A DNA stretch of 64,000 nt from a virus: IMG/VR virus record IMGVR_UViG_3300042391_001456, positions 38,754-102,753 of that record, one strand, 5' to 3'. The notes beneath the pieces are model-generated. The model saw only the letters and a list, made by a program, of their open reading frames with translations, had not been told where the DNA came from and searched no databases. Shown one piece after another: positions 1 through 64,000 of the stretch. A program made the translations under genes and the position numbers. Within the stretch, counting starts at the first letter, position 1. The number at the start of each line of letters is the position of its first letter.

Positions 1-2
1 GT

Positions 3-452
3 GATAATAAAATATCAGTTAAATTATCATTTTCGGTTGAGACATATTATCCAGCCTGGAGATCTGATAAATTTGCAGATGTTGGTTATGTTATAGATGG
101 TGGTGACGGTATGTCTGATTTAAATGGTTATAATAATAGTGGTGTTGTTCCTTGGTATATGAGCGGTACGCCTGATATTGATGAGCCTACACCATTTCCA
201 TTACCGGATACAAATTTACCAAAACCACTAAAACCTAGAACTATACCTACTGGTATAACCGGATCACTTTGGCCTAAATTAATAGGTACTTCCGGTTCTT
301 CCGGTTCTTCCGGTTCTTCCGGTTCTTTTGGTACTTCTGTTTTTCGAGATGAAAATAATGGATATTCAACAAACACAATATCCACCAATCCAAAAAGATC
401 AAAGTGGTATGATAATATACTTAGAGCTAGAGAGGAATTTAGAAAAAGGTAA
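3..452 (+). CDS. C-terminal part of a probable virion protein (5' end outside window)
   Basis: The reading frame is open from the first bases of the window. The first in-frame Met is at 111, so the gene most likely starts upstream and only its last ~149 codons are visible. The product is rich in Gly, Ser and Pro and has a short (GSS)n tract encoded by a 9-base tandem repeat around 291-324. The tract resembles the GTSG linkers of the tail fibre at 26069-30238. The C-terminus is basic (WYDNILRAREEFRKR). The composition suggests a structural or fibre-associated protein, but the family is not recognised. Confidence 0.7.
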   Translation, partial: DNKISVKLSFSVETYYPAWRSDKFADVGYVIDGGDGMSDLNGYNNSGVVPWYMSGTPDIDEPTPFPLPDTNLPKPLKPRTIPTGITGSLWPKLIGTSGSSGSSGSSGSFGTSVFRDENNGYSTNTISTNPKRSKWYDNILRAREEFRKR

Positions 453-480
453 AAAATAGAAAAAAATGATATTTTTTACT

Positions 481-489
481 TAATATATA
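481..489 (+). promoter_or_regulatory. TAATATATA element upstream of 520 gene
   Basis: Exact copy of a nonamer found before many genes of this window, here 30 bases before the start codon. Candidate phage promoter element. Confidence 0.35.
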
Positions 490-519
490 TAATCAGAATA
501 TAAAAAAATATGAAATAAC

Positions 520-1803
520 ATGAAGAATCTAAAACTTGAATTATTTAATTTTAAGAAGAATTTAACTCTTGAACAGGACGAAATCTCTTCTATAGTTGAA
601 AGTCACATGAATGCATGCAATGTTGCATCTGAAAAGACAATAATTAATTCTCTTAATGAGAAATTAAAAACATACACATATGATAAAGAAGTTAAATCTC
701 TATTAGAGAGTTTAAACGATGATATGAAAAATTATGAATTATTGTATGAATTGAAAAATTTATATAATGTTCTTAATACAAAAAATCAAGGTGAACTTTA
801 TAGACAACCAATTAATGTTCTTTTACAAACAATCAATCTTGAAGATGATCAAGATAGAATGTCTAAAGTACTTAATGAGTTATCTGTTTATGATTGGGTT
901 CCAGAAATTAAATTATTTGTACATAATTTAACAAAATCACCTGAAAAGAGAACAAACTTACTTAGTGGTGGTAAAGGAGAATCAATTTTTACATTAGTTG
1001 AGTCTGTTGAAGATGGACACATTGTTTTAGTTAAAGATTCTTGGTTTTTATTGACTGAAAATACAATTGAAAAAACTTTATTGGAAAATAATATTAAAGA
1101 TGCTGAGGAATTAAAAACTTTAAGAATTTTAGAAACAGCAATGAAATATTCTAATATCACCGAAGATAGAATTAATTTTAGATTATCCGAATATCTAACA
1201 ATTGGATTATCTGTTGATAAAAAAGGTAAAATATTCATTAATGATGATGAAATGAATAATGAGACTACTTTGGAAAGTCTTTTCAATTCACCAATTATTC
1301 CAATTGTTAATAAAAACTTCTACCCTGTTCTTTTAGAAACGTCTAAAAATTTAGATAAGTTTATGGAGTTAGATGTTGTTAAAAGAGTTAATAACTTAAT
1401 TAATCCTTATTTAGAATGTTTCGCATTTAATTATAAAAACTCACTATATTTATATAGATGTGATGAAAGACATGGAAATTCTTTTTTCAAATATGATTCA
1501 GCTTTAGAATTAGTTAATGAAGTAAGAAATGAATTAAATTATGATTTAACTTATTTCTTCGAGAATAAACTTTCTAAAGAAATGGTCGTTAAAAGAAAAT
1601 TAGAAGATAAAGAAAGAGAAATTACTCTTAAATTAGAAGATGTTCAATTTAATATTGAGAAACTTAAAGGATCTATCAAGATGATTGGTGAATCTGACGT
1701 TTTAATAACAGCTTTAAATAATTTAGAAAAAAGAGAAAATATTTTAAACTCAGAATTAGACGGAGTAAAAGAACTTCAATATAACGAAAGAGTTAAATTA
1801 TAA
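520..1803 (+). CDS. Hypothetical 427-residue protein, probably structural
   Basis: A 427-residue protein with no motif I recognise. Its last ~80 residues are highly charged and heptad-like (for example KLEDKEREITLKLEDVQF), consistent with a coiled coil. The middle region (about residues 150-330) looks globular. There is no signal peptide or membrane segment. It lies between a collagen-like protein and another structural-looking gene and ends at a strong terminator, so a virion or assembly role is plausible. That role is inferred only from context. Confidence 0.6.
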   Translation: MKNLKLELFNFKKNLTLEQDEISSIVESHMNACNVASEKTIINSLNEKLKTYTYDKEVKSLLESLNDDMKNYELLYELKNLYNVLNTKNQGELYRQPINVLLQTINLEDDQDRMSKVLNELSVYDWVPEIKLFVHNLTKSPEKRTNLLSGGKGESIFTLVESVEDGHIVLVKDSWFLLTENTIEKTLLENNIKDAEELKTLRILETAMKYSNITEDRINFRLSEYLTIGLSVDKKGKIFINDDEMNNETTLESLFNSPIIPIVNKNFYPVLLETSKNLDKFMELDVVKRVNNLINPYLECFAFNYKNSLYLYRCDERHGNSFFKYDSALELVNEVRNELNYDLTYFFENKLSKEMVVKRKLEDKEREITLKLEDVQFNIEKLKGSIKMIGESDVLITALNNLEKRENILNSELDGVKELQYNERVKL

Positions 1804-1819
1804 TATCAATATATTAATT

Positions 1820-1856
1820 AAAAATCCTCAGAGAAATCTGGGGATTTTTGTTTTTA
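1820..1856 (+). terminator. Rho-independent terminator
   Basis: Hairpin AAAATCCTCAG / CTGGGGATTTT followed by a T tract, 17 bases after the 427-residue gene. Confidence 0.85.
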
Positions 1857-1871
1857 TTCTCTTTTTTTATT

Positions 1872-1880
1872 TAATATATA
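1872..1880 (+). promoter_or_regulatory. TAATATATA element upstream of 1900 gene
   Basis: Exact nonamer 19 bases before the start codon and directly after a terminator, as expected for a promoter of a new transcription unit. Confidence 0.4.
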
Positions 1881-1899
1881 TAGAAAAATATATTATATT

Positions 1900-2700
1900 A
1901 TGAGTGATGTAAATGGATATGGTGATCAATATGTACCCGGAGGTGGTGGATATACAATCGAAGAAATGATTGATTTAGTACAAACTGAGTTAACAGTTGC
2001 CTGTGCTCTCCCAAAGACCTTACCAGATGCTAGTATTAGACAAATTATTGAAAATAGAGCACTCCCATGGTTCTATAGATGGTATCAATATTCAGTTCAA
2101 AAAATTTATTACCTAATCAGAAAAGAAGCTTTTTATACTGATGAATTTACAAAATTTAGATACGTTGAAGTTCCTTGTGATATTCAAAGTGTTACATGGT
2201 TATATGAAGTTAGAGATCAAAGTCTTTTCCAACTTGGTATAAATACTCCAAATTTATCTGTAAACTTAGGTGTTACTAACCAACCATTTCTATCATCATA
2301 TGTTACCACAATATCAGAATTGGGTGTTTATAAGACACTTCTTGATAATATGAGTGATATGTTGAACCAAATGAATAAATATACTCTTAAACACCACTTC
2401 AATCAATTAAACCATCGAATACACATATTAACAAATGTTAAGTATGATGTTATAATGGAGGCTTATGCCAATATACCTAGAGAAAAATTGTTTATGGATG
2501 ATCTTTTTTATAAGTATTGCGTAGGATGGAGTAAAGTTATGTTAGGTAATATGGTGGGAAGGTATGATTTCCAACTCCCCGGCGCCGTGAAAATAAATAG
2601 CGCGGATTTAATATCACAAGGAAAAGAAGAAGTTAAAGAAGTGGAGGAAGAAATCAAAGGTCAATCAAATTCCTCGTTTTTTATAATGGTGAAACGCTAA
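1900..2700 (+). CDS. Probable head-tail connector or other virion protein
   Basis: A 266-residue protein that begins with MSDVNGYGDQY. This resembles the internal MSDLNGYNNSG of the protein at 3-452, so the two may share a short element. Residues 20-90 look like an amphipathic helical region with many aromatic residues (WFYRWYQYSVQKIYYLI). The C-terminus has an acidic helix (GKEEVKEVEEEIKG). The family is not identified. The monocistronic unit between terminators and the neighbouring genes suggest a neck or tail-completion protein. This is an inference. Confidence 0.55.
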   Translation: MSDVNGYGDQYVPGGGGYTIEEMIDLVQTELTVACALPKTLPDASIRQIIENRALPWFYRWYQYSVQKIYYLIRKEAFYTDEFTKFRYVEVPCDIQSVTWLYEVRDQSLFQLGINTPNLSVNLGVTNQPFLSSYVTTISELGVYKTLLDNMSDMLNQMNKYTLKHHFNQLNHRIHILTNVKYDVIMEAYANIPREKLFMDDLFYKYCVGWSKVMLGNMVGRYDFQLPGAVKINSADLISQGKEEVKEVEEEIKGQSNSSFFIMVKR

Positions 2701-2748
2701 GTGAAAAGGACACATTTTTTTATATACCAATATAAAAAATTTGAAATT

Positions 2749-2780
2749 AAAAAAACCAGTCTAATGACTGGTTTTTTTTA
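2749..2780. terminator. Bidirectional terminator
   Basis: Perfect stem AAACCAGTC / GACTGGTTT flanked by A and T tracts between the convergent genes at 1900-2700 (+) and 2782-3090 (-), so it can serve both. Confidence 0.85.
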
Positions 2781-2781
2781 A

Positions 2782-3090
2782 TTAATAAAAAGAATATTTA
2801 TCTTCTTCTTTAACACAATAAATTGATATTGGTTCTAACTTAATGTTATTATCATCTTCGGTCACCATAAATCTAATTGTACCATCAATTATTTCTTGAT
2901 TTGAAATTTTAATAGAAGAATTAGTTAATTCTTTCAACTCATTATAAATTTCAAAGGTATTATCAATAGTTATAAAATTTTTATTACCATTTATCTTACC
3001 TAGATTGCCGTTATCGAAATATGATTTTTCGATTAATGATTTCAATAAATCGGAATTATCTAATTCCATTTTTACTTCATACTTTACCAT
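2782..3090 (-). CDS. Hypothetical small protein (102 aa)
   Basis: Starts MVKYEVKMELDNSDLLKSLIEKSYF. It is mixed alpha/beta and acidic, with no recognised motif. It is the last gene of a short minus-strand unit with the 74- and 132-residue genes, and the terminator at 2749-2780 follows its stop immediately. Confidence 0.55.
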   Translation of the reverse strand: MVKYEVKMELDNSDLLKSLIEKSYFDNGNLGKINGNKNFITIDNTFEIYNELKELTNSSIKISNQEIIDGTIRFMVTEDDNNIKLEPISIYCVKEEDKYSFY

Positions 3091-3113
3091 TTATATTTGT
3101 TTTTAGTTATTAC

Positions 3114-3338
3114 TTAATTATGATATGTTATATTAACTGAGGTTATATCTTCTATATTTAGATATGTTTTATTTTTAGTTAAAATTTCTTTAAGAAGTTT
3201 TAAACTATCTGGTAGATCTTTATAATCTGTATTTTTATTTATTTTTTTAATAATTGGTGTTAAAGAGTTTATTTGAGTATTTGTTACTTCAATTTTTTCT
3301 CTTTTATCTTCAGTGTCTATAACTAAAAATGCTTTCAT
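3114..3338 (-). CDS. Hypothetical small protein (74 aa)
   Basis: A charged 74-residue protein starting MKAFLVIDTEDKREKIEVTN. No motif is recognised. It lies 23 bases upstream of the 102-residue gene on the same strand and probably shares its transcript. The upstream TTATATATAA stretch at 3357-3366 may be a promoter. Confidence 0.5.
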   Translation of the reverse strand: MKAFLVIDTEDKREKIEVTNTQINSLTPIIKKINKNTDYKDLPDSLKLLKEILTKNKTYLNIEDITSVNITYHN

Positions 3339-3369
3339 AATTATTTTATATTTTACTTATATATAAGTT

Positions 3370-3768
3370 TTAATCTTGTGTAATTAGATTTTTTATTTTT
3401 TCAACACCATCTGGATTTACTGAATGAATTATATACTCTGGGAATATTAAATTATTTATTTTACAATAATTTAATAAAAATTTGGTACAATCTAACCCAG
3501 TGTAAACTCTATTCTCATTTAAATCAAACCATTCTTCAATTACCAGTTCTTCTTTTAGTTCTTCAACATCGGCTAAATCATAATCAAATGAAACTAAATC
3601 GGGAACACCATTTATTTCAATCCATTTAGTAAATTGTCCATAAGATCGAACTATATTCCATTCTTCGTGAAAGATTGTACAATTAACTTTTCGTTGCCAC
3701 ATATATTGTGCACAATCTCGTGGAATTCTCCAATCATCTAAGAATAATCTTTTCATAATAGCAAACAT
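3370..3768 (-). CDS. Cyclic-phosphate-processing receiver-like (cREC) domain protein
   Basis: A 132-residue protein with the layout of the cREC_REC family, a receiver-like domain named from studies of nucleotide and RNA-repair conflict systems. It has LFLDDWRIP near the N-terminus, the strand SFDYDLAD in the middle, TGLDCTKFLLNYC, and HSVNPDG near the end. The Asp pair of LFLDD and the D-x-D of SFDYDL fit the family's acidic pocket. Met5 (start 3756) directly before KRLFLDD is an equally likely start. Phage members of the family may act on nucleotide signals or RNA ends; the substrate here is unknown. Confidence 0.65.
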   Translation of the reverse strand: MFAIMKRLFLDDWRIPRDCAQYMWQRKVNCTIFHEEWNIVRSYGQFTKWIEINGVPDLVSFDYDLADVEELKEELVIEEWFDLNENRVYTGLDCTKFLLNYCKINNLIFPEYIIHSVNPDGVEKIKNLITQD

Positions 3769-3796
3769 AAGGATAATTTTTTAATATATAAAATAT

Positions 3797-3834
3797 AACC
3801 GGGTGACGTAAGTCCCATATTTTAGGACCGGTAT
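3797..3834 (-). other. Small structured intergenic element
   Basis: On the minus strand ACCGG and CCGGT close an outer stem, and GTCC / GGAC form an inner hairpin with loop TAAAATATG. It lies in the leader between the tail-collar gene terminator and the cREC gene. There is no tRNA-like T-loop. It could be an RNA regulatory structure; support is weak. Confidence 0.3.
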
Positions 3835-3849
3835 TAGTTACATCTAATA

Positions 3850-3880
3850 GAAAAAGAGGAATTCGCTACTCCTCTTTTTC
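3850..3880 (-). terminator. Rho-independent terminator of tail-collar gene
   Basis: Stem AAAAAGAGGA / TCCTCTTTTT directly after the stop of the gene ending at 3885 (minus strand). The T tract is correct for minus-strand transcription. Confidence 0.8.
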
Positions 3881-3884
3881 ATTT

Positions 3885-4826
3885 TTATAACTTTATGATA
3901 TAACAGAGTGCGAAATATGTAGGTCTATTTTCGATTGGAGTTGGGTCATTTGGTATGTAAACCGTATCTCCATTAAATGTAATACTTTTGAAACCAGGAC
4001 CATCTTTTTTGGGTCCAGTTCCATAATTTGAAAAAATAGTTGGAGTCCACATCCCACCATCACCATCTACACCTTTGTTACCAGTTGAATCGGTTCCGGA
4101 TGTAGCGGCAGTTACTGTAGTGACAGCTTCATAATATGATCCATAAGTATTTGGATCGACTTTACTTTTTGCAAATGTGTAACCATTATTTCGGTAGTAT
4201 TTATGTTCGTGTTCTGGAATATTTTTAAGAGTTAATATATTATTATTAACCCCTCCTTTATCACCAACATTATATCCAGAACCTATTACTGAGTTATTAT
4301 CACCACCTGCCCCAACTATAAATCTTTCTCTTAGATCTAATAGTTGAGGATTATCGCCGGAACCACCAAATGGGTAGTTTTGACCTTTTAATTGATTATA
4401 TAAACTCGTATCACCATACGTATTTTTATCTAATACCCTACCATCACAGATAATCCATCCACCTGGTATTCCACTGTACCCCCACATTACTATTGTTCCT
4501 GGTAATACGTATGATGCGGTTGTCAATTGTTGATTTAGTTGAGTATTTTGTTCATCTAATTTCTTTTTTAAATCATCTATTTGATCTTGTAGATCTTTAA
4601 ATAAATCTGTGTTGGTTGTGTTATTAGTATTTGTTACATTTACATTTCCACCATCAGTTGAATCTTCACCGACACCTTCTACATTAATAGAAACTTCTTG
4701 CCCAAATAGAGTAAAGACAACAGTATTACCCCATCCATCATAGAATTTACCATCAATTGTTTGTATAATTCTACCATATCCATGTGTGTCTAAGGAATGT
4801 ATTTGATATTCAGGGTATCTAGGCAT
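3885..4826 (-). CDS. Phage tail collar / short fibre protein
   Basis: A 313-residue protein. Residues ~1-50 share the motif YGRIIQTIDGKFYDGWGN with the start of the 1389-residue tail fibre (26069-30238), probably a common virion-attachment module. Residues ~75-105 form a short Asp/Lys/Gln-rich coiled coil (LFKDLQDQIDDLKKKLDEQ). The C-terminal ~200 residues match the phage Tail_Collar domain: PGTIVMWGYSGIPGGWIICDG, then LLDLRERFIVGAG, then the typical ending ENRPTYFALCYIIKL. It likely sits on the tail or baseplate and contributes to host adhesion. Confidence 0.85.
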   Translation of the reverse strand: MPRYPEYQIHSLDTHGYGRIIQTIDGKFYDGWGNTVVFTLFGQEVSINVEGVGEDSTDGGNVNVTNTNNTTNTDLFKDLQDQIDDLKKKLDEQNTQLNQQLTTASYVLPGTIVMWGYSGIPGGWIICDGRVLDKNTYGDTSLYNQLKGQNYPFGGSGDNPQLLDLRERFIVGAGGDNNSVIGSGYNVGDKGGVNNNILTLKNIPEHEHKYYRNNGYTFAKSKVDPNTYGSYYEAVTTVTAATSGTDSTGNKGVDGDGGMWTPTIFSNYGTGPKKDGPGFKSITFNGDTVYIPNDPTPIENRPTYFALCYIIKL

Positions 4827-4842
4827 AATATATTTTTATTTT

Positions 4843-4851
4843 TATATATTA
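4843..4851 (-). promoter_or_regulatory. TAATATATA element upstream of tail-collar gene
   Basis: Exact nonamer on the minus strand, 16 bases before the start codon at 4826. Confidence 0.35.
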
Positions 4852-5835
4852 AAGCCAATCTTTTTTCTTAAAGAATATTATTAGAGATGTTGCTATTGAT
4901 ACTATAATTCCCCAAAAGATGAAATAACCCCATCTCCATTTTAATTCTGGTAGGTATTCAAAATTCATCCCATATATACCCGCCAAAAATGTTAATGGTA
5001 TGAATATTGTACTTATTATTGTTAAGAGTTTCATTATTTGGTTCATTTTTTGACCTTGAATTGAATAATATAAATTTGATAATCCATCTAGTATTTGTTT
5101 AGTATCATCAATTTCATCTAAGATATCAACTATATTATCATAGAGTTCATGAAAAAATCTTCTATTATCAGATTCGATTAGATTTGTATTCATGTTTTCT
5201 AAATGTGTTAATATATTTTTAAAAGGAGTTACTAGTTTTTTCAACTCCAACAATTTTCTTTTTTGTTGTTCTATTTGATTGAAATCAAATTTAGACTTAT
5301 CACTATTTATGTCTTTTTCAATCGAGTTAACTTCTTTGTTAATAGAGTATAGAATATCAAAATAGTTATCAATTAAACAACTCAATAGTCTATATAATAG
5401 ATAATCGCTCGATTTTTGTCGTATTCTGCCTCTATCATTTACTATTCTATCTCTAACATCATTAAAATGGTCTAATTTTTTACTTTGAAATGATATTAAA
5501 AAATTGCTACCTAATATAAAAGTTATTTTATTCTTTTTTATTTCATTTTTTTCCATCTTCCCGGATTTTATGGTAAAAAAGATATAATATGTATATTCCT
5601 CCAACTTGGGTTTTAAATCTTTAAATATATCTTCAGTTGTTACTTTATCAATATTAAAGTTATCACATAGTTTTTTTATATGATCAACATCATCTATATT
5701 GTGAAAGTTTAACCAATTCACACTTTTATCACAAATTTGATCGTAATTAAAACTCTTAGAGAAATATTCAGGATTATTAATCTCTAAATTATATTCATTT
5801 GAATTGTAGTGATAAAATTGGCATATTTTTTTCAT
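4849..5835 (-). CDS. corA: CorA-family Mg2+ channel
   Basis: A 328-residue protein with the CorA architecture: a soluble N-terminal alpha/beta domain, a long charged helical stalk (about residues 150-265), and two membrane helices at the C-terminus. The signature GMN sits at residues 289-291 after the first membrane helix (IISTIFIPLTFLAGIYGMN), and a second helix (YFIFWGIIVSIATSLIIFF) is followed by the basic tail KKKDWL. The family forms pentameric Mg2+ (also Co2+/Ni2+) channels in the inner membrane. Length and motif are complete, so it looks functional. It is unusual in a phage and could support Mg2+ supply during infection. It is oriented divergently from the 5869 gene. Confidence 0.93.
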   Translation of the reverse strand: MKKICQFYHYNSNEYNLEINNPEYFSKSFNYDQICDKSVNWLNFHNIDDVDHIKKLCDNFNIDKVTTEDIFKDLKPKLEEYTYYIFFTIKSGKMEKNEIKKNKITFILGSNFLISFQSKKLDHFNDVRDRIVNDRGRIRQKSSDYLLYRLLSCLIDNYFDILYSINKEVNSIEKDINSDKSKFDFNQIEQQKRKLLELKKLVTPFKNILTHLENMNTNLIESDNRRFFHELYDNIVDILDEIDDTKQILDGLSNLYYSIQGQKMNQIMKLLTIISTIFIPLTFLAGIYGMNFEYLPELKWRWGYFIFWGIIVSIATSLIIFFKKKDWL

Positions 5836-5840
5836 AATTC

Positions 5841-5849
5841 TATATATTA
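5841..5849 (-). promoter_or_regulatory. TAATATATA element, minus strand (corA)
   Basis: Exact nonamer on the minus strand, 5 bases before the corA start. With the copy at 5855-5863 it forms a divergent pair in a 33-base intergenic region. Confidence 0.4.
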
Positions 5850-5854
5850 AAAAT

Positions 5855-5863
5855 TAATATATA
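5855..5863 (+). promoter_or_regulatory. TAATATATA element, plus strand (5869 gene)
   Basis: Exact nonamer 5 bases before the start at 5869, the mirror image of the minus-strand copy serving corA. Confidence 0.4.
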
Positions 5864-5868
5864 GAATT

Positions 5869-7113
5869 ATGGATATAATAAAATTTTCAAAATTTAACGA
5901 GAATGTTCAACTACCAGTTTTAGATATTGTTATTGATTCAAATGGTAAACTTTATAATGGTAGATTTGGAGACCTAATAAAGGGTAATGTTGTTATTAAA
6001 AAAGTAAAAGGTATAAATACCACAGTTGATATATTGGGTAGTGATAATAAGAGCTATGTTGCTGGTATAGATAAAAATGGATATTTAGTCGCGCCACCAT
6101 CTAATATAAAAGACGATTGTTTATTTGTAAATGGTGATTTTGTTAAAATACCTATAGATGTTTTAAATTCTATGAAGAAAAAAGATTCTATTTGGAGATT
6201 TGGTGTTGATTACACACAATTATTATCATCAGAATCTACTGGTTGGGTTAATGTTAAAATTGATATGGAGATCTTTAAAAGAGTTAAAAGATATTCATCT
6301 GGATTGGGCAGTGTTAAAAGAGGACACACAGCATTTATTTCAAAATTAGAGGATTTAAACTCTATTAACTTTATTAAAAAAAGAAAAAGAAGTATTAAAA
6401 GTATTCAAAGAGAAATGTCTGTTATAATGTTATTGCATTATATCGAAGAAATTAAAAGTTTTTTCACACCATCAGCAGCTGGATTTTTATTCGAATCTTT
6501 TATCGCTGGATTAATTCCAAATGCTAAAGTAATTAGTGATAATAGCGCAGCTGATATTGTTTCGGATGGTAGAGGTTATCAGGTTAAAACTTTAGATGCT
6601 CACAATAACCCAAGTGTTGAGTTTATTATGAGAGATATTGATGGTGTTAAACAATTTTTAGATCATTATGTTGTTTGTTTTAAGTATGCTGATAGAATAG
6701 AAATCTATGTATTGGATGGTGATGTCTCATCACCATCATATTGTGGTAATCTTTTGAAAAATAGTAAGACCTTTACAAAAGTTGATAAGAAAAATCAAGT
6801 AACAAAAATCTATAGAGAATCTTCATATTCTAGAATAAATACATCTAAAATTAATCCATATATTATTAATTTATTGGGAATTGATGAGAGTATTGATATT
6901 ATATCAATGGGTTTAAAAGAAACTTTAAATAAATTATATACCGAGTTATCATCATTTCAATATAACGTAGAAACTATTGTTGCTGGAGTTAATAAAGATG
7001 GTAAACTAATCGGAACAAATGAATTCGATGCTTATAGTAATTTGGCTAGAAAGAATGCTGAAATTATGAAAGGTGAGTTAGAAAACTTAATAAAACATTA
7101 CAAAAGAGATTAA
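5869..7113 (+). CDS. Leader-bearing protein with possible PD-(D/E)XK nuclease core
   Basis: A 414-residue protein that starts MDIIKFSKFNENVQ, one of the shared capsid-targeting-like leaders of this window, with a possible protease site after FNE. Around residues 205-240 it has E209 in a helix (AAGFLFESFIAG), then D229 and Q238-V-K240 in AADIVSDGRGYQVKTLD. This fits the E...D-x(n)-(E/Q)-x-K core of PD-(D/E)XK nucleases with Gln in place of the second acid, as in Mrr-like enzymes. The rest is unassigned. If the leader is real the protein would be packaged in the head. It is followed after 4 bases by another leader gene. The nuclease call is tentative. Confidence 0.5.
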   Translation: MDIIKFSKFNENVQLPVLDIVIDSNGKLYNGRFGDLIKGNVVIKKVKGINTTVDILGSDNKSYVAGIDKNGYLVAPPSNIKDDCLFVNGDFVKIPIDVLNSMKKKDSIWRFGVDYTQLLSSESTGWVNVKIDMEIFKRVKRYSSGLGSVKRGHTAFISKLEDLNSINFIKKRKRSIKSIQREMSVIMLLHYIEEIKSFFTPSAAGFLFESFIAGLIPNAKVISDNSAADIVSDGRGYQVKTLDAHNNPSVEFIMRDIDGVKQFLDHYVVCFKYADRIEIYVLDGDVSSPSYCGNLLKNSKTFTKVDKKNQVTKIYRESSYSRINTSKINPYIINLLGIDESIDIISMGLKETLNKLYTELSSFQYNVETIVAGVNKDGKLIGTNEFDAYSNLARKNAEIMKGELENLIKHYKRD

Positions 7114-7117
7114 AGTT

Positions 7118-7405
7118 ATGAAAATATTAAAATATTTAGATTTTATAAACGAATCGCTACCACGTCAACAATCAGTTGATCAGTTAAAACGTGTTATGAA
7201 ACAATCATCAAAAACTGATATTGGTAATAGAATTTCTGATATGAATAAACAGGGAGCTAATATACAATATATTCAAAATCCAATTGATAATGGCATCGAA
7301 TCTTTTGAGGATTGGCAAAAGCATAATAAGAAATTTGTTTCTTCTTGGAACTTAAAAGGAATGTTAGGACCATTTAAAGGTGAAGATAATAAGCAAAATA
7401 AATAA
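7118..7405 (+). CDS. Small protein with capsid-targeting-like leader
   Basis: A 95-residue protein starting MKILKYLDFINES. The leader closely matches T4 internal-protein leaders (MKTYQEFIAEA), and cleavage after INE would leave an ~83-residue mature protein. The remainder is polar and basic (QLKRVMKQSSKTDIGNRI, then QGANIQYIQNPIDNG), ending GPFKGEDNKQNK, with no recognised domain. It sits between two other leader genes with 2-4 base gaps, so it is translated from the same transcript. It is a likely internal head protein. Confidence 0.6.
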   Translation: MKILKYLDFINESLPRQQSVDQLKRVMKQSSKTDIGNRISDMNKQGANIQYIQNPIDNGIESFEDWQKHNKKFVSSWNLKGMLGPFKGEDNKQNK

Positions 7406-7407
7406 TT

Positions 7408-8148
7408 ATGATTTTTTTAAAAAAATATTCAAATTTTATGAATAATGGAATAATAATAGCCATTGGAGGTTCTGAAAATGTTGTAGATAATACTATTTTA
7501 TCAGAAGTTATAAAAAATTCAAAATTCAAAAAAAATTCAAAAATTATAATAATCCCAACTGCATCATCCCATCAAGATGATGTCGATGTTAAATATAAAA
7601 CAGCATTCGAGAAATTAGGGTGTAAGTATATAAAAACACTATTTATATCATCTAAGGATCAAGTTGATTCAGAAGATAATTTGAATCTATTAAAAGAATC
7701 TAATATCTTAATGTTTTCTGGTGGTGATCAATCTAGAATAAGTGAATGTTTTATAGGAACTAAATTTTTAGAAATTTTAATAAATAAATTTAATTCAGAT
7801 CATTTTGTTGTAGCTGGTACTTCAGCCGGTGCTATGTGTTTATCTAATAATATGATAACCGGTGGAGATAAAATTGTTAAATGTGGAGTGGGTTTATCAT
7901 TTATTCCGGAACTAATAATAGATACTCATTTTACGGAAAGAAATAGATTATCTAGATTATCTAATGCAATTTCAATCTATCCAAATAGAATTGGTGTTGG
8001 TTTATCTGAAGATACTGGAATTATTATAAAGAATAATGAAATAGAAGTTATTGGAACGGGTAGTGTTACTGTTTTTAATTTTGAGGATTTAAAAGAATTA
8101 AAATTTAAAGTTTTATATTCTGGTGATAAGTCAATTTTAAATAAATAA
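7408..8148 (+). CDS. Cyanophycinase-like (peptidase S51) protein with leader
   Basis: A 246-residue protein. After a leader (MIFLKKYSNFMNNG) it reads as a complete S51 peptidase: IIAIGGSEN (16-24), IIIIPTASS (46-54), FSGGDQSRI (103-111), the nucleophile elbow GTSAGA with Ser139 (137-142), DTHFTERNRLSRL with His174, and GVGLSEDTG (197-204). The family includes cyanophycinase, which cuts beta-Asp-Arg dipeptides, and peptidase E. Substrate here is unknown; isoaspartyl or acidic peptide bonds are plausible. The first residues before GIIIAIGG are not part of the enzyme fold, which supports a separate targeting leader. Confidence 0.85.
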   Translation: MIFLKKYSNFMNNGIIIAIGGSENVVDNTILSEVIKNSKFKKNSKIIIIPTASSHQDDVDVKYKTAFEKLGCKYIKTLFISSKDQVDSEDNLNLLKESNILMFSGGDQSRISECFIGTKFLEILINKFNSDHFVVAGTSAGAMCLSNNMITGGDKIVKCGVGLSFIPELIIDTHFTERNRLSRLSNAISIYPNRIGVGLSEDTGIIIKNNEIEVIGTGSVTVFNFEDLKELKFKVLYSGDKSILNK

Positions 8149-8174
8149 TATAATTAAAAAATGATATATAGAAT

Positions 8175-8210
8175 ATTAAGTATTTAAAAAGATTTAATGA
8201 GGTTATATAG
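8175..8210 (+). pseudogene. Relic of a capsid-targeting leader gene
   Basis: The frame reads ATT AAG TAT TTA AAA AGA TTT AAT GAG GTT ATA TAG, that is (I)KYLKRFNEVI-stop. This is a leader like those of the flanking genes (MKYLKTFES, MKHLRKFNE) but with ATT in place of ATG and an early stop. It sits in the only non-coding gap (8149-8275) of the leader-gene run. It is likely the remnant of a decayed member. Confidence 0.35.
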
Positions 8211-8275
8211 ACTTAGAAACACAAAAAAGATTTAAAAAATATGTATATCAATACATAAAAAAATAAATAGTAAAT

Positions 8276-8599
8276 ATGAAATATTTAAAAACGTTTGAGA
8301 GTTATAGTGAGAAAGGTTTAGCTCAGGAAATTGCTGAAGACATTCTACCAAAACTACAAGAAATTAAAAAAGAGAAAGGTATTTTTACAGTAGGTATGTT
8401 TGATAACTACATGGAAGAAAGAAAAGGTGATATGAAATTAACTGACGAAGTTATGTCTGAATTAGTTAATATGGGATTTGATTTTGATTCTGGTGATGAT
8501 GATGATTTCTACTTTGTAGAAGATGACGAAGAAGGTGATGTTCCACCACCTCCTCCTGGCTTCGAAGGTTATCCAGGGATGGAATATAGTTTAAACTAA
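8276..8599 (+). CDS. Acidic small protein with capsid-targeting-like leader
   Basis: A 107-residue protein starting MKYLKTFESYSEKG. Residues ~20-65 look helical. Residues 70-90 are almost all acidic (FDFDSGDDDDFYFVEDDEEGD), followed by PPPPPG and EGYPGMEYSLN. Acidic internal and scaffold-like proteins are common in T4 prohead cores. It lies in a run of leader genes, 14 bases before the next one. No enzymatic motif is seen. Confidence 0.6.
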   Translation: MKYLKTFESYSEKGLAQEIAEDILPKLQEIKKEKGIFTVGMFDNYMEERKGDMKLTDEVMSELVNMGFDFDSGDDDDFYFVEDDEEGDVPPPPPGFEGYPGMEYSLN

Positions 8600-8613
8600 A
8601 AAAATAAATATAA

Positions 8614-8799
8614 GTGATGAAACATTTAAGAAAATTCAACGAAGCTGCTAAAGTTGAAAAAACATCTAAGAAAGATGAGATTGAAGACTTTATCAGTAAG
8701 AATAAGAAAAACAAATCTTCTTACGAAATGTATAAAGTATTAAGAGAAAAAGGTTATACTGAAGCCAATCTTAAAGATTATTTCTACGATAACTACTAA
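8614..8799 (+). CDS. Very small protein (61 aa) with capsid-targeting-like leader
   Basis: Starts MKHLRKFNEAAKVEKTSKK; FNE followed by Ala gives a good prohead-protease-type site. The mature part would be ~50 residues, lysine-rich, ending YTEANLKDYFYDNY, and the ENFIS-type helix could be a LEM/SAP-like mini-fold (not proven). It is probably an internal head protein or peptide. Confidence 0.55.
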   Translation: MMKHLRKFNEAAKVEKTSKKDEIEDFISKNKKNKSSYEMYKVLREKGYTEANLKDYFYDNY

Positions 8800-8815
8800 A
8801 AATTAATTATACATT

Positions 8816-9418
8816 ATGTTAAAAAGTAAATCAAAAATGATTAAACCAATTACACTTCCTGAATACAAAGGTGATAGGGTTTATATGCACGAATTTGATA
8901 TGGCTAATCCTTCACTACCAATTGGTTATGAAAGATGGAATGGTGTTCTTAAAGAAATAATCGCTAGTTCACCAAAACAAACTGGGAAAGCTTATATCAC
9001 TATTGATGAGAAAATTGTAAGAGCTGGTGAATCTCATAGAAGAGGTGGACCACATACTGATGGAAACTATCTATTTGGATGGGGCGGCGGTGGGGGCGGC
9101 TGGTTAACTGGTGAAGATGGTAGATTTCTACCAAGAGAACAACACAAAGAACAATATTGTTCTGATAAAGGTGGTATGTTAATTGTCTCTTCTTACGAGG
9201 CTTGTAAAGGTTGGGATGGAGATTTTGATGGAGAACCAAACCAAGGTGGTGATTGTTCACACTTAGACCTTTCTAAATTAGAAAGTTATAATCTTAAAGC
9301 AAATACTTTATATTGGGGAAATAGTACATTCATCCACGAATCACTACCATTGGAAGAAGATGTTAAAAGACAATTAATTAGAATAACTCTACCAGCTGAT
9401 GCTGAAGAATTAGTTTAA
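8816..9418 (+). CDS. Possible 2-oxoglutarate/Fe(II)-dependent oxygenase
   Basis: A 200-residue protein. It contains H-T-D in GGPHTDGNY (about residues 79-87), a distal His in WGNSTFIHESLP and an Arg in RQLIRITLP, matching the H-x-D...H...R facial-triad layout of 2OG-Fe(II) oxygenases. A glycine-rich insert (GWGGGGGGW) follows the first motif. Such oxygenases occur in T4-like phages, but the substrate is unknown. Two Met codons (1 and 8) are possible starts. The gene ends the leader-gene operon just before a terminator. A cupin of other function is the main alternative. Confidence 0.55.
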   Translation: MLKSKSKMIKPITLPEYKGDRVYMHEFDMANPSLPIGYERWNGVLKEIIASSPKQTGKAYITIDEKIVRAGESHRRGGPHTDGNYLFGWGGGGGGWLTGEDGRFLPREQHKEQYCSDKGGMLIVSSYEACKGWDGDFDGEPNQGGDCSHLDLSKLESYNLKANTLYWGNSTFIHESLPLEEDVKRQLIRITLPADAEELV

Positions 9419-9453
9419 GATAGTGATTGTCAAATATCTAGACAGTCTTAAAT

Positions 9454-9486
9454 AAAAAACCCACTCAATTTGAGTGGGTTTTTTCA
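9454..9486. terminator. Terminator, probably bidirectional
   Basis: Stem AAAACCCACTCAA / TTGAGTGGGTTTT with flanking A and T tracts between convergent genes. Confidence 0.85.
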
Positions 9487-9541
9487 TTTATATACATTAT
9501 TAGATTTCTAACCATTCTTTTTCTACGAAGAGTATTATCTA

Positions 9542-9766
9542 TTATTTATCAATTATTTGGTCAATTTTTTCGTCACGAATTTCAGATTTAGATTTAATGA
9601 CCGTTAATCTACTCTCAGAAATAACATCAACTTCATCATTATAATCATCACCTAAATATTCAATTACTTCATCCTCGGAATTTGCTAAGTAAACACCACA
9701 AACACAATCCCATCCCATTTCTACATTGGTTAGGACATAGATATTTTTACCTTTTAAGTCTATCAT
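9542..9766 (-). CDS. Small acidic protein with shared C-terminal motif
   Basis: A 74-residue acidic protein (MIDLKGKNIYVLTNVEMGWDCVCGVYLANSEDEV...). Its C-terminus EIRDEKIDQIIDK carries the R-D-x-K-I-D-x-I-I motif seen at the ends of about ten unrelated small proteins in this window. It overlaps the stop of the upstream 56-residue gene by one base (TAATG), which implies translational coupling. Function is unknown. Confidence 0.6.
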   Translation of the reverse strand: MIDLKGKNIYVLTNVEMGWDCVCGVYLANSEDEVIEYLGDDYNDEVDVISESRLTVIKSKSEIRDEKIDQIIDK

Positions 9767-9936
9767 TATTTCAATACCATATATTTAACACCATCTACAA
9801 TTTTGGTAACATATTTACCAGTTTCTTTTTTCTCAACATTTTTAGATGCTCTTTTAGTCGCAACTTTACCGGATTTAGATTTCTCTACTTCACCATACTT
9901 TTGTTTGATAACTTCTTTCATTGAAAATCTTTCCAT
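9766..9936 (-). CDS. Small basic protein (56 aa)
   Basis: Reading the minus strand from ATG at 9936 gives MERFSMKEVIKQKYGEVEKS, then a Lys-rich stretch, ending KYVTKIVDGVKYMVLK. Its stop codon TAA shares its last A with the next gene's ATG, and a Bacteroidota-type promoter lies just upstream at 9962-9969. These two facts support a real gene despite its size. Function is unknown. Confidence 0.6.
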   Translation of the reverse strand: MERFSMKEVIKQKYGEVEKSKSGKVATKRASKNVEKKETGKYVTKIVDGVKYMVLK

Positions 9937-9961
9937 AATTGATAATGTTTAATTGTTTCTA

Positions 9962-9969
9962 CAAATATA
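9962..9969 (-). promoter_or_regulatory. Bacteroidota-type -7 element (TATATTTG)
   Basis: Minus-strand TATATTTGTAGAAA, identical over 14 bases to the tmRNA promoter region at 19772-19785. It lies 25 bases before the 56-residue gene. No clear -33 TTTG is seen. Confidence 0.5.
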
Positions 9970-9981
9970 ATAAAACTTTTT

Positions 9982-9990
9982 TAATATATA
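9982..9990 (+). promoter_or_regulatory. TAATATATA element upstream of exonuclease gene
   Basis: Exact nonamer 4 bases before the start codon at 9995. Confidence 0.35.
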
Positions 9991-9994
9991 ATAA

Positions 9995-10753
9995 ATGATT
10001 AATGAAAATAAAATGTGGTATAAAACCATACCAGAAATTATAAATTGGTTAGATAGTAAATCAAGCTTACCATGGATCTGGATTGATACAGAGACTAGCG
10101 GACTCGGTGGTCCAAAAAAACAACAACTTACTCAAGTTTCAGCAATTTCAACTCAATATGATTTTAATTCTAATTCTTTTATTGAATTAGATACTTATGA
10201 TCAAAAAATAAAATTAACAGATGATATAAAATCTAGATATAATTCACCTGGTGATACAAGTAGAAGAATATTGAGTTTTAATCATTATGGATCAGGCCAA
10301 TATAAATGGAGAAATGAAGAAGAAGTAGTTAATGAGTTTTTTAATTGGTTGGAAAGATATGAGCCATGTTTATTTGTGGCTCAGAATGCTGGTTTTGATA
10401 TGAATATGTTATCTGGTAGATTTGAACACAAAATAACTAATGAGGTATTTGATACTAAGATGTTAATTCAATTATATTATTTACCACTTATTCAAAAATT
10501 AGCTGAGACTGATAGTAAATATAAAGATTTAATCAATTTTATTGGAACATCTAGTAGAGATAATGGACTTATTTCTTCTTCTTTATCTAAAATTGGACCA
10601 GCACTTGGCTTAAATATGAGTGGTTATCACGATGCTTTAACAGATTGTAGATTGACTATGAATATGTATTTAAAAATTGTTGATTTTCTAAAAGAAAATA
10701 AATCGGTTGATATAATGAAGTATCAAACTGATAGAATAAAAGTTATTAGATAA
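9995..10753 (+). CDS. DEDDh 3'-5' exonuclease (DnaQ/RNase T-like)
   Basis: A 252-residue protein with all three exonuclease motifs: D31 and E33 in WIDTETSGLGG, the middle Asp in FVAQNAGFDMNML, and H...D in SGYHDALTDCR. These residues bind two metal ions for 3'-5' hydrolysis of DNA or RNA. A stretch of ~40 residues between motifs (IGTSSRDNGLISSSLSKIG) is an insert relative to short family members. It may serve nucleotide recycling or RNA processing; the T4 analogue would be DexA, which is longer. It is followed after 2 bases by the peptidase gene. Confidence 0.85.
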   Translation: MINENKMWYKTIPEIINWLDSKSSLPWIWIDTETSGLGGPKKQQLTQVSAISTQYDFNSNSFIELDTYDQKIKLTDDIKSRYNSPGDTSRRILSFNHYGSGQYKWRNEEEVVNEFFNWLERYEPCLFVAQNAGFDMNMLSGRFEHKITNEVFDTKMLIQLYYLPLIQKLAETDSKYKDLINFIGTSSRDNGLISSSLSKIGPALGLNMSGYHDALTDCRLTMNMYLKIVDFLKENKSVDIMKYQTDRIKVIR

Positions 10754-10755
10754 TA

Positions 10756-11370
10756 ATGGATAATTTATTTAAAAGAGGTAGATCGTTAATTGATAAAGAT
10801 ATTGTTACTATTAAAGTGCCATTCATAAACTTTGATGGTAAAGAAGATTTTGGTTTATTACAAGTACATAAAGATATTAGTGAAGAAGTTATTAATATCT
10901 TCAATGAGATAAAGAATATTGGTTTCCCAATTTTCAAAGTTGAAACCGTTGATAATTATGATTATGATGATGAGAAATTAGCTGATGGTAATATTACATC
11001 TAGTTATAATTTTAGATTTGTTAGTGGGTCTACTAAATTAAGTGATCATTCTATTGGATTGGCAATTGATATAAATCCGATGCAGAATCCTTGGATACAC
11101 ATATCAGCATTGAATAAGTATATTTATAAACCAGGTGAAAAAGGAACAATAGAGTCTTCTTCTGAAGTGGTGAATATTTTTAAGAAGTTTGGTTGGTCTT
11201 GGGGTGGTGATTGGAAAAATCCAGATTATCAACATTTTTTTAAAGGTGGTGATATTAATAAGAATATTAAGAACAAATTATATATTGATTTGGGAATTGA
11301 TAATCCATATCAAAGTTCTAATAAGGTCTTTAATTTCAAAGACTTTATCAAAAGTGTTATCAAACGTTAA
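10756..11370 (+). CDS. M15-family peptidase, probable endolysin
   Basis: A 204-residue protein with the VanY/CwlK-type zinc peptidase signature: S-D-H98-S-I-G-L-A-I-D105-I-N-P and a C-terminal FGWSWGGDWKNPDYQH160F. His98, Asp105 and His160 are the expected zinc ligands. This class cleaves L-Ala-D-Glu or D-Ala-containing bonds in peptidoglycan stem peptides and includes the T5 endolysin. There is no signal peptide, so a holin or other export route would be needed. No holin was identified next to it. Alternatively it could be virion-associated for entry. Confidence 0.85.
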   Translation: MDNLFKRGRSLIDKDIVTIKVPFINFDGKEDFGLLQVHKDISEEVINIFNEIKNIGFPIFKVETVDNYDYDDEKLADGNITSSYNFRFVSGSTKLSDHSIGLAIDINPMQNPWIHISALNKYIYKPGEKGTIESSSEVVNIFKKFGWSWGGDWKNPDYQHFFKGGDINKNIKNKLYIDLGIDNPYQSSNKVFNFKDFIKSVIKR

Positions 11371-11406
11371 ACTTATAGAATATCTAATATAAAATAGTTA
11401 ATCAGA

Positions 11407-11610
11407 ATGGATATAATTGGATCTAAAATAAGAGTTTTAACATATTATAAGGAGTGGAAAGATTCTAATTCTAATATAGTTGCATCACATTCTAAATATA
11501 ATGATTTAGAGGTGTTAAGTATTGAAGAAGTTAAAAAGTATGATGATTTTATTAAATATCGTTTAACAATGACGGACGGTGTTGTTTTAAATTTATTCAA
11601 AGGATATTAA
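11407..11610 (+). CDS. Hypothetical small protein (67 aa)
   Basis: Starts MDIIGSKIRVLTYYKEWKDSNS and ends GVVLNLFKGY; beta-rich, possibly an SH3-like or KOW-like small barrel. It lies between the endolysin-type gene and SSB. No function is assigned. Confidence 0.5.
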   Translation: MDIIGSKIRVLTYYKEWKDSNSNIVASHSKYNDLEVLSIEEVKKYDDFIKYRLTMTDGVVLNLFKGY

Positions 11611-11668
11611 AGATAATAAAAAAAATTGAAATTAAAAACTTTTATATTAAAATTTAATATAAATACTA

Positions 11669-11686
11669 ACTGACAACGAAGTCAGT
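11669..11686 (+). promoter_or_regulatory. Hairpin in SSB mRNA leader, possible autoregulatory site
   Basis: Perfect 6-bp stem ACTGAC / GTCAGT with loop AACGAA, followed by an unstructured A-rich run up to the SSB start at 11710. T4 gp32 represses its own translation by binding a structured leader followed by an A/U-rich single-stranded stretch. The layout here is similar, though no pseudoknot is seen. Confidence 0.35.
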
Positions 11687-11709
11687 ATTAAAAACAAATA
11701 AAAAGCAAA

Positions 11710-12690
11710 ATGGCAAATGAAATGGACGATCTATTTAATGGCGGATTAGACAGTAAAATGGATTTTTTAAACGAGCAAAAAGGAAGTACTAAAAACAATG
11801 ATGGAATCTACCGAGTAGATTTATCAAAAGTTAAGGACAAAAAAAGAGGATGGAGATCTGTAGTGAGATTTTTACCTAATTTAACTAAAGAGAGTAAAGT
11901 TGGTGAATTAGCAGTTGAGAAAATTACTCACTATGTTGATATCAAAAATCCTAAAGAATTGAGTGGATGGTTTGATTCTCCAAAAAATTTCAACGAAAAA
12001 TGTGCATTAACTGATTTGTATTACACTATGCAAAACTCTAAAAATGCAGTTTTAATTGAAAAATCAAAACAATTAAAGTATTCAAAAAAGTATTATTCTT
12101 ATGTACTTGTAATTGAAGATGAGCAACAACCAGAATTAGTTGGTAAAACTATGATCTTCCAATACGGTAAAACAATTAAAGATAAAATTTCACAAGAGAA
12201 AAACGGAGAAATCTCAGGAGTTCCTTGTAATGTTTTTGATTTAGCTGAGGGTAAAGATTTCGTAATGATTGTTAAAGAAATTCAAACTGGTGATGAAAAA
12301 TACCCAGATTATAAAATGTCTACTTTTAAAAGTGATACAACTTCTTTACCAATTTATTTTAAAGACAAAGGAGCATTCAAAAACGTACCAACAACAGAAG
12401 TGGATGGTAAGTTAAGAGTTACATCTGAAGCTCAATCAAAAGTTAGAGATTTCTTGTTAGATAGAGAACATGATTTAGAAGAATTCGCACCTAAAAAGTT
12501 AAGTGATGATCAAAATGGAAAAATTACTGAGATTATTAATTTCTTAACAGGAAAATCTTCTCAAACTTTCGCTAAGACTGAGACAAAACCATCATCCGAT
12601 GATTTTGATTTTGATGATAGTTTTACACAAAAAACAACATCTACTACATCAGTAGAGGCTGAAGAAGATGATTTTTTTGGTGATTTCTAA
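11710..12690 (+). CDS. 32: Single-stranded DNA-binding protein, T4 gp32-like
   Basis: A 326-residue protein, close to gp32 length (301). The N-terminal region (MANEMDDLFNGGLDSKMDFL) is followed by a basic segment (DLSKVKDKKRGWRSVVRFLP) and an OB-fold-like core. The C-terminus is a long acidic tail ending EAEEDDFFGDF, as expected for the domain that recruits replication partners. A zinc-finger set like that of T4 gp32 is not evident: only three Cys occur (in KCALTDLYY, VPCNV). It coats single-stranded DNA in replication and recombination and likely regulates its own mRNA. Confidence 0.88.
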   Translation: MANEMDDLFNGGLDSKMDFLNEQKGSTKNNDGIYRVDLSKVKDKKRGWRSVVRFLPNLTKESKVGELAVEKITHYVDIKNPKELSGWFDSPKNFNEKCALTDLYYTMQNSKNAVLIEKSKQLKYSKKYYSYVLVIEDEQQPELVGKTMIFQYGKTIKDKISQEKNGEISGVPCNVFDLAEGKDFVMIVKEIQTGDEKYPDYKMSTFKSDTTSLPIYFKDKGAFKNVPTTEVDGKLRVTSEAQSKVRDFLLDREHDLEEFAPKKLSDDQNGKITEIINFLTGKSSQTFAKTETKPSSDDFDFDDSFTQKTTSTTSVEAEEDDFFGDF

Positions 12691-12713
12691 TAACAATTAA
12701 AATTATAAAATTT

Positions 12714-12746
12714 TAAAACCTGACTTAAAAAGTCAGGTTTTTTTTG
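12714..12746 (+). terminator. Rho-independent terminator after SSB
   Basis: Stem AAACCTGACTT / AAGTCAGGTTT followed by eight T residues. Confidence 0.88.
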
Positions 12747-12836
12747 TGCTCAATAATTTATATAAAAAATCCACTCTTTTTAAAAGAGAGCTTTTATCTA
12801 CAATATATACACTTAGATAAAAAATAAATAAATTAA

Positions 12837-14960
12837 ATGAAACCAGTTTTAATTGTAGAAAATTCGACTAATTCCTTAATTAAGGAATCTGTAGCTAAGA
12901 ACGATTATATATTAGGTGGTATTTTCACTGAATTCGGAGTTAAAAACCGTAATGAAAGAATTTACACAGCTGATAAATTTCTTCCAGCTTTACAGGAGAT
13001 GAATGAAAGAATGTCTGGATTAGGAGCCGTTTACGGTGAATTTGATCATCCAGATGTTTTTGATACTTCATTATCAAGAGCTTCTCACATAATTACAAAA
13101 GCTAATTATGTTCAGGAATCTAATCACGTTGCTGGTGAAATCAGATTATTAAGTACTTATTGGGGTAAAGAAGCTAAGGCGCTTGTCGATGACGGGTGTC
13201 CTGTTTTTGTTTCTTCTAGAGCAGCAGGTATTACTGAATCTGATGGATCAGTATCTCTTAAAAAATTATTTACTTATGATATCGTTGCTGACCCTGGATT
13301 TGCATCTGCAAAGATGAGTGTTAAGGTCTTAAATGAGTCATTAGGTTATGATAATCCACAATCTAACTTTAGGATATATGAAATGTCCGATGAGTCAAAA
13401 ATAAATGATCTATTTAACATGAATAAAAATGAATTTGTTACCAAGCAACAATTAACTGACTATTCTAAATATTTAGTTAATGAATTAGCTTCTACTAAAA
13501 AAGAAGTTAAAACTGCTATTTCTAAAGGTAATTTAACACCTAAGAAATTAGAGCAACTACTTGAGTATTATGATGAGTTAAATACTACTAATACACAAGT
13601 TGTTAAGTATTTAGATTATTTAGCTGAAAAAGTTCAAATTATGGTTAATGAGAATAAGTCTTTGAAAGAAACAACAGACAAACTTATTAAACACAATGAC
13701 TATTTAGCTGAAAATCTTGAAAAAGCTGTTAATTACTCTGAGTATTTAGCTGAAAATTTAGATAAGAATATTGCTTATTCTGAATATGTAGCTGAGAACT
13801 TAGATAAAAACATCTCTTATTCTGAGTATATCGCTGAGAACTTAGATAAAAATATTGCTTATTCTGAGTATATCGCTGAGAACTTAGATAAAAATATTGC
13901 TTATTCTGAGTATATCGCTGAGAACTTAGATAAAAATATTGCTTATTCTGAGTATATCGCTGAGAACTTAGATAAAAACATCGCTTATTCTGAGTATATC
14001 GCTGAGCACGTTGATAATAATATTGCGTATTCTGAATATTTAGCTGAGCACGTTGAGGGAAATATCGCTTATTCTGAGTATATCGCTGAGAATTTAGATG
14101 ATAACATCGCTTATTCTGAGTATATCGCTGAGAATTTAGATAAATCTATTTCTTACTCTGAAATGATTACTGAAACACTTAAGGGTGGTAAAGTATTCGA
14201 ATCATATGAAAATTTCCCAACATTACAAGATGCTGGAATTTCAGCAATTGAATCTGAAAAAGAAGAAGTTGAAGAAAGAGAAGAAGAAAGAGAAGATTTA
14301 GGTATCTCTCACATTTCAGACGAAAAAGAATATTACACAGAAGAAGAAAAAGAAGAAAATATTGAAAATTTAGAAGAAGAAAAAGAAGAAGAAGAAGATT
14401 GTACACCTGCTTATGAAGAAAAAACATTTAATGGTGATACTGATACTGAGCTGTCTTTATCTATCGATAAACTAATTGAGGAAGCTAAAAAACGTAAAGT
14501 TTCTGAAACATCAGATTTGAATTTCTTGAAATTCTTATCTAAATCACAAGTTGATAGTTTTTATGCATTAACTAATGAAGAGCAAGAAACTGTTAAACTT
14601 CACATAAACGAAAGAAGTTACTTCACAGGAAAAGAAGTTCTTACATTAATTTCTGAAGCACTATCAACTAAAAATGAAACTCTTGAAGAAAGAGTTATCA
14701 GAATGATGCCTGAAAACACTAAGGCTATCTGGAATCAGTTAAATGAATCTGCTAAAAAATCTTTCCTTTCACAGGCTAGATTATACCCAGAGGAAATGTT
14801 GATGACTGAATCACAAGTTGATCATTTCTGGGGAACTAGAAACATCAAAACAAATGAATCTGTAACTAAAAAATTAGTTTCTCATGATGCTTTAATTCAA
14901 GAAGATAAATTATCTGATAATGAAGTTAGTGCTATTATGGAAAGGTTCAAAAATATTTAA
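12837..14960 (+). CDS. 21: Prohead protease (gp21-like) fused to a repeat-rich scaffold
   Basis: A 707-residue protein. Residues ~20-170 match the T4 gp21 / S77 serine protease: ILGGIFTEFGVKNRNERIY, YGEFDHPD with catalytic-type His71, VFVSSRAAG with Ser126/Ser127, and TYDIVADPGF. Residues ~175-285 are helical. Residues 286-450 are twelve ~14-residue repeats of the type YSEYIAENLDKNIA. Residues ~455-540 are extremely acidic, and the C-terminal ~170 residues are helical, ending EVSAIMERFKNI. In T4 the protease and the main scaffold (gp22) are separate genes, so here they appear fused. It lies directly upstream of the capsid gene, as in T4. Possible self-cleavage sites of the I/L-x-E type include SLIKE near the start. 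Confidence 0.88.
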   Translation: MKPVLIVENSTNSLIKESVAKNDYILGGIFTEFGVKNRNERIYTADKFLPALQEMNERMSGLGAVYGEFDHPDVFDTSLSRASHIITKANYVQESNHVAGEIRLLSTYWGKEAKALVDDGCPVFVSSRAAGITESDGSVSLKKLFTYDIVADPGFASAKMSVKVLNESLGYDNPQSNFRIYEMSDESKINDLFNMNKNEFVTKQQLTDYSKYLVNELASTKKEVKTAISKGNLTPKKLEQLLEYYDELNTTNTQVVKYLDYLAEKVQIMVNENKSLKETTDKLIKHNDYLAENLEKAVNYSEYLAENLDKNIAYSEYVAENLDKNISYSEYIAENLDKNIAYSEYIAENLDKNIAYSEYIAENLDKNIAYSEYIAENLDKNIAYSEYIAEHVDNNIAYSEYLAEHVEGNIAYSEYIAENLDDNIAYSEYIAENLDKSISYSEMITETLKGGKVFESYENFPTLQDAGISAIESEKEEVEEREEEREDLGISHISDEKEYYTEEEKEENIENLEEEKEEEEDCTPAYEEKTFNGDTDTELSLSIDKLIEEAKKRKVSETSDLNFLKFLSKSQVDSFYALTNEEQETVKLHINERSYFTGKEVLTLISEALSTKNETLEERVIRMMPENTKAIWNQLNESAKKSFLSQARLYPEEMLMTESQVDHFWGTRNIKTNESVTKKLVSHDALIQEDKLSDNEVSAIMERFKNI
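13692..14190 (+). repeat. Twelve 42-bp in-frame tandem repeats in scaffold region
   Basis: Units encode YSEYIAENLDKNIA and variants (first unit HNDYLAENLEKAVN, last YSEMITETLKGG). The four copies from 13823 to 13990 are nearly identical in DNA, a sign of recent expansion or homogenisation. The outer copies have diverged. Confidence 0.92.
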
Positions 14961-15044
14961 TCTATAAAAAATCCACACTTGAAAAAAACGAGTAAAAATA
15001 AGGAAATATATAGAAAATAAAAATAAAAAAAAATAAAATAAATT

Positions 15045-16736
15045 ATGTCACACATTAGAATAGACAATGCGAAAGCAACTAAGAAATGGGCTCCAGTTTT
15101 AGAAAACATGGGAGTAACTGGTGATAGAGTTGAATGGATGGCTGAATATGCTGAGTTTCACTCTATTAACGAAAATGCGTATGTAAACGCTGCAAACGTA
15201 GCAGGTATGGGAGCTATAACAGCTGCACAACCAGGATTATATGCTGGTACTACTACAACTGCTGCTCAAGGTACATATGGTCCTTTATCAGGTTCAGGAG
15301 ACGTAGGTCAAAACCTTTTACCAGTAGCTATGAAAATTGCTGCTCAAACAATCGGTTTAGATTTAGTAGCAGTTAAACCAACTCCAGGTCCGAAAATCGA
15401 TTTACTTTATGTAGATTTCGTTTATGATGACGTTGATCAATTACAAAACGAAAGACCACAAGTATTTAAATTAGCAAGTGTTAACGAAACTTTGGTAAAT
15501 AACTTAACTAATTTGGTTAAAGCTGAAGGTAGATTAGTAACTGGTGGTATCAGTGGTACTAGAGTTTTTGTTGGTATTACACAATCTAACGCATTTAGCG
15601 CAACTTCAGAATCTTCGTTCCCAGCAACTGGAAAAGCAGGTGTTGTTGAATTTTTAGGTTTCTCAAGAATTGATGGATATCCAATGTTTAAAGCTTATAG
15701 ACAAGCTAATACAGGTGGTCAATTTAACTACTTCTCATTTGATTCAAAATTAAATACATTTGACTCATCTAGTGCTATGTCTGCTCAGATTAAAACAATC
15801 GCTGGATATACTTTCTCAGCTGCTCCTTCAATTGAATTAGTATCTGCATTAGAAGATCATATCCCAGGTTTCTCTGCAAACTGGACAGGAGCAAAAGCAT
15901 CTGGTGATTATCCAATGGATCGTTACTCTGATGATACATCTTATTCAGGTGTTATCGGACCAAAAATCTCTTCTAAAACTATCGCAGTTGGTACTATCGA
16001 AGTATCTTCAGCTTTAAGAAGAACTGAAATCGAAGATATTAAAGCTAACACTGGTATGGATATCGTTCAAAAAATGGAATCTATCCTTGTTAATGAATTA
16101 TCTCAAACAATTTCTAAACAAATCGTTGCTAAGATTTTTGAAATGGGTGAATTAAACAGAAAAAGTAGTGCTCCTTTAAGATCAGGTGTTTCTTCTTTCG
16201 TTTCTGCTTCTGCTTCAACTATCTTTGACTTGAACACTAATTATGCGTCTACTTCAGTTTCTGGTGAAACTACTCACGCTGTTCAAAGAAAATTGATTAC
16301 TAAAATTGCACACGCTTCTAACTTCATCGCTACTGAAGGTCGTGTAGGACCAGCTCAATACATCATTACAAATGGAGGTTTAGCTGCAGCACTTCAAGAT
16401 ATCGCTGGTTATACTATTAACCCAGTTAAATCTAAATTAAACGGACAAGGTCAATTATACCCTGTAGGTTCAATCGGAGATATTTCTATCTATGTTGATC
16501 CATACATGAAGTATAATGATAACAGAATCGTTTTAGGAAGAAAAAACAACGCTGATCAACCAGGTATCATTTTCGTACCTTATTTAATGGCACAATCTAT
16601 CTCAGTTATTTCTGAAGCGACTTTCGCTCCAAGAATGTTACTAAGATCAAGATATGCAGTTGCTGAAGTTGGATGGTATCCACAAAAACAATTTATGACG
16701 ATTGTTGTTGAAGATGCAAATCAATTATTAAACTAA
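15045..16736 (+). CDS. 23: Major capsid protein, T4 gp23-like
   Basis: A 563-residue protein (T4 gp23 is 521). The N-terminus ATKKWAPVLENMGV resembles the gp23 start. HSINE-NAYVNAANVAGMG around residues 40-55 fits a prohead-protease maturation site after Glu43 (I-x-E), matching T4 cleavage after FLTE. The C-terminal part contains GDISIYVDPYMKYND, GRKNNADQPGIIFV and VISEATFAPRMLLRSRYAV. Codon usage is more biased and GC-richer than its neighbours, as expected for a highly expressed gene. It forms the capsid hexamers. It is placed 84 bases after the protease-scaffold gene. Confidence 0.92.
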   Translation: MSHIRIDNAKATKKWAPVLENMGVTGDRVEWMAEYAEFHSINENAYVNAANVAGMGAITAAQPGLYAGTTTTAAQGTYGPLSGSGDVGQNLLPVAMKIAAQTIGLDLVAVKPTPGPKIDLLYVDFVYDDVDQLQNERPQVFKLASVNETLVNNLTNLVKAEGRLVTGGISGTRVFVGITQSNAFSATSESSFPATGKAGVVEFLGFSRIDGYPMFKAYRQANTGGQFNYFSFDSKLNTFDSSSAMSAQIKTIAGYTFSAAPSIELVSALEDHIPGFSANWTGAKASGDYPMDRYSDDTSYSGVIGPKISSKTIAVGTIEVSSALRRTEIEDIKANTGMDIVQKMESILVNELSQTISKQIVAKIFEMGELNRKSSAPLRSGVSSFVSASASTIFDLNTNYASTSVSGETTHAVQRKLITKIAHASNFIATEGRVGPAQYIITNGGLAAALQDIAGYTINPVKSKLNGQGQLYPVGSIGDISIYVDPYMKYNDNRIVLGRKNNADQPGIIFVPYLMAQSISVISEATFAPRMLLRSRYAVAEVGWYPQKQFMTIVVEDANQLLN

Positions 16737-16755
16737 TCATAAATAGATTATATAG

Positions 16756-16790
16756 AAAAGAGAGAACAAAAGTTCTCTCTTTTTTTTTTT
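16756..16790 (+). terminator. Strong terminator after major capsid gene
   Basis: Stem AAAAGAGAGAAC / GTTCTCTCTTTT, AAAA loop, then a long T tract. Confidence 0.9.
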
Positions 16791-16855
16791 ATATAAATTA
16801 TTATATAACGAGTCTCTCTTTATACTCTAAATTTCTAAAAGTGATTTTATAAGTT

Positions 16856-16864
16856 TAATATATA
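16856..16864 (+). promoter_or_regulatory. TAATATATA element upstream of GGCT-like gene
   Basis: Exact nonamer 4 bases before the start codon (TAATATATAAATCATG). Confidence 0.4.
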
Positions 16865-16868
16865 AATC

Positions 16869-17204
16869 ATGAGTAATTATTTATTTGCATATGGTATGTT
16901 TAGAGATGCCGCTAGAAACCTTTTAGGAAAACCAAAACACATTGGTAGAAAAAGTGTATTAGGTACAATGTGGAGAGTAGATCCATTTTACCCAGGTGTT
17001 GTTTTAGATGATAAAAATGTAGTTTGGGGTGATTTGTATGAAATTGATACAAAAGTTCTTCCAGAATTAGATGAGTTTGAGGGAGAAGAATATTATAGAA
17101 GGATTATTAAAACTCAAGATGGTATTGAGTGTTGGATATATGAATGGATATTACCCACTACTTCATTTAAAATTATTAAAAGTGGAGATTGGTTAATTAG
17201 ATAA
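16869..17204 (+). CDS. Gamma-glutamylcyclotransferase-like (AIG2/GGCT) protein
   Basis: A 111-residue protein with the GGCT fold signature: LFAYGMFRDAARNLLG at the N-terminus (the YGxxR substrate loop), a central WGDLYEID strand, LDEFEGEEYYRR with the conserved acidic residue, and a closing IYEWILP strand. The family removes gamma-glutamyl groups as 5-oxoproline, or acts on gamma-glutamyl-amine adducts. The target in a phage is unknown. It is followed after 15 bases by the NFACT-R gene on the same strand. Confidence 0.8.
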   Translation: MSNYLFAYGMFRDAARNLLGKPKHIGRKSVLGTMWRVDPFYPGVVLDDKNVVWGDLYEIDTKVLPELDEFEGEEYYRRIIKTQDGIECWIYEWILPTTSFKIIKSGDWLIR

Positions 17205-17219
17205 AAATATTTAATAAAA

Positions 17220-17837
17220 ATGATTAAAAAATATATCGAATATATTAAAGAGAATGTTACACCCAAAAGTGATGTAGCTGAGCTCAATGGAAATGGACTA
17301 GATGTTAAACACAAAACATTAATTGATATTAATAATCCTGATATGAAATATGATATTTATTGGGGTAGAAATGCAAAAACTAATGATTATTTAACAACTA
17401 ATTTTTCTGGTAAATTTGCCAGACAAATTGGTGGTAATTTACCTAGTGAAAATGATATTTGGATGCATATAACAAGTTCTTTAAATAAAGAACATTTTTA
17501 TAAGACTAAATCTGGTGATGTTTTTGAGGGAGATAAACCTGAAAGAAGAGTTGTTGGAACACATTTAATAATAAAAACTCTGAAAGATGATAAAGTTCCA
17601 GAAAATATTATCTTACAATCTGCTGATATAGTTAGAAAAAATAGTCATTTAGAAATTATCACAGAAGAAGGAAAAAAGAGAATAGTTGCTACCGACTTAG
17701 AAAATTGTGATATAGTTTTTTGTAAAAAGAATTATGTTAGTAAAAAACCAGGTAGTGTATTAGGTCAAGTTCAAGTTGAACACTCAAACGCTAGATACAT
17801 TCAATATACAAAGGGAAATATAAATATTAAAAATTAA
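17220..17837 (+). CDS. NFACT-R (DUF814) domain protein with leader
   Basis: A 205-residue protein with leader-like start MIKKYIEYIKENVTP. The rest reads as a stand-alone NFACT-R domain: GRNAKTNDYL (49-58), DIWMHI (79-84), VGTHLIIK (112-119) and the C-terminal KKPGSVLGQV (175-184). In cells this domain is at the C-terminus of RqcH/Rqc2, which bind stalled 60S/50S-nascent-chain complexes and add C-terminal tails; free NFACT-R proteins are thought to bind RNA. There is no NFACT-N or coiled-coil part here. The insert around residues 85-110 replaces the usual short loop. A packaged RNA- or ribosome-binding effector is an attractive inference. Confidence 0.8.
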   Translation: MIKKYIEYIKENVTPKSDVAELNGNGLDVKHKTLIDINNPDMKYDIYWGRNAKTNDYLTTNFSGKFARQIGGNLPSENDIWMHITSSLNKEHFYKTKSGDVFEGDKPERRVVGTHLIIKTLKDDKVPENIILQSADIVRKNSHLEIITEEGKKRIVATDLENCDIVFCKKNYVSKKPGSVLGQVQVEHSNARYIQYTKGNINIKN

Positions 17838-17843
17838 TATATA
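17835..17843 (+). promoter_or_regulatory. TAATATATA element upstream of metallopeptidase gene
   Basis: Exact nonamer overlapping the previous stop codon, 20 bases before the start at 17864. Confidence 0.35.
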
Positions 17844-17863
17844 CTAAAAATAAAAATAAAAAA

Positions 17864-19699
17864 ATGGCAGAAGAAACAAATCTACCAAAAATAAAAATAT
17901 CTAAAGAATTAGCATCGGTATTACAAAAAACTGAAGACTTAGGTGATTATATCTCATTTGAAATAATTTGTATGGGTGATGATGATAGTGAGCATTTTAA
18001 TGGTTTAAAAATTACAGATGTGAATGTTTCAAAAAAAGATTTTTGTTTTGAAGTAACTACATTAGATGGTAAGAAAATGGATATGAAGTGTGGTAATTTC
18101 ATTAGATACTACTTTCATAACTATTTTACACCAAGTGATATTCAAAACTTCGTAAACCTTTATAATAAAGTTAAAAATGGTGAGTCAGTGGCTGATGAAA
18201 AAATTCCAATCAATGTTTCAAAGTTTGAATATAATCCGTTAGATCCGAGATCTACTTTTCTTTCACTTGTTACTAAAACATATCCACATGGACACGAAGA
18301 TGAAGTTCTTCAATTCTTACCACAATTGGATAAAGATATCGTTGGAAACTATTACAAAATAATTGGAGATAATCCAACAACAATGTTTACATGTCATTTA
18401 GATACTGCTGATAGAAAACAGGCTGTTACAAGACTTTATTCTATACAAGTTGATGATCAAGAACATATTGTTACCGATGGTACAACTGTATTAGGAGCTG
18501 ATGATAAATCAGGAACAACAGTTATGTTATATATGATGGCAAAAAATGTACCAGGTCTTTATTACTTCTTTATCGGAGAAGAAAGGGGTGGTATTGGATC
18601 TAGAGCTTTAGCTGATAAATATGATGAAGTTTCTTATTTAAAAAATATTAAAAGATGTGTTTCTTTTGATAGAAGAAAGACTATTTCAGTTATCACCTCA
18701 CAAGCAGGTGGTGTTTGTTGTTCTGATGAATTTGCAAATGCTCTTTGTGATGAGTATAATAAAAATGGATTAAATCTTAAACCAGACCCAACTGGAGTAT
18801 TTACTGATTCGGCTTCATTCATTGATGATATTTCAGAATGTACAAATGTTTCTGTTGGATATCTTAACGAACATACTGGTAAAGAAATTCAAAATATGGA
18901 TTATTTAATAGATTTATGTAAAGCATCTGTTAATGTTAATTGGGATTCATTACCAACTGTTAGAACTGTTCAAGATAGAGCAGCTATGAAAGAAATGATT
19001 AATAGAGTAAAATCTTCAAATAAAGAATTTGTTGATTCGTTAAAAGGTGTTAATTTGGATAAAACTATTTCCACAGATTATGGAAATGTATATGTTAATT
19101 TTGATTTAGATAATGAGTCTCTTGATAACATCATTGAAAGTTTAACAGAGTTGAGAAAGGTAATGAGATTACACAAAAAGCCAGCTTCTTGTTTATTCGA
19201 TGAAACTTATTTACAAATATTTTTAGGTAAAGAAAGTGGTCAAAAAATAACAACACTTGATATTGAAGATGATGATAAATATGAGTCTCAAAAATTAAAA
19301 AAATATGAACAATTTTTAACTGAAAAATACTGGGATGATGAAGATGGTCAAGATGAAGATGAAGAAGATAACGATAAAGAACAAGATATAGAACATCTTA
19401 AATATCTTTTAAGGCAAATGTTGACTAAAGCAGGTATTAAGAATTCTACAATAACTAATAATGGATTGAATTTAAAAATTCAAATTATTCCACCATCGTA
19501 TGGGATGATTGACTATTTTTATAAATTAGATGATATTATACACATCTATGAAACAATTAAAAAGTTTGATAAAGATATTTTAGTTGATTTTGATTTAGAG
19601 TGTGATATTTGGGAAACTAAAAAAATAGAACCTCTTTTAATTTTCAATTTCTATTCTAACCAAGATGATTATGAAGATGAATCTGGTTTACCATTTTAA
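17864..19699 (+). CDS. Zinc aminopeptidase-like protein (M20/M28/M42 type), long form
   Basis: A 611-residue protein. An N-terminal ~130-residue domain of unknown type precedes the peptidase core (about residues 130-370): FTCHLDTAD (His/Asp), VLGADDKSGTT (bridging Asp), FFIGEERGG (catalytic Glu and ligand Glu), SFDRRKT and LNEHTGKE (last His). The order H-D-E-D-H matches co-catalytic zinc peptidases of the M20/M28/M42 clan. A ~240-residue C-terminal region with an acidic linker follows. It is a paralogue of the shorter enzyme at 42865-44025. A role in peptide degradation or tag removal is possible; the substrate is unknown. Confidence 0.8.
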   Translation: MAEETNLPKIKISKELASVLQKTEDLGDYISFEIICMGDDDSEHFNGLKITDVNVSKKDFCFEVTTLDGKKMDMKCGNFIRYYFHNYFTPSDIQNFVNLYNKVKNGESVADEKIPINVSKFEYNPLDPRSTFLSLVTKTYPHGHEDEVLQFLPQLDKDIVGNYYKIIGDNPTTMFTCHLDTADRKQAVTRLYSIQVDDQEHIVTDGTTVLGADDKSGTTVMLYMMAKNVPGLYYFFIGEERGGIGSRALADKYDEVSYLKNIKRCVSFDRRKTISVITSQAGGVCCSDEFANALCDEYNKNGLNLKPDPTGVFTDSASFIDDISECTNVSVGYLNEHTGKEIQNMDYLIDLCKASVNVNWDSLPTVRTVQDRAAMKEMINRVKSSNKEFVDSLKGVNLDKTISTDYGNVYVNFDLDNESLDNIIESLTELRKVMRLHKKPASCLFDETYLQIFLGKESGQKITTLDIEDDDKYESQKLKKYEQFLTEKYWDDEDGQDEDEEDNDKEQDIEHLKYLLRQMLTKAGIKNSTITNNGLNLKIQIIPPSYGMIDYFYKLDDIIHIYETIKKFDKDILVDFDLECDIWETKKIEPLLIFNFYSNQDDYEDESGLPF

Positions 19700-19707
19700 T
19701 AAAATTA

Positions 19708-19740
19708 AATAACTCACTTTTTTAGTGAGTTATTTTTTTT
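19708..19740 (+). terminator. Rho-independent terminator
   Basis: Stem ATAACTCACT / AGTGAGTTAT followed by a T tract, just after the metallopeptidase gene and before the tmRNA promoter. Confidence 0.88.
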
Positions 19741-19745
19741 TAAAC

Positions 19746-19779
19746 TTTTTGTATATTTAAAATATTATATATATATTTG
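19746..19779 (+). promoter_or_regulatory. Bacteroidota-type promoter of tmRNA
   Basis: TTTTTG at 19746-19751, a 20-base spacer, and TATATTTG at 19772-19779 fit the Bacteroidota housekeeping consensus (-33 TTTG, -7 TAnnTTTG). It lies 22 bases before the mature tmRNA 5' end. Confidence 0.75.
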
Positions 19780-19801
19780 TAGAAATAATTACAAAAACTA
19801 T

Positions 19802-20170
19802 GGGGGCGTCATTAGATTCGCCTAGCAGTGTGTAGGTGGTTATGCAGGAATCGGGTTTTCATATGTCCGATCAATAAATTATATGATAACGTCGTAAATG
19901 GCAAAACAAATGAAGTAGGAACTCGTGAAGATTTAGTAGCGGCCCTAAACGCAATCAAAGCTGAAGAGCTTGAATTAGTTTAATTAAGAGAAACTAATCA
20001 AAAAAATTCTCCGACTGTATCACACAGTAAATGTGAAACCAGAATTGTTAGAGTGATGGGTTAATTCAACTAACTATTTTGTAAGTTTAGAAAAATTTAC
20101 TATTCCTGTGAATGAGTAATTACAAACAGCTGATTAGTACACCCGGGGCGGTTCCGGGTCGCTTCCACTA
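19802..20170 (+). ncRNA. ssrA: tmRNA (ssrA)
   Basis: The ends form a tRNA-like acceptor: GGGGGCG (19802-19808) pairs with CGCTTCC (20160-20166), including a G3-U pair, the alanine identity element, and ACTA follows. The 5' part carries ATTAGATTCG, close to the tmRNA D-loop. A T-arm stem ACCCGG / CCGGGT abuts the acceptor. The long-range helix P2 is clear: GTGGTTAT (19836) with GTAATTAC (20116) and CAGGAA (19845) with TTCCTG (20103). The reading frame resumes after GTC at 19894 with VNGKTNEVG and runs 29 codons to TAA at 19981, which lies at a 7-bp hairpin (TTAGTTT / AAACTAA), as in helix 5 of known tmRNAs. Several pseudoknot-type pairings follow. The tag is about three times the usual length and ends EELELV, not ALAA. 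Confidence 0.9.
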
Positions 20171-20173
20171 AAC

Positions 20174-20202
20174 AAAGTCCACTTTTAAAGTGGACTTTTT
20201 TG
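20174..20202 (+). terminator. Terminator after tmRNA
   Basis: Stem AAAGTCCACTT / AAGTGGACTTT with a T tract, starting 4 bases after the tmRNA 3' end. Confidence 0.9.
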
Positions 20203-20222
20203 TTTTAAAAAATATAATTTTT

Positions 20223-20714
20223 ATGAGTTCTATTGAAGGTTTTAAAGGAGAATGGTCATTCTTATCGAATTTTTATCCATGTGAGATTCAATATGATGGA
20301 TTAACTTATAAAAGTGTAGAACATTTTTATGTTGCTATGAAATTCAATAATGAACAAATGATTAATGGGAAACATTATACTATTGGAGATTTTCGAGAAA
20401 TGATTTCACTCACACCAAGTCCTGGTTTAGTTAAAAAAATTGGTCAAAAAATTATAATAAGATCTGATTGGGATATCAGAAAATTGAGATTTATGAATTG
20501 GGCAATTCGTGAGAAGTTTAAAGATATAAACTTATCAGAACTTCTTATTGGCACAGAAGATATGGAATTAGTTGAGTCTAATAATTGGAATGATACTTTT
20601 TGGGGAGTTTGTAACGGAAAAGGTAAAAATCATCTTGGTAAAATATTGATGAAGGTTAGAGATGAGCTAAGAGGTGTTGAGAAAAAAACTGGTTTAGAAG
20701 AATTTTTTAATTGA
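20223..20714 (+). CDS. NADAR domain protein (YbiA-like)
   Basis: The chosen start (MSSIEGFKGEW) avoids an upstream in-frame Met at 20190 that lies inside the terminator hairpin. The 163-residue product fits the NADAR family: FLSNFYPCEIQYDGLTYKSVEHFY at the N-terminus, a DWDIRKLRFMNWAIREKF helix, and a C-terminal WGVCNGKGKNHLGKILMKVR. NADAR enzymes are N-glycosidases acting on riboflavin intermediates, and some remove ADP-ribose from guanine bases, which can counter DarT-like toxins. For a phage, defence against ADP-ribosylation or NAD-linked immunity is a reasonable inference. Confidence 0.88.
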   Translation: MSSIEGFKGEWSFLSNFYPCEIQYDGLTYKSVEHFYVAMKFNNEQMINGKHYTIGDFREMISLTPSPGLVKKIGQKIIIRSDWDIRKLRFMNWAIREKFKDINLSELLIGTEDMELVESNNWNDTFWGVCNGKGKNHLGKILMKVRDELRGVEKKTGLEEFFN

Positions 20715-20769
20715 AACTTATAGTTAAGTTATCTCTATAACTAAAGAAAAAATAAATATAGAAAGTAAT

Positions 20770-21723
20770 ATGTGCGCAATGATAAGTTATTTTGGTGGTA
20801 AGAGTTCAAATGTTTTCCACGAATTTATAAATAAAAAAATACCCAAAGATGGTAGTATAAAAACCTATTTAGAAGCATTTAGTGGTTCAATGGGTACTTA
20901 CTTAGATGATGATTCTTTAAAATTTGACACGGTTATCTATAATGATAAAAACCGTCATCAAGTTAATTTGTATTATTGTTGTTCGAAACCAGAAGAATTT
21001 TTACCTTATTTAGAAAATCTTAAAAATACTTTATTAAAGACTGAAGAAACAGAAGTTTTAAAAAAGTGGGATTTCTATAAAGGTATTTATAAGGAGTATC
21101 AAAAGAATGATTTTTTAGATAATACTGATTTCCAAATTGGAGACTTTGAAAAGGCCGCTATTTATGCTTTTCTTATCACATCCGCTCACAACTCTGTGTA
21201 CCCACGTGGAGCGGGCTTCAATGGTTACAAAAAAGATAAAGATAGACTTAAATTGGAAGTTCTTATTGATAAATTAAAAAAGAACAAATATACAGAGAAG
21301 TTACAATCAATCACTGAGTATAATAACATCGATTTTGAAGAACTTATTACTAAATATGATAGTGTGGATACTTATATCTATTTAGATCCACCATATGCAA
21401 GATTTAACGAAGGTAAAGGAGATGATGATGGTAAGAGATTGTTTTGGTACGGTTCTGATAAGGATGGTGTATTTGGTCCAGCTTCACATAGAAGACTTTT
21501 AGAGTTGATTAAAAAATCAGAAGCTAGATGGTCATTATCATATTACTATTTTCCACTTTTAGAAGAGTTATTACCGAGAGATAAATATTTTTGGTTTGAG
21601 AAAGAAGTATTTAGAAGCTCTGCACAAGGTGGTAATAATGCCGATCTTAAAAAAGAACAAGAAAAAGGAGTTGAGTTATTGATATTAAACTACAATCCGG
21701 AGACTGGTGAAAAAATAAAGTAG
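20770..21723 (+). CDS. DNA N6-adenine methyltransferase (D12/Dam class)
   Basis: A 317-residue protein with the Dam-type layout: ISYFGGKSSN at the N-terminus, EAFSGSMG (35-42) as the AdoMet-binding motif, and YLDPPYAR (DPPY at 206-209) as the catalytic motif. It methylates adenine N6 in a short target; the recognition sequence cannot be told from sequence. Its length fits the family. It likely protects phage DNA from host restriction. No cognate endonuclease is next to it. The start may be Met4 (20779). Confidence 0.9.
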   Translation: MCAMISYFGGKSSNVFHEFINKKIPKDGSIKTYLEAFSGSMGTYLDDDSLKFDTVIYNDKNRHQVNLYYCCSKPEEFLPYLENLKNTLLKTEETEVLKKWDFYKGIYKEYQKNDFLDNTDFQIGDFEKAAIYAFLITSAHNSVYPRGAGFNGYKKDKDRLKLEVLIDKLKKNKYTEKLQSITEYNNIDFEELITKYDSVDTYIYLDPPYARFNEGKGDDDGKRLFWYGSDKDGVFGPASHRRLLELIKKSEARWSLSYYYFPLLEELLPRDKYFWFEKEVFRSSAQGGNNADLKKEQEKGVELLILNYNPETGEKIK

Positions 21724-21726
21724 TTT

Positions 21727-22416
21727 ATGTATAGTGATTTAATAAAAGGAGTTAATGAATTATTAAGTATTGATACAAGAGACTTTTTAATTTTAGATGA
21801 TACTATAACATCTAATAAGAATACTGTAAGTATTTCTGTTCATCTCACAGCAAACGATTCAAATATAGAACAATTTGTTAGTCATGTTAAATATGAAGTT
21901 TTTAGAACTTTATATAAGTACATCTTTAAACAGATGAAATTTAATAATAAATTTATTGATTTGAGAAATCTTAAATTTACTGAGAAATTAAATAGGACTA
22001 GTTTATTTTTATCTCAATTTAAATATAAAAACATATTGAGTAATAGTAGAATATCGACTGAACTACAAGATTCATTATCTTTTCATTTTTCTAAAATGAA
22101 ACCAAATACATCCAGTGATATTTATGAAATAGGTAAGTATTTAGATTTTGAAGCTTATGTTGATCCATATCTTAGATATAGTGATGAAGAGATTTATTTA
22201 TTTAATGATATACGATTTAATATAAATAACTTTCAATATGATGTTATCAGTGAAGCAACTTTTACACCAAGATTGATGATTACTTATGATTTTTATTTTG
22301 AAATATTTGATAATGAAATAGTTTATATCATAGATGATGAGTTTCAAAAATCATTACCAATTCTATTATCTCAAATTAGAGACGAAAAAATAGATAAACT
22401 TATAAATGGCAATTAA
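21727..22416 (+). CDS. Truncated major-capsid-protein paralogue (C-terminal half)
   Basis: A 229-residue protein. AYVDPYLRYSDEEIYLF and VISEATFTPRLMI align with IYVDPYMKYNDNRIVLG and VISEATFAPRMLL of the capsid protein at 15045-16736, in the same order, but the NNADQPGI block is replaced. The N-terminal 100 residues are weakly alignable. The C-terminus QIRDEKIDKLINGN is the shared C-terminal motif of small proteins here. It is only 3 bases after the methylase gene. It could be a minor capsid component, a regulator of assembly, or a decaying copy that has been repurposed. Confidence 0.65.
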   Translation: MYSDLIKGVNELLSIDTRDFLILDDTITSNKNTVSISVHLTANDSNIEQFVSHVKYEVFRTLYKYIFKQMKFNNKFIDLRNLKFTEKLNRTSLFLSQFKYKNILSNSRISTELQDSLSFHFSKMKPNTSSDIYEIGKYLDFEAYVDPYLRYSDEEIYLFNDIRFNINNFQYDVISEATFTPRLMITYDFYFEIFDNEIVYIIDDEFQKSLPILLSQIRDEKIDKLINGN

Positions 22417-22666
22417 TCCACCAAATCCATTTCTTGTTAATTCATCGACTAATCAGTCAATTCCACTTCTTATCAATTCATCGACTGGTGAATCGGCACT
22501 TATAGTTGACTCGGATGGTAATGTTATAGTTAAGAAATTAGTTTTATTGGATGATAAAACTGGAAAGAAATGGGAGGTAAAAATTTCTGATGGTGAAATT
22601 TACATGGAGCCTCTTGAAAAATCTGATAAAAGAGATTTTAAAATAAAAAAGATTTTAAATGACTAA
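22406..22666 (+). CDS. Hypothetical small protein (86 aa) with C-terminal motif
   Basis: Starts MAINPPNPFLVNSSTNQSIP with an internal repeat (INSSTGESALIVDSDGNVIV), which looks like a beta-rich fibre or head-decoration element. It ends DKRDFKIKKILND, the shared C-terminal motif. It overlaps the capsid-paralogue gene by 11 bases and the next gene by 8, so the three are co-translated. Confidence 0.55.
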   Translation: MAINPPNPFLVNSSTNQSIPLLINSSTGESALIVDSDGNVIVKKLVLLDDKTGKKWEVKISDGEIYMEPLEKSDKRDFKIKKILND

Positions 22667-22982
22667 ACACTTAGATAGAATATACAAAATGGGATTTATT
22701 GTAACATTAGATTGGAATATGTGTTTTACGATAACTTTACCACACTATCATTCTCCAAATTTTGGTCATGAGTGTAATGTTTTAGTCTGTCAATTTGATG
22801 ATACGATCATAAATATAAAATTTTCAGAGGTTGTTGAATATTGCTGTGATATTTTTTATGAATGGTATAATGAATATGTTCATATAATAGATGATACAAC
22901 TCCAGAAGAGTTTAGTAAAATAACTTTAGGTAACATAACAACTCGTGTTAATAGAGACTTAAAATTAGATAAACTACTATAA
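22659..22982 (+). CDS. Hypothetical protein (107 aa) with C-terminal motif
   Basis: Starts MTKHLDRIYKMGFIVTLDWN; mixed alpha/beta with a central FYEWYNEYVHIID helix, ending VNRDLKLDKLL, a variant of the shared C-terminal motif. Last gene of the operon, terminated at 22981-23016. No function is assigned. Confidence 0.55.
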   Translation: MTKHLDRIYKMGFIVTLDWNMCFTITLPHYHSPNFGHECNVLVCQFDDTIINIKFSEVVEYCCDIFYEWYNEYVHIIDDTTPEEFSKITLGNITTRVNRDLKLDKLL

Positions 22983-23016
22983 ACAAAAAGAGAGTCAAAT
23001 GACTCTCTTTTTGTTT
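22981..23016. terminator. Bidirectional terminator
   Basis: Long symmetrical stem AAACAAAAAGAGAGTC / GACTCTCTTTTTGTTT with AAAT loop between convergent genes. Confidence 0.92.
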
Positions 23017-23287
23017 ATCTTAATTTGTTAGTCCAATTACCAATTTTCCTTTGGGTAGTTAAATCTTTCATAGCTCCAAAATTAGCTGTTGGTTTATTCC
23101 AATCTATTAGTTTTCCATTCATGTGTGTTAACATAGGATCAGTACCTCTATATAAATCCATTACTTTTCTATTAGCATCATCTATATCATCTGCTTCAAT
23201 TTCTACCACTTCATCATTTTTATTTAGAAGAGTGTAAGTATAAGTATTTGACTCATTAAAATTAGTCCAATTTTTAATTTTATTCAT
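23015..23287 (-). CDS. Small protein with capsid-targeting-like leader
   Basis: The start at 23287 (MNKIKNWTNFNESNTYTY) is preferred to the Met eight codons upstream, because it gives a canonical leader and avoids overlapping the upstream gene. FNE-S is a good prohead-protease site. The mature part would be ~76 residues, with an ASP-rich centre (VVEIEADDIDDANRKVMDL). Function is unknown; a probable internal head protein. Confidence 0.6.
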   Translation of the reverse strand: MNKIKNWTNFNESNTYTYTLLNKNDEVVEIEADDIDDANRKVMDLYRGTDPMLTHMNGKLIDWNKPTANFGAMKDLTTQRKIGNWTNKLR

Positions 23288-23292
23288 AATAA

Positions 23293-23691
23293 TTATTTTC
23301 TTTTTAACCAATCTTCAAACATCATAGAATAATCACCGTCACTATCTAAACACTCACTTCTATATTGTCTATAAACTTTTAAACAAATTTCCTTTTCCTC
23401 TGGTGTAATTTCACCAGACTCATCATATCTATCAGAAAAAATACCTTCATTAGTTTCTTCTTCCATAGCATCTAACGTATCTTCAATTTCATCAACCGAA
23501 TAATCAGTCAATTTATGAGTAACTGGATTATATTCAGTTCTCTTATTACCTAAATGTTGTTGGTCTTCTGAATTAGGCTTTCTTTGAAGATCTGCCTTTG
23601 CTAATTTTTCCTTATCTGTTGCAAAGTCTTTAAAGTTAGAAACTTTTCTATCACCTACATTAAATGTTGGTTGGTTATCTCTATAATTCAT
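23293..23691 (-). CDS. Hypothetical acidic protein (132 aa)
   Basis: Starts MNYRDNQPTFNVGDRKVSNFKDFATDKEKL, middle Asp/Glu-rich (VDEIEDTLDAMEEETNEG), C-terminal helix (EEKEICLKVYRQYRSECL) ending MMFEDWLKRK. No known domain. It is in a minus-strand operon with leader proteins, with 5-base gaps. Confidence 0.55.
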   Translation of the reverse strand: MNYRDNQPTFNVGDRKVSNFKDFATDKEKLAKADLQRKPNSEDQQHLGNKRTEYNPVTHKLTDYSVDEIEDTLDAMEEETNEGIFSDRYDESGEITPEEKEICLKVYRQYRSECLDSDGDYSMMFEDWLKRK

Positions 23692-23694
23692 ATT

Positions 23695-24399
23695 TTAATC
23701 TTTATTTTTTAATTTACTATCCAATAGTTTTGCTATATTTGATCCAATAAAATAGTGTATATTATTTATTGTATCAGTTTCAACTGTTTTAATATCATCC
23801 ATAAACTTAAATTGAAATTTATATTTATCAACATCATCTTTATCTTCGGCTTCTATTTTCCAAATAGATAGATCTATAAAGTAATTATTGTTTATGTTTA
23901 TTTTAAAATCAAATGTTGTTTCATGACAAGGAGTTGTTTTAAATTTTGGACTATATTCCACATCAAATATTGAGTAGTCTGTGATTTTTGCTCTTTTCAT
24001 ATAATAGTTAAGAAATAAAGCTGGGGCCTCTATAAAATCTGAAAGTATTTGTATATCTTCTCCAAAGTCATTTGAGTCAATTATATCTTTAATTTTTTCC
24101 TCCAAGTCTATGATATTTTTGAAATCAATTTTATGATAAACGCAATTTATATCATATAGATATAAAAATGTGTTATCAATTAAGTGTCTTTTACTATTAT
24201 CTACTTTGAAAATAAATTTAGTATGTATTATTGTCGCATCCTCTGTATTTAAACCATGTAAGGAAATAATAAGTTTAATAAAATCATCATTTTTTGGCGA
24301 TTCATAAACAATATCCACTGTTGACACCAAACCTTTCTCCTCATCAAATACATCTTTGTATAAGTTTTCTATTTCTGATATATTAATATTCATTTTCAT
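23695..24399 (-). CDS. Hypothetical protein (~234 aa)
   Basis: Start placed at 24399 or 24393 (MKMNINISEIENLYKDV), because a longer reading would run deep into the upstream endonuclease gene. Beta-rich with many aromatic/hydrophobic strands (FIKLIISLHGL, FLYLYDINCVY). No recognised motif. It overlaps the upstream gene's end by ~17 bases. Confidence 0.5.
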   Translation of the reverse strand: MKMNINISEIENLYKDVFDEEKGLVSTVDIVYESPKNDDFIKLIISLHGLNTEDATIIHTKFIFKVDNSKRHLIDNTFLYLYDINCVYHKIDFKNIIDLEEKIKDIIDSNDFGEDIQILSDFIEAPALFLNYYMKRAKITDYSIFDVEYSPKFKTTPCHETTFDFKININNNYFIDLSIWKIEAEDKDDVDKYKFQFKFMDDIKTVETDTINNIHYFIGSNIAKLLDSKLKNKD

Positions 24400-25282
24400 T
24401 TTTATTTTTTTTAAAATCTGATTCCCATATAGATATAATACTATATCCACTCTTTATAAATAAATCTTCTCTTTCCAAAACTTTATTGTATAAATCTCCG
24501 AATTTCTTTTTGGAAACAGTATTATAACTTTCACTGTCATATATATCTAAATTACCATGCCAATAATCACCATAGAACTCATATATTGTCATTGTATTTG
24601 GATCATACCCATCTACAATATATTTTTTACCATCAATTGTTATTTTATATTGCCTATCCATTTCCATATCAATACTATCTAACCACTCAGTCTCCATTTT
24701 AGAAATTATTTTAGAACATTTTGGACAACCCTTTTTGTGTATTAAATGATTATTTGGTGTTTGATTAAAATTTCCATGTTTTCTACATTTTATAATTACT
24801 TTAGTTGAATGATTTATGTAGCTAACAAGACTATAATCATACAAACCACCATGCACAACAATGGATCTATTTATGAAACTACTTTCTGATATTCTGTGAC
24901 TTTCACGAGCACACTTAGGACATCCTTGTCCACTAAGGTGTTTAAAAGCCATTTGAGTAAATTCGCCATGTTTTTTGCATATAATATTAATTTTCTTTTT
25001 CATTGATTTGAAACCGATATTATCATATGAATATAAATTACCATGTACTTTTCTTAATTCATTTAATATTTGTAATTGAGTTGGATTTCTATTTTCATCA
25101 TAACATTTTTTACAACCCTGTCCTATCATATGAGCCTGAGCTCTTTGTTCAAACAACCCATGTTTTTTACATATAATTTTAATCTTATCCTTAGAATATT
25201 TATAATCAACTATGGAATAATCATACAAATCACCATGCATTGATTTACATTTATTAATAAATTCATCACTTGCGTATTTCAT
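24383..25282 (-). CDS. DUF723-repeat / Vsr-like endonuclease, probable homing type
   Basis: A 299-residue protein. Residues ~1-190 hold three copies of the ~60-residue DUF723-type zinc-binding module (HGDLYDYS...IICKKHG.F...GCKKC, with CxxC and C-x-KHG), likely for DNA binding. The C-terminal ~100 residues contain MDRQYKITIDGKKYIVDGYD and YEFYGDYWHGN, typical of the Vsr-like EDxHD/PD-(D/E)XK nuclease fold found in free-standing phage homing endonucleases. It lies as a discrete insert in a structural operon, consistent with a mobile gene. Confidence 0.75.
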   Translation of the reverse strand: MKYASDEFINKCKSMHGDLYDYSIVDYKYSKDKIKIICKKHGLFEQRAQAHMIGQGCKKCYDENRNPTQLQILNELRKVHGNLYSYDNIGFKSMKKKINIICKKHGEFTQMAFKHLSGQGCPKCARESHRISESSFINRSIVVHGGLYDYSLVSYINHSTKVIIKCRKHGNFNQTPNNHLIHKKGCPKCSKIISKMETEWLDSIDMEMDRQYKITIDGKKYIVDGYDPNTMTIYEFYGDYWHGNLDIYDSESYNTVSKKKFGDLYNKVLEREDLFIKSGYSIISIWESDFKKNKNENEY

Positions 25283-25285
25283 AAT

Positions 25286-26035
25286 TTATTCAAATTGTTT
25301 ATCATAGGATTTGTTTTTCATTTCAACAACTTTATCAACATACCCATTTCTTCTAAGAAGTTTAAAAACTAAATTACCAATTGAAAATTCACCACTTTCA
25401 CTTTCTAATCCACTTTTTCTAGACTCTTTAATTTTCTTCCAAGCTTTATCAATTTTCTCTTTAAATTTAGCATAATCTTCTTCCATATCCAACTCATCAA
25501 TTGATGACATGATTGTTTCCGCTTTCATTCTGATGAGTTTTTCATCTGGTTCAAATTCTATCTTTTGTGGTTTTTTTATCCACTCATCATGTAGAAGTGA
25601 ATAAACACCACCCATTCTACCAGCACTAATACTTTTTTGTAAGTCTTCACTATCTTGTATAGCAACTTCTACATCATATCCCTTTATTTTGATATCATGT
25701 TGTGAGTTCCATAGTTTTTTTGCATAATCACACAATTTCTCGGATATTTCAGAATTATCATCTATATCACTAAAATTAACAATGATATGCAAATCATAAT
25801 CTGAATATTTTTCAGACCAGTTATAATTACAAAGAGATCCACAAAGAACTATATCAATTATATCAGTTTTAATATCTGTTCCCTCAAAGAAATCTGTTCC
25901 TATTTTTAGGAGTTTTTCTCTAATATCATCATTTAAATCAAACTCATCCCAAACCTTGTCGTTAAGTTTATCTTTTAAATAGAAAGATTTAATTGGTTCA
26001 AAATCATCTTGTACAAATTCAAAATATTTTTTCAT
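25286..26035 (-). CDS. Pol-beta-superfamily nucleotidyltransferase with leader
   Basis: A 249-residue protein starting MKKYFEFVQDDFEP, a leader-like N-terminus. The nucleotidyltransferase core is VLCGSLCNYNWSEKYSDYDLHIIVNF: Gly66-Ser67 and Asp79/Asp81, followed by a third acidic strand (YDVEVAIQD). This is the MNT/aminoglycoside-nucleotidyltransferase style. A helical C-terminus (YAKFKEKIDKAWKKIKESRK) follows. It may transfer AMP or another NMP to a protein, RNA or small molecule; in MNT-type toxin-antitoxin systems the target is a protein or tRNA. If the leader works, it would be delivered with the DNA. Confidence 0.7.
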   Translation of the reverse strand: MKKYFEFVQDDFEPIKSFYLKDKLNDKVWDEFDLNDDIREKLLKIGTDFFEGTDIKTDIIDIVLCGSLCNYNWSEKYSDYDLHIIVNFSDIDDNSEISEKLCDYAKKLWNSQHDIKIKGYDVEVAIQDSEDLQKSISAGRMGGVYSLLHDEWIKKPQKIEFEPDEKLIRMKAETIMSSIDELDMEEDYAKFKEKIDKAWKKIKESRKSGLESESGEFSIGNLVFKLLRRNGYVDKVVEMKNKSYDKQFE

Positions 26036-26039
26036 AAAG

Positions 26040-26048
26040 TATATATTA
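26040..26048 (-). promoter_or_regulatory. TAATATATA element upstream of nucleotidyltransferase gene
   Basis: Exact nonamer on the minus strand, 4 bases before the start codon at 26035. Confidence 0.35.
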
Positions 26049-26068
26049 ATAAATAAAAATCTATTTTT

Positions 26069-29000
26069 TCAAGAATATAAAGTACATGCAAATCTAATTC
26101 CTGTAGCTGTTCCAGTTGGAGTTGCTGGCATTGTTGTTATGTTATTTGTATTTGTTATACCAAAAAGTAAATCAGAAATTCCTAAATCATAAACAGTTCT
26201 CCAACTTGTTCCACTTGGATAATATCCAACAACCAAATCTTCACCAACTGATAGGTTTAAATTTTGACCAACTTCTGGAGTTAATAAAATTTCATTAGAA
26301 CCGACTCCACAAACTGCACTACCCTGTCCAATTAGTGTCATTGTTCCACCCAATTTTCCTCTATATAATCCAAATAAAACGGTATCTGATCCAGAAAACC
26401 CCCACAATTTAACTTTAGATACGATTCCACTAACTTCAGAGATAGTTTGATAGTAATATTGAGTAGTGGCTGCTGTTGGAGCTAAATCACACTGACTAAC
26501 ACTCATTGGTGAAAATGAAATATTTAACTTAGACCAATATGCATTACCTAAACTATCAGTTTTTAATACATAGTCACTAACCGCACCTGTTGGTAATTTT
26601 AAACCCAAAACAGATGCGGTTCCAATAACATTTAATATGTTGTTATTAAATGTTAAATTTGATTCAACTGTCGCATTTGGATAAGATCCATTTAGAGTTA
26701 TGATTCCATTATCTGTTGATCCTGTTAGTGTTAGTAACCCAGAAGTTCCACTTGACCCAGAAGTTCCACTTGACCCATTGATCCCATCAATTCCCTTCAC
26801 ACCACTAGTTCCATCGATTCCATTAACACCAGATGTACCATTGATTCCACTAACACCATCAACCCCATTTACACCAGAAGTTCCATTTGACCCAGTTGCT
26901 CCTAGTTGAGTGTACATAACTTGTTGAGCAGTTAATATAATGGACGGAACCGCAGGTCTATTCGGGGTTGATTGTGTTCCAGTAGGTAATATTGATATTG
27001 CGGTATCAGGTGAACTCCAGTATAATTGTATATAATCATTTGATTCTACTGTGTTTATAAAATTCCAAGATGCTATTGTAGTTGATTGACCAGCTATATT
27101 AAATGATGTATTTGATTGTGTTATATATTGTCCATTTTTTGAGAACCATATATCGACCAATCCAGACGCGGAATTAGACTTATTAAAAACCGTAGAGAAT
27201 TGAATATTATAAGTCCCTGACCTACTAAACACCATTTTAGAACCATTTGATAGAGAGACACCATTAGCCTCATATGTAGAGTTTATGTACATCGGCATCG
27301 CAGTACTAGCTGTTAGATTAAATTGATTTGTAGTATCATAAAAAGACCCGTAATAACCCAAAGCACCACCAGCTCCATTTACACCACTCGAACCCGATGT
27401 ACCATTCTGACCACTTGTACCGGATGTACCTGTATTTCCGGAAGTTCCAGAAGTTCCACTACCACCACCTGGATTCGTTGTTTGATAATAAGTATTACCA
27501 TTATTATCAACAACCATATATCTTGTTAAACTTGATGTAGATCCAATTCCTGCAATTGTTAAAGTATTCGTATTTGTTCTACCTTGACCAGTTACGCTAA
27601 ATGTAACCCCACCGCCATTACCACTTTGTACTTCTATTACGTTATCAGAATCAGAACCACTACCTCTCTTAAATGTAACAGCACCTAATGTCGAATTAGT
27701 AACTATTTCAGGAGTTGAAGAGTTATCATAAGCTTGTTGTAATGTCGTTGTTGAAAGTCCACCAGAACCACCTAATATTTCTCCAAATTTTGAAACAAAA
27801 TTAAAACGAGCTTGTGTTGGATCTGATAAGTTTGTAGCATTTTTATTAATTGATAAAATACCAATAAGGATACCATTATCTCTATTATTTACATATTCAA
27901 CAAATAACTCTTCTTGTGTTGCGACAATTGCTTCTGATAATGTTCCATAAACTTTTTGACCATATTGAACTCTTATTAAACCTGTTGGAAATAAATATAT
28001 TCTTTGATTGGTAGATGCGTTTGATCCACCACCAATAATGGTTCTAACACCACCATTATCATAATAAGCAGGATCTATAAAATTTGTATTTGAAAAGGTA
28101 CCACCTGTTTGTGTTCTATAAGCAAATGTTACTGGTGATTGCCCTGATAAAGTAATACTATTTGGATTTAACTCATTAGTAACCCAATTTATACCATTAC
28201 CCCAAAGAGTACCCGCTGATGTATTAAACTCTAAAGTTGTACTATGAGCAGATGGTATAATACCTTGATTTATAAGTTTAATTGGAGTCCATAAATCTCT
28301 CAATGATGAAATAGGAGATACATCATGATCGACTGTATTATTAACATTTAATATGGTTTGTCTATCAGGATGTACTACTTTACCTAAATAAATATTTTGT
28401 CTTCTTTCTTGTGGAGTTGGAAATGTTGTTTGTAAAATCAATGATGAACTTGATGTTAATAAAACATAAGTACTATCAGCGGTATTTAAATAAGGCGTTG
28501 TTATACTTGTAGTGCCACCATAAATAACATTTTGAACATCTGGTTTGGTAGCTGAATCACCAGTATTATTAACAATCCAACCAGAAGCACTTGCTACCGT
28601 AAATGTAGTTGTACTAGTTCTAGTCATTCCCAAATAATGATATACACCACTTGAAATAACATTACCTTCTAATATATTTCTCTCAATATCAGTAAGAGTT
28701 AAATTTAAATCTTCATTATTAATCTCAACTTGAATAGTACCAATTGTTGAACTATTGCTCGTAACGTACCCTATTTGATTTGTTCTTGATGAGAATTTTA
28801 ATGAATCAGTAGAATTTACAAATCCACCAGGAACTATATCAGATAAATAGATAATATCACCAACTGAATATGATGATAGATTAAGTCCTGATAAAATACC
28901 AGCAGCAAGTGCAATACCTTCCGAATTATTGGGTATATCAATATAAGCCAAACCAATAACTTGTTGATTTGTTGTGTGTAAACTTGCTAACGGTAAAGAA

Positions 29001-30238
29001 ACACTAGGAATACCATTATATGATGATTGTATTTTAAGTGCGGTTCCTTTAGGTATAATTGATCCAGTATTATTATACACTCTAACATATCTTTTAGTAC
29101 TTGGATGATTTAATAACCAATTTGAACCATTACTTTCAACAGTAAGTGTATCATAAAATGCTAAGTTATATGATGGTAAATTATCAATTAATTGAGAAGA
29201 AGTAGTTTTTATTGTGATAATACCAGTTCCACTATTTTTAATGATAAATGTTCTACCTGATATTCCAACTGCTGTTGGTAAAGTAACATCAAATGTACCA
29301 TTAACCTCAATATAATAATCGATATTTGTTATTGAATATGTTGATGTTTTGTAAACGTAGTTAGTAGAAACACTTGTTCCTGATGAACCACTAGTTCCGG
29401 AAGTTCCATCTAAACCATTGATGCCGGAAGTTCCATTTGTCCCATCCAATCCATTGATGCCGGAAGTTCCACTTGTTCCATCTAACCCATTGATGCCGGA
29501 AGTTCCATTTGTTCCATCCAATCCATTGATGCCGGAAGTTCCACTTGTTCCATCTAACCCGTTAATACCGGAAGTTCCACTTGTACCATCCAACCCATTG
29601 ATGCCGGAAGTTCCACTTGCCCCATCCAATCCATTGATGCCGGAAGTTCCACTTGACCCATCTAAACCATTAATGCCGGAAGTTCCATTTGTTCCATCTA
29701 ACCCATTGATGCCGGAAGTTCCACTTGACCCATCTAAACCATTAATGCCGGAAGTTCCATTTGTTCCATCTAAACCATTAATGCCGGAAGTTCCATTTGT
29801 TCCATCTAACCCATTGATGCCGGAAGTTCCACTTGTTCCATCTAACCCGTTAATGCCGGAAGTTCCACTTGTCCCATCCAACCCGTTGATGCCGGAAGTT
29901 CCTGATATTCCAATTAGCATTTGTTGCCAATGAGCAGTATCTATATCTGGTGAAGACCATGGTGATGATGGATTATCCGAAATACATAAATAAGCATTTC
30001 CGTTATAAGTAACAAAATCGTAATAGAAATACATCATAACAGAATCCCATTCTCCTTGAAAAATCATTGAAATTCCTGTTGATCCAGTTGGACCTTGTGG
30101 ACCAACGGAATATGATCCCGGTCCTAAATCAAGAGGATTTCCAAATCCATCATAGTATAAATTGGGAGAACCGTGTATTACTTGAACTATTCTACCATAC
30201 GTCGATGATACAGTTACTCCGGTAAAATCATAACTCAT
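26069..30238 (-). CDS. Long tail fibre with collagen-like repeats
   Basis: A 1389-residue protein. Residues 1-45 carry YGRIVQVIHG and YYDGFGN, shared with the tail-collar protein at 3885-4826. A short collagen-like patch (GPQGPTGSTG) follows, then a small carbohydrate-module-like domain (MMYFYYDFVTYNGNAYLCI). Next come 14 repeats of GINGLDG(T/S/A)(S/N)GTS over residues ~112-285. Long beta-rich shaft domains fill 300-940, with further GTSG segments near 945-970 and 1110-1180. The C-terminal ~200 residues, ending RFACTLYS, probably form the receptor-binding tip. Low-complexity Gly/Ser/Thr-rich triplets with flexible linkers suggest a trimeric fibre. It is preceded by a TAATATATA element. Confidence 0.85.
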   Translation of the reverse strand: MSYDFTGVTVSSTYGRIVQVIHGSPNLYYDGFGNPLDLGPGSYSVGPQGPTGSTGISMIFQGEWDSVMMYFYYDFVTYNGNAYLCISDNPSSPWSSPDIDTAHWQQMLIGISGTSGINGLDGTSGTSGINGLDGTSGTSGINGLDGTNGTSGINGLDGTNGTSGINGLDGSSGTSGINGLDGTNGTSGINGLDGSSGTSGINGLDGASGTSGINGLDGTSGTSGINGLDGTSGTSGINGLDGTNGTSGINGLDGTSGTSGINGLDGTNGTSGINGLDGTSGTSGSSGTSVSTNYVYKTSTYSITNIDYYIEVNGTFDVTLPTAVGISGRTFIIKNSGTGIITIKTTSSQLIDNLPSYNLAFYDTLTVESNGSNWLLNHPSTKRYVRVYNNTGSIIPKGTALKIQSSYNGIPSVSLPLASLHTTNQQVIGLAYIDIPNNSEGIALAAGILSGLNLSSYSVGDIIYLSDIVPGGFVNSTDSLKFSSRTNQIGYVTSNSSTIGTIQVEINNEDLNLTLTDIERNILEGNVISSGVYHYLGMTRTSTTTFTVASASGWIVNNTGDSATKPDVQNVIYGGTTSITTPYLNTADSTYVLLTSSSSLILQTTFPTPQERRQNIYLGKVVHPDRQTILNVNNTVDHDVSPISSLRDLWTPIKLINQGIIPSAHSTTLEFNTSAGTLWGNGINWVTNELNPNSITLSGQSPVTFAYRTQTGGTFSNTNFIDPAYYDNGGVRTIIGGGSNASTNQRIYLFPTGLIRVQYGQKVYGTLSEAIVATQEELFVEYVNNRDNGILIGILSINKNATNLSDPTQARFNFVSKFGEILGGSGGLSTTTLQQAYDNSSTPEIVTNSTLGAVTFKRGSGSDSDNVIEVQSGNGGGVTFSVTGQGRTNTNTLTIAGIGSTSSLTRYMVVDNNGNTYYQTTNPGGGSGTSGTSGNTGTSGTSGQNGTSGSSGVNGAGGALGYYGSFYDTTNQFNLTASTAMPMYINSTYEANGVSLSNGSKMVFSRSGTYNIQFSTVFNKSNSASGLVDIWFSKNGQYITQSNTSFNIAGQSTTIASWNFINTVESNDYIQLYWSSPDTAISILPTGTQSTPNRPAVPSIILTAQQVMYTQLGATGSNGTSGVNGVDGVSGINGTSGVNGIDGTSGVKGIDGINGSSGTSGSSGTSGLLTLTGSTDNGIITLNGSYPNATVESNLTFNNNILNVIGTASVLGLKLPTGAVSDYVLKTDSLGNAYWSKLNISFSPMSVSQCDLAPTAATTQYYYQTISEVSGIVSKVKLWGFSGSDTVLFGLYRGKLGGTMTLIGQGSAVCGVGSNEILLTPEVGQNLNLSVGEDLVVGYYPSGTSWRTVYDLGISDLLFGITNTNNITTMPATPTGTATGIRFACTLYS
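29395..29905 (-). repeat. Fourteen 36-bp in-frame repeats in tail fibre
   Basis: Units encode GINGLDGTSGTS and close variants. Units differ mainly at the T/S/A and S/N positions and by synonymous changes, as expected from recombination between repeats. Confidence 0.95.
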
Positions 30239-30243
30239 AGTAT

Positions 30244-30252
30244 TATATATTA
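30244..30252 (-). promoter_or_regulatory. TAATATATA element upstream of tail fibre
   Basis: Exact nonamer on the minus strand, 5 bases before the start codon at 30238. Confidence 0.4.
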
Positions 30253-30280
30253 AGTAACATGTCTCTAAACAAGGATTATT

Positions 30281-30289
30281 TAATATATA
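30281..30289 (+). promoter_or_regulatory. TAATATATA element upstream of 30308 gene
   Basis: Exact nonamer 18 bases before the start; divergent partner of the tail-fibre copy at 30244. Confidence 0.4.
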
Positions 30290-30307
30290 GTTAAAAAATT
30301 TATTACA

Positions 30308-30706
30308 ATGCCGCTAATTTATTCCACATATTTAAATGAAACATTGAATTGGTCAGATGTTGAATATTTAAATGGTAAAAAATATTTAAAATGGGAAGAA
30401 GTAAATCTCAAATGGGAAAATGTTGATTTAAATTGGGATGAGGTTTTTATTTTACTCGAGATTGCCAAAAAAAGAGGTGGTGGATCTGGATATCCATACA
30501 GAGATGAATATGAAAAGAATAATCCATGGAAACAAATTCGAAAAGATTTTGGAGAGGAAGATACCAAAAAAGTAATAAAACTTTATTGTAAAGTAAATGG
30601 AATTGATTATGAAATGGTTAAAGAATCTAAAAAAGAAGTTAAAGTATTAGTAAATGAATTTGATAGATTTTTAAATGAAACAATTAATGTAAAAATTGAT
30701 TTTTAA
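30308..30706 (+). CDS. Hypothetical protein with W-rich tandem motif (132 aa)
   Basis: Residues 10-50 contain a repeated ~8-residue motif (LKWEEVN, LKWENVD, LNWDEVF), then a glycine patch (KKRGGGSGYPY). The C-terminal half (WKQIRKDFGEEDTKKVIKL) is helical, and the tail FDRFLNETINVKIDF includes an FLNE-T stretch that could be a C-terminal cleavage site. It is probably virion-associated from its position next to the tail fibre. Confidence 0.55.
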   Translation: MPLIYSTYLNETLNWSDVEYLNGKKYLKWEEVNLKWENVDLNWDEVFILLEIAKKRGGGSGYPYRDEYEKNNPWKQIRKDFGEEDTKKVIKLYCKVNGIDYEMVKESKKEVKVLVNEFDRFLNETINVKIDF

Positions 30707-30723
30707 AAAAATATATATAACTT

Positions 30724-31392
30724 ATGGAAAAAGATGTATTTAAATTTGAAGATTTTCTTTCAGGTAGCAAATTAGATGAATTGAAAAAAATGAAATCAGA
30801 ACTTCTAAAAGAAGGTCTTTTCAATGATGATGAAATAAATAATAATTCTGATTTAGATTTTAGTGATGATGAAATAATTCAGGAATTTAATCCATATAAT
30901 GTGAATATGGAAAAAGATACAACAAATGATGATATCAACAATGTTGAATTCGATGAGAATGATGATGATATTGAGAATATCGAAACAGACGAATCTAATA
31001 TAGAATATAATTCAGATGAATCTTACGTTTTGTACAAAGATAAAGCTGAAGATTTTGTTTGTGATATCGCTGTGGAGGGGGTTAGTCAAAAAGACACCGA
31101 GGTTAGATTAATAGTAGAGTCTACTGATTGGACACTAATGTTTAAAGGTGAGATAAGAAATGGTAAATGTATTATACCATTGAAGAAATTAGCCATCTTA
31201 AATGAAGGACAGAGAGGTAACATTAAATTAGAAGTTAATGCTGATGGTAACTTATTTACACCTTGGGAAGATGAGTTTGTTGTTAAAGTTTCAAAAAAGG
31301 TAACAGTTAGTTTAAACGAAAATAAAAAAGATAAAAAACTACAAAATAAAAATAGTGATATAAAAGTTAATGTAAATAAAAAGAGACCTTAA
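30724..31392 (+). CDS. Hypothetical protein with acidic N-terminus and beta domain (222 aa)
   Basis: Starts MEKDVFKFEDFLSGSKLDELKK, loosely leader-like. Residues 35-105 are very acidic, residues ~105-195 form a beta-sandwich-like domain (DTEVRLIVESTDWTLMFKGEI), and the last 25 residues are very basic (KKDKKLQNKNSDIKVNVNKKRP). The acidic-to-basic polarity resembles scaffold or core proteins. Function is not known. Confidence 0.55.
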   Translation: MEKDVFKFEDFLSGSKLDELKKMKSELLKEGLFNDDEINNNSDLDFSDDEIIQEFNPYNVNMEKDTTNDDINNVEFDENDDDIENIETDESNIEYNSDESYVLYKDKAEDFVCDIAVEGVSQKDTEVRLIVESTDWTLMFKGEIRNGKCIIPLKKLAILNEGQRGNIKLEVNADGNLFTPWEDEFVVKVSKKVTVSLNENKKDKKLQNKNSDIKVNVNKKRP

Positions 31393-31408
31393 AAGGTCTC
31401 TTTTTTTA
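31381..31408. terminator. Bidirectional terminator
   Basis: Stem AAGAGACCTT / AAGGTCTCTT then T7, between the convergent genes ending at 31392 (+) and 31406 (-). Confidence 0.88.
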
Positions 31409-33724
31409 TATCATATATTCCAATTTTTTAACCCATCCATTTGATTTTAATGTGTTAATAATCATTTCACCAGTTATTGATTTTGTACATTCAAATTGTC
31501 TTTCTGTACCCTTGTAATCTGGACACCAATTCCAATCACCTGGATCAAACTTATGTCTATTGAAACATCCATTACAAACAGAATTGTTAAATATTCTAAT
31601 AACATTATCCCCTTCAAATTCAGATATTGGATCACTAAACCCAGATATTAAAACAATCGGAACATTTAATGACCATGCCAACCAACTAAGACCTGATCCA
31701 ATACCGATGAAAAACTCACATGATAACATAACATCAATAAGATTTTCCATAGATCCTTCTGGTAATTTAACAACACCATTTGGATAAAAATTACCCATGT
31801 AACCATCACCTTCTTTAGATAATATCATAACTTCATATCCTTGTAGATTTAGATAATCAACTACTTCTTGCCAACCATTTGAGTTATTCCAATATTTGGT
31901 TTGAGCAGTTGAATGGAATCCAATACCAACTCTTTTCTTTTTTTCTATTTTGATTCTATCCGGTCCAATATTCGCTTTAACATATTCAAAATCCAAACCC
32001 AATATATCAGCTGCTGTTTTACCAAGTGGCATTTTCTTAAAATCATTTGGATTTTTCACACTAGAAAATTCTCCATTATCATCATAATACCACCCAATAG
32101 AATACATAGCATATAAATTATTAACTGGAGTTCCAGGATCTACAAATTCTATATTTGGATATTTTTCTTTAAATAAATTGTTCATAAATGTTGAACATAT
32201 CATTTCACAATTCCATTTCTTTCTAAATTCTTCAATATATGGAAACCATGCTAATGTATCACCCAGTGATTTGGAATCTAAAGAAACATAAACTCTCTTA
32301 CCAGTTGGATTACAAACTTCATCATGTATTATCTCACCATCCAAATAAACAATACATCTCCATTCTTGAAAATATTTTTTATTTACTTTAGTCCACATAT
32401 TAGATTTTATGGTAGTTCTATATTCACATATATTTTCTGTGTTAAAGAATTCAACTAAAAATTCTCTATCTTCATTTGATATCACTTCCACAACAGGACC
32501 ATCTATATAATAGTTGATTATATTTATACTTTTATATTTCTCATTTAAAACTCTATTGGATTTTTCTATATTATCATAAAAATCCAATAATTTGGATTCA
32601 AAATCTCCCTTCTCAGTTGAGAATATAAAATTATTAATTTCATGAGCATCATTTATTTCCTTAACACAGTGAAATCCAACAACCTCACTTTTATCATAAG
32701 GTATAAATGATTGTGATGAGTGACCATATCCATATTTATTCATATCCAACAAACAAACTCCACTATCAGAAGATAGATATTCACTATTAATATGATTATA
32801 AAAAAACTTAACATCACTCAATTTCAAAACATTTACAAAAAACCAAAATGATTTAGGCTTAACTCCTAATTTCCACATTAAGCAATTTAATATCAATTCA
32901 TCATGCATAAATTCTAATTTTCTGATTGAATCTATTTCATTTGACTGGCAAATCTCATCCCATTTTTTAAATAAATCTTTATGAGATTTATTAAATATCA
33001 CAATGTTCGTAATACATTGTGGGTATTTTTGTTTTGGTAGATCCATTGTTTCGGTAAGAAGTGGACCTGGTATATAACTACCATGAGCAATTGTATAATT
33101 CCAGGCTCCTTTTTGGAAAATAGGACCATCTTCTATTTCATTCAGATATTTAAATGTCTCGTCAATATTTGGTCTAATTTGTATATCAGCATCTAAAAAG
33201 ACAACACCTCTATAACCCATTTCTAGTACATCTAAAAATATTCTAGGTTTTAAAAATTGCATAAATTGGTTATCATTCATATCACCATCTATATACATTC
33301 TCTTATTTGTTAAATTATAATATTCTAAATTAGAATCATAATTTATGGAGTAATGGTATATCTTTTCATCGGAGTATCTATCCAATCCTATTATTAATTG
33401 TTCAACCAATGGTTGAAATTTCTCATTTGAGAAAACAACATAACATTTTGATTTATCACCAATTTTTTTATTGAAAATTAATTTATGATTTGAGTATATT
33501 TTTAAATCAAAAACTTCATTTTTAACATTTTCATAAAAACTATGAATCGAAAAATTCAATGTTTTTATATCACCTGGCTTAAAATCTTCAACATGATTTA
33601 TTAAATTCAAATAGAATATATCAGTTAAAGTTATTAAACAATTCTCATAATAATTATTTGTTAGGTTTTCTATTTTTATAGAGTCATCAAACAACTCTAT
33701 TTTAAAATCTCTATTTCCAAGCAT
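31406..33724 (-). CDS. Two-domain glycosyltransferase: GT-A plus TibC/BAHT-like heptosyltransferase
   Basis: A 772-residue protein. Residues ~85-300 look like a GT-A nucleotide-sugar transferase with a DxD-type motif (VVFLDADIQIRP) and a helical KWDEICQ region. Residues ~465-765 match the bacterial autotransporter heptosyltransferase (BAHT; TibC/Aah) family: SLGDTLAWFPYIEEFRKKW, VGIGFHSTAQTKYWN, FIGIGSGLSWLAW, and a C-terminal cysteine finger with C717, C720, C734 and C746 (NGCFNR, WNWCP, FECTKSI). TibC uses such a finger to bind iron. Targets of BAHT enzymes are repetitive Ser/Thr-rich surface proteins, so the phage's own collagen-like Ser/Thr fibres are candidate substrates. It overlaps the next gene by 14 bases. 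Confidence 0.78.
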   Translation of the reverse strand: MLGNRDFKIELFDDSIKIENLTNNYYENCLITLTDIFYLNLINHVEDFKPGDIKTLNFSIHSFYENVKNEVFDLKIYSNHKLIFNKKIGDKSKCYVVFSNEKFQPLVEQLIIGLDRYSDEKIYHYSINYDSNLEYYNLTNKRMYIDGDMNDNQFMQFLKPRIFLDVLEMGYRGVVFLDADIQIRPNIDETFKYLNEIEDGPIFQKGAWNYTIAHGSYIPGPLLTETMDLPKQKYPQCITNIVIFNKSHKDLFKKWDEICQSNEIDSIRKLEFMHDELILNCLMWKLGVKPKSFWFFVNVLKLSDVKFFYNHINSEYLSSDSGVCLLDMNKYGYGHSSQSFIPYDKSEVVGFHCVKEINDAHEINNFIFSTEKGDFESKLLDFYDNIEKSNRVLNEKYKSINIINYYIDGPVVEVISNEDREFLVEFFNTENICEYRTTIKSNMWTKVNKKYFQEWRCIVYLDGEIIHDEVCNPTGKRVYVSLDSKSLGDTLAWFPYIEEFRKKWNCEMICSTFMNNLFKEKYPNIEFVDPGTPVNNLYAMYSIGWYYDDNGEFSSVKNPNDFKKMPLGKTAADILGLDFEYVKANIGPDRIKIEKKKRVGIGFHSTAQTKYWNNSNGWQEVVDYLNLQGYEVMILSKEGDGYMGNFYPNGVVKLPEGSMENLIDVMLSCEFFIGIGSGLSWLAWSLNVPIVLISGFSDPISEFEGDNVIRIFNNSVCNGCFNRHKFDPGDWNWCPDYKGTERQFECTKSITGEMIINTLKSNGWVKKLEYMI

Positions 33725-35261
33725 ATATAAGTCCTCCTTTGTTTTCTATTGGATATTCACCATCCATAAATTTAAATTTATAATCATTAGTAGTTAATTT
33801 TTTAATTATCTCCAATATTTTATAATTATCATTATTATGATATTCAATTAAAAAATTATTCACTTTCAATAAATTATCATCTGATATTGTATTAAAGAGA
33901 TCATACTCAGCTCCCTCAATATCAATTTTCATTAAATCAATATAATCTTCATCAATATAATCCTCAATTAATGTATTTGGTGTTATACAACTAACTATAT
34001 TTTTAGTTCTATTTTCAACTTTATTATTAGCATCTATCTCTGATATACTAGATACCATAGAACAATCAGAATCTTCGAAAAAGTCTATCACACCATCATG
34101 TGAATAAATTGCCTGATGTATAACTTTATTATTTGAATTTTTATCAAAATTATTTTTTAATAGTTTTATCATCCTAGTATCAGCATCAACTAAATAACAT
34201 TTTATAGATCTTTCCATAAAGAAAATGCTGGATATTCCATAATTAGCACCCAAGTCAACAAAATTTCTAATTTTATCAAAATTTAACTCAGTATAAATTT
34301 TATAGAAATCGTTTAAATATCCAAATAAAAAATCTATATTTTCATTTTTATAAGTTTTAAACTTTTTACAAAAAACATGTTTGTAATCAAAATCATCAAT
34401 TAGTATATTTTTTCTAATATTATTATCTCCGATTTTTGTTTCTAAATAATATCCATTTCTATTATCAATTCCATTATTGAAAAATGGTGGAATAAACCAA
34501 TATATGTATCCTGATTTTAAATTAAAATTAGTATTATTATAAATACACAAATCCGTGTAATAATCAAATACTTTTATATGGAAATCTTCTATATTTGGAT
34601 TTGTATTTTTTAGATAAAATTTAGCATCATCTTTTGAATACCAAAACTCAATATCGTTATAATTATAATAAAGAATGTCTATTTTATTTGGTCCATAAAA
34701 TTCATATTTATCTTTGAAAGAATAAATTTTATCCAAAACTCCATTTTGTCTAAAGGAATATTCCCAACAATTCTCTAAAACAGTATTTAATGTAAACATC
34801 TCGTCGATAGTTCGATAAAAATTAATATTTTCTAATAAAAAATCTATTTTAGAATAAAAAGAATTTGTACAAATAATATTATCACCCCAATTACATGAAA
34901 CAAATTGATATTCATCAACTCTCCAATCTAAAAATCTATTAACATCATTTATCTCAACATCATAAGTTACTTTATAAGTCCATTCAATATCCTGATCTTT
35001 GAGATGTTTGATAGCCAATTCAATCAAATTACTTTCAGCAACTCCGTGTGAATATTTTCTATTATCGATTACATTCTTTGATTGATAAATATAGAAATCA
35101 CATAATTCCTGTAAGTCACTACTTATAGGCGAGTGACTTGATAATACTAAGTAATAATCTTCTTTACTTAGAGTCTCAATATTTTTTTTGAGTAAGTTTA
35201 TACTTTCCTCCGATGTATGAAAGTATGTTATTATAAAACCTATTTTAGTATCTTTCTTCAT
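33711..35261 (-). CDS. FkbM-family methyltransferase fused to a glycosyltransferase-like domain
   Basis: A 516-residue protein. Residues ~1-260 resemble a GT-A-like N-terminal domain (IGFIITYFHTSEESINLL, then SHSPISSDLQELCDF). Residues ~325-510 are a class I methyltransferase of the FkbM type: FVDLGANYGISSIFF as the AdoMet loop, CYLVDADTRMIKLL, and DLMKIDIEGAEYDLF as the family-specific motif. FkbM enzymes O-methylate sugars or polyketides. Likely it modifies the glycan built by the two flanking glycosyltransferase genes. It overlaps both neighbours by 14-17 bases. Confidence 0.8.
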   Translation of the reverse strand: MKKDTKIGFIITYFHTSEESINLLKKNIETLSKEDYYLVLSSHSPISSDLQELCDFYIYQSKNVIDNRKYSHGVAESNLIELAIKHLKDQDIEWTYKVTYDVEINDVNRFLDWRVDEYQFVSCNWGDNIICTNSFYSKIDFLLENINFYRTIDEMFTLNTVLENCWEYSFRQNGVLDKIYSFKDKYEFYGPNKIDILYYNYNDIEFWYSKDDAKFYLKNTNPNIEDFHIKVFDYYTDLCIYNNTNFNLKSGYIYWFIPPFFNNGIDNRNGYYLETKIGDNNIRKNILIDDFDYKHVFCKKFKTYKNENIDFLFGYLNDFYKIYTELNFDKIRNFVDLGANYGISSIFFMERSIKCYLVDADTRMIKLLKNNFDKNSNNKVIHQAIYSHDGVIDFFEDSDCSMVSSISEIDANNKVENRTKNIVSCITPNTLIEDYIDEDYIDLMKIDIEGAEYDLFNTISDDNLLKVNNFLIEYHNNDNYKILEIIKKLTTNDYKFKFMDGEYPIENKGGLIYAWK

Positions 35262-36858
35262 TATAAACTTTATCTAATATTGAATAACCAGCCGATTGTT
35301 TTGTCGGTGGAGTTTCAAATATTCCTATTTTATACTTATTTAACTTTTCCGAAAAAAGTAAATCAGTTACATTCCATTTTGAATTTCTATACATTTCATC
35401 AATTACGTCAAAACTCTTTTTAGGAATTAAATATGCATGTGCTCCATAAAAACCATTAACGGTCCAATATATCGAGTTTTTATCAATAATATTAACACCG
35501 TTATGAAACCCAAATGAAAACATCATCAAATCGGTTTTATTTAATATTTCACATGCTAACTTTACACTATCGACAAATTCTTTAGTTTCTACATCGATAA
35601 TAGCATCACATTCAAATATTAAAATATAATCAACATTATCATTCAATCCTCTATAAAAAGCATCTTTGTGAGCCAAATAACAACCATAATGACCCGGTGT
35701 TAGTTTACCCCCTGGTTCCATACTAATTTTATCAGGATACTCACATGTTTCTGATGGTGGTAAACTAACCCATCTTTTATTAACCAATGCTTTGTAATTA
35801 ATTCCAAATTTTTCCAATTTAGTTAATGATATTTGTGATTGAACTTCTCTCTCACTATCAATATCTGTTATCATATGATATGCTGAAATTTCTGATACTT
35901 TTTCATTTTTTTGAATATTCAATCCATTTCTTATCAATTCAACATTCATATTAATATCATTTGTTAAAAATTTAATATTTTTAAAATTTGAAAAATCCTG
36001 ACCATATGTTTTCAAGTTGTACATTAATACTGGTAGGTCATATGAAGTGGCTTCCAAAACTGATAGAGGTCTATTTTCCAATTTAGAAGTAAAGATAAAT
36101 AAATCAACACATCTATAAAATCTATGTAAATCAGATCTTTCTCCCCATATTTTACAATTATTAGGAGTATTCTCAATTAGAGGTTTCCAATAATCAACAA
36201 AATTATCTGCCATATTACCAAAGAAGTGAAACATAACATTATCACCTTCCATCTTTTTAGCATATTCAAATATTTCATGTTGATTTTTATTAAAATTGAA
36301 TAATCCAACATTCATAATATGTTTTTGATTGGGGTTTAACCCTAATTCAATTAAATTATTCTCTCTGTATAATTTAGAATCAATTTCAAACTCTATAACC
36401 TCTGAGAAATTAGATATTTCATTATACTGTGTCCAATTTATATTAGACACAAACATTGTTTTATCGGCTATAAATTTTTTATCATTTTTATTAAATCCAG
36501 TTCCGTGTGTTGTATCTGTTATATAAAAATTTAAATCGTTTTTCAAATCAACAAATATTGAATTTAATAAATCATGACTTACAAAAGTCTCTGGGAATTC
36601 TTCAAAATGAATAACTTTTGGTTTGATACTACTAATTAATGATAATATTTCATTTTTATTATCACTTAAAGTTATTAACCTATTACTTAATAAACTTTTT
36701 AACTCATTTTTTTGAACAACTAGTCTACCACCTGTAATATCATCCCATTCTATTAAATAGATATTCCACTTTTTTAAAAGAATTTTTATTTTTTTGAGTA
36801 AGAATTGTGGTAACCCACCAGTTGATAAGTGTGGTGTTATAATTAACATTTTATCCAT
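35245..36858 (-). CDS. Two-domain glycosyltransferase: GT4-like plus GT25-like
   Basis: A 537-residue protein. Residues 1-310 fit a GT-B group 1 glycosyltransferase (MLIITPHLSTGGLPQFLL, GLNPNQKHIMNVGLF, and ENRPLSVLEATSYDLPVL as the EX7E-type donor site). Residues ~320-537 fit a GT25 domain (LPS/collagen galactosyltransferase type): LTPGHYGCYLAHKDAFYRG, YILIFECDAIID and the C-terminal SAGYSILD. First gene of the minus-strand glycosylation operon. It probably builds a short glycan on a protein or on host/phage surface polymer. Confidence 0.8.
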   Translation of the reverse strand: MDKMLIITPHLSTGGLPQFLLKKIKILLKKWNIYLIEWDDITGGRLVVQKNELKSLLSNRLITLSDNKNEILSLISSIKPKVIHFEEFPETFVSHDLLNSIFVDLKNDLNFYITDTTHGTGFNKNDKKFIADKTMFVSNINWTQYNEISNFSEVIEFEIDSKLYRENNLIELGLNPNQKHIMNVGLFNFNKNQHEIFEYAKKMEGDNVMFHFFGNMADNFVDYWKPLIENTPNNCKIWGERSDLHRFYRCVDLFIFTSKLENRPLSVLEATSYDLPVLMYNLKTYGQDFSNFKNIKFLTNDINMNVELIRNGLNIQKNEKVSEISAYHMITDIDSEREVQSQISLTKLEKFGINYKALVNKRWVSLPPSETCEYPDKISMEPGGKLTPGHYGCYLAHKDAFYRGLNDNVDYILIFECDAIIDVETKEFVDSVKLACEILNKTDLMMFSFGFHNGVNIIDKNSIYWTVNGFYGAHAYLIPKKSFDVIDEMYRNSKWNVTDLLFSEKLNKYKIGIFETPPTKQSAGYSILDKVYNEERY

Positions 36859-36928
36859 AATAGGATTTATATTTTTTATATATAAATTAGTTTAATAAAC
36901 AAAAAAACAATTTACTATTATAATAATT

Positions 36929-38260
36929 ATGAAGAATTTGAAAACATTAAATGAGTTAGAAACGGAAAACTTTTTAAATTCAATTTTTAAAAGTGAAATT
37001 ACAATATTTGAAGACATACAAGGTAGTAAAATATGGGTAAATTGGGATGGTGATAAATTTCAAATAAAACCAAAATCAATTAATAGCGAATCTATTAATC
37101 TAATAGATCTAGCTATGCAAAATTATTATAATCCAGCAATAGATTATTTCAACTCATTAGATTTAAGAGTTAAATCACTTTTAAATAGAAAGTGGTGGTT
37201 TTGTTTTGAATATTTTCCAGATAATCAACCAGCAAATATTGAATATGATAAAGTCCCTAAAAATAAATTAATACTAACAACCATTTTTAAAAATGGTAAA
37301 TATGATATTAATATTGAAGAAATTGATGAATATTCTAGATTATTGAATGTTGATATGATACCTGTTATATTTAATGGTATTCTTACCGAAAAGATGAAAG
37401 AAGCTATAAAATACTTTTTAAATACAAGTGAGGAAGATTTAGAGTATGTATTTGGTGATAAATCATTCACCTTCTTCTTTTATAAAATATTAAATCCTCT
37501 TTCAGAAAATTCATTTTTAATGGATGGCGACTTTCAAAAAAACATAGAAAAATTAATAATTAGATCACAAGGAAATGATGTTTCATTTCAATTATTAAAT
37601 CCTCTTTATAAAAAGATGAACGATTCTAATAAGACTGATTATGTTGAGATTTATTCACTACTAATAATAAATTTTTTAAATTTTTGCCAATCTGTAAATT
37701 TAGACGATCTAAAATTAAAAGGTTATAAAAGAGATGAAATTTATATTAATTTAATTTCAAAATTATATAATTTCTATTTAAGTGACGTAAAAGAAGACCT
37801 CATAAGCTTTGATTTTAATATACCAGAGTTCTTTGATAAGGAGAAATTTAAAATAAACAAAGAGTTGATATCTAATAAGATGACGAAATCTTACATAAGT
37901 GAAAATCCAAAACTAGAATACATATTCAAAATTATACTAAGCTCCTTTAATATAAAGAGAAAAAAAGCTATTGGACTTTTTAGTGAAAATACAGTTAAGT
38001 TATTTAATCTATTCGTTGATAAAATAAATGGAATTATTGATATGCATTTAAATAAAACTATAGAAATAGAATTAACCAGAACTGGTTTATTAGACTTTGA
38101 TGAGTATATAGATTTTAAAGTTGATACGGATGCATCAGGTCAAATATACCCTGATATATTTGATGAGATACAAAAAGGTGAAGAAGAAGAGAAGAAAAAG
38201 AAAGGAAAAGGTGGTAAAATGCCAATGCCTGGAGATGAATCTAAAATGTCCTTAAAATAA
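36929..38260 (+). CDS. Hypothetical 443-residue protein with leader-like start
   Basis: Starts MKNLKTLNELETENF, a weaker version of the leader family (possible site after LNE). The core is helical and mixed; there are no enzymatic motifs. The C-terminus is Gly/Lys-rich (KKKKGKGGKMPMPGDESKMSLK), after a long acidic/basic helix (DEIQKGEEEEKK). It may be a virion or core protein. The next small gene starts on the last base of its stop (TAATG). Confidence 0.55.
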   Translation: MKNLKTLNELETENFLNSIFKSEITIFEDIQGSKIWVNWDGDKFQIKPKSINSESINLIDLAMQNYYNPAIDYFNSLDLRVKSLLNRKWWFCFEYFPDNQPANIEYDKVPKNKLILTTIFKNGKYDINIEEIDEYSRLLNVDMIPVIFNGILTEKMKEAIKYFLNTSEEDLEYVFGDKSFTFFFYKILNPLSENSFLMDGDFQKNIEKLIIRSQGNDVSFQLLNPLYKKMNDSNKTDYVEIYSLLIINFLNFCQSVNLDDLKLKGYKRDEIYINLISKLYNFYLSDVKEDLISFDFNIPEFFDKEKFKINKELISNKMTKSYISENPKLEYIFKIILSSFNIKRKKAIGLFSENTVKLFNLFVDKINGIIDMHLNKTIEIELTRTGLLDFDEYIDFKVDTDASGQIYPDIFDEIQKGEEEEKKKKGKGGKMPMPGDESKMSLK

Positions 38261-38421
38261 TGAAAGAGACCTCTATTAAAGCTATTTGGACTAAAGAAAT
38301 GCATGAAGATCTAATTAAACAAAAATCTTTAAATTTAGATTTTGAAAAACATTTAGTATCAGTATTAAAGGCTGAATTGAGAAAGAATAAGATTAATAAA
38401 ATTTTCAAAAAGAAGAACTAA
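38260..38421 (+). CDS. Small protein (53 aa) with C-terminal motif
   Basis: ATG at 38260 shares its A with the preceding stop codon, which indicates translational coupling. The product MKETSIKAIWTKEMHEDLIK... ends ELRKNKINKIFKKKN, a variant of the shared R-x-x-K-I-N-K-I motif. The first half could form a short helix. Function is unknown. Confidence 0.6.
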   Translation: MKETSIKAIWTKEMHEDLIKQKSLNLDFEKHLVSVLKAELRKNKINKIFKKKN

Positions 38422-38445
38422 AACATGTAATATGATATAATATTT

Positions 38446-39660
38446 ATGAAAGTTAAAAGCTTTAAAAGAGAAATATCTATAAGATCTCAATTAAAAAATA
38501 AAAAAAATAGTCTTCAATTTTTACCAATTTCTTTAGAAGAAGTATCTAAGTGTAAAAATTTCATCTATAAAGAAAAAAAATTAAAAACATCATATCTAAT
38601 CGATATAACACATAATCTAATATTAAAATATTATTTCAAAAAAGAAAATAGATTTAGTATTATGTCAACTATATTAAAAGAAAAGTATGGACATTTATAT
38701 AATTATTATATAAATTATTTACTAGAAAATAATATAATTGAACTTGTAAGAAATTATAAAGCAGGTGAAAATGCTAGGGTTTATAAACTAAATGAATCTA
38801 TATTAAAATCCGCAATTAAAAGATATCCAAATTCGGATAAAGTTCTTTTGAGAAAATATAAAAATAATGTCTCTCAAATAGAACAAGGTATTAAAAATAA
38901 TCTAATTGATGATGATATTAAATTAAAATTAGTAGATGATTTATTTTCGATTGATATTGATTTCTATAGATCTATATTTTATTTAGATAATTTAAAATCA
39001 GATGATGATGATATCTATAATAAAAATAGATATTCAGTTGAGTGTATAAGTGATAAACATATTTTTTACCATTTTGATAACTATGGTAGAATGCACACCA
39101 ACTTTACAATTTTAAAATCTTTTATTAGAAAGAATTGTCTTTTAATTGAGGGTGAAGAAACTCATGAGTTAGACATTAAAAATAGCCAACCTTTATTTTT
39201 AGCAAAAATAATAATAGATTCAAAAACTCTATGGGTTAAAAATGATGAATTAGAATTATTTAAATACTTAACATTAAATGGATTATTTTATCAATATTTA
39301 ATGGATCATCTTAAAATATCAGATAAGAAAAAAGCAAAAGAAATAACATATAAAGTTCTATTTGGTAAAAATGCATCAAATAGCAAATCTGATAAAATAT
39401 TTAAAGAATTGTTCCCTACAATACACAATTTTATAAAATTGTATAAAAAAGAAAGAGGTGATTATAAAATATTAGCATATGAGTTACAAAAAGCTGAATC
39501 AAATTTGATTTATAATAAAATAATACGAGAAATAATGAGTATTTATCCTGAAATAAAATTAGTAACTGTTCATGATAGTATCATAATAACTAAAAAATGG
39601 AGACCTCATGTAGAAAATATTTTTAATAAACATATAATCAGAGAATTTGATTTAAAATAA
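38446..39660 (+). CDS. Polymerase-A-like palm protein (possible primase or replicase)
   Basis: A 404-residue protein. Residues ~40-120 could be a winged-helix DNA-binding domain (YLIDITHNLILKYYF, LLENNIIELVR). Residues 205-385 show the three palm motifs in order: YGRMHTNF (213-220), ELDIKNSQPLF with Asp243 in motif A position, KAKEITYKVLFGKNA (motif B region) and LVTVHDSII with His-Asp at 376-377 (motif C). These match the arrangement of family A polymerases, but the protein lacks a 5' nuclease and a 3'-5' exonuclease domain. It might prime or fill in DNA, or replicate an element. The family is not certain. Confidence 0.55.
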   Translation: MKVKSFKREISIRSQLKNKKNSLQFLPISLEEVSKCKNFIYKEKKLKTSYLIDITHNLILKYYFKKENRFSIMSTILKEKYGHLYNYYINYLLENNIIELVRNYKAGENARVYKLNESILKSAIKRYPNSDKVLLRKYKNNVSQIEQGIKNNLIDDDIKLKLVDDLFSIDIDFYRSIFYLDNLKSDDDDIYNKNRYSVECISDKHIFYHFDNYGRMHTNFTILKSFIRKNCLLIEGEETHELDIKNSQPLFLAKIIIDSKTLWVKNDELELFKYLTLNGLFYQYLMDHLKISDKKKAKEITYKVLFGKNASNSKSDKIFKELFPTIHNFIKLYKKERGDYKILAYELQKAESNLIYNKIIREIMSIYPEIKLVTVHDSIIITKKWRPHVENIFNKHIIREFDLK

Positions 39661-39681
39661 TTAATATATAAATAAATATTT

Positions 39682-39690
39682 TAATATATA
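39682..39690 (+). promoter_or_regulatory. TAATATATA element (second copy at 39662-39670)
   Basis: Two exact nonamers 20 bases apart; the second is 4 bases before the start at 39695. Confidence 0.45.
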
Positions 39691-39694
39691 AATC

Positions 39695-40228
39695 ATGACA
39701 GCTCTAGAAAATAAAAATTCATCATATTTGATAATTTCTTCAAAGAGATTAAATGAGATAATATCTATACTTTATGCTAAAGAATATAAAATTATACCAA
39801 TAAATGAGTATTTCAATGGTAATTTTGAAGAATCTATAATAGCATGGGGAGTTGATAACGAATCTCTTAGAAGAGATTCAATTTTTATTCTAAATCAATT
39901 ACATGAAGATTCAGCCATAATTAAATATAGTGGTGAAGATGGCGCAAAAAAAGTAAGCTTTAATGGTTCTGAATACCCACTTGATATAATATTATTTAAT
40001 ACAGATTCTAACTATAAATCATATATACACAATGGTATATCCTTCTCATTCAAAGAATCTAAAAGATATTGGGTACCAAAAACTATGAACGATTTAAAAA
40101 TAGGGATGGTAGTTGAATACATGAACAATAATAAATGGTTTGAGAAAAAAGTTTTAAATCCACAAGATGAGTGGGAAAAACTTTATAAGTTATTAATTAA
40201 ATACGACAAACTAAGAGTATCTGCATAA
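39695..40228 (+). CDS. Hypothetical protein (177 aa)
   Basis: Starts MTALENKNSSYLIISSKRLNEIISIL; N-terminal alpha/beta (YLIISSKRLNE... IIPINEYF), the middle has a beta strand-rich core (IIKYSGEDGAKKVSFNG). No known motif. It is preceded by tandem TAATATATA elements and ends at a bidirectional terminator. Confidence 0.5.
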   Translation: MTALENKNSSYLIISSKRLNEIISILYAKEYKIIPINEYFNGNFEESIIAWGVDNESLRRDSIFILNQLHEDSAIIKYSGEDGAKKVSFNGSEYPLDIILFNTDSNYKSYIHNGISFSFKESKRYWVPKTMNDLKIGMVVEYMNNNKWFEKKVLNPQDEWEKLYKLLIKYDKLRVSA

Positions 40229-40258
40229 AAAAAAGACATCAAATGATGTCTTTTTTTA
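40227..40258. terminator. Bidirectional terminator
   Basis: Stem AAAAAGACATC / GATGTCTTTTT with AAAT loop between convergent genes. Confidence 0.88.
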
Positions 40259-41062
40259 TTTTATACTAAACCAACAATATTGTCTATGCCAAGAAAAATT
40301 AGTTTCTTTTAAGAAAAATCTCATATCATTTGGGAAAGTCATTAAAATAATACCTGGTTGATCTGCATTATTACCTCTACAAACAATAATTTTATCAGGG
40401 TCAATTCCCGGTTCTACAATAAATAACATACCATTTATCATACCATTCTCATCTAAATTATTAATAAGTGATGGATATTTACTAATTACGTTATTTCCAA
40501 CTAAAACAGATTTTCCGGAACCAATTCTACCATATTGAGCGATTATATTAGAAGCCATCATTATTTTAGTAATCAATCTACGAGAATTAATTTCATCATT
40601 TTCTGAATTGGTTTTATTAGGATCATTAGTTGGTATAAATGTTAAAGATGATGTTGGAAGATTATATAATGTTTTGGCATTTTGAGTTTGTTTTTCTAAA
40701 AAGTCAATAACTTGAGAATAAACATCTTCATAACTAATAAATTGTTTACCTGTAACATTCATAGACATTATTTTAGGAGCAACAACTCCCATATATTGAG
40801 TTACATTCTTATATTGAGAAGAAACATCTAAATCTTTTCTTTCTGGTAAAATATGTCTATTTTCCCATTCAGACTCATCTTTATCATCTAATAAAATATC
40901 TATAGCTAAATCTCTATTACGAGATTTTACCTCTCTCATATATTCTTCATCGTCTTCAGATATCATCTCCATATACATAATCTGTGATTGTGGAAGAGAT
41001 TTTTTATCCAATTCTTCTTTGAATGAAGTTATTAATTTTAATTTATCTTTAAAAGTTATCAT
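40256..41062 (-). CDS. Second truncated major-capsid-protein paralogue
   Basis: A 268-residue protein. LITKIMMASNIIAQYGRIG matches LITKIAHASNFIATEGRVG of the capsid protein, and CRGNNADQPGIILM matches GRKNNADQPGIIFV; between them a gap of similar length is kept. The N-terminal ~130 residues (FKDKLKLITSFKEELDKK, MEMISEDDEEYMREV) are not capsid-like. It keeps a different set of capsid blocks from the paralogue at 21727, so the two arose separately. It overlaps the upstream glycosyltransferase gene by 14 bases. Confidence 0.7.
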   Translation of the reverse strand: MITFKDKLKLITSFKEELDKKSLPQSQIMYMEMISEDDEEYMREVKSRNRDLAIDILLDDKDESEWENRHILPERKDLDVSSQYKNVTQYMGVVAPKIMSMNVTGKQFISYEDVYSQVIDFLEKQTQNAKTLYNLPTSSLTFIPTNDPNKTNSENDEINSRRLITKIMMASNIIAQYGRIGSGKSVLVGNNVISKYPSLINNLDENGMINGMLFIVEPGIDPDKIIVCRGNNADQPGIILMTFPNDMRFFLKETNFSWHRQYCWFSIK

Positions 41063-41804
41063 AAATATTTTTCATTCCTATTTTTTTCAAAGAATTGTTA
41101 ATTGATTTCGCAATATCCTCTTTAGATAAAGATTTATACTTTTGAAGTAATTGTAAATTTCGTTGATACCACTTCATATCAGGAGCTTCTCTATCATGAT
41201 ATAGATGATAACATCTTGATTTCTGTTCATAATGTGTTAAGAAATTTTCAACTTTAATAGTTTGAAAGTCATCTTCTGCCCCCCAACCAATAAATTCTTC
41301 GCACCATCCACCTATTCTCATAATAGATTCTTTTCTGAATATTGTAATACCTCCACAAATATTTATCTTCTGATGATCTTCCTCACCTCTACCTGGTCGA
41401 TTAATTCCAAATATAGATTCCATTTGAAGTTGACTTTCTTCCGGATTTAAATCCACAACAGAACTATATGGACTAACCATATCATACTCTTCTATTTTTT
41501 TTATCGCTGAGATAAAAGAATTTGGTTCCATAATTAAATCACAATCAGTAAAAACAATAATATCAGAATTTGAGTTTTTCAATCCAACATTAAATCCCCA
41601 TGATCTATTAAATGGTAAATTTGTTTTTGTGAAAATATGTTTAGCGGTAAAATTCAGATGTTCTATTTTAGAATGTGTATCTTGTTCTACTATTATTACC
41701 TCAACTCCTGAAAATCCATTTAACCATTCCAAAACTCTTTTTAAGTTGTTCCATCTTTGTATATTATGTCTATATAATATAATGCAGCTAAAATTATAAT
41801 TCAT
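41049..41804 (-). CDS. GT2-family glycosyltransferase (galactosyltransferase-like)
   Basis: A 251-residue protein. SCIILYRHNIQRWNNLKRVL and VEVIIVEQDTHSK are the N-terminal nucleotide-binding strands; FTDCDLIMEP supplies the D-x-D metal site; FIGWGAEDDFQTIKV is the acceptor/catalytic ED motif typical of the Glyco_transf_7C branch. It likely transfers a hexose from a UDP- or GDP-sugar. It is co-transcribed with the capsid-paralogue gene, so head-protein decoration is possible. Confidence 0.82.
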   Translation of the reverse strand: MNYNFSCIILYRHNIQRWNNLKRVLEWLNGFSGVEVIIVEQDTHSKIEHLNFTAKHIFTKTNLPFNRSWGFNVGLKNSNSDIIVFTDCDLIMEPNSFISAIKKIEEYDMVSPYSSVVDLNPEESQLQMESIFGINRPGRGEEDHQKINICGGITIFRKESIMRIGGWCEEFIGWGAEDDFQTIKVENFLTHYEQKSRCYHLYHDREAPDMKWYQRNLQLLQKYKSLSKEDIAKSINNSLKKIGMKNIYDNF

Positions 41805-41840
41805 TTTGATTTTATTTTTATCTTTTATAGATATTTTTAT

Positions 41841-41848
41841 TATCTTTG
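41841..41848 (+). promoter_or_regulatory. Bacteroidota-type -7 element (TATCTTTG)
   Basis: Matches TAnnTTTG, 22 bases before the start at 41871. The -33 element is not at the usual distance. Confidence 0.4.
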
Positions 41849-41870
41849 TTTAATTATAAAATAATTATTT

Positions 41871-42275
41871 ATGAATATTGTTGGATGGAGAGAATTATTT
41901 CATTTCCCAGAACTTAAACTAGTGAATATACCTGGTAAAATAGATACTGGTGCTTGGTCTAATGTCTTACACTGTGATGAAATAAATTTAGTAGATAATA
42001 AACTAAATGTTAAAATTGGCAATAACAATTATATATTTGATAAATTTAAAATTATAGATGTTAAAAGTTCATTTGGTGATGAACAAGAAAGATGGAGTAT
42101 AATAACACCGATTTTATTAGGAAATAAAGAGTATAAATTACAAATTTCATTAAGTAATAGAGAAAAAATGAAATATCCACTTCTAATTGGTAGAAGGTTT
42201 CTGCAAAAATTTAAATATATAGTAGATGTAAATAAAGAATGTATTAATATAAATGATCACTTTAAAAAAATATAA
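41871..42275 (+). CDS. Retropepsin-like aspartic protease (RimB / PF05618-like)
   Basis: A 134-residue protein: IVGWRELFHFPELKL, then GKIDTGAWSNVLHC with the DTGA active-site motif (25-28), SSFGDEQERWSII, and YPLLIGRRFLQKF. This is the layout of the small single-domain retropepsin-like family once called ATP-dependent zinc proteases, of which RimB trims poly-glutamate tails from ribosomal protein S6 next to RimK. No RimK-like ATP-grasp gene is seen in the window. A role in removing post-translational amino-acid tails is an inference. Confidence 0.8.
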   Translation: MNIVGWRELFHFPELKLVNIPGKIDTGAWSNVLHCDEINLVDNKLNVKIGNNNYIFDKFKIIDVKSSFGDEQERWSIITPILLGNKEYKLQISLSNREKMKYPLLIGRRFLQKFKYIVDVNKECININDHFKKI

Positions 42276-42789
42276 TTATTTCACTGGAACTCCAAATGAT
42301 GTTTCAAATTCGGTTTCTAAAATTACTAAGTTTTTAGAACTTGATGGTTGGAATTCTATTCTATTTTGTAGAGAAAATTCTAATATAAAACATCAAATGC
42401 CTAATAATTTTATTTTTAAAAATCTGGAACATTTTAGAGAATTAGTTAGTGAACCAGGAAATTTATTCAGATGTAATCTAATAGTATTAGATTTATGGGG
42501 ATTTAATTTAATAGAAATTGATAAATTTAAATGCATTTGTGATGATTTAAATATTAAACTAATAATATTAGCAAAGGAATTCAATTATAAAACTAGTGAC
42601 GATGTTTCTGACTACCATGTTATAACTAAATATAATCATGGTATAACACCAACATCATTATCATTCCCAATAAAATCAGAGACTATAATAACCGAAAGAA
42701 TAAGTAATTGGACATCCACTTTAGATGATTTGAAGAAATCTTATATTAGAGACAAGAAAATAGATATTCTTTTTGATGATGATGAATAA
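42253..42789 (+). CDS. Hypothetical protein (178 aa) with C-terminal motif
   Basis: Starts MITLKKYNYFTGTPNDVSNSVSK and overlaps the protease gene by 23 bases. Alternating strands and helices (NLIVLDLWGFNLIEID, LNIKLIILAKEF) suggest a Rossmann-like fold. Its C-terminus SYIRDKKIDILFDDDE carries the shared R-D-x-K-I-D motif with an acidic tail. Function is unknown. Confidence 0.55.
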   Translation: MITLKKYNYFTGTPNDVSNSVSKITKFLELDGWNSILFCRENSNIKHQMPNNFIFKNLEHFRELVSEPGNLFRCNLIVLDLWGFNLIEIDKFKCICDDLNIKLIILAKEFNYKTSDDVSDYHVITKYNHGITPTSLSFPIKSETIITERISNWTSTLDDLKKSYIRDKKIDILFDDDE

Positions 42790-42826
42790 TTTTTATTTAA
42801 AATGATTCTAAATTAAATTTTATCCT

Positions 42827-42834
42827 TATATTTG
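42827..42834 (+). promoter_or_regulatory. Bacteroidota-type -7 element (TATATTTG)
   Basis: Matches TAnnTTTG, 30 bases before the start at 42865. No convincing -33 element. Confidence 0.4.
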
Positions 42835-42864
42835 TAATATATTTTAAACATAAAATAAGTAAAA

Positions 42865-44025
42865 ATGAGAATTACTAAAAAGTTTTTACAATTAACTAGA
42901 TTTACATACCCTCACGGAACTGAATCCGGATTAATTAAAAATCTACCACAAAATGTTCAAGAAGATGAATATGGAAACTTCTTTCTTCTAATAGGTGAAA
43001 AACCATCCACTATGTTTACTTGTCACTTAGACACTGCTGATTCTACTCAAAAAAGAGTTAACCACGTTTTTGATGGTAATATAATTAGAACAGATGGCAC
43101 ATCAATATTAGGAGCTGATGATAAAGCTGGAATGACTGTTATTTCTTATATGATAAATAAAGAGGTTCCCGGATTATATTATTTCTTTTTAGGAGAAGAA
43201 GTTGGTTGTGTTGGATCTAGAAAAGTTTCAGCAACCTGGACTTCAAATCCATTTTCAGAACATATCACTAAATGTGTTTCTTTTGATAGAAGAGGTACAG
43301 ACTCAATTATCACTTATCAAATGTTTGGTAGATGTTGTTCAGAAACTTTCGCATTAGAATTAGCAAAAAGAATGAACTCTACCGACAATGGTATGAAAAT
43401 GGCTCCAGATAATACAGGTATTTTAACAGACTCTGCTAAATTTATGAGTTTAATTCCAGAATGTACAAACATTTCTGTTGGTTATTATAATGAACACACT
43501 CATCGCGAAAGTCAAGATATAGAATTCTTAAAAAGATTGTGTAGAACAGTTGTTAGCATTGATTGGGAAACATTACCAATTGAGAGAGACCAAAATTCAA
43601 TCGATGATGATTATGATGATTATGATGATTGGGGTTTCTGGGGAGGTGGATCATACTCCGGGAGTAAATCTAATAATAAAGTTGAATATGTATCTGATGA
43701 TTCTAATTGGAATGTTGATAACTATACTCATGTTTCTTTGGATGGTGTAACTAAAAAAGTTTATATAAGTAATTATCAAGTGGATTTTGAAAAAGAAATA
43801 ATCTATGAGTGGTTATTTTTAACAAATGATTGTTCTGAATTAAAAGAAATTATATGGAATGGTCACTCACTTTATTCAAAAAGTCCGTCTGGTAAAGTTG
43901 AATATATTGGAAATAGAAATGATTTAATGGATCATATCGAAGAGTTGAAAAGTATTCCAAGAGAAGAAATATCAGAGACGATTAAATTAAAGAAAAAAAA
44001 AACTGATTATGGATTTAACTTCTGA
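42865..44025 (+). CDS. Zinc aminopeptidase-like protein (M20/M28/M42 type), short form
   Basis: A 386-residue protein. MFTCHLDTAD, ILGADDKAGMT, FFLGEEVGC, SFDRRGTDS and YNEHTHRES give the H-D-E-D-H set of co-catalytic zinc peptidases. It is a paralogue of the 611-residue enzyme at 17864-19699 and lacks that protein's N-terminal domain. An Asp/Tyr-rich linker (DDDYDDYDDW) and Gly/Ser patch join a different C-terminal region (about 300-386). Overlaps the next gene by 17 bases. It could degrade peptides released by host or phage proteases. Confidence 0.82.
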   Translation: MRITKKFLQLTRFTYPHGTESGLIKNLPQNVQEDEYGNFFLLIGEKPSTMFTCHLDTADSTQKRVNHVFDGNIIRTDGTSILGADDKAGMTVISYMINKEVPGLYYFFLGEEVGCVGSRKVSATWTSNPFSEHITKCVSFDRRGTDSIITYQMFGRCCSETFALELAKRMNSTDNGMKMAPDNTGILTDSAKFMSLIPECTNISVGYYNEHTHRESQDIEFLKRLCRTVVSIDWETLPIERDQNSIDDDYDDYDDWGFWGGGSYSGSKSNNKVEYVSDDSNWNVDNYTHVSLDGVTKKVYISNYQVDFEKEIIYEWLFLTNDCSELKEIIWNGHSLYSKSPSGKVEYIGNRNDLMDHIEELKSIPREEISETIKLKKKKTDYGFNF

Positions 44026-44311
44026 AAAATTTGAACACATACATTTTCCACACATTCTATTTTTTGGATTAACACAGAAATTAAAATTAAAAGATAGAAT
44101 TTTAGTCTATAAAGGTGGTGAAGATGGTGATCTAATAGTTGGTAAAGAATATGTTATTGAAGAAAAAAATTATTCACCAAATAAAGAAACTACAAGAGTT
44201 GCTGTTTGGACTTGCAAAGATGAAAATAATAAAATAGTTATTATTGATAAAAATAACTTTGTAACTCTAATAGATTTTAGGAATAGTAGAATAGATGATA
44301 TTATAAACTAA
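44009..44311 (+). CDS. Small protein (100 aa) with C-terminal motif
   Basis: A 100-residue protein with an SH3/KOW-like beta core (LKLKDRILVYKGGEDGDLIV, TTRVAVWTCKDE) ending DFRNSRIDDIIN, the shared C-terminal motif. An in-frame overlap of 17 bases with the metallopeptidase gene implies coupled translation. Function is unknown. Confidence 0.55.
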   Translation: MDLTSEKFEHIHFPHILFFGLTQKLKLKDRILVYKGGEDGDLIVGKEYVIEEKNYSPNKETTRVAVWTCKDENNKIVIIDKNNFVTLIDFRNSRIDDIIN

Positions 44312-44313
44312 AG

Positions 44314-44342
44314 TAAAAAACCACTCAATTGAGTGGTTTTCT
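44314..44342. terminator. Bidirectional terminator
   Basis: Stem AAAACCACTCAA / TTGAGTGGTTTT; similar in sequence to the terminators at 9454, 51513 and 55741. Confidence 0.85.
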
Positions 44343-44345
44343 TTA

Positions 44346-44528
44346 TTATCCTAGTATCATTCCAGGTGTTTTAAACTCTTTTTGACTAGTGATTTCCAAC
44401 ATTTGAGTGGATGTTAATTCTTTAGAATTCCATCCTCTTTTTTTAGAGTATTCAGTGATGAATTTCTCTCTTAGAAGATTTACTTCTTCTGTTGAAATTG
44501 TTTGATTTTTAATTAAATTATTATCCAT
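44346..44528 (-). CDS. Small protein (60 aa), LTxxQ-type
   Basis: MDNNLIKNQTISTEEVNLLREK... ending ELTSTQMLEITSQKEFKTPGMILG. The C-terminal pattern LT-x-x-Q-x-L-E-I ... PG-hydrophobic resembles small conserved proteins seen in T4-like phages; I cannot name a function. Confidence 0.55.
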   Translation of the reverse strand: MDNNLIKNQTISTEEVNLLREKFITEYSKKRGWNSKELTSTQMLEITSQKEFKTPGMILG

Positions 44529-44544
44529 AATTATTTTTTATTTT

Positions 44545-44553
44545 TATATATTA
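44545..44553 (-). promoter_or_regulatory. TAATATATA element upstream of 60-aa gene
   Basis: Exact nonamer on the minus strand, 16 bases before the start at 44528. Confidence 0.35.
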
Positions 44554-44569
44554 GATTTTAAACATTCTT

Positions 44570-45094
44570 TTGAATATTTTTATTATCTTTATAAAAAATA
44601 ATAATATGAGTTTAAGTTTAATATGGTCACTTTTTAATATAATTTTAGTATCATATACATTTTATTATATTAATAAAAATAAAGATAAAGATATATCGTA
44701 TAATTATCTCTATAAAAGAGTTGGTACTCAATGTTACAAATGTGATGTTGATTTAGGTGAATTTTATGACCAAATGGATAAACTTGTAAAGAATGAAGAA
44801 GATTTTACACTTTGTAAAAAATGTAATAGAGATGAAAAATTATATTTTTTACAAAATGGTAAATTAAAATTGTTCTTTTATATTTTTAAAAGTAGAGTTA
44901 ATAAACTTCTCATATCTAATAAATTTTATAAAAAGTTCAATTTATTTATGACCATGTCAATGGTATTGACTTTAATAATTCATTATATTTTATATTTTAA
45001 TTTTAATATAGGATTTTTTCTTTGGATAAATTATTCTATAGTTACTCTAAATTTTATAATAATATTATATCAAAATAATTTGAGATATAAATAA
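44570..45094 (+). CDS. Membrane protein with zinc-knuckle-like CxxC pairs (174 aa)
   Basis: The start may instead be Met13 (44606, MSLSLIWSLFNIILVSYTFYY), which puts a membrane helix at the very N-terminus. Two CxxC pairs (QCYKCDVD and FTLCKKCNRD) bracket a ~35-residue loop and look zinc-binding. Two more membrane helices follow (MVLTLIIHYILYFN, LWINYSIVTLNFIIILY). Inner-membrane location likely; role unknown. Confidence 0.6.
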   Translation: MNIFIIFIKNNNMSLSLIWSLFNIILVSYTFYYINKNKDKDISYNYLYKRVGTQCYKCDVDLGEFYDQMDKLVKNEEDFTLCKKCNRDEKLYFLQNGKLKLFFYIFKSRVNKLLISNKFYKKFNLFMTMSMVLTLIIHYILYFNFNIGFFLWINYSIVTLNFIIILYQNNLRYK

Positions 45095-45109
45095 TTTTTA
45101 TTATTTTTG
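45079..45109 (+). promoter_or_regulatory. Bacteroidota-type promoter of 2H phosphoesterase operon
   Basis: TTTG at 45079-45082, a 19-base spacer, and TATTTTTG at 45102-45109 fit the TTTG/TAnnTTTG consensus; the start codon follows after 5 bases, so the transcript would be leaderless or nearly so. Confidence 0.5.
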
Positions 45110-45114
45110 TATCT

Positions 45115-45591
45115 ATGTTTACTATTAAAGGCATATTAGAATTTGATCCAATCAATGTTACTAAAAAACATGATAACCAATCTTCATGGAAAAAAGTCGC
45201 TATTGTTAGGTTTGAAATTGATGATGATACTTGGTCTTACTACGCTTGGTTTCTTAAAAAGAGATTTAATCTAAATCTTAATAAACCTTTAAGAGGAACT
45301 CACCTCACGATAATAAATGATATTGTCGATGATGATTTATATAAAATGGGTCGACAACTTTTTCATGGTAAAGAAATAACAATTCAATACAACCCATTAG
45401 ATATCCGTTCTAATAAGAAAGGACACTGGTGGTTAAAAGCTTATTCAGATGATGCTCATAATATAAGAACGGTTGTCGGATTAGATCCAAGTCCATATTT
45501 TGGTTTACACATAACAATTGGATTAGCAACACACTTACAATTAGAACACTCTAAATATATAACCGAACAATGTATTAAATTTGATTTATAA
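45115..45591 (+). CDS. 2H phosphoesterase-like protein
   Basis: A 158-residue protein with two H-x-T motifs, GTHLTII (His63-Thr65) and LHITIG (His132-Thr134), about 70 residues apart. This is the paired signature of 2H phosphoesterases (LigT/CPDase fold), which hydrolyse cyclic or 2'-5' phosphodiesters. Phage members include T4-type Acb1 (gp57B), which degrades CBASS cyclic nucleotides. Here it may neutralise an immune messenger or process RNA ends; the spacing and length differ from Acb1, so the substrate is open. Confidence 0.65.
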   Translation: MFTIKGILEFDPINVTKKHDNQSSWKKVAIVRFEIDDDTWSYYAWFLKKRFNLNLNKPLRGTHLTIINDIVDDDLYKMGRQLFHGKEITIQYNPLDIRSNKKGHWWLKAYSDDAHNIRTVVGLDPSPYFGLHITIGLATHLQLEHSKYITEQCIKFDL

Positions 45592-45625
45592 TATAACAAA
45601 TTAAAAAAATTAAAATATAAATTAT

Positions 45626-45856
45626 ATGTTAGAAGAAATAAAACAATTAAATATTAATGAAGAAATTCTAAAGAATTATGATATCAAATCTATACAGGTT
45701 ATGAGTGATGGTAACCTTGAACCAGCTATACATATTCTTTTTAACAACGGTATTATATTAAATTCAAATATTCATAGATATGAAATTATTGAACTAATAT
45801 CTTCTATAAAGAGTGATGGTCGTAACGATAAAATTAATAAAATTTTAAATGTATAA
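45626..45856 (+). CDS. Small protein (76 aa) with C-terminal motif
   Basis: MLEEIKQLNINEEILKNYDIKSIQ..., beta-alpha fold, ending DGRNDKINKILNV, the shared C-terminal motif. Overlaps the next gene by 8 bases. Function is unknown. Confidence 0.55.
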   Translation: MLEEIKQLNINEEILKNYDIKSIQVMSDGNLEPAIHILFNNGIILNSNIHRYEIIELISSIKSDGRNDKINKILNV

Positions 45857-46034
45857 ACTTAGTGAGAAAATTCCGGATAAAGGAAAAGATTTACTTGTTA
45901 TAGACTCCAATGGAAATAAAAATTGGTGCTATAGATGTAATTGTAAAAGAGAAAATTGTATGGAATTTAGATGCCCAATAAGCGGATCTATGATAATGAT
46001 TGATATAGTTGAGTGGGAATATGATAATAAGTAA
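45849..46034 (+). CDS. Small cysteine-rich protein (61 aa)
   Basis: MYKLSEKIPDKGKDLLVIDSNGNKNWCYRCNCKRENCMEFRCP... has C-x-x-C-x-C and C-x(4)-C spacing, possibly a small zinc ribbon, ending MIDIVEWEYDNK. It resembles a DUF551-like mini-domain (DGxxxxVxxWxx), but this is tentative. Confidence 0.5.
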   Translation: MYKLSEKIPDKGKDLLVIDSNGNKNWCYRCNCKRENCMEFRCPISGSMIMIDIVEWEYDNK

Positions 46035-46046
46035 TGAAATAAAATT

Positions 46047-46400
46047 ATGAAAAGTTACGAAGAAATTAAAAAAGAAGAACTAGAAGGAACTAGTAAATAT
46101 ACCGATAAACAATTCAATTTATATTTTAAATTTCTTAAAGTATTGAGATCACTTTTTACTGAGAGTTTTTTGTGGTTTGCCTCAATAATAGTTTTTATTG
46201 GAGTTTGGAGTGTTTTCCATTGGCTTGGATTTTTTCCAATAGATTTTTTAACTATTACTATGTTTGTAGTTAGTCATTTTATTTATTGGATTTTAAAAGG
46301 TAAAAAATCATCTATAGAACTAATCGATGATGTAGTTCCTGAATTAGATTTAATCCTAAAAGCACTTGGTGAAATAAAAGAAATTAGGAAAAATAAATGA
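46047..46400 (+). CDS. Small inner-membrane protein (117 aa)
   Basis: Two adjacent membrane helices (FLWFASIIVFIGVWSVFHWLG and FLTITMFVVSHFIYWIL) with a charged N-terminal helix and a C-terminal helix (LDLILKALGEIKEIRKNK). No known family; a holin-like or membrane-remodelling role cannot be excluded. Overlaps the HAD gene by 4 bases. Confidence 0.6.
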   Translation: MKSYEEIKKEELEGTSKYTDKQFNLYFKFLKVLRSLFTESFLWFASIIVFIGVWSVFHWLGFFPIDFLTITMFVVSHFIYWILKGKKSSIELIDDVVPELDLILKALGEIKEIRKNK

Positions 46401-46807
46401 TTGTAATTTTTACCGATATTGATGGTGTATTGAATCCACATTGGAGAAAAAAGTGGGATAAAAAAGCTATTTTAAACTACAATAAACTATGTAAAGAGTT
46501 CGATCTCAAGCCAGTAATAACTTCTACTTGGAAATTAAATCACACAAAAGAGGAATTACAAGATATTTTTACTAATCAAGAAATTGATATAGAAATATTT
46601 GATTATACACCAAATTTAGACCAACAGGATAGAGGATTGGAAATAAAGGAATGGTTACTCCATAACAAAGTAGATAACTATGTTGTTATTGATGATAGAG
46701 TGTTTGATATAGAACCACATGTACATAATGTAGTTAAATGTAGAAGTTGGATTGGTTTAACAGAAGAGGAGTGTGATATAATAAGAAATATTTTGAATTA
46801 TGAGTGA
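46397..46807 (+). CDS. HAD-superfamily hydrolase (RNA-repair-associated type)
   Basis: A 136-residue protein: VIFTDIDGVLNPHW with Asp7/Asp9 (motif I), VITSTWKLN (motif II), and YVVIDDRVFDIEPH (motif IV Asp pair). The compact form fits the HAD_SAK_2-type domain found in RNA-repair proteins. It probably removes phosphate from nucleotides, nucleic-acid ends or small molecules. T4's Pnkp uses a HAD phosphatase for tRNA repair; here no kinase domain is attached. Confidence 0.82.
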   Translation: MIVIFTDIDGVLNPHWRKKWDKKAILNYNKLCKEFDLKPVITSTWKLNHTKEELQDIFTNQEIDIEIFDYTPNLDQQDRGLEIKEWLLHNKVDNYVVIDDRVFDIEPHVHNVVKCRSWIGLTEEECDIIRNILNYE

Positions 46808-47159
46808 TGATTTTTTCGATAGTTTTAAAAAGCCTGAAAAGAAATGGGATCATAAAATAAGGGTAGTTCATTTTAAAAAAGAACCATATGATATTTATAT
46901 TGGTCGTTTACCAAATGATGGTTTCAATAAGTGGGCTTATCCCAAAGAATTAAGAGAGAAATTTGGAGAAGATACTCCTCGTAAGGTTATTATTGACGCT
47001 TATGAGGAGTATTTACTTTCTAATGAAGAATTAATGAATTCTCTTTATGAGTTAAGAGATAAAACTCTTGGTTGTTGGTGTAAAAATGAAGGTGGTGGTG
47101 GAAAGTCTTGTCACGGAGACATATTAGTTAAATGGGTTAAAAAGAAATGTAATGGATAA
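46800..47159 (+). CDS. DUF4326 domain protein
   Basis: A 119-residue protein with the DUF4326 pattern: RVVHFKKEPYDIYIGRLP, WAYPKELREKFGEDTPRKVI, and LGCWCKNEGGGGKSCHGDILVKWV (CWC ... CHGD). This family is common in phages and has no settled function; the conserved Cys/His suggests metal binding. Overlaps the HAD and the next gene by 8 bases each. Confidence 0.82.
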   Translation: MSDDFFDSFKKPEKKWDHKIRVVHFKKEPYDIYIGRLPNDGFNKWAYPKELREKFGEDTPRKVIIDAYEEYLLSNEELMNSLYELRDKTLGCWCKNEGGGGKSCHGDILVKWVKKKCNG

Positions 47160-47490
47160 TTTAGACTTATTAGAGTGTTGTCAATCTGTATTAAACTATC
47201 TTCAAGATAAAGATGAAGAATTAATTAATTTTACTGAATCAGAAACTATGAAAGAGATGGATAGAGTTCTTGTAAAAAATAATTTCGAATCATCTGTATT
47301 TGGCACGAACATGATGAATTTCATGCGTTGGTTATCAAATGAATATAATTTTGATAGTCCTGATATTTATGATGACGGTCGTTCTTATTTTTCAGATGGT
47401 TTCAAATTTACAAAGGCTCCTGCAAAAACTTTTCTGAAAGCCGTCATAAGAGAGATAAAAATAAAAGAATTGTTATGCCAGAAGGGGTAG
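47152..47490 (+). CDS. Hypothetical protein (112 aa) with C-terminal motif
   Basis: MDNLDLLECCQSVLNYLQDKDEE..., helical. The C-terminus IREIKIKELLCQKG is a variant of the shared motif. Overlaps the glycosylase gene by 16 bases. Confidence 0.5.
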   Translation: MDNLDLLECCQSVLNYLQDKDEELINFTESETMKEMDRVLVKNNFESSVFGTNMMNFMRWLSNEYNFDSPDIYDDGRSYFSDGFKFTKAPAKTFLKAVIREIKIKELLCQKG

Positions 47491-48278
47491 AAATAAGAAT
47501 AATGTCAGACTTTATCAATAAGAATTGTAGTGATAAAGTTTTTGAAAAATCTTTCCATGTATTAAAAGGAAACAATCCAGAAGAATTTAAACTATTAGAT
47601 GGTGAATTTAAGTTAAGTTCAGATTTCAACGGTAAAGAATTATTAGTATATGTATATCATGATGTTACATCTTTTTCTCAAAGGGTTAATGTTTCTGTGT
47701 TTATGGGAATGTCTGGAAATTGGAAATGGGTAAGAACTTCAGAATGGAATTCTACTAAATTTATTCGCCTTCGATTTGATACAATAGATGGTTGGTCTTT
47801 AATATTATATGGTCTTTATATGGGACCTAAATATAAAATTGGTGGATTTGGAACAAAAAGAGGACCTGACTCAATAAAAAATTTTGAAAAGTTTAAATCA
47901 AACATTTTGGAAAATTTAAATAAAAAAATATTTGATAAACCAATCTGTGAGGCAATTTTAGACCAAAAGTACTTTAATGGAATTGGTAATTATCTCAGAA
48001 GTAGTTTATTATATTATTTAGATATTAATCCTTTTCAAGTTGCTAGAACCGCATTAATAAACCACCCACAAATAATAGAGATGTGTAGAGATGTTCAATT
48101 AAAATCATATGAACTGAATGGTGGTCAATTAAAAGACTGGCGTTCACCATTCGATACTGATTATGAAGCTTTCAGAGATTGGGTTTATTATCAAAAGGGA
48201 AACTCTTGTAAAGATGGAACAGGCAGGACTTTTTGGTATGATCCTAAATGGCAAAACTTTTCACCTTATAAGATATAA
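47475..48278 (+). CDS. Fpg/Nei-family DNA glycosylase, zincless-finger type
   Basis: A 267-residue protein that starts MPEGVEIR with the catalytic Pro2 and Glu3 of the family. The helix-two-turn-helix segment is DQKYFNGIGNYLRSSLLYY. The C-terminal finger (CKDGTGRTFWYDPKWQNFSP) has the beta-hairpin with GRT-F/Y but only one Cys, so it is a zincless finger like that of NEIL1 and mimivirus Nei1. It removes oxidised pyrimidines or purines and nicks by beta,delta-elimination. Phage examples are uncommon. Confidence 0.88.
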   Translation: MPEGVEIRIMSDFINKNCSDKVFEKSFHVLKGNNPEEFKLLDGEFKLSSDFNGKELLVYVYHDVTSFSQRVNVSVFMGMSGNWKWVRTSEWNSTKFIRLRFDTIDGWSLILYGLYMGPKYKIGGFGTKRGPDSIKNFEKFKSNILENLNKKIFDKPICEAILDQKYFNGIGNYLRSSLLYYLDINPFQVARTALINHPQIIEMCRDVQLKSYELNGGQLKDWRSPFDTDYEAFRDWVYYQKGNSCKDGTGRTFWYDPKWQNFSPYKI

Positions 48279-48285
48279 AATAAAT

Positions 48286-48768
48286 ATGGCAAAGATTATC
48301 AAACCAGATTCAAATTCACAGACTTTTTCAGGACCTAAAATTTTCCTAGCAGGATCCATTGAAATGGGAAAAGCTATTGATTGGCAATCAGAAGTAGAAA
48401 ATCTTCTTAGTGGACATAATGTTACTGTTTATAATCCTAGAAGAATTTCATGGGATATGAATTGGGAACAATGTGAGACTAATCCTGAATTTAGAAATCA
48501 AGTGAATTGGGAAATGAATAACATAGATAACTCTGATATTATTTTTATGAATTTTGTAGAAGATACAATGTCTCCAATATCATTATTAGAACTTGGTTAT
48601 ATATCCGGTATAAATCCTTCCAAATTGATAGTTTGTTGTCCAAAAAAATTCTGGAGAAGAGGAAATGTTCAGATAGTATGTTCTAGAGAATCTATACCTC
48701 TATTTGATAATATAGAAGAAGCTATGGCTTCTTTACTCACTAGAGTTGAAAAACTTACAAATATATAA
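48286..48768 (+). CDS. Nucleoside 2-deoxyribosyltransferase-like protein
   Basis: Start chosen at 48286 (MAKIIKPDSNSQTF), 8 bases after the glycosylase stop; a longer reading would overlap that gene by 116 bases. The 160-residue product has KIFLAGSIEMGKAIDWQ and VNWEMNNIDNSDIIFMNF, and LLELGYISG, matching the Nuc_deoxyri_tr2 family (Glu in LELG as nucleophile region). The family exchanges bases on deoxyribonucleosides or hydrolyses nucleotides. It fits the nearby thymidylate synthase in nucleotide metabolism, or modified-base synthesis. Confidence 0.85.
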   Translation: MAKIIKPDSNSQTFSGPKIFLAGSIEMGKAIDWQSEVENLLSGHNVTVYNPRRISWDMNWEQCETNPEFRNQVNWEMNNIDNSDIIFMNFVEDTMSPISLLELGYISGINPSKLIVCCPKKFWRRGNVQIVCSRESIPLFDNIEEAMASLLTRVEKLTNI

Positions 48769-48770
48769 TA

Positions 48771-49349
48771 ATGTTTAATGATGATTTAAGTTTAATAGTT
48801 GGTTGTAATAATAGTGGTAAAACCTCTACTTTATATTCTATATCCGAAATTCTAAACATCTATAATAACTTAGCTTGGATTTACTTTAATAAAAACTATG
48901 AATATGGTGAGAATTTTAAAAAAGTTTCAAACTATCAATTTCGAATTGATTCATATGGATTAGGAGAAATTCCATTTACTCATTTATCAAATGATATTAA
49001 AACTATTGAAATCATCAAAGAATATATACAAAAAGAAAAAATTGATTATTTGATTATTGATGATTTTCATATTATGAATTCATACTTACAGAAAATAATT
49101 TTGGATTTACCAGTTAAGAAAATAATTTCATTTAGTTATGATCTTTATGGATATGATGATATAGAGACAACAAATAATATCAGTGGGTATAATAAAAAAT
49201 ATTATTATTTAAATATTTATGATCAGATGAGTGTTAAAACCATAAGAATAGATGGTAGTGAAGAAATAATATTATTAGATGATTATATAAAATCTCTTAA
49301 AAGAGAAACAAAATTAAACAATTTATTAAATGGAAAAGAAGAATATTAA
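48771..49349 (+). CDS. P-loop ATPase with C-terminal motif
   Basis: A 192-residue protein: LIVGCNNSGKTST is a Walker A and KIDYLIIDDFH a Walker B, in the style of RecA/Sak4-like or AAA-lite phage ATPases. It is shorter than most recombinases. C-terminus LKRETKLNNLLNGKEEY is a divergent copy of the shared C-terminal motif. Could assist DNA metabolism; not assigned. Confidence 0.7.
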   Translation: MFNDDLSLIVGCNNSGKTSTLYSISEILNIYNNLAWIYFNKNYEYGENFKKVSNYQFRIDSYGLGEIPFTHLSNDIKTIEIIKEYIQKEKIDYLIIDDFHIMNSYLQKIILDLPVKKIISFSYDLYGYDDIETTNNISGYNKKYYYLNIYDQMSVKTIRIDGSEEIILLDDYIKSLKRETKLNNLLNGKEEY

Positions 49350-49506
49350 TGATGGATTAGATCCTAAAAATCCATCACATCAAATAGTTATTAACATAAA
49401 TAATAGAAATGAAGAATTGTATGGAAAATACCATGATAAATGTGGTTTATTTAAAACATTCTGCCATTGCGAAAAAGAAAATTTAAATAATGAACAAAGC
49501 AGATAA
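49330..49506 (+). CDS. Small Cys/His protein (58 aa)
   Basis: ATG at 49330 to TAA at 49506 gives MEKKNINDGLDPKNPSHQ... then HDKCGLFKTFCHCEKE. It fills the gap between the ATPase and thyA and overlaps both by 17-20 bases, consistent with the overlapping style of this operon. A CxnCxC set suggests metal binding. Function is unknown. Confidence 0.45.
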   Translation: MEKKNINDGLDPKNPSHQIVININNRNEELYGKYHDKCGLFKTFCHCEKENLNNEQSR

Positions 49507-50320
49507 ATATTACATAGAGAACCTAAATAAAATTTTATCAGAAGGTTCTTGGGATGAAAATCCTAGAGCAAAGTGGAAAGATGGTACACCAGCTTATACA
49601 AAATTTATTACCGGTAGATTTGAAGAGTATGACCTTTCAAAAGGAGAGTTTCCAATTACAACTCTTAGAAATACTGCAATTAAAACCGGTATTAAGGAGG
49701 TTCTTTGGATTTATCAAAAACAAACTAGTTCATTAGCAGTTGCTCGTGAAATGGGGGTTAATTGGTGGGAAGAATGGAATATTGGAGATGAAACAATTGG
49801 ACAAAGATATGGTGCTACCATAAAAAGATATGATTTAATGAATGATATTTTATATGGTTTGAAAAATGATCCTTTTGGTAGAAGACATATTATAAATATG
49901 TTTCAATATGCGGATTTAAAAGAAACAAATGGTTTATTTCCTTGCGCTTATGAAACAATGTGGTCTGTTAGAAAAATTGATGGTGAGTATTATCTTGATA
50001 TGACTTTAACTCAAAGAAGCAACGATTACATCATGGCTGGATACATCAATAAGATACAATATGTTGCTCTCCAAATGATGGTCGCATCTCACTGTGGTTA
50101 TAAAATTGGTAAGTTTTGCCATTTAGTTCAAAATTTACATATATATGATAGACATATGGATTCGGTTAGAGAGATACTGGAAAGAGATACTTTAAATATA
50201 AACCCAACAATATCTTTAAAAGAGGTTAAAAATTTTTATGATTATACTGTTGATGATTTTATTATATCGGATATAGATGGTATAGAAAAACTCTCACAAA
50301 AATTAGAAATTGCTATATGA
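49490..50320 (+). CDS. thyA: Thymidylate synthase (ThyA)
   Basis: A 276-residue protein with ThyA landmarks: the folate/dUMP Arg in TGRFEEYDL, GVNWWEEWNIGDETIGQRYG, nucleophile Cys152 in LFPCAYETMW, LTQRSNDYIMAG and HIYDRHMD near the end. It converts dUMP to dTMP with methylene-THF. Family length is ~264. The start overlaps the small upstream gene. It fits the AT-rich phage genome and the NrdAB pair downstream. Confidence 0.95.
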   Translation: MNKADKYYIENLNKILSEGSWDENPRAKWKDGTPAYTKFITGRFEEYDLSKGEFPITTLRNTAIKTGIKEVLWIYQKQTSSLAVAREMGVNWWEEWNIGDETIGQRYGATIKRYDLMNDILYGLKNDPFGRRHIINMFQYADLKETNGLFPCAYETMWSVRKIDGEYYLDMTLTQRSNDYIMAGYINKIQYVALQMMVASHCGYKIGKFCHLVQNLHIYDRHMDSVREILERDTLNINPTISLKEVKNFYDYTVDDFIISDIDGIEKLSQKLEIAI

Positions 50321-51018
50321 AAATACTTATAGTTCAAGTTATAACTCCTGATATAAAAGATTATTCTATGTATTCTTTACCAACCAATATTGAATATTCT
50401 ATTAAATGGAATTACGATTATTTTTTATACACTGCTAAAAAGGAAGAAATAAATTATCATCCAGCATGGTTAAAAATAACATCATTCTATGATATAAATG
50501 TTGATAAGTATGATTGGGTTTGGATATTAGACGCTGATGCTATAGTTAATAATCACGATCTCAAATTAGAAGATATAATAAATGGTGAAACTAAACCAAT
50601 TATAATATCAGTTAATGATGAAAATGGAGGGAGACATTTAAATAGTGGTTCTATTTTAATAAAAAGTTCTTATGTTAAAGAATTATTGAAAAAATATGAA
50701 GATGCTGTTTATAATAATTATAAATTTTTAACGGAGAGGTTTTGGGACCAGGAGTTAATAAATGATTGGTTTGAAGAAGATTCTACTCAATTTTCTGTTA
50801 GGCCTATGATGGAATTGAACTCACATTGGAGGATTGAAGAATTATCTAAAGAGGATTGCCAAAAATATGGAGTTGAATATAGAGACCGATATGATCAAAA
50901 ATTGAATTTAATTCATCATTTCATGTCATTACCACATAAAATAAGATTAGAGTGGATGGAAAAAAATTGGATTAATAGACAATTAATAAAGTTTAAAAAA
51001 ATAATTGATAAAAAATGA
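50317..51018 (+). CDS. GT34-like (GMA12/MNN10) glycosyltransferase
   Basis: A 233-residue protein: WVWILDADAIVNNH (DxD), HLNSGSILIKSS, RFWDQELINDWF, and LIHHFMSLPHKIRLEWM, consistent with the galactosyl/mannosyltransferase family. Overlaps thyA by 4 bases (ATGA-type). It may add a hexose to phage DNA or to a glycan made by the other transferases; a DNA-modifying role is suggested only by the thyA neighbourhood. Confidence 0.75.
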   Translation: MKILIVQVITPDIKDYSMYSLPTNIEYSIKWNYDYFLYTAKKEEINYHPAWLKITSFYDINVDKYDWVWILDADAIVNNHDLKLEDIINGETKPIIISVNDENGGRHLNSGSILIKSSYVKELLKKYEDAVYNNYKFLTERFWDQELINDWFEEDSTQFSVRPMMELNSHWRIEELSKEDCQKYGVEYRDRYDQKLNLIHHFMSLPHKIRLEWMEKNWINRQLIKFKKIIDKK

Positions 51019-51497
51019 GTATAGAAAAAAAATCACTGTATGATATAATTAAAGAACAATTAAAAGATATTGATACTACAGATTTAAATGATAATATTAA
51101 CGATAATGTTGAAATAAACATTACACCTGAAAAAGTTTATTTTTGGACAAGAATATATTTGAGAGATGAAAATCCAAATATTGAAATTGGGGACTGGATT
51201 AAAATTGTTTGGACACCAACTGGTGAGTTTTTGAGAACTCAGTTTATCACTTGGGGTAAAAGAGGTTTGGATAGAGACTCTGATGGTGTTGTTGGTTGGA
51301 ATTCTGAAGATGATAAAAGAGTTGTATGTCTTATGATTGATGAGAGTGATATTAATACAAATGACCAAATACCTTTTATTAGAACATTATTCAAATTAGG
51401 TAGATTCTATGAAGATAATTTGATTAGAAGAGATGAATTACAATTCATTATTGAAAAAAATAATATTCTATTGGAATATTATGATTGTGATTTTTGA
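51015..51497 (+). CDS. Hypothetical protein (160 aa)
   Basis: Starts MSIEKKSLYDIIKEQLKDIDTTDLND with an acidic N-terminal stretch, then beta-rich (VYFWTRIYLRDENPNIEIG, FITWGKRGLDRDSDG), ending LLEYYDCDF. No known domain. Overlaps the glycosyltransferase by 4 bases; operon-terminal. Confidence 0.5.
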   Translation: MSIEKKSLYDIIKEQLKDIDTTDLNDNINDNVEINITPEKVYFWTRIYLRDENPNIEIGDWIKIVWTPTGEFLRTQFITWGKRGLDRDSDGVVGWNSEDDKRVVCLMIDESDINTNDQIPFIRTLFKLGRFYEDNLIRRDELQFIIEKNNILLEYYDCDF

Positions 51498-51512
51498 TTA
51501 AACTATATATAG

Positions 51513-51545
51513 TTAACCCACTCAAATTTATTTTAGTGGGTTTTT
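51513..51545 (+). terminator. Rho-independent terminator
   Basis: Stem AACCCACT / AGTGGGTT with a 12-base AT loop and T tract. Confidence 0.8.
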
Positions 51546-51600
51546 CATTTTAAAAACATTTCAAATTCAAATTTACCACAATACATTAACTTTTTTAGTT

Positions 51601-53169
51601 ATGTTTTATATAACATGGTATAAAAATTATAATAATATGCTGATCGAAACACAATATTTAACAAATACCAAAAAATTAGTATGTAGTTACGTAGATAAAT
51701 CTGGTGAAATTAAGATGAAATATTATGATTGGGACAATCCAATGAAATATGTTACATGTGAAGATAATGATATACTTAAACATCCAACATTTAAATCTTG
51801 GGATGGTAAATCAGTTAAACAAGTTCAAGTTGAGAGACCAGACAGATATGCAATCTATGAATATTTAGATGCTCTTCCTGAAGAAGAACAGGAGGAACTT
51901 TTCGAGTTTAATTTACCAAAAATATACTTTATAGATATCGAAACTGAAATTGTTGATGGTTTCCCCGAAGCTGCCGATGTTAAAGATTCTGAAGGTAACG
52001 TCAAAAAAGAAGGAGCTGCAACACAAGTACTTTCAATATCAATAGTTTATGACGATAAGATTATACTTTTGGGATTGAAAGATATGCCAGATGATATGCA
52101 GGATAGGATTAGAGTTAATACAAATGAGTATTTTAAAAAATTCGGATCAGATTATAAGTTTAAATATGTTAAGTATGAGGATGAGTTTGATATGCTTTAT
52201 GCCTTTTTCTATAAAATGATACCAAAAATGCCATTAATAACCGGTTGGAACTTCCTTAACTATGACTGGTTATATTTAGTTAATCGTTCTAGAAAGATTT
52301 CAAAATGGATGAATGGTAGAGAGTATAAAATAGATCCATCAGTTTCATCACCACTTAAAAGATTGAATAAAATGTGGGGAACTGAATTTGAAGTTCCATC
52401 TCATAGAATGATATTTGATTACATGCAATTATATGAGATTTGTGATACTTCTATTAAAGTTAAAGAGTCTTCCTCTTTGGACTTTGTTTCACAAAAATTA
52501 GTAGGCGTTGATAAAATCAAGTATACTGGATCATTACAAAAACTATACGAAGATGATTTCGAAACATTCATGTATTATAACGCTGTCGATAGTGTCTTAG
52601 TTCAAAAAATACATGAAGCTAGAAATTATATTTCAATTGTTTATGCGATTTCATCATTATCCAGAATTAGAATTGTCGATGTTGTTTCTCAAATGAATAA
52701 TGCTTTAGCATCTTTAGCTATCACAGAGGGTGTATTAAGAAACCGATTTAGAAAACAAGATAATATTGTACTCTTTAAAGATGAAAATAGAGATAATAGT
52801 GGTGAGTCAACTATTGCTGGTGGATGGGTAAAAGATCCTGTTGTTGGAATGAACCGATATGTTTGTACATATGACTTTGCCTCGTTGTATCCTACGACTC
52901 AGTTACAATTCTTTATTGCTCCAGAAACCTTTGTAGGTATTCAAAATCCAAATAGAAAAACTCATTGTGATAATGGTAGAGAGATAGATTATGATAAACA
53001 TGTACTTTGTGTGAATGGTGTGGTTTTTGAAAAAAGATTATCACCAACATTGAGAATGTTGGAGGATGTTTATGCTGATAGAAAAAAGAATAAAAAAATA
53101 ATGATGAGTAAAAAAGAGGAATTAAAAGTTGTTATGGATAGAATAAAAGAGTTGGAATCGGAAATATAA
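51601..53169 (+). CDS. 43: Family B DNA polymerase, N-terminal half (gp43A)
   Basis: A 522-residue protein. MFYITWYKNYNN matches the start of gp43-type enzymes. Residues 110-114 are the ExoI motif (FIDIETE, D112/E114); the second (TGWNFLNYDWLYLVNR) and third (YYNAVDSVLVQ) exonuclease motifs follow. Motif II of the palm (YDFASLYPTT, D425) is present. The protein then ends at ESEI, before the fingers, motif III (KxxxNSxYG) and motif I (YGDTDS). The remaining half must be encoded elsewhere, since the downstream 12 kb contain no such motifs. Confidence 0.9.
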   Translation: MFYITWYKNYNNMLIETQYLTNTKKLVCSYVDKSGEIKMKYYDWDNPMKYVTCEDNDILKHPTFKSWDGKSVKQVQVERPDRYAIYEYLDALPEEEQEELFEFNLPKIYFIDIETEIVDGFPEAADVKDSEGNVKKEGAATQVLSISIVYDDKIILLGLKDMPDDMQDRIRVNTNEYFKKFGSDYKFKYVKYEDEFDMLYAFFYKMIPKMPLITGWNFLNYDWLYLVNRSRKISKWMNGREYKIDPSVSSPLKRLNKMWGTEFEVPSHRMIFDYMQLYEICDTSIKVKESSSLDFVSQKLVGVDKIKYTGSLQKLYEDDFETFMYYNAVDSVLVQKIHEARNYISIVYAISSLSRIRIVDVVSQMNNALASLAITEGVLRNRFRKQDNIVLFKDENRDNSGESTIAGGWVKDPVVGMNRYVCTYDFASLYPTTQLQFFIAPETFVGIQNPNRKTHCDNGREIDYDKHVLCVNGVVFEKRLSPTLRMLEDVYADRKKNKKIMMSKKEELKVVMDRIKELESEI

Positions 53170-53178
53170 TTAAATAAA

Positions 53179-53790
53179 ATGAAGAAAATAATAATTTTTA
53201 TTATATTTATTGTTTTATTTACAGTAGTTATATTTCAGGTTAATAGATATTTAATACGAAATAATAGAAATGTTGATGTGAATTTAATTGGATTAAATTC
53301 ACATTCTAATAGTGATGTTTACATTGTTAAAAAAACAATTAAACATTTTTTCGGATTTAATTGTTTAATTAAAAAAGATCAAAAAACAAAATATAGAGGA
53401 GATTTTTATCCTTTTATTTTTAAAACTAAATTATTTTCTTATGATTGCCAAAAAATACAAAATGACTTAGGTCACAATTCATTTTATTTATATAATACTT
53501 TTAAAGATGTTGATATTTATATAACTAATGATGAATTATATAATAATGATGTTAATGTAAATGGAATTACGTACGGTAATGAAATTTATATAAACTCTGA
53601 TATTTTAATTAAAAAAGTAGTTGTACACGAGATTTTACACAATTATGGAATGGAACATTGTTTTAGTTATAATTGTATAATGAGTAATAATTCATTTAAA
53701 AATACTTGGGATAATAAATTAAATAAGCCCATATTTTGTAATAGTTGTAGAAATGATTTACCAGATTTTTTAAAGGTTAAGTTGAATTAA
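53179..53790 (+). CDS. Membrane-anchored archaemetzincin
   Basis: A 203-residue protein. Residues 4-24 are a strong N-terminal membrane helix or signal anchor (IIIFIIFIVLFTVVIF). The catalytic motif is H150-E-I-L-H154-N-Y-G-M-E-H160-C161, followed by C166-I-M168 and C187-N-S-C190. This is the archaemetzincin signature HExxHxxGxxHCx4CxM plus CxxC. Its domain length is shorter than in archaeal members. It would face the periplasm or outer surface and could process envelope or extracellular proteins. It sits exactly where the polymerase gene is split. Confidence 0.88.
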   Translation: MKKIIIFIIFIVLFTVVIFQVNRYLIRNNRNVDVNLIGLNSHSNSDVYIVKKTIKHFFGFNCLIKKDQKTKYRGDFYPFIFKTKLFSYDCQKIQNDLGHNSFYLYNTFKDVDIYITNDELYNNDVNVNGITYGNEIYINSDILIKKVVVHEILHNYGMEHCFSYNCIMSNNSFKNTWDNKLNKPIFCNSCRNDLPDFLKVKLN

Positions 53791-53963
53791 TCTTCAAATA
53801 ATTGATCAATCATCGATTTAAAACTATATCCGAATTTTTCAACACATAGTTTATGAATTTCATCAGAAAACTCATATCCTTCGTGTATCAATTTCTCTAC
53901 ATATTCTTCTACATCTTCAATTGTTGTGTAGATATTAAATTCATCGTAATCAAGTAAGTGCAT
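53787..53963 (-). CDS. Small acidic protein (58 aa)
   Basis: Minus-strand ATG at 53963 to TAA at 53787: MHLLDYDEFNIYTTIEDVEE... FGYSFKSMIDQLFED. It overlaps the archaemetzincin stop by 4 bases, convergently, and is preceded by a TAATATATA element. Function is unknown. Confidence 0.55.
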   Translation of the reverse strand: MHLLDYDEFNIYTTIEDVEEYVEKLIHEGYEFSDEIHKLCVEKFGYSFKSMIDQLFED

Positions 53964-53987
53964 GGTGGATTTTTTATTATTTTACCA

Positions 53988-53996
53988 TATATATTA
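53988..53996 (-). promoter_or_regulatory. TAATATATA element upstream of 58-aa gene
   Basis: Exact nonamer on the minus strand, 24 bases before the start at 53963. Confidence 0.35.
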
Positions 53997-54073
53997 ATAA
54001 AAAAACTAAAAAACTTGATTTTTAAACATTTTTGATAAAAAAACTATAAAAAATATAAAATTAATTCCAAATA

Positions 54074-55741
54074 ATGTCTTTAAAAAATGATTTAGCCAAA
54101 TATAAACCTAGAAAAGAGCAAAGAGAAGCACTAGAATTTATAAAAAACGAATGGGAGAAGAATCCTACAAATAAAACATTTCTACTTAATTTACCAACAG
54201 GTGTTGGAAAAAGTTATTTAGCTATGATGATATCAAAACTCTGTAAAGATAAAATGGGTAAGTTTAGTAGAGTTGATGTTATTACAAATAGCAAAATTTT
54301 ACAAGATCAATACTCTGGCACATTTGAATCTATTTCGGATTTAAAGGGTAAAGAGAATTATGAGTGTGAATCTTATTCTTGTTCTTGTGCACAAGGTGGT
54401 GAGTTTAATAGATTAAATAAAACATCTTGTGAATCCTGTCCATATTCTAATGCTAGAGAGAATTATATAAGTGGTGGAATTTCACTTACTAACTTTTATC
54501 TTTACATACTCTATGCTATTTATAATCAAAAACTTATGGAATCAAGAGATGCTAGAGTTCTTATAGTTGATGAATGTCATGAATTAGAATCTGTTATATC
54601 TGATTTTATATCAATTAAAATAACAGAAACTATAGTAAAGAAATTTAAATTTTCAAATGAATATGATATTTTAAAAAAATTAAAATCAATATCAACGATA
54701 CAATCATATGTTGACTTTTTATCATTTTTAAATGGAGAGATAATAGATACGATAGAAGGTATGGAGAAAGGATTAATATCAAAACCTAGAGATGTTAAAT
54801 CTGATAAAAGAGACATAAAAATATCTAAAGTTTTAAATACTAAAAATTCGGATGTTAAAATAATGAATTTGATCACCGATTTAAAACAATATCAACTAAA
54901 AATTGATGTTTTTTTAAAGGAGTATAAAGAAAACTCTAACAATTGGGTATTAGAATCTAATTGGAATGAAAAAACAAAACAAAAAGAATTGGCTTTAGAG
55001 CCAATTTGGTCATTTGACTATTTGGATAAATATGTTTTTAGTCATTATGATAAAGTATTTCTAATGTCTGGTACAATTTTAGATAAAAATTTATTTTGCC
55101 AATTAAATGGGTTGGATGTTGATAATTCCGTATATTATTCTATATCATCCCCATTTCCATTAAAAAATAGACCTATTTTTTATATGCCTCTCGGTAAGAT
55201 GTCCTTTAAGTCAAAAGAAGATACTTTCAAAACTTATATTCCGTATATAAAAAAAATATTAGATAAATATAAAAATAAAAAGGGTGTAATACACACAAAT
55301 TCATTTGAATTATCCAAGTGGATTAATGATTCGATAAAAGATCCAAGATTAATTTTTCATGACTCTTCAAATAAAGATGAGATGTTAAGAATGCATTTTG
55401 AGAGTAATGAGCCAACAGTTATAGTAAGTCCTAGTATGGATACTGGTGTTAGTTTTGATGATGATAAAGCTCGTTTTCAGATTATTGCAAAAGTACCTTA
55501 TCCGAGTTTAGCTTCACAGAAAAATAAAATGAGACAAGTTAATAATCCGGATTGGTATTCATATAAAACTGTTTGTGGTTTAATTCAAATGGCTGGTAGA
55601 CCGGTTAGATCAAATGTTGATTACGCTGATACTATTATCATAGATGGTGGGTTTGGAGATGTTATTAAACACTCATCACACTATTTACCAGATTGGTTAC
55701 AAGATGCTATAAAACGAATAAATGTTAAAATAGAAGCATAA
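54074..55741 (+). CDS. DinG/XPD-like Fe-S helicase
   Basis: A 555-residue SF2 helicase. Walker A is LPTGVGKS (40-47). Between it and the DEAH-type box (LIVDECHELE) lies a cysteine cluster, C98, C103, C105, C119 and C122, of the kind that binds a 4Fe-4S cluster in XPD and DinG. Motifs V/VI are STDTGVSFD-type (SPSMDTGVSF) and QMAGRPVRS. It likely unwinds 5'-3' at forks or R-loops. T4 has Dda and UvsW instead, so this is an additional helicase. Confidence 0.88.
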   Translation: MSLKNDLAKYKPRKEQREALEFIKNEWEKNPTNKTFLLNLPTGVGKSYLAMMISKLCKDKMGKFSRVDVITNSKILQDQYSGTFESISDLKGKENYECESYSCSCAQGGEFNRLNKTSCESCPYSNARENYISGGISLTNFYLYILYAIYNQKLMESRDARVLIVDECHELESVISDFISIKITETIVKKFKFSNEYDILKKLKSISTIQSYVDFLSFLNGEIIDTIEGMEKGLISKPRDVKSDKRDIKISKVLNTKNSDVKIMNLITDLKQYQLKIDVFLKEYKENSNNWVLESNWNEKTKQKELALEPIWSFDYLDKYVFSHYDKVFLMSGTILDKNLFCQLNGLDVDNSVYYSISSPFPLKNRPIFYMPLGKMSFKSKEDTFKTYIPYIKKILDKYKNKKGVIHTNSFELSKWINDSIKDPRLIFHDSSNKDEMLRMHFESNEPTVIVSPSMDTGVSFDDDKARFQIIAKVPYPSLASQKNKMRQVNNPDWYSYKTVCGLIQMAGRPVRSNVDYADTIIIDGGFGDVIKHSSHYLPDWLQDAIKRINVKIEA

Positions 55742-55770
55742 AAAAACCACCCAATTTGGGTGGTTTTATA
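55741..55770. terminator. Bidirectional terminator
   Basis: Stem AAAACCACCCAA / TTGGGTGGTTTT between convergent genes. Confidence 0.85.
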
Positions 55771-55798
55771 TTATTTATTTAATTCGATGATACTCAAA

Positions 55799-56443
55799 TT
55801 ATTTTTTACTTTTTTTTTCAATAGCTTTTCTTAAAGCTTCAGGTAACTTCTTTTGTGCAGCTGTTAAACCTTTGCTACCCTTTTCTTCTTTTTTATCATC
55901 CTTTTTAGATTTTTTATCATCCTCTTTATCATCCTCTTCTTTATCATCCTCTTTCGATTTCTTTCCAGATTTTTTATCTAAATAAGCTTGTAGACCAGCA
56001 GGTATTTTCTTTTTCTCATTGAAAGTTTTAAATGATTCAACAAAAGATGTTTCATCTGTTTCACCACCTTCTAATCCTTCTTCTTCTTCGTCACAAGTAT
56101 GACAATCAGAATCTTCACTCTCTTCTGAATCATTACCTGAAAAATCATCCTCCTCTACTTCGTTGAACTCTTCTTCATGTGAAAAATCACCTTTTTCTTC
56201 ATCATGACCTTCTCCACCAAAATCAAAATCATCAAATGAACTGATTCTTGATGATCCTAAAGATGAACTTTCTTCATCTCCCCAATTTTCTTCTTCATGT
56301 GAAAAATCACCTTCTTCTTCATCATGACCTTCTTCTTCATCAAAATAGAAATCGCCTTCTTCTTCATCACCTGTGAAGATATCATCTCTTTCGATTTCTT
56401 CTTCTTGACCGAAGAATTCGTTAATCTTTTTAATAAATTTCAT
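55799..56443 (-). CDS. Acidic/basic scaffold-like protein with leader
   Basis: A 214-residue protein starting MKFIKKINEFFGQEEE, a leader-like N-terminus with INE at the expected place. Residues 15-125 are extremely acidic with a duplicated block (GHDEEEGDFSHEEE at two sites, 56293-56332 and 56175-56214 in DNA). The C-terminal part is Lys-rich with two copies of a motif, KKIPAGLQAYLDKK and KKLPEALRKAIEKK. Such polarity suits a prohead core or DNA-condensing protein (gp67-like). No enzymatic motif. Confidence 0.65.
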   Translation of the reverse strand: MKFIKKINEFFGQEEEIERDDIFTGDEEEGDFYFDEEEGHDEEEGDFSHEEENWGDEESSSLGSSRISSFDDFDFGGEGHDEEKGDFSHEEEFNEVEEDDFSGNDSEESEDSDCHTCDEEEEGLEGGETDETSFVESFKTFNEKKKIPAGLQAYLDKKSGKKSKEDDKEEDDKEDDKKSKKDDKKEEKGSKGLTAAQKKLPEALRKAIEKKSKK

Positions 56444-56466
56444 ATTCTTTACTATTATTTTTAATA

Positions 56467-56475
56467 TATATATTA
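56467..56475 (-). promoter_or_regulatory. TAATATATA element for scaffold-like gene
   Basis: Exact nonamer on the minus strand, 23 bases before the start at 56443; an overlapping plus-strand copy occupies 56462-56470. Confidence 0.35.
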
Positions 56476-56514
56476 AATAAAAAAATCACTTTTTTCACTT
56501 TTTATATATAGATT

Positions 56515-57549
56515 ATGAAATTATTAAAATATTTAGAATTTATCACCGAAGAGGCTGGTATTAAAGGACTTTTTAAACTATCTAGAGAAGTAAAACATAA
56601 ATTAGAGAAGATTATAGATCAATTTAATGATCCTATCGCTGAATCTATTTTAGACTTAGATAGAAGTCAACAGGATATAACATATATTAATATAACTGAT
56701 AAGAAAGATAAAGCTTCTTATTTAGATGTATCAAAAGCCAATTACTTTTTTGAAAAATGGAAAGGTGAGAAAGTTAATAGTAATGACTTTATAAGAATTT
56801 ATAATCTACAACCTGAAGATCCATCAGTACTATCCAATACTTATCATAATCATAAGGTTTCATTTACTGAAATATCAATTGGTAGATTGGCTAAAAAACT
56901 CTTATTAGATAAATTTAAAGATCATCAATTATCAACTTTTGTTGAGAGATGGATATCTACATCTAGTAGTGGTAGATTTGAGATATGGGAAAGAGATAAA
57001 GTTTATAAAGCTTATACAAGTTCTAACTATGAAGAATATTCAGGATCAAGTTTAGATCATTCTTGTATGAATGACGACACATCTGTTAATTTTTACAGAG
57101 CTTGTCCAGATGTTAAAATATTAACACTTTTAGATGATAATGATGCGATCAAAGCTAGATGTTTACTTTGGGTAGATATAAATGGTAAAAAAATAATGGA
57201 TAGAGTTTATTATAATACAGCATCTGATTATTATCAATTTGTTAAATGGGGTAATGAGAATGGATATTATATAAGAAATTCAAAAGCTGGTAAATCATCT
57301 TCTTTTTTATTTAATGGTAGTGAAGTTAAATTACAAACAAAAGTTAAATTTCCAAAAATTGAAGATTATAGAAATGAATATTTTCCATTTGTAGATACTT
57401 TTTGTTATTATAAAGACGGATTTGGTATGAACTATCAACCAGAAGAACCAGGTACTTACTATAAATTACAGGAAACTGATGGTACTATTGAAGAACTTTA
57501 TAACATTGATCCTAAACAAAGAGACATGTCAGATAATGAAAATTGGTAA
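56515..57549 (+). CDS. Leader-bearing protein (344 aa)
   Basis: Starts MKLLKYLEFITEEAGI, almost identical to the 7118 leader (MKILKYLDFINES), with cleavage expected after ITE. The mature ~332-residue protein has a helical N-terminus (LFKLSREVKHKLEKIIDQF) and a mixed core; the segment SGSSLDHSCMND followed by CLLWVDINGKKIMDRVYY is reminiscent of a conserved phage protein but is not assigned. Probable internal head protein. Confidence 0.6.
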   Translation: MKLLKYLEFITEEAGIKGLFKLSREVKHKLEKIIDQFNDPIAESILDLDRSQQDITYINITDKKDKASYLDVSKANYFFEKWKGEKVNSNDFIRIYNLQPEDPSVLSNTYHNHKVSFTEISIGRLAKKLLLDKFKDHQLSTFVERWISTSSSGRFEIWERDKVYKAYTSSNYEEYSGSSLDHSCMNDDTSVNFYRACPDVKILTLLDDNDAIKARCLLWVDINGKKIMDRVYYNTASDYYQFVKWGNENGYYIRNSKAGKSSSFLFNGSEVKLQTKVKFPKIEDYRNEYFPFVDTFCYYKDGFGMNYQPEEPGTYYKLQETDGTIEELYNIDPKQRDMSDNENW

Positions 57550-57550
57550 T

Positions 57551-57559
57551 TAATATATA
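57551..57559 (+). promoter_or_regulatory. TAATATATA element upstream of 57565 gene
   Basis: Exact nonamer 5 bases before the start codon. Confidence 0.35.
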
Positions 57560-57564
57560 AGATT

Positions 57565-58359
57565 ATGGAAATAAAAAAATATGATAAGTTTGTTTTACAA
57601 ACAGAGATGATTGAGTATTTTATTAATGACTTTAATACTCAGATATTAACTGAATCGAAAGAGGAATCTGAATCAATATTAAAAAAAATAATATCTGATT
57701 TAAATCTTAATTTTAGATTAGTTGGAACATTTGGATTTGGCATTGGTGCTTTTTTACCAATTGTTAATCAATTAATGAAAAATATGAATCTATCTTCAGT
57801 TGAATTAACAAAAGAAACCATAGTCCTTTTAACACTAACTGCTATTTCAATTATATTTTTGGAAGAAAAAAAACCTAAAGATCCTCAAGAAGAATCTGAA
57901 TTAATAAAAGATTCCAAATCAATGTTAGAAGAGTTGAGAATGAAGGGTATTGGAGATGGTATTGTTAAAAAAGTAATTAAATGTCTAAAATCAACAAAAA
58001 ATGTATTTAAAATAATTGGTAAACATTTAGGTGCTGTTGTTGGTGGATTTATGGATATGTTTGCTTATTCATCAATGATGGTTCCTATAATGAGTACTTT
58101 ATCAAATGTTGTAAATAAATTCGATTTAAATCTAGATACAATGCCTCAAAACTTTCTTATGTTAACTGCTGGTGTTACTACTATAGTTGCTAAGCATGGT
58201 ATTTCATATCTTTTGAGAAAATTGAAAGGCAAGTTAAATATTTCTGATAAAGTAGAGAAAGAAATAGAAAATGAGATAGAGACACCTACAATTACTAAAA
58301 TTGCTAGATTTGGAGACGGTGACTCTAATCAATCTGGTGAATTAATCAAGGAACAATAA
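57565..58359 (+). CDS. Membrane protein with leader-like start (264 aa)
   Basis: Starts MEIKKYDKFVLQTEM. Hydrophobic segments at ~52-75 (FRLVGTFGFGIGAFLPIVNQLM), ~85-100 (IVLLTLTAISIIFLE), ~155-180 (LGAVVGGFMDMFAYSSMMVPIM) and ~195-215 (FLMLTAGVTTIVAKHG) indicate 3-4 membrane helices. The C-terminal ~50 residues are charged. If the leader functions, it could be a packaged membrane-insertion or ejection protein; otherwise it is a plain membrane protein. Confidence 0.55.
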   Translation: MEIKKYDKFVLQTEMIEYFINDFNTQILTESKEESESILKKIISDLNLNFRLVGTFGFGIGAFLPIVNQLMKNMNLSSVELTKETIVLLTLTAISIIFLEEKKPKDPQEESELIKDSKSMLEELRMKGIGDGIVKKVIKCLKSTKNVFKIIGKHLGAVVGGFMDMFAYSSMMVPIMSTLSNVVNKFDLNLDTMPQNFLMLTAGVTTIVAKHGISYLLRKLKGKLNISDKVEKEIENEIETPTITKIARFGDGDSNQSGELIKEQ

Positions 58360-58413
58360 ACAAAGGTCTTCTATATCATATAATACATGATTAAAAAAAT
58401 AATTATATGATAC

Positions 58414-59748
58414 ATGACTACTCCACAATTAGAGAAGGTTTATTTTAATTTTATTCTAAAGAATAAAAAGTATTTTGATATAGTAAAGGCATATTTTTTT
58501 AGAAATTCGGAAATTCAATTTGTTTATGGCGTAATTAGAGAGTATATGGTGAAAAATTCAGATGTTGAAGTTCCAACACCTCGCCAAATACTCGACATGA
58601 TTGCGATACAAGATAAAGAGGGTGTTATTACTAAAGAAATCTTAAAATCAATTTTACAAGTAGACCTTAAAGAATACGATGAGAAAAACTTCATCGAACC
58701 TAACTTCAATGGTTGGGTACTATCAAACAGACTTAAAACTGGTACTGTTGATATAATAGACGAAACTAGAAATTTAGATTCAATTTCGGATTTTGATAAA
58801 GCGGTAGAAGCTGCTAACCGAATAAAATGTATTGTTGATGAAATGTCTTCTACAAACTTTATTCAAGATGATGATATGGGATCAGACTTTGATGATGCTG
58901 AAAATCATGTTCAAGATTCTTCAAAGTTTAAAGTTAAATGTGGATTTGAAACTATTGACCATATGCTCGGTGGTGGATGGGATATTTCTACACTAAACGT
59001 AATAATGGCCGAAACTAATAATGGTAAGTCATTATGGATGCAGAATTTTGCCGTTAAATCCGCAAATATGGGTCACAATGTTCTTTATATCACTTTAGAA
59101 ATGAGTGAACGTAAAGTAATGAAGAGATTAGGCGCTATGAGACTTCAGATACCTATCAATGATTATGATAAGCAATCTAAAGATGTTGATCTAATTAAAA
59201 CAAAAATTGAAAACCTCAAAAGAGTTGAAGGTGGGACTGATTTATTTGAAAAGAAAATTGGTAAAATAATAACTAAATTCTGGGCCGCTGGTACCGCAAC
59301 CGTTGCAGATTTTGATAATTATATTCAAAAGTTAAAAGAGAAAAGAGGCGTAAAAATCGATCTAATCATTGTTGATTATATAACATTGGTTGCTGCTAAT
59401 AGAGGTTCCAACGCTGATAACTTATACAGTAAGGGAAAACATTTAGCTGAAGCTTTAAGAGCAATGGGCGCTAAATATAAGTGTCCGGTAATAACTGGGG
59501 TTCAGGTTGCTAAAGATGCTTGGAACTCTTCTGATATAACATTAGAATCCGTTCCTGAGAGTAAAGCTATTGCTGAAACTGCTGATAGTTTCTTTGCCAT
59601 CATCAGAACCGAAGAAATGAAAAGACAAAATCTTTATAGATTTAAACTTTTGAAACAAAGAGATGGTGACTTTTTGAAAGCTCAGGTCAGATTGAATTTG
59701 AATTCAACTTACTTGACCTTGGAAAATGATCAATTTTTAGATCAATAA
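58414..59748 (+). CDS. 41: Replicative DNA helicase, DnaB/gp41-like
   Basis: A 444-residue protein. The N-terminal ~145 residues are helical (primase-interaction domain). The RecA-like core begins with GFETIDHMLGGGWD; Walker A is A199-ETNNGKS; YITLEMSERKVMKRL and LIIVDYITLVAANRG (Walker B) follow, then GVQVAKDAWNSSDITLESVPESKAIAETAD and KQRDGD. It forms the hexameric 5'-3' helicase of the replisome. A primase gene is not seen in the window. Confidence 0.92.
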   Translation: MTTPQLEKVYFNFILKNKKYFDIVKAYFFRNSEIQFVYGVIREYMVKNSDVEVPTPRQILDMIAIQDKEGVITKEILKSILQVDLKEYDEKNFIEPNFNGWVLSNRLKTGTVDIIDETRNLDSISDFDKAVEAANRIKCIVDEMSSTNFIQDDDMGSDFDDAENHVQDSSKFKVKCGFETIDHMLGGGWDISTLNVIMAETNNGKSLWMQNFAVKSANMGHNVLYITLEMSERKVMKRLGAMRLQIPINDYDKQSKDVDLIKTKIENLKRVEGGTDLFEKKIGKIITKFWAAGTATVADFDNYIQKLKEKRGVKIDLIIVDYITLVAANRGSNADNLYSKGKHLAEALRAMGAKYKCPVITGVQVAKDAWNSSDITLESVPESKAIAETADSFFAIIRTEEMKRQNLYRFKLLKQRDGDFLKAQVRLNLNSTYLTLENDQFLDQ

Positions 59749-59795
59749 GAAACAAATATAATAAAAAAAAATATAATAAAAAAATAAATAAATCC

Positions 59796-60722
59796 ATGGC
59801 TAAGAAAAATAGAGACAATGATGATGATGACTTTGATGATGAATTAGAAAATTCCGAATATAATGAAGATATTGAAGATGATGAATCAGAATCCGAATCA
59901 GAATCAGAATTTGATTTGGGAGATGATTGTGATGAGATTGATATAGTTATTGAAATTGATGACGAAGATCTCTTAGATGATACCAAACCAAGTGAAGAAG
60001 ATGATATTGTATTATCAAAACATAAAATTGATGGCAAACACTCATTGAAATATGATTCTATATTCAAGGGTAAAAAAGAAGATCCTCTGAGTGAGGATGA
60101 ATTGGACGGTTTCGCATATTATCATAAAGAAAGTATAGAAGTTGATAAATCTTCAAATTATTATTTTGAATCAATAGATAATGAGAGTTACATTAGATCA
60201 AAGCTAGTAAAAGAAAAAGTTTATGAGGTTTTAGTTTCACATACAGAATTAAATTTTATGAACAACCGAAGAAAACCATCTAGAGTTGATTTTAACCATT
60301 ATTATTTTCTATTAAAACAAAATTTAGATAATGAGAGTTTTACCAATGTTGAATTATTTAATGAATTATCTGTTTACTTTTCCGATAATCTATTTAATAT
60401 GTTTAAGTTATTGGATAATAAATGGAGAAATTTAATAATAAATGAATTACAAGATCATATTGGTAAAAATTTAGAATCTAAACAAATTATGAATAGAAAT
60501 ATATATGAAGGTACTGAAATTGAGTTTGTTTGGGAAGATGAATTTGGATCTGATAAACTTATAACAGGTGTTGTTTTAATAACAGATTATGATAATTCAA
60601 TATTTAGAGTTGATTCATATGAAAATATTTATGATGTTCACATATCAAATATAACTAAAATTTTAAATAACGAAAAGTTCAAATATAATTTGAATAAACT
60701 TAATAATATAGATTTTTTATAA
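59796..60722 (+). CDS. Hypothetical protein with acidic N-terminus (308 aa)
   Basis: Residues 8-70 are almost all acidic, with a Ser-Glu run. The rest is mixed helical, with a small C-terminal SH3-like stretch (GTEIEFVWEDEFGSDKLITG). It lies between gp41 and nrdA. By position it could be a helicase loader or accessory, but nothing in sequence shows this. Confidence 0.5.
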   Translation: MAKKNRDNDDDDFDDELENSEYNEDIEDDESESESESEFDLGDDCDEIDIVIEIDDEDLLDDTKPSEEDDIVLSKHKIDGKHSLKYDSIFKGKKEDPLSEDELDGFAYYHKESIEVDKSSNYYFESIDNESYIRSKLVKEKVYEVLVSHTELNFMNNRRKPSRVDFNHYYFLLKQNLDNESFTNVELFNELSVYFSDNLFNMFKLLDNKWRNLIINELQDHIGKNLESKQIMNRNIYEGTEIEFVWEDEFGSDKLITGVVLITDYDNSIFRVDSYENIYDVHISNITKILNNEKFKYNLNKLNNIDFL

Positions 60723-60784
60723 AAAATAATTGTAAAAAATCCCTAAAAATAATCAATTTGATATATTTAGTTTAAAAATTGACC

Positions 60785-60793
60785 TAATATATA
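60785..60793 (+). promoter_or_regulatory. TAATATATA element upstream of nrdA
   Basis: Exact nonamer 23 bases before the start at 60817. Confidence 0.35.
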
Positions 60794-60816
60794 AAAACAA
60801 AAAAAATAAAAAATAT

Positions 60817-63108
60817 ATGAGAAAAGATATTTATGTTCTAAAAAGAGATGGTAGAAAAGAACTACTTAACTATGAGAAAGTAAATAAAGTTTTAGAGTGG
60901 GCAACTGATGGAATTTCATCTGTTAGCGCATCAGATGTAGCAATGAACGCTAAACTACAAATCTATAGTGGTATAAACACATCAGATATTCATAGAGTTT
61001 TAATTCAAAGTGCCTCTGATATGATCACTGAAGATACTCCAAATTATCAATTTGTAGCTTCTAAACTTTTAAATTATTTACTTAGAAAAGAAGTTTTTAA
61101 TACTTACACTAATTTTCCAAGATTGAAAGACTTTATTAGAACTAATGTAGATAGAGGTGTTTATGATTCAGAAATTCTGAACTTTTATTCAGATAAAGAT
61201 TTGGATAAAATAGAAGGATTCATTAAACATAAAAGAGATGAGGATTTAACTTATGCTGGTATTCAACAATTAATGGATAAGTATCTTGTTCAACATAGAA
61301 AAACTGGTGAACAATATGAAACTCCACAATTTATGTATATGATGATTTCAATTACATTATTTGCTAAATATATTGGTGAAGATCGTATGGATAAAGTTAA
61401 AAGATTCTATGAATTATTATCACTTCAAAAAATATCATTACCAACTCCAATTTTAGCTGGTGTTAGAACACCAAATAGACAATTTTCATCTTGTGTTCTA
61501 ATTGATGTAGCTGATGATTTAGATTCAATTGGAGCATCTGGACACGCGGTTCTTAGATACATTTCAAATAGAGCTGGTATCGGTCTTAACTTTAGATTGA
61601 GAGCTATTGGTTCGGAAGTTAATGGTGGTGAGAAAGTTCATACAGGATTAATTCCATTTCTTAAAGTATTTGAATCATCTGTTAAATCTTGTTCACAAGG
61701 TGGTATTAGAGGAGGTGCTGCAACAGCTCACTACCCATTCTGGCACAAAGAAATTATGGAAATTTTAGTACTTAAAAATAATACTGGTAACGAATTAAAT
61801 AGAGTTAGAAGAATGGATCACTCTATACAATTATGTAGATTGTTTTATAGAAGATTTATTTCAAAAGAAAATATCACTCTTTTTTCACCAAATGATGTTA
61901 CCGATTTATATGAAGCATTTGGATATGATAATGATAAGTTTGAAGAATTATATCTAAAATATGAAAACGATTCAACTATTTCTAAAATAACAATTCCAGC
62001 TGTTGAGTTAATGAATTTACTTCTTCAAGAAAGATTAGAAAATGGTAGAATTTATATTCAAAATTTAGACAACGCTAACACACACTCTGGTTTTACTGAT
62101 AAAATAAATATGAGTAATTTATGCCAAGAGATCAATTTACCTACTAGTCCTATCTATGATGTTAACTCAGAAAAAGAAGGAGAAATTGCACTTTGTGTAT
62201 TAGGAGCAATAAATTTGGGAACTATTAAAGGTTTTGATGAATTAGAAGAAATTTGTGAATATACGGTTAGAATGTTAGATTATATAATTGATATTCAAGA
62301 CTATCCAGTAGTAGCTGCTAAGAAAATGTTAAAAAGAAGATCTTTGGGTGTTGGTGTTACAAATTTAGCTTATTGGTTAGCTAAAAACAATTTAGACTAT
62401 ACAAATAGGTCATTGGTTGAAATTGATAGATTATTTGAACATATTCAATTTAATTTGTTGAAAGCTTCGAATAAATTAGCAAAAGAATATGGAAAGTGTG
62501 AATATTTTGATAGAACAAAATACTCTAAAGGATTATTACCAATTGATCATTATTCAAAATCAGTAGATACTATTGTATCTAGAGAGTTAGAATGTGATTG
62601 GGAATCTTTAAGAAAAGATATTTTAGAATTTGGTTTGAGAAACTCTGTTGTTTCAGCACAGATGCCTTGTGAATCTAGTTCTGTAGTAAGTTCATCAACT
62701 AATGGTATAGAAGCACCTAGAAAACTTATATCTGTTAAAAAATCTAAATCTGGTTCACCTCTTCCAGTTGTTGTTCCTGAGATTTCAAGATTAAAGAATA
62801 AATATTCATTCTCTTGGGGATTCAATAATGATGATATGAATAATGTAGTTGCTGTAATTCAAAAGTATTTTGATCAAGGTATTTCAGTTAACCATTATTA
62901 TGATAAAAAGAAATATGCAGATGGTAATATTCCGTTATCAGAAGTGGCTAAAGATTTATTAACTTTTTACAAATTAGGTGGTAAACAAATCTATTACGCT
63001 AATTCTAAAGATTATAAATCTGATAAATTAGAAGATATGATCACAACTGAAAAATTAGAACTAATTGAGGTTGGTGATAATGATTGTGGAGATTCATGTA
63101 CAATTTAA
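60817..63108 (+). CDS. nrdA: Ribonucleoside-diphosphate reductase class I, alpha subunit (NrdA)
   Basis: A 763-residue protein. The ATP-cone begins at YVLKRDGRKELLNYEKV. The active-site Cys of the first strand is in FSSCVLIDVADD; the finger-loop triad is NLCQEI (Asn-Leu-Cys-x-Glu); SAQMPCESSSVVSSSTNG is the class I substrate loop. The C-terminus has C757-GDS-C761, the redox pair that re-reduces the active site. It makes dNDPs with NrdB, encoded 80 bases downstream behind a terminator. Confidence 0.96.
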   Translation: MRKDIYVLKRDGRKELLNYEKVNKVLEWATDGISSVSASDVAMNAKLQIYSGINTSDIHRVLIQSASDMITEDTPNYQFVASKLLNYLLRKEVFNTYTNFPRLKDFIRTNVDRGVYDSEILNFYSDKDLDKIEGFIKHKRDEDLTYAGIQQLMDKYLVQHRKTGEQYETPQFMYMMISITLFAKYIGEDRMDKVKRFYELLSLQKISLPTPILAGVRTPNRQFSSCVLIDVADDLDSIGASGHAVLRYISNRAGIGLNFRLRAIGSEVNGGEKVHTGLIPFLKVFESSVKSCSQGGIRGGAATAHYPFWHKEIMEILVLKNNTGNELNRVRRMDHSIQLCRLFYRRFISKENITLFSPNDVTDLYEAFGYDNDKFEELYLKYENDSTISKITIPAVELMNLLLQERLENGRIYIQNLDNANTHSGFTDKINMSNLCQEINLPTSPIYDVNSEKEGEIALCVLGAINLGTIKGFDELEEICEYTVRMLDYIIDIQDYPVVAAKKMLKRRSLGVGVTNLAYWLAKNNLDYTNRSLVEIDRLFEHIQFNLLKASNKLAKEYGKCEYFDRTKYSKGLLPIDHYSKSVDTIVSRELECDWESLRKDILEFGLRNSVVSAQMPCESSSVVSSSTNGIEAPRKLISVKKSKSGSPLPVVVPEISRLKNKYSFSWGFNNDDMNNVVAVIQKYFDQGISVNHYYDKKKYADGNIPLSEVAKDLLTFYKLGGKQIYYANSKDYKSDKLEDMITTEKLELIEVGDNDCGDSCTI

Positions 63109-63139
63109 TAAAAAGAGGATTAAAAATCCTCTTTTTTTA
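63108..63139 (+). terminator. Terminator between nrdA and nrdB
   Basis: Stem AAAAAGAGGAT / ATCCTCTTTTT with a T tract just after nrdA. Confidence 0.85.
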
Positions 63140-63188
63140 TCAACAAAAAAATCTATTTATATATAAATTATAATTAAAACATTAAAAT

Positions 63189-64000
63189 ATGGCAAATATA
63201 CTAAATCTAAACAACGAAATCGATTACACAAAAGTTCCTGTTTTCTTCGGTTCTAAAGGAATGTCTATCCAAAGATATGATAAGTTTAAATATCCTGGTT
63301 TCTTCGAATTGTTTAAAAAACAAATTAATTCATTCTGGTTACCAGAGGAGTTTGATTTATCTAAGGATAGATTAGATTATAAAGATATGAGTGATAATGA
63401 AAAATTCATTTTTACTTCAAATCTAAAGTATCAAATCTTATTAGATAGTGTTCAATCTAGAGGTATTCCTCACTTAACAGAGTTTTTATCAAATCCTGAA
63501 GTTGAGGCATTTTGTTCAGCTTGGTCATTCTTTGAAACTATACATTCATACTCTTACACATTTATTATTAAAAATGTTTATTCACAACCTGGAGACGTTT
63601 TTGATAATATTTTAAATGATGAGGAGATTATTAAAAGAGCTTCTTCTGTTACTAAATATTATGATGATTTAATCAACTCATATGGGGAAACTGAAGAGGA
63701 TTTAAAGAAAAAACTTTATCTTACATTAATGTCAATTAATATCTTAGAGGGTATTAGATTTTATGTTTCATTTGCTTGTTCATATGCTTTCGCTCAAAAT
63801 GGTAAAATGGAAGGAAATGCTAAAGTTATCTCACTTATTAATAAAGATGAAAATTTACATTTAGGATTTACTCAAAAAATTCTAAGAGACTTATCCATTA
63901 ACAAAGAAGAAGGTTTCTATGAAATTGCTAAAGAATTACAACCTAAAGTAATTGAGATGTTTAAATTAGCAGCTGAAGAAGAAATGGAATGGGCTGATTA
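63189..64000 (+). CDS. nrdB: Ribonucleotide reductase beta subunit (NrdB), 5' part
   Basis: Open to the end of the window, so the 3' end is missing. MANILNLNNEIDYTKVPVFFGSKG starts the protein. LDSVQSRG gives the first Asp ligand; WSFFETIHSYSYTFIIKN gives Glu, His and the Tyr radical position; ILEGIRFYVSFACS and KDENLHLGF give the later Glu and His ligands. This is the class Ia di-iron arrangement. The visible 270 residues are about two thirds of the family length. Confidence 0.95.
   Translation, partial: MANILNLNNEIDYTKVPVFFGSKGMSIQRYDKFKYPGFFELFKKQINSFWLPEEFDLSKDRLDYKDMSDNEKFIFTSNLKYQILLDSVQSRGIPHLTEFLSNPEVEAFCSAWSFFETIHSYSYTFIIKNVYSQPGDVFDNILNDEEIIKRASSVTKYYDDLINSYGETEEDLKKKLYLTLMSINILEGIRFYVSFACSYAFAQNGKMEGNAKVISLINKDENLHLGFTQKILRDLSINKEEGFYEIAKELQPKVIEMFKLAAEEEMEWAD

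Follow-up and report, generated by a model that had tools for sequence, protein, structure and literature searches.

The closest described systems are the TibC and AAH enzymes (TIGR04414; PDB 4RAP and 4RB4), and in the open-access literature we found BAHT enzymes described only as modifiers of bacterial adhesins. Iron is bound in TibC by C339, C342, C358 and C370; residues also named for this enzyme are Asp110, Thr226, Lys230, Trp305, the thumb-tip pair Phe265/Val266, Arg286 and Pro300 (PMC4358343). Arg286 contacts the adenine and is reported to be highly conserved (PMC4358343). The same domain is already annotated in a large multi-domain protein of an uncultured Caudovirales phage ("Glycosyltransferase Aah/TibC", UniProt A0A6J5SVC1, the top BFVD match), so at the level of annotation its occurrence in phages was already known; this record is an annotation only, and no acceptor is proposed in the records or papers found.

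The window, meaning the whole stretch of 64,000 nucleotides analysed here, belongs to a 102,753-base virus record, and its source is a large freshwater-type phage. The capsid is 68–70% identical to capsids of 635–642-kb metagenomic phages. Weaker capsid matches to phages of Prevotella, Tenacibaculum and Chryseobacterium make a Bacteroidetes bacterium the probable host.

An earlier note had placed a phage enzyme with a TibC-type domain at 31406–33724 and left the strand unstated. The interval and its ORF are real, and the gene lies on the minus strand, running from 33724 down to 31406; the plus-strand frame of the interval is full of stops. The enzyme and its parts are as follows.

31406–33724, minus strand: GT-A-BAHT fusion enzyme, 772 aa (ORF, ATG start, profiles, model)
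31421–32488, minus strand: BAHT (TibC/Aah-type) O-heptosyltransferase domain, residues ~413–768, with N-terminal beta-barrel (TIGR04414, AF2, Foldseek)
31487–31576, minus strand: predicted iron-finger cysteines C717, C720, C734 and C746 (alignment with TibC; invariance in 51 viral relatives)
32258–32260, minus strand: predicted catalytic base Asp489, equivalent to TibC Asp110 (residue mapping onto TibC)
32645–33448, minus strand: GT-A domain, residues ~93–360, DxD at D178/D180 (AF2 model, GT6/GT8-like Foldseek matches, invariant DxD)
33461–33724, minus strand: N-terminal beta module, residues 1–88 (AF2 secondary structure)

Profile searches confirmed that the C-terminal domain belongs to the TibC/Aah (BAHT) family, as the earlier note had proposed, and not to an unrelated glycosyltransferase family. 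The NCBIfam model TIGR04414 (hepto_Aah_TibC) matched residues 436–760 with 273.4 bits (E=2.7e-81), well above its curated equivalog cut-off of 200 bits, whereas LPS heptosyltransferase profiles scored ~17 bits or less on the same protein (17 for LPS heptosyltransferase I). TibC (PDB 4rap) matched the phage enzyme by sequence with an E value of 1.1e-59. AF2 modelled most of residues 400–768 with pLDDT >90, and the model contains the N-terminal beta-barrel and the GT-B catalytic fold. In Foldseek comparisons, the modelled BAHT domain aligned with TibC over 377 columns (the TibC chain has 381 residues) at a TM-score of 0.85. The best 21 PDB matches of the model were all TibC chains, with WaaC next.

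The four cysteines are exactly at the positions noted earlier (C717-x2-C720, C734 and C746). They pair one to one with TibC C339, C342, C358 and C370, and all four are invariant in 51 of 51 dereplicated viral relatives, showing that the set is conserved. TibC Asp110, Thr226, Lys230 and Trp305 correspond to D489, T606, K610 and W681, which are, together with the cysteines, invariant in 41 viral rows. The two hydrophobic residues at the tip of the beta-hairpin thumb (TibC F265 and V266) are Y642 and M643 in the phage enzyme, and YM occurs in 40 of the 41 rows. Two TibC residues are not kept. Arg286 corresponds to L662 and is replaced in 40/41 viral rows, mostly by Val or Leu, while 7 of 16 cellular rows retain it; Pro300, which bears on stereoselectivity, corresponds to G676. 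Arg286 is a specificity residue and not a diagnostic BAHT residue. Because of its replacement, we filed the enzyme as a divergent BAHT branch, and with Arg286 and Pro300 both lost, donor specificity may differ from that of TibC.

These features also bear on an alternative role, known from other GT9 heptosyltransferases, in the synthesis or modification of LPS or of some other non-protein glycan. The enzyme's GT9 fold would allow such a role, as would GT4, GT25 and FkbM neighbours that resemble LPS and capsule enzymes and the second GT9 gene present in nine loci. However, the protein-specific features of TibC are kept (iron finger and hydrophobic thumb tip), the TIGR04414 score of 273 bits stands against 17 for LPS heptosyltransferase I, and the bacterial partner is a repeat protein gene. 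We consider an LPS role highly improbable.

The earlier note had described a GT-A domain with FLDADIQ fused to the BAHT domain, and this description held up. FLDADIQ starts at residue 176, placing the DxD at D178 and D180, both invariant in 10 relatives. Because the full-length model had too few alignment rows in this part, residues 1–403 were modelled separately (pLDDT 82). Foldseek matched this model to solved retaining GT-A enzymes, namely alpha-1,3-galactosyltransferase, blood-group GTA/GTB and glycogenin, with E ~1e-7 and low TM-scores of ~0.3–0.5 (normalised by target). No Pfam family reached its cut-off on the N-terminal part (best E=0.03). When the GT-A domain was used as an independent bait, it recovered 12 viral loci (from few distinct phages), and the BAHT domain was present in 12/12, fused in nine and encoded by an adjacent separate ORF in three (one phage). 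The model-based assignment of the N-terminus as a real GT-A domain stands.

The fusion gene comes third and last in a series of overlapping genes on the minus strand. The next minus-strand gene past the enzyme, beyond two small plus-strand ORFs, encodes a tail fibre. These neighbours, and one small distant ORF, are listed below.

35245–36858, minus strand: two-domain glycosyltransferase, GT4 (PHLSTGG type) plus GT25 (PF00534 9.9e-13, PF01755 1.1e-6)
33711–35261, minus strand: protein with FkbM-type methyltransferase domain (PF05050 1.1e-10; TIGR01444 above cut-off)
26069–30238, minus strand: tail fibre protein, 1389 aa, proposed acceptor (PHROG tail fiber 5.2e-54; Pfam Collagen 1.7e-35)
29372–29911, minus strand: main collagen-like GXY run of the fibre, residues 110–289, 60 triplets (motif count)
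27341–27466, minus strand: second GXY run of the fibre, residues 925–966 (motif count)
26732–26902, minus strand: third GXY run of the fibre, residues 1113–1169 (motif count)
111–452, plus strand: small ORF, 113 aa, with a short GTSGSSGSSGSSG stretch (ORF list, motif count)

The GT4+GT25 gene overlaps the FkbM gene by 17 bases, and the FkbM gene overlaps the fusion gene by 14, placing them in the same operon. The fibre contains 38 G[ST][ST]G motifs and 93 GXY triplets, in which X is mostly T and Y mostly S, N or D. The 113-aa ORF is a possible minor acceptor. No autotransporter or adhesin gene was seen within the window by ORF, Pfam or PHROG analysis. It should also be noted that beta-rich modules of ~80 aa at 33461–33724 (minus strand) and in the middle of 33711–35261 (minus strand) look alike. 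Such modules seem to go with the GT-A and FkbM domains, as the beta-barrel does with BAHT, and possibly share an acceptor-binding role. At 25286–26035 (minus strand) lies a gene for a conserved phage protein (phrog_36119) with a nucleotidyltransferase-like GS...DYDLHI motif; a protein of this type adjoins the enzyme in another viral locus (L008) as well.

To score repeats, we used the pattern GGNWSNWSNGGNWSNWSNGG with at least 5 hits. A strict DNA pattern for GTSGTSG was dropped because it missed real S-rich arrays (e.g. in contigs G002, G015 and G016), and PEVPEVP-type ORFs of low complexity, which shadow the repeats on the opposite strand, were ignored. Whole contigs were searched, since short loci from the GTSG scan were often without the enzyme (5/120 have it). 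Among 41 contigs of >34 kb picked by capsid alone, 18 carry the enzyme. G[ST][ST]G arrays were found in 16 of these 18 and in 5 of the 23 enzyme-negative contigs (Fisher p=2.5e-5; with the strict GTSGTSG pattern, 13/18 vs 7/23, p=0.012), although the p-values are only indicative, since contigs that share a capsid group cannot count as independent. In the two enzyme-positive contigs lacking arrays, the enzyme is cut by the contig end in one and lies 1.7 kb from the end in the other.

Contigs were also sampled by their repeats. The enzyme was present in 15/31 contigs of >=40 kb sampled by GTSGTSGTSG repeats, compared to 1/31 contigs of >=30 kb sampled by GPXGPXGPX collagen repeats (p=7e-5), the latter being a loose control that includes some chance or reverse-strand matches. 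Among the GPX contigs, a large G[ST][ST]G array occurs solely in the single enzyme-positive one (591 hits, against 8 in the runner-up). Thus, the enzyme follows Ser/Thr collagen-like repeats and not collagen-like repeats generally. It is absent from half of the GTSG-sampled contigs, some of which are fragments. The longest GTSG repeats reach ~700 motifs in one gene. Within individual named phages, LR756501 (735 kb) has the enzyme and 1,932 G[ST][ST]G pattern hits, and Microcystis phage Mel-JY01 has the enzyme and 94 repeat hits. Among named phages, the nearest relatives by capsid (LR756502 and LR745206) gave no enzyme hit and have 3 and 0 repeat hits, respectively; LR756504 is an exception to the pairing, with the enzyme and no repeats. 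In LR756501.1 almost all hits share a strand; a large array starts at ~103.5 kb, and the enzyme, at 580 kb, is distant from it.

The pairing also occurs in bacteria. Across 16 cellular genome assemblies, 264 of 297 four-unit array hits fall within the ~20 kb enzyme locus, where 1.9 would be expected by length. A repeat gene is present in 15 of 18 cellular loci and is within 200 bp of the enzyme in 10. One example of such a bacterial pair is the Methylomicrobium RS1 enzyme (L090:9821–11083) with the repeat protein encoded beside it. By inspection, the partner repeat proteins often look exported, and several look like lipoproteins. The Methylococcaceae isolates and gammaproteobacterial contigs do not look like phage contigs. 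Fused phage-like enzymes were also seen on contigs binned as archaeal or unclassified (L093, a Pacearchaeota MAG; L101, a Nitrosotalea MAG; and L102). GTSG tail-type proteins accompany the enzyme in L101 and L102, which look like phage contigs inside assembled genomes; L093 is probably one too.

Two possible targets had been named in the earlier note, the phage's own GTSG-rich fibre and host surface proteins. The first is backed by this strong, independent co-occurrence in phages and bacteria, and nothing found supports the second. Many phage glycosyltransferases act on host envelopes, and modification of host surface proteins or adhesins could alter the infected cell (superinfection exclusion) and not the virion. 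Furthermore, known BAHTs modify surface-exposed adhesins (PMC4358343). However, no adhesin gene is nearby, and the enzyme goes together with tail-fibre repeat genes located on its own contig and is rare in phages with collagen fibres lacking S/T repeats, making a host-surface target very unlikely.

Relatives of the BAHT domain are numerous in metagenomic viruses (at least 586 in IMG/VR), while in a phage collection of 50,697 records only four have a detectable relative. A search of 85,000 species genomes gave only 18 matches by the patterns used; these patterns were phage-derived, so TibC-like bacterial enzymes are under-sampled. The 51 dereplicated viral enzyme proteins carry GT4 domains in 28 cases and FkbM-type methyltransferases in 7 (Pfam), and a PHLSTGG-motif GT4 is present at 42/51 enzyme loci vs 3/80 capsid loci. 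In a tree, the repeat-linked phage and cellular enzymes form one group, split from TibC with 100/98 support. Outside this group are TibC and a TibC-like enzyme of Paraburkholderia phenazinium (L103:9797–11026) that lacks the cysteines, all four iron-finger Cys columns being replaced or gapped.

Not every phage BAHT goes with repeats. Repeats accompany 27 of 32 fused enzymes and 5 of 19 stand-alone enzymes, and 19 of the 51 viral loci have no repeat gene in their sequence, some of them being truncated. Most repeat-less loci belong to one derived subclade of stand-alone ~386-aa enzymes, mostly without arrays, which rules out a universal pairing. This subclade comprises L048, L056, L058, L060, L061, L068, L070, L073, L078, L082 and L083, and several of its enzymes adjoin tail proteins of 1,900–2,500 aa. 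Tail-fibre regions collect cargo genes, and the array-less subclade beside large tail genes would fit an enzyme that is such cargo, unrelated to the repeats. Against this, the pairing of enzyme and repeats recurs in bacterial chromosomes, the enzyme is nearly absent from GPX-collagen phages, and the closest named relatives are without both enzyme and repeats. Hitch-hiking is accordingly given little probability.

For the donor sugar, HldE-like kinase and adenylyltransferase genes adjoin the enzyme in 8/51 viral loci vs 0/80 capsid loci. The two HldE halves are the top profiles of these partner genes, which form an overlapping pair, with scores below the curated cut-offs (122 vs 345 bits for TIGR02198 and 100 vs 181.5 bits for TIGR02199). 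A pair beside the enzyme points to ADP-heptose as the donor. Split pairs lie directly downstream of the enzyme at L008:11429–12569, L068:11083–12202 and L073:9504–10635, each comprising a heptose-1-P adenylyltransferase-like and a short (~248 aa) heptose-7-P kinase-like protein. Neither the window nor the 38 kb upstream yielded an HldE pair, so the donor in this phage must come from the host or from an unsequenced phage region. If the acceptor and enzyme are as proposed, the first sugar could still come from another nucleotide sugar. Loss of the TibC adenine-contact and stereoselectivity residues would fit such a donor, as would HldE-like partners that fall under curated cut-offs and are missing from most loci. 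Equivalents of T226, K230, W305 and D110 are, however, invariant, and the best profiles of the partner genes are both HldE halves, in an overlapping pair adjoining the enzyme. A non-heptose donor is a minority possibility that we take seriously but think unlikely. As a separate observation, a second GT9 heptosyltransferase gene with a partial BAHT profile match lies a few kb from the enzyme in 9/51 viral loci, e.g. L036:6799–7761 (minus strand), L071:7010–7945 (plus strand) and L054:7825–8811 (minus strand), and is perhaps a chain-extending enzyme.

Given its family membership and adjacency to repeat genes in phages and bacteria, the enzyme's most likely task is to coat the tail fibre of its own phage with sugar. 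The likely explanation, held with good though incomplete confidence, is that it O-heptosylates Ser/Thr of the fibre repeats and that fused and neighbouring enzymes extend and methylate the glycan. Inside the infected cell, the C-terminal GT-B domain would draw its heptose from ADP-heptose that the host or, in some relatives, phage HldE-like enzymes produce. It would place this heptose on Ser/Thr of the Gly-Ser/Thr-Ser/Thr (collagen-like GXY) repeats of the fibre at 26069–30238, acting in the cytoplasm of the host prior to assembly, in the manner of TibC on its adhesins. The GT-A, GT4 and GT25 domains would then elongate the first sugar and FkbM would methylate or cap it. The outcome would be a heavily glycosylated, mucin-like fibre stalk, with stiffness, protease resistance, adhesion or shielding as candidate roles in the virion. 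For acceptor, donor sugar, order of extension, oligomeric state (a dodecameric ring in the BAHT family), chemistry and virion role alike, this is what we infer.

If true, this would account for the great length of GTSG repeats in many large phages, allow heavily glycosylated phage fibres to be predicted simply from sequence, and identify a protein-glycosylation pair in bacteria. A broader generalisation is favoured somewhat less firmly, though still on balance. There would be a widespread, so far undescribed branch of iron-finger heptosyltransferases with Gly-Ser/Thr-Ser/Thr collagen-like repeats as dedicated acceptor; in large phages of aquatic habitats, where it is joined to glycosyltransferase and methyltransferase modules, it would build mucin-like glycosylated tail fibres, and in bacteria it would glycosylate small exported repeat proteins. 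Neither the acceptor link, also in its bacterial form, nor the fusions nor the HldE-like partners turned up in the open-access literature, although they may still be published. What is new is the likely acceptor.

Glycans on phage structural proteins are described for mycobacteriophage virions (Freeman et al. 2023, as cited in PMC12619734). In the present phage, the predicted acceptor is a repeat-bearing fibre. The mycobacteriophage sites are reportedly the C-termini of capsid and tail tube subunits and not repeats, and other enzymes are said to be involved. BclA, a collagen-like exosporium glycoprotein, carries O-glycans on its collagen-like repeat stalk, as proposed here for the fibre, but its repeats are GPT-rich, its glycan is rhamnose-based and its transferases are unrelated. 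With TibC and AAH, the phage enzyme has in common the GT-B heptosyltransferase fold, N-terminal beta-barrel, catalytic Asp, Thr/Lys/Trp donor contacts, hydrophobic thumb tip and four-Cys iron finger. Unlike them, it is phage-encoded, is fused to a GT-A domain, lacks an autotransporter partner and does not keep Arg286 and Pro300. It forms a sister branch of the TibC branch and does not fall within it. While TibC acts on beta-helical autotransporters, the phage enzyme, judged by sequence comparison, would work like a BAHT on another, predicted acceptor, the Gly-Ser/Thr-Ser/Thr repeats of GTSG-repeat proteins.
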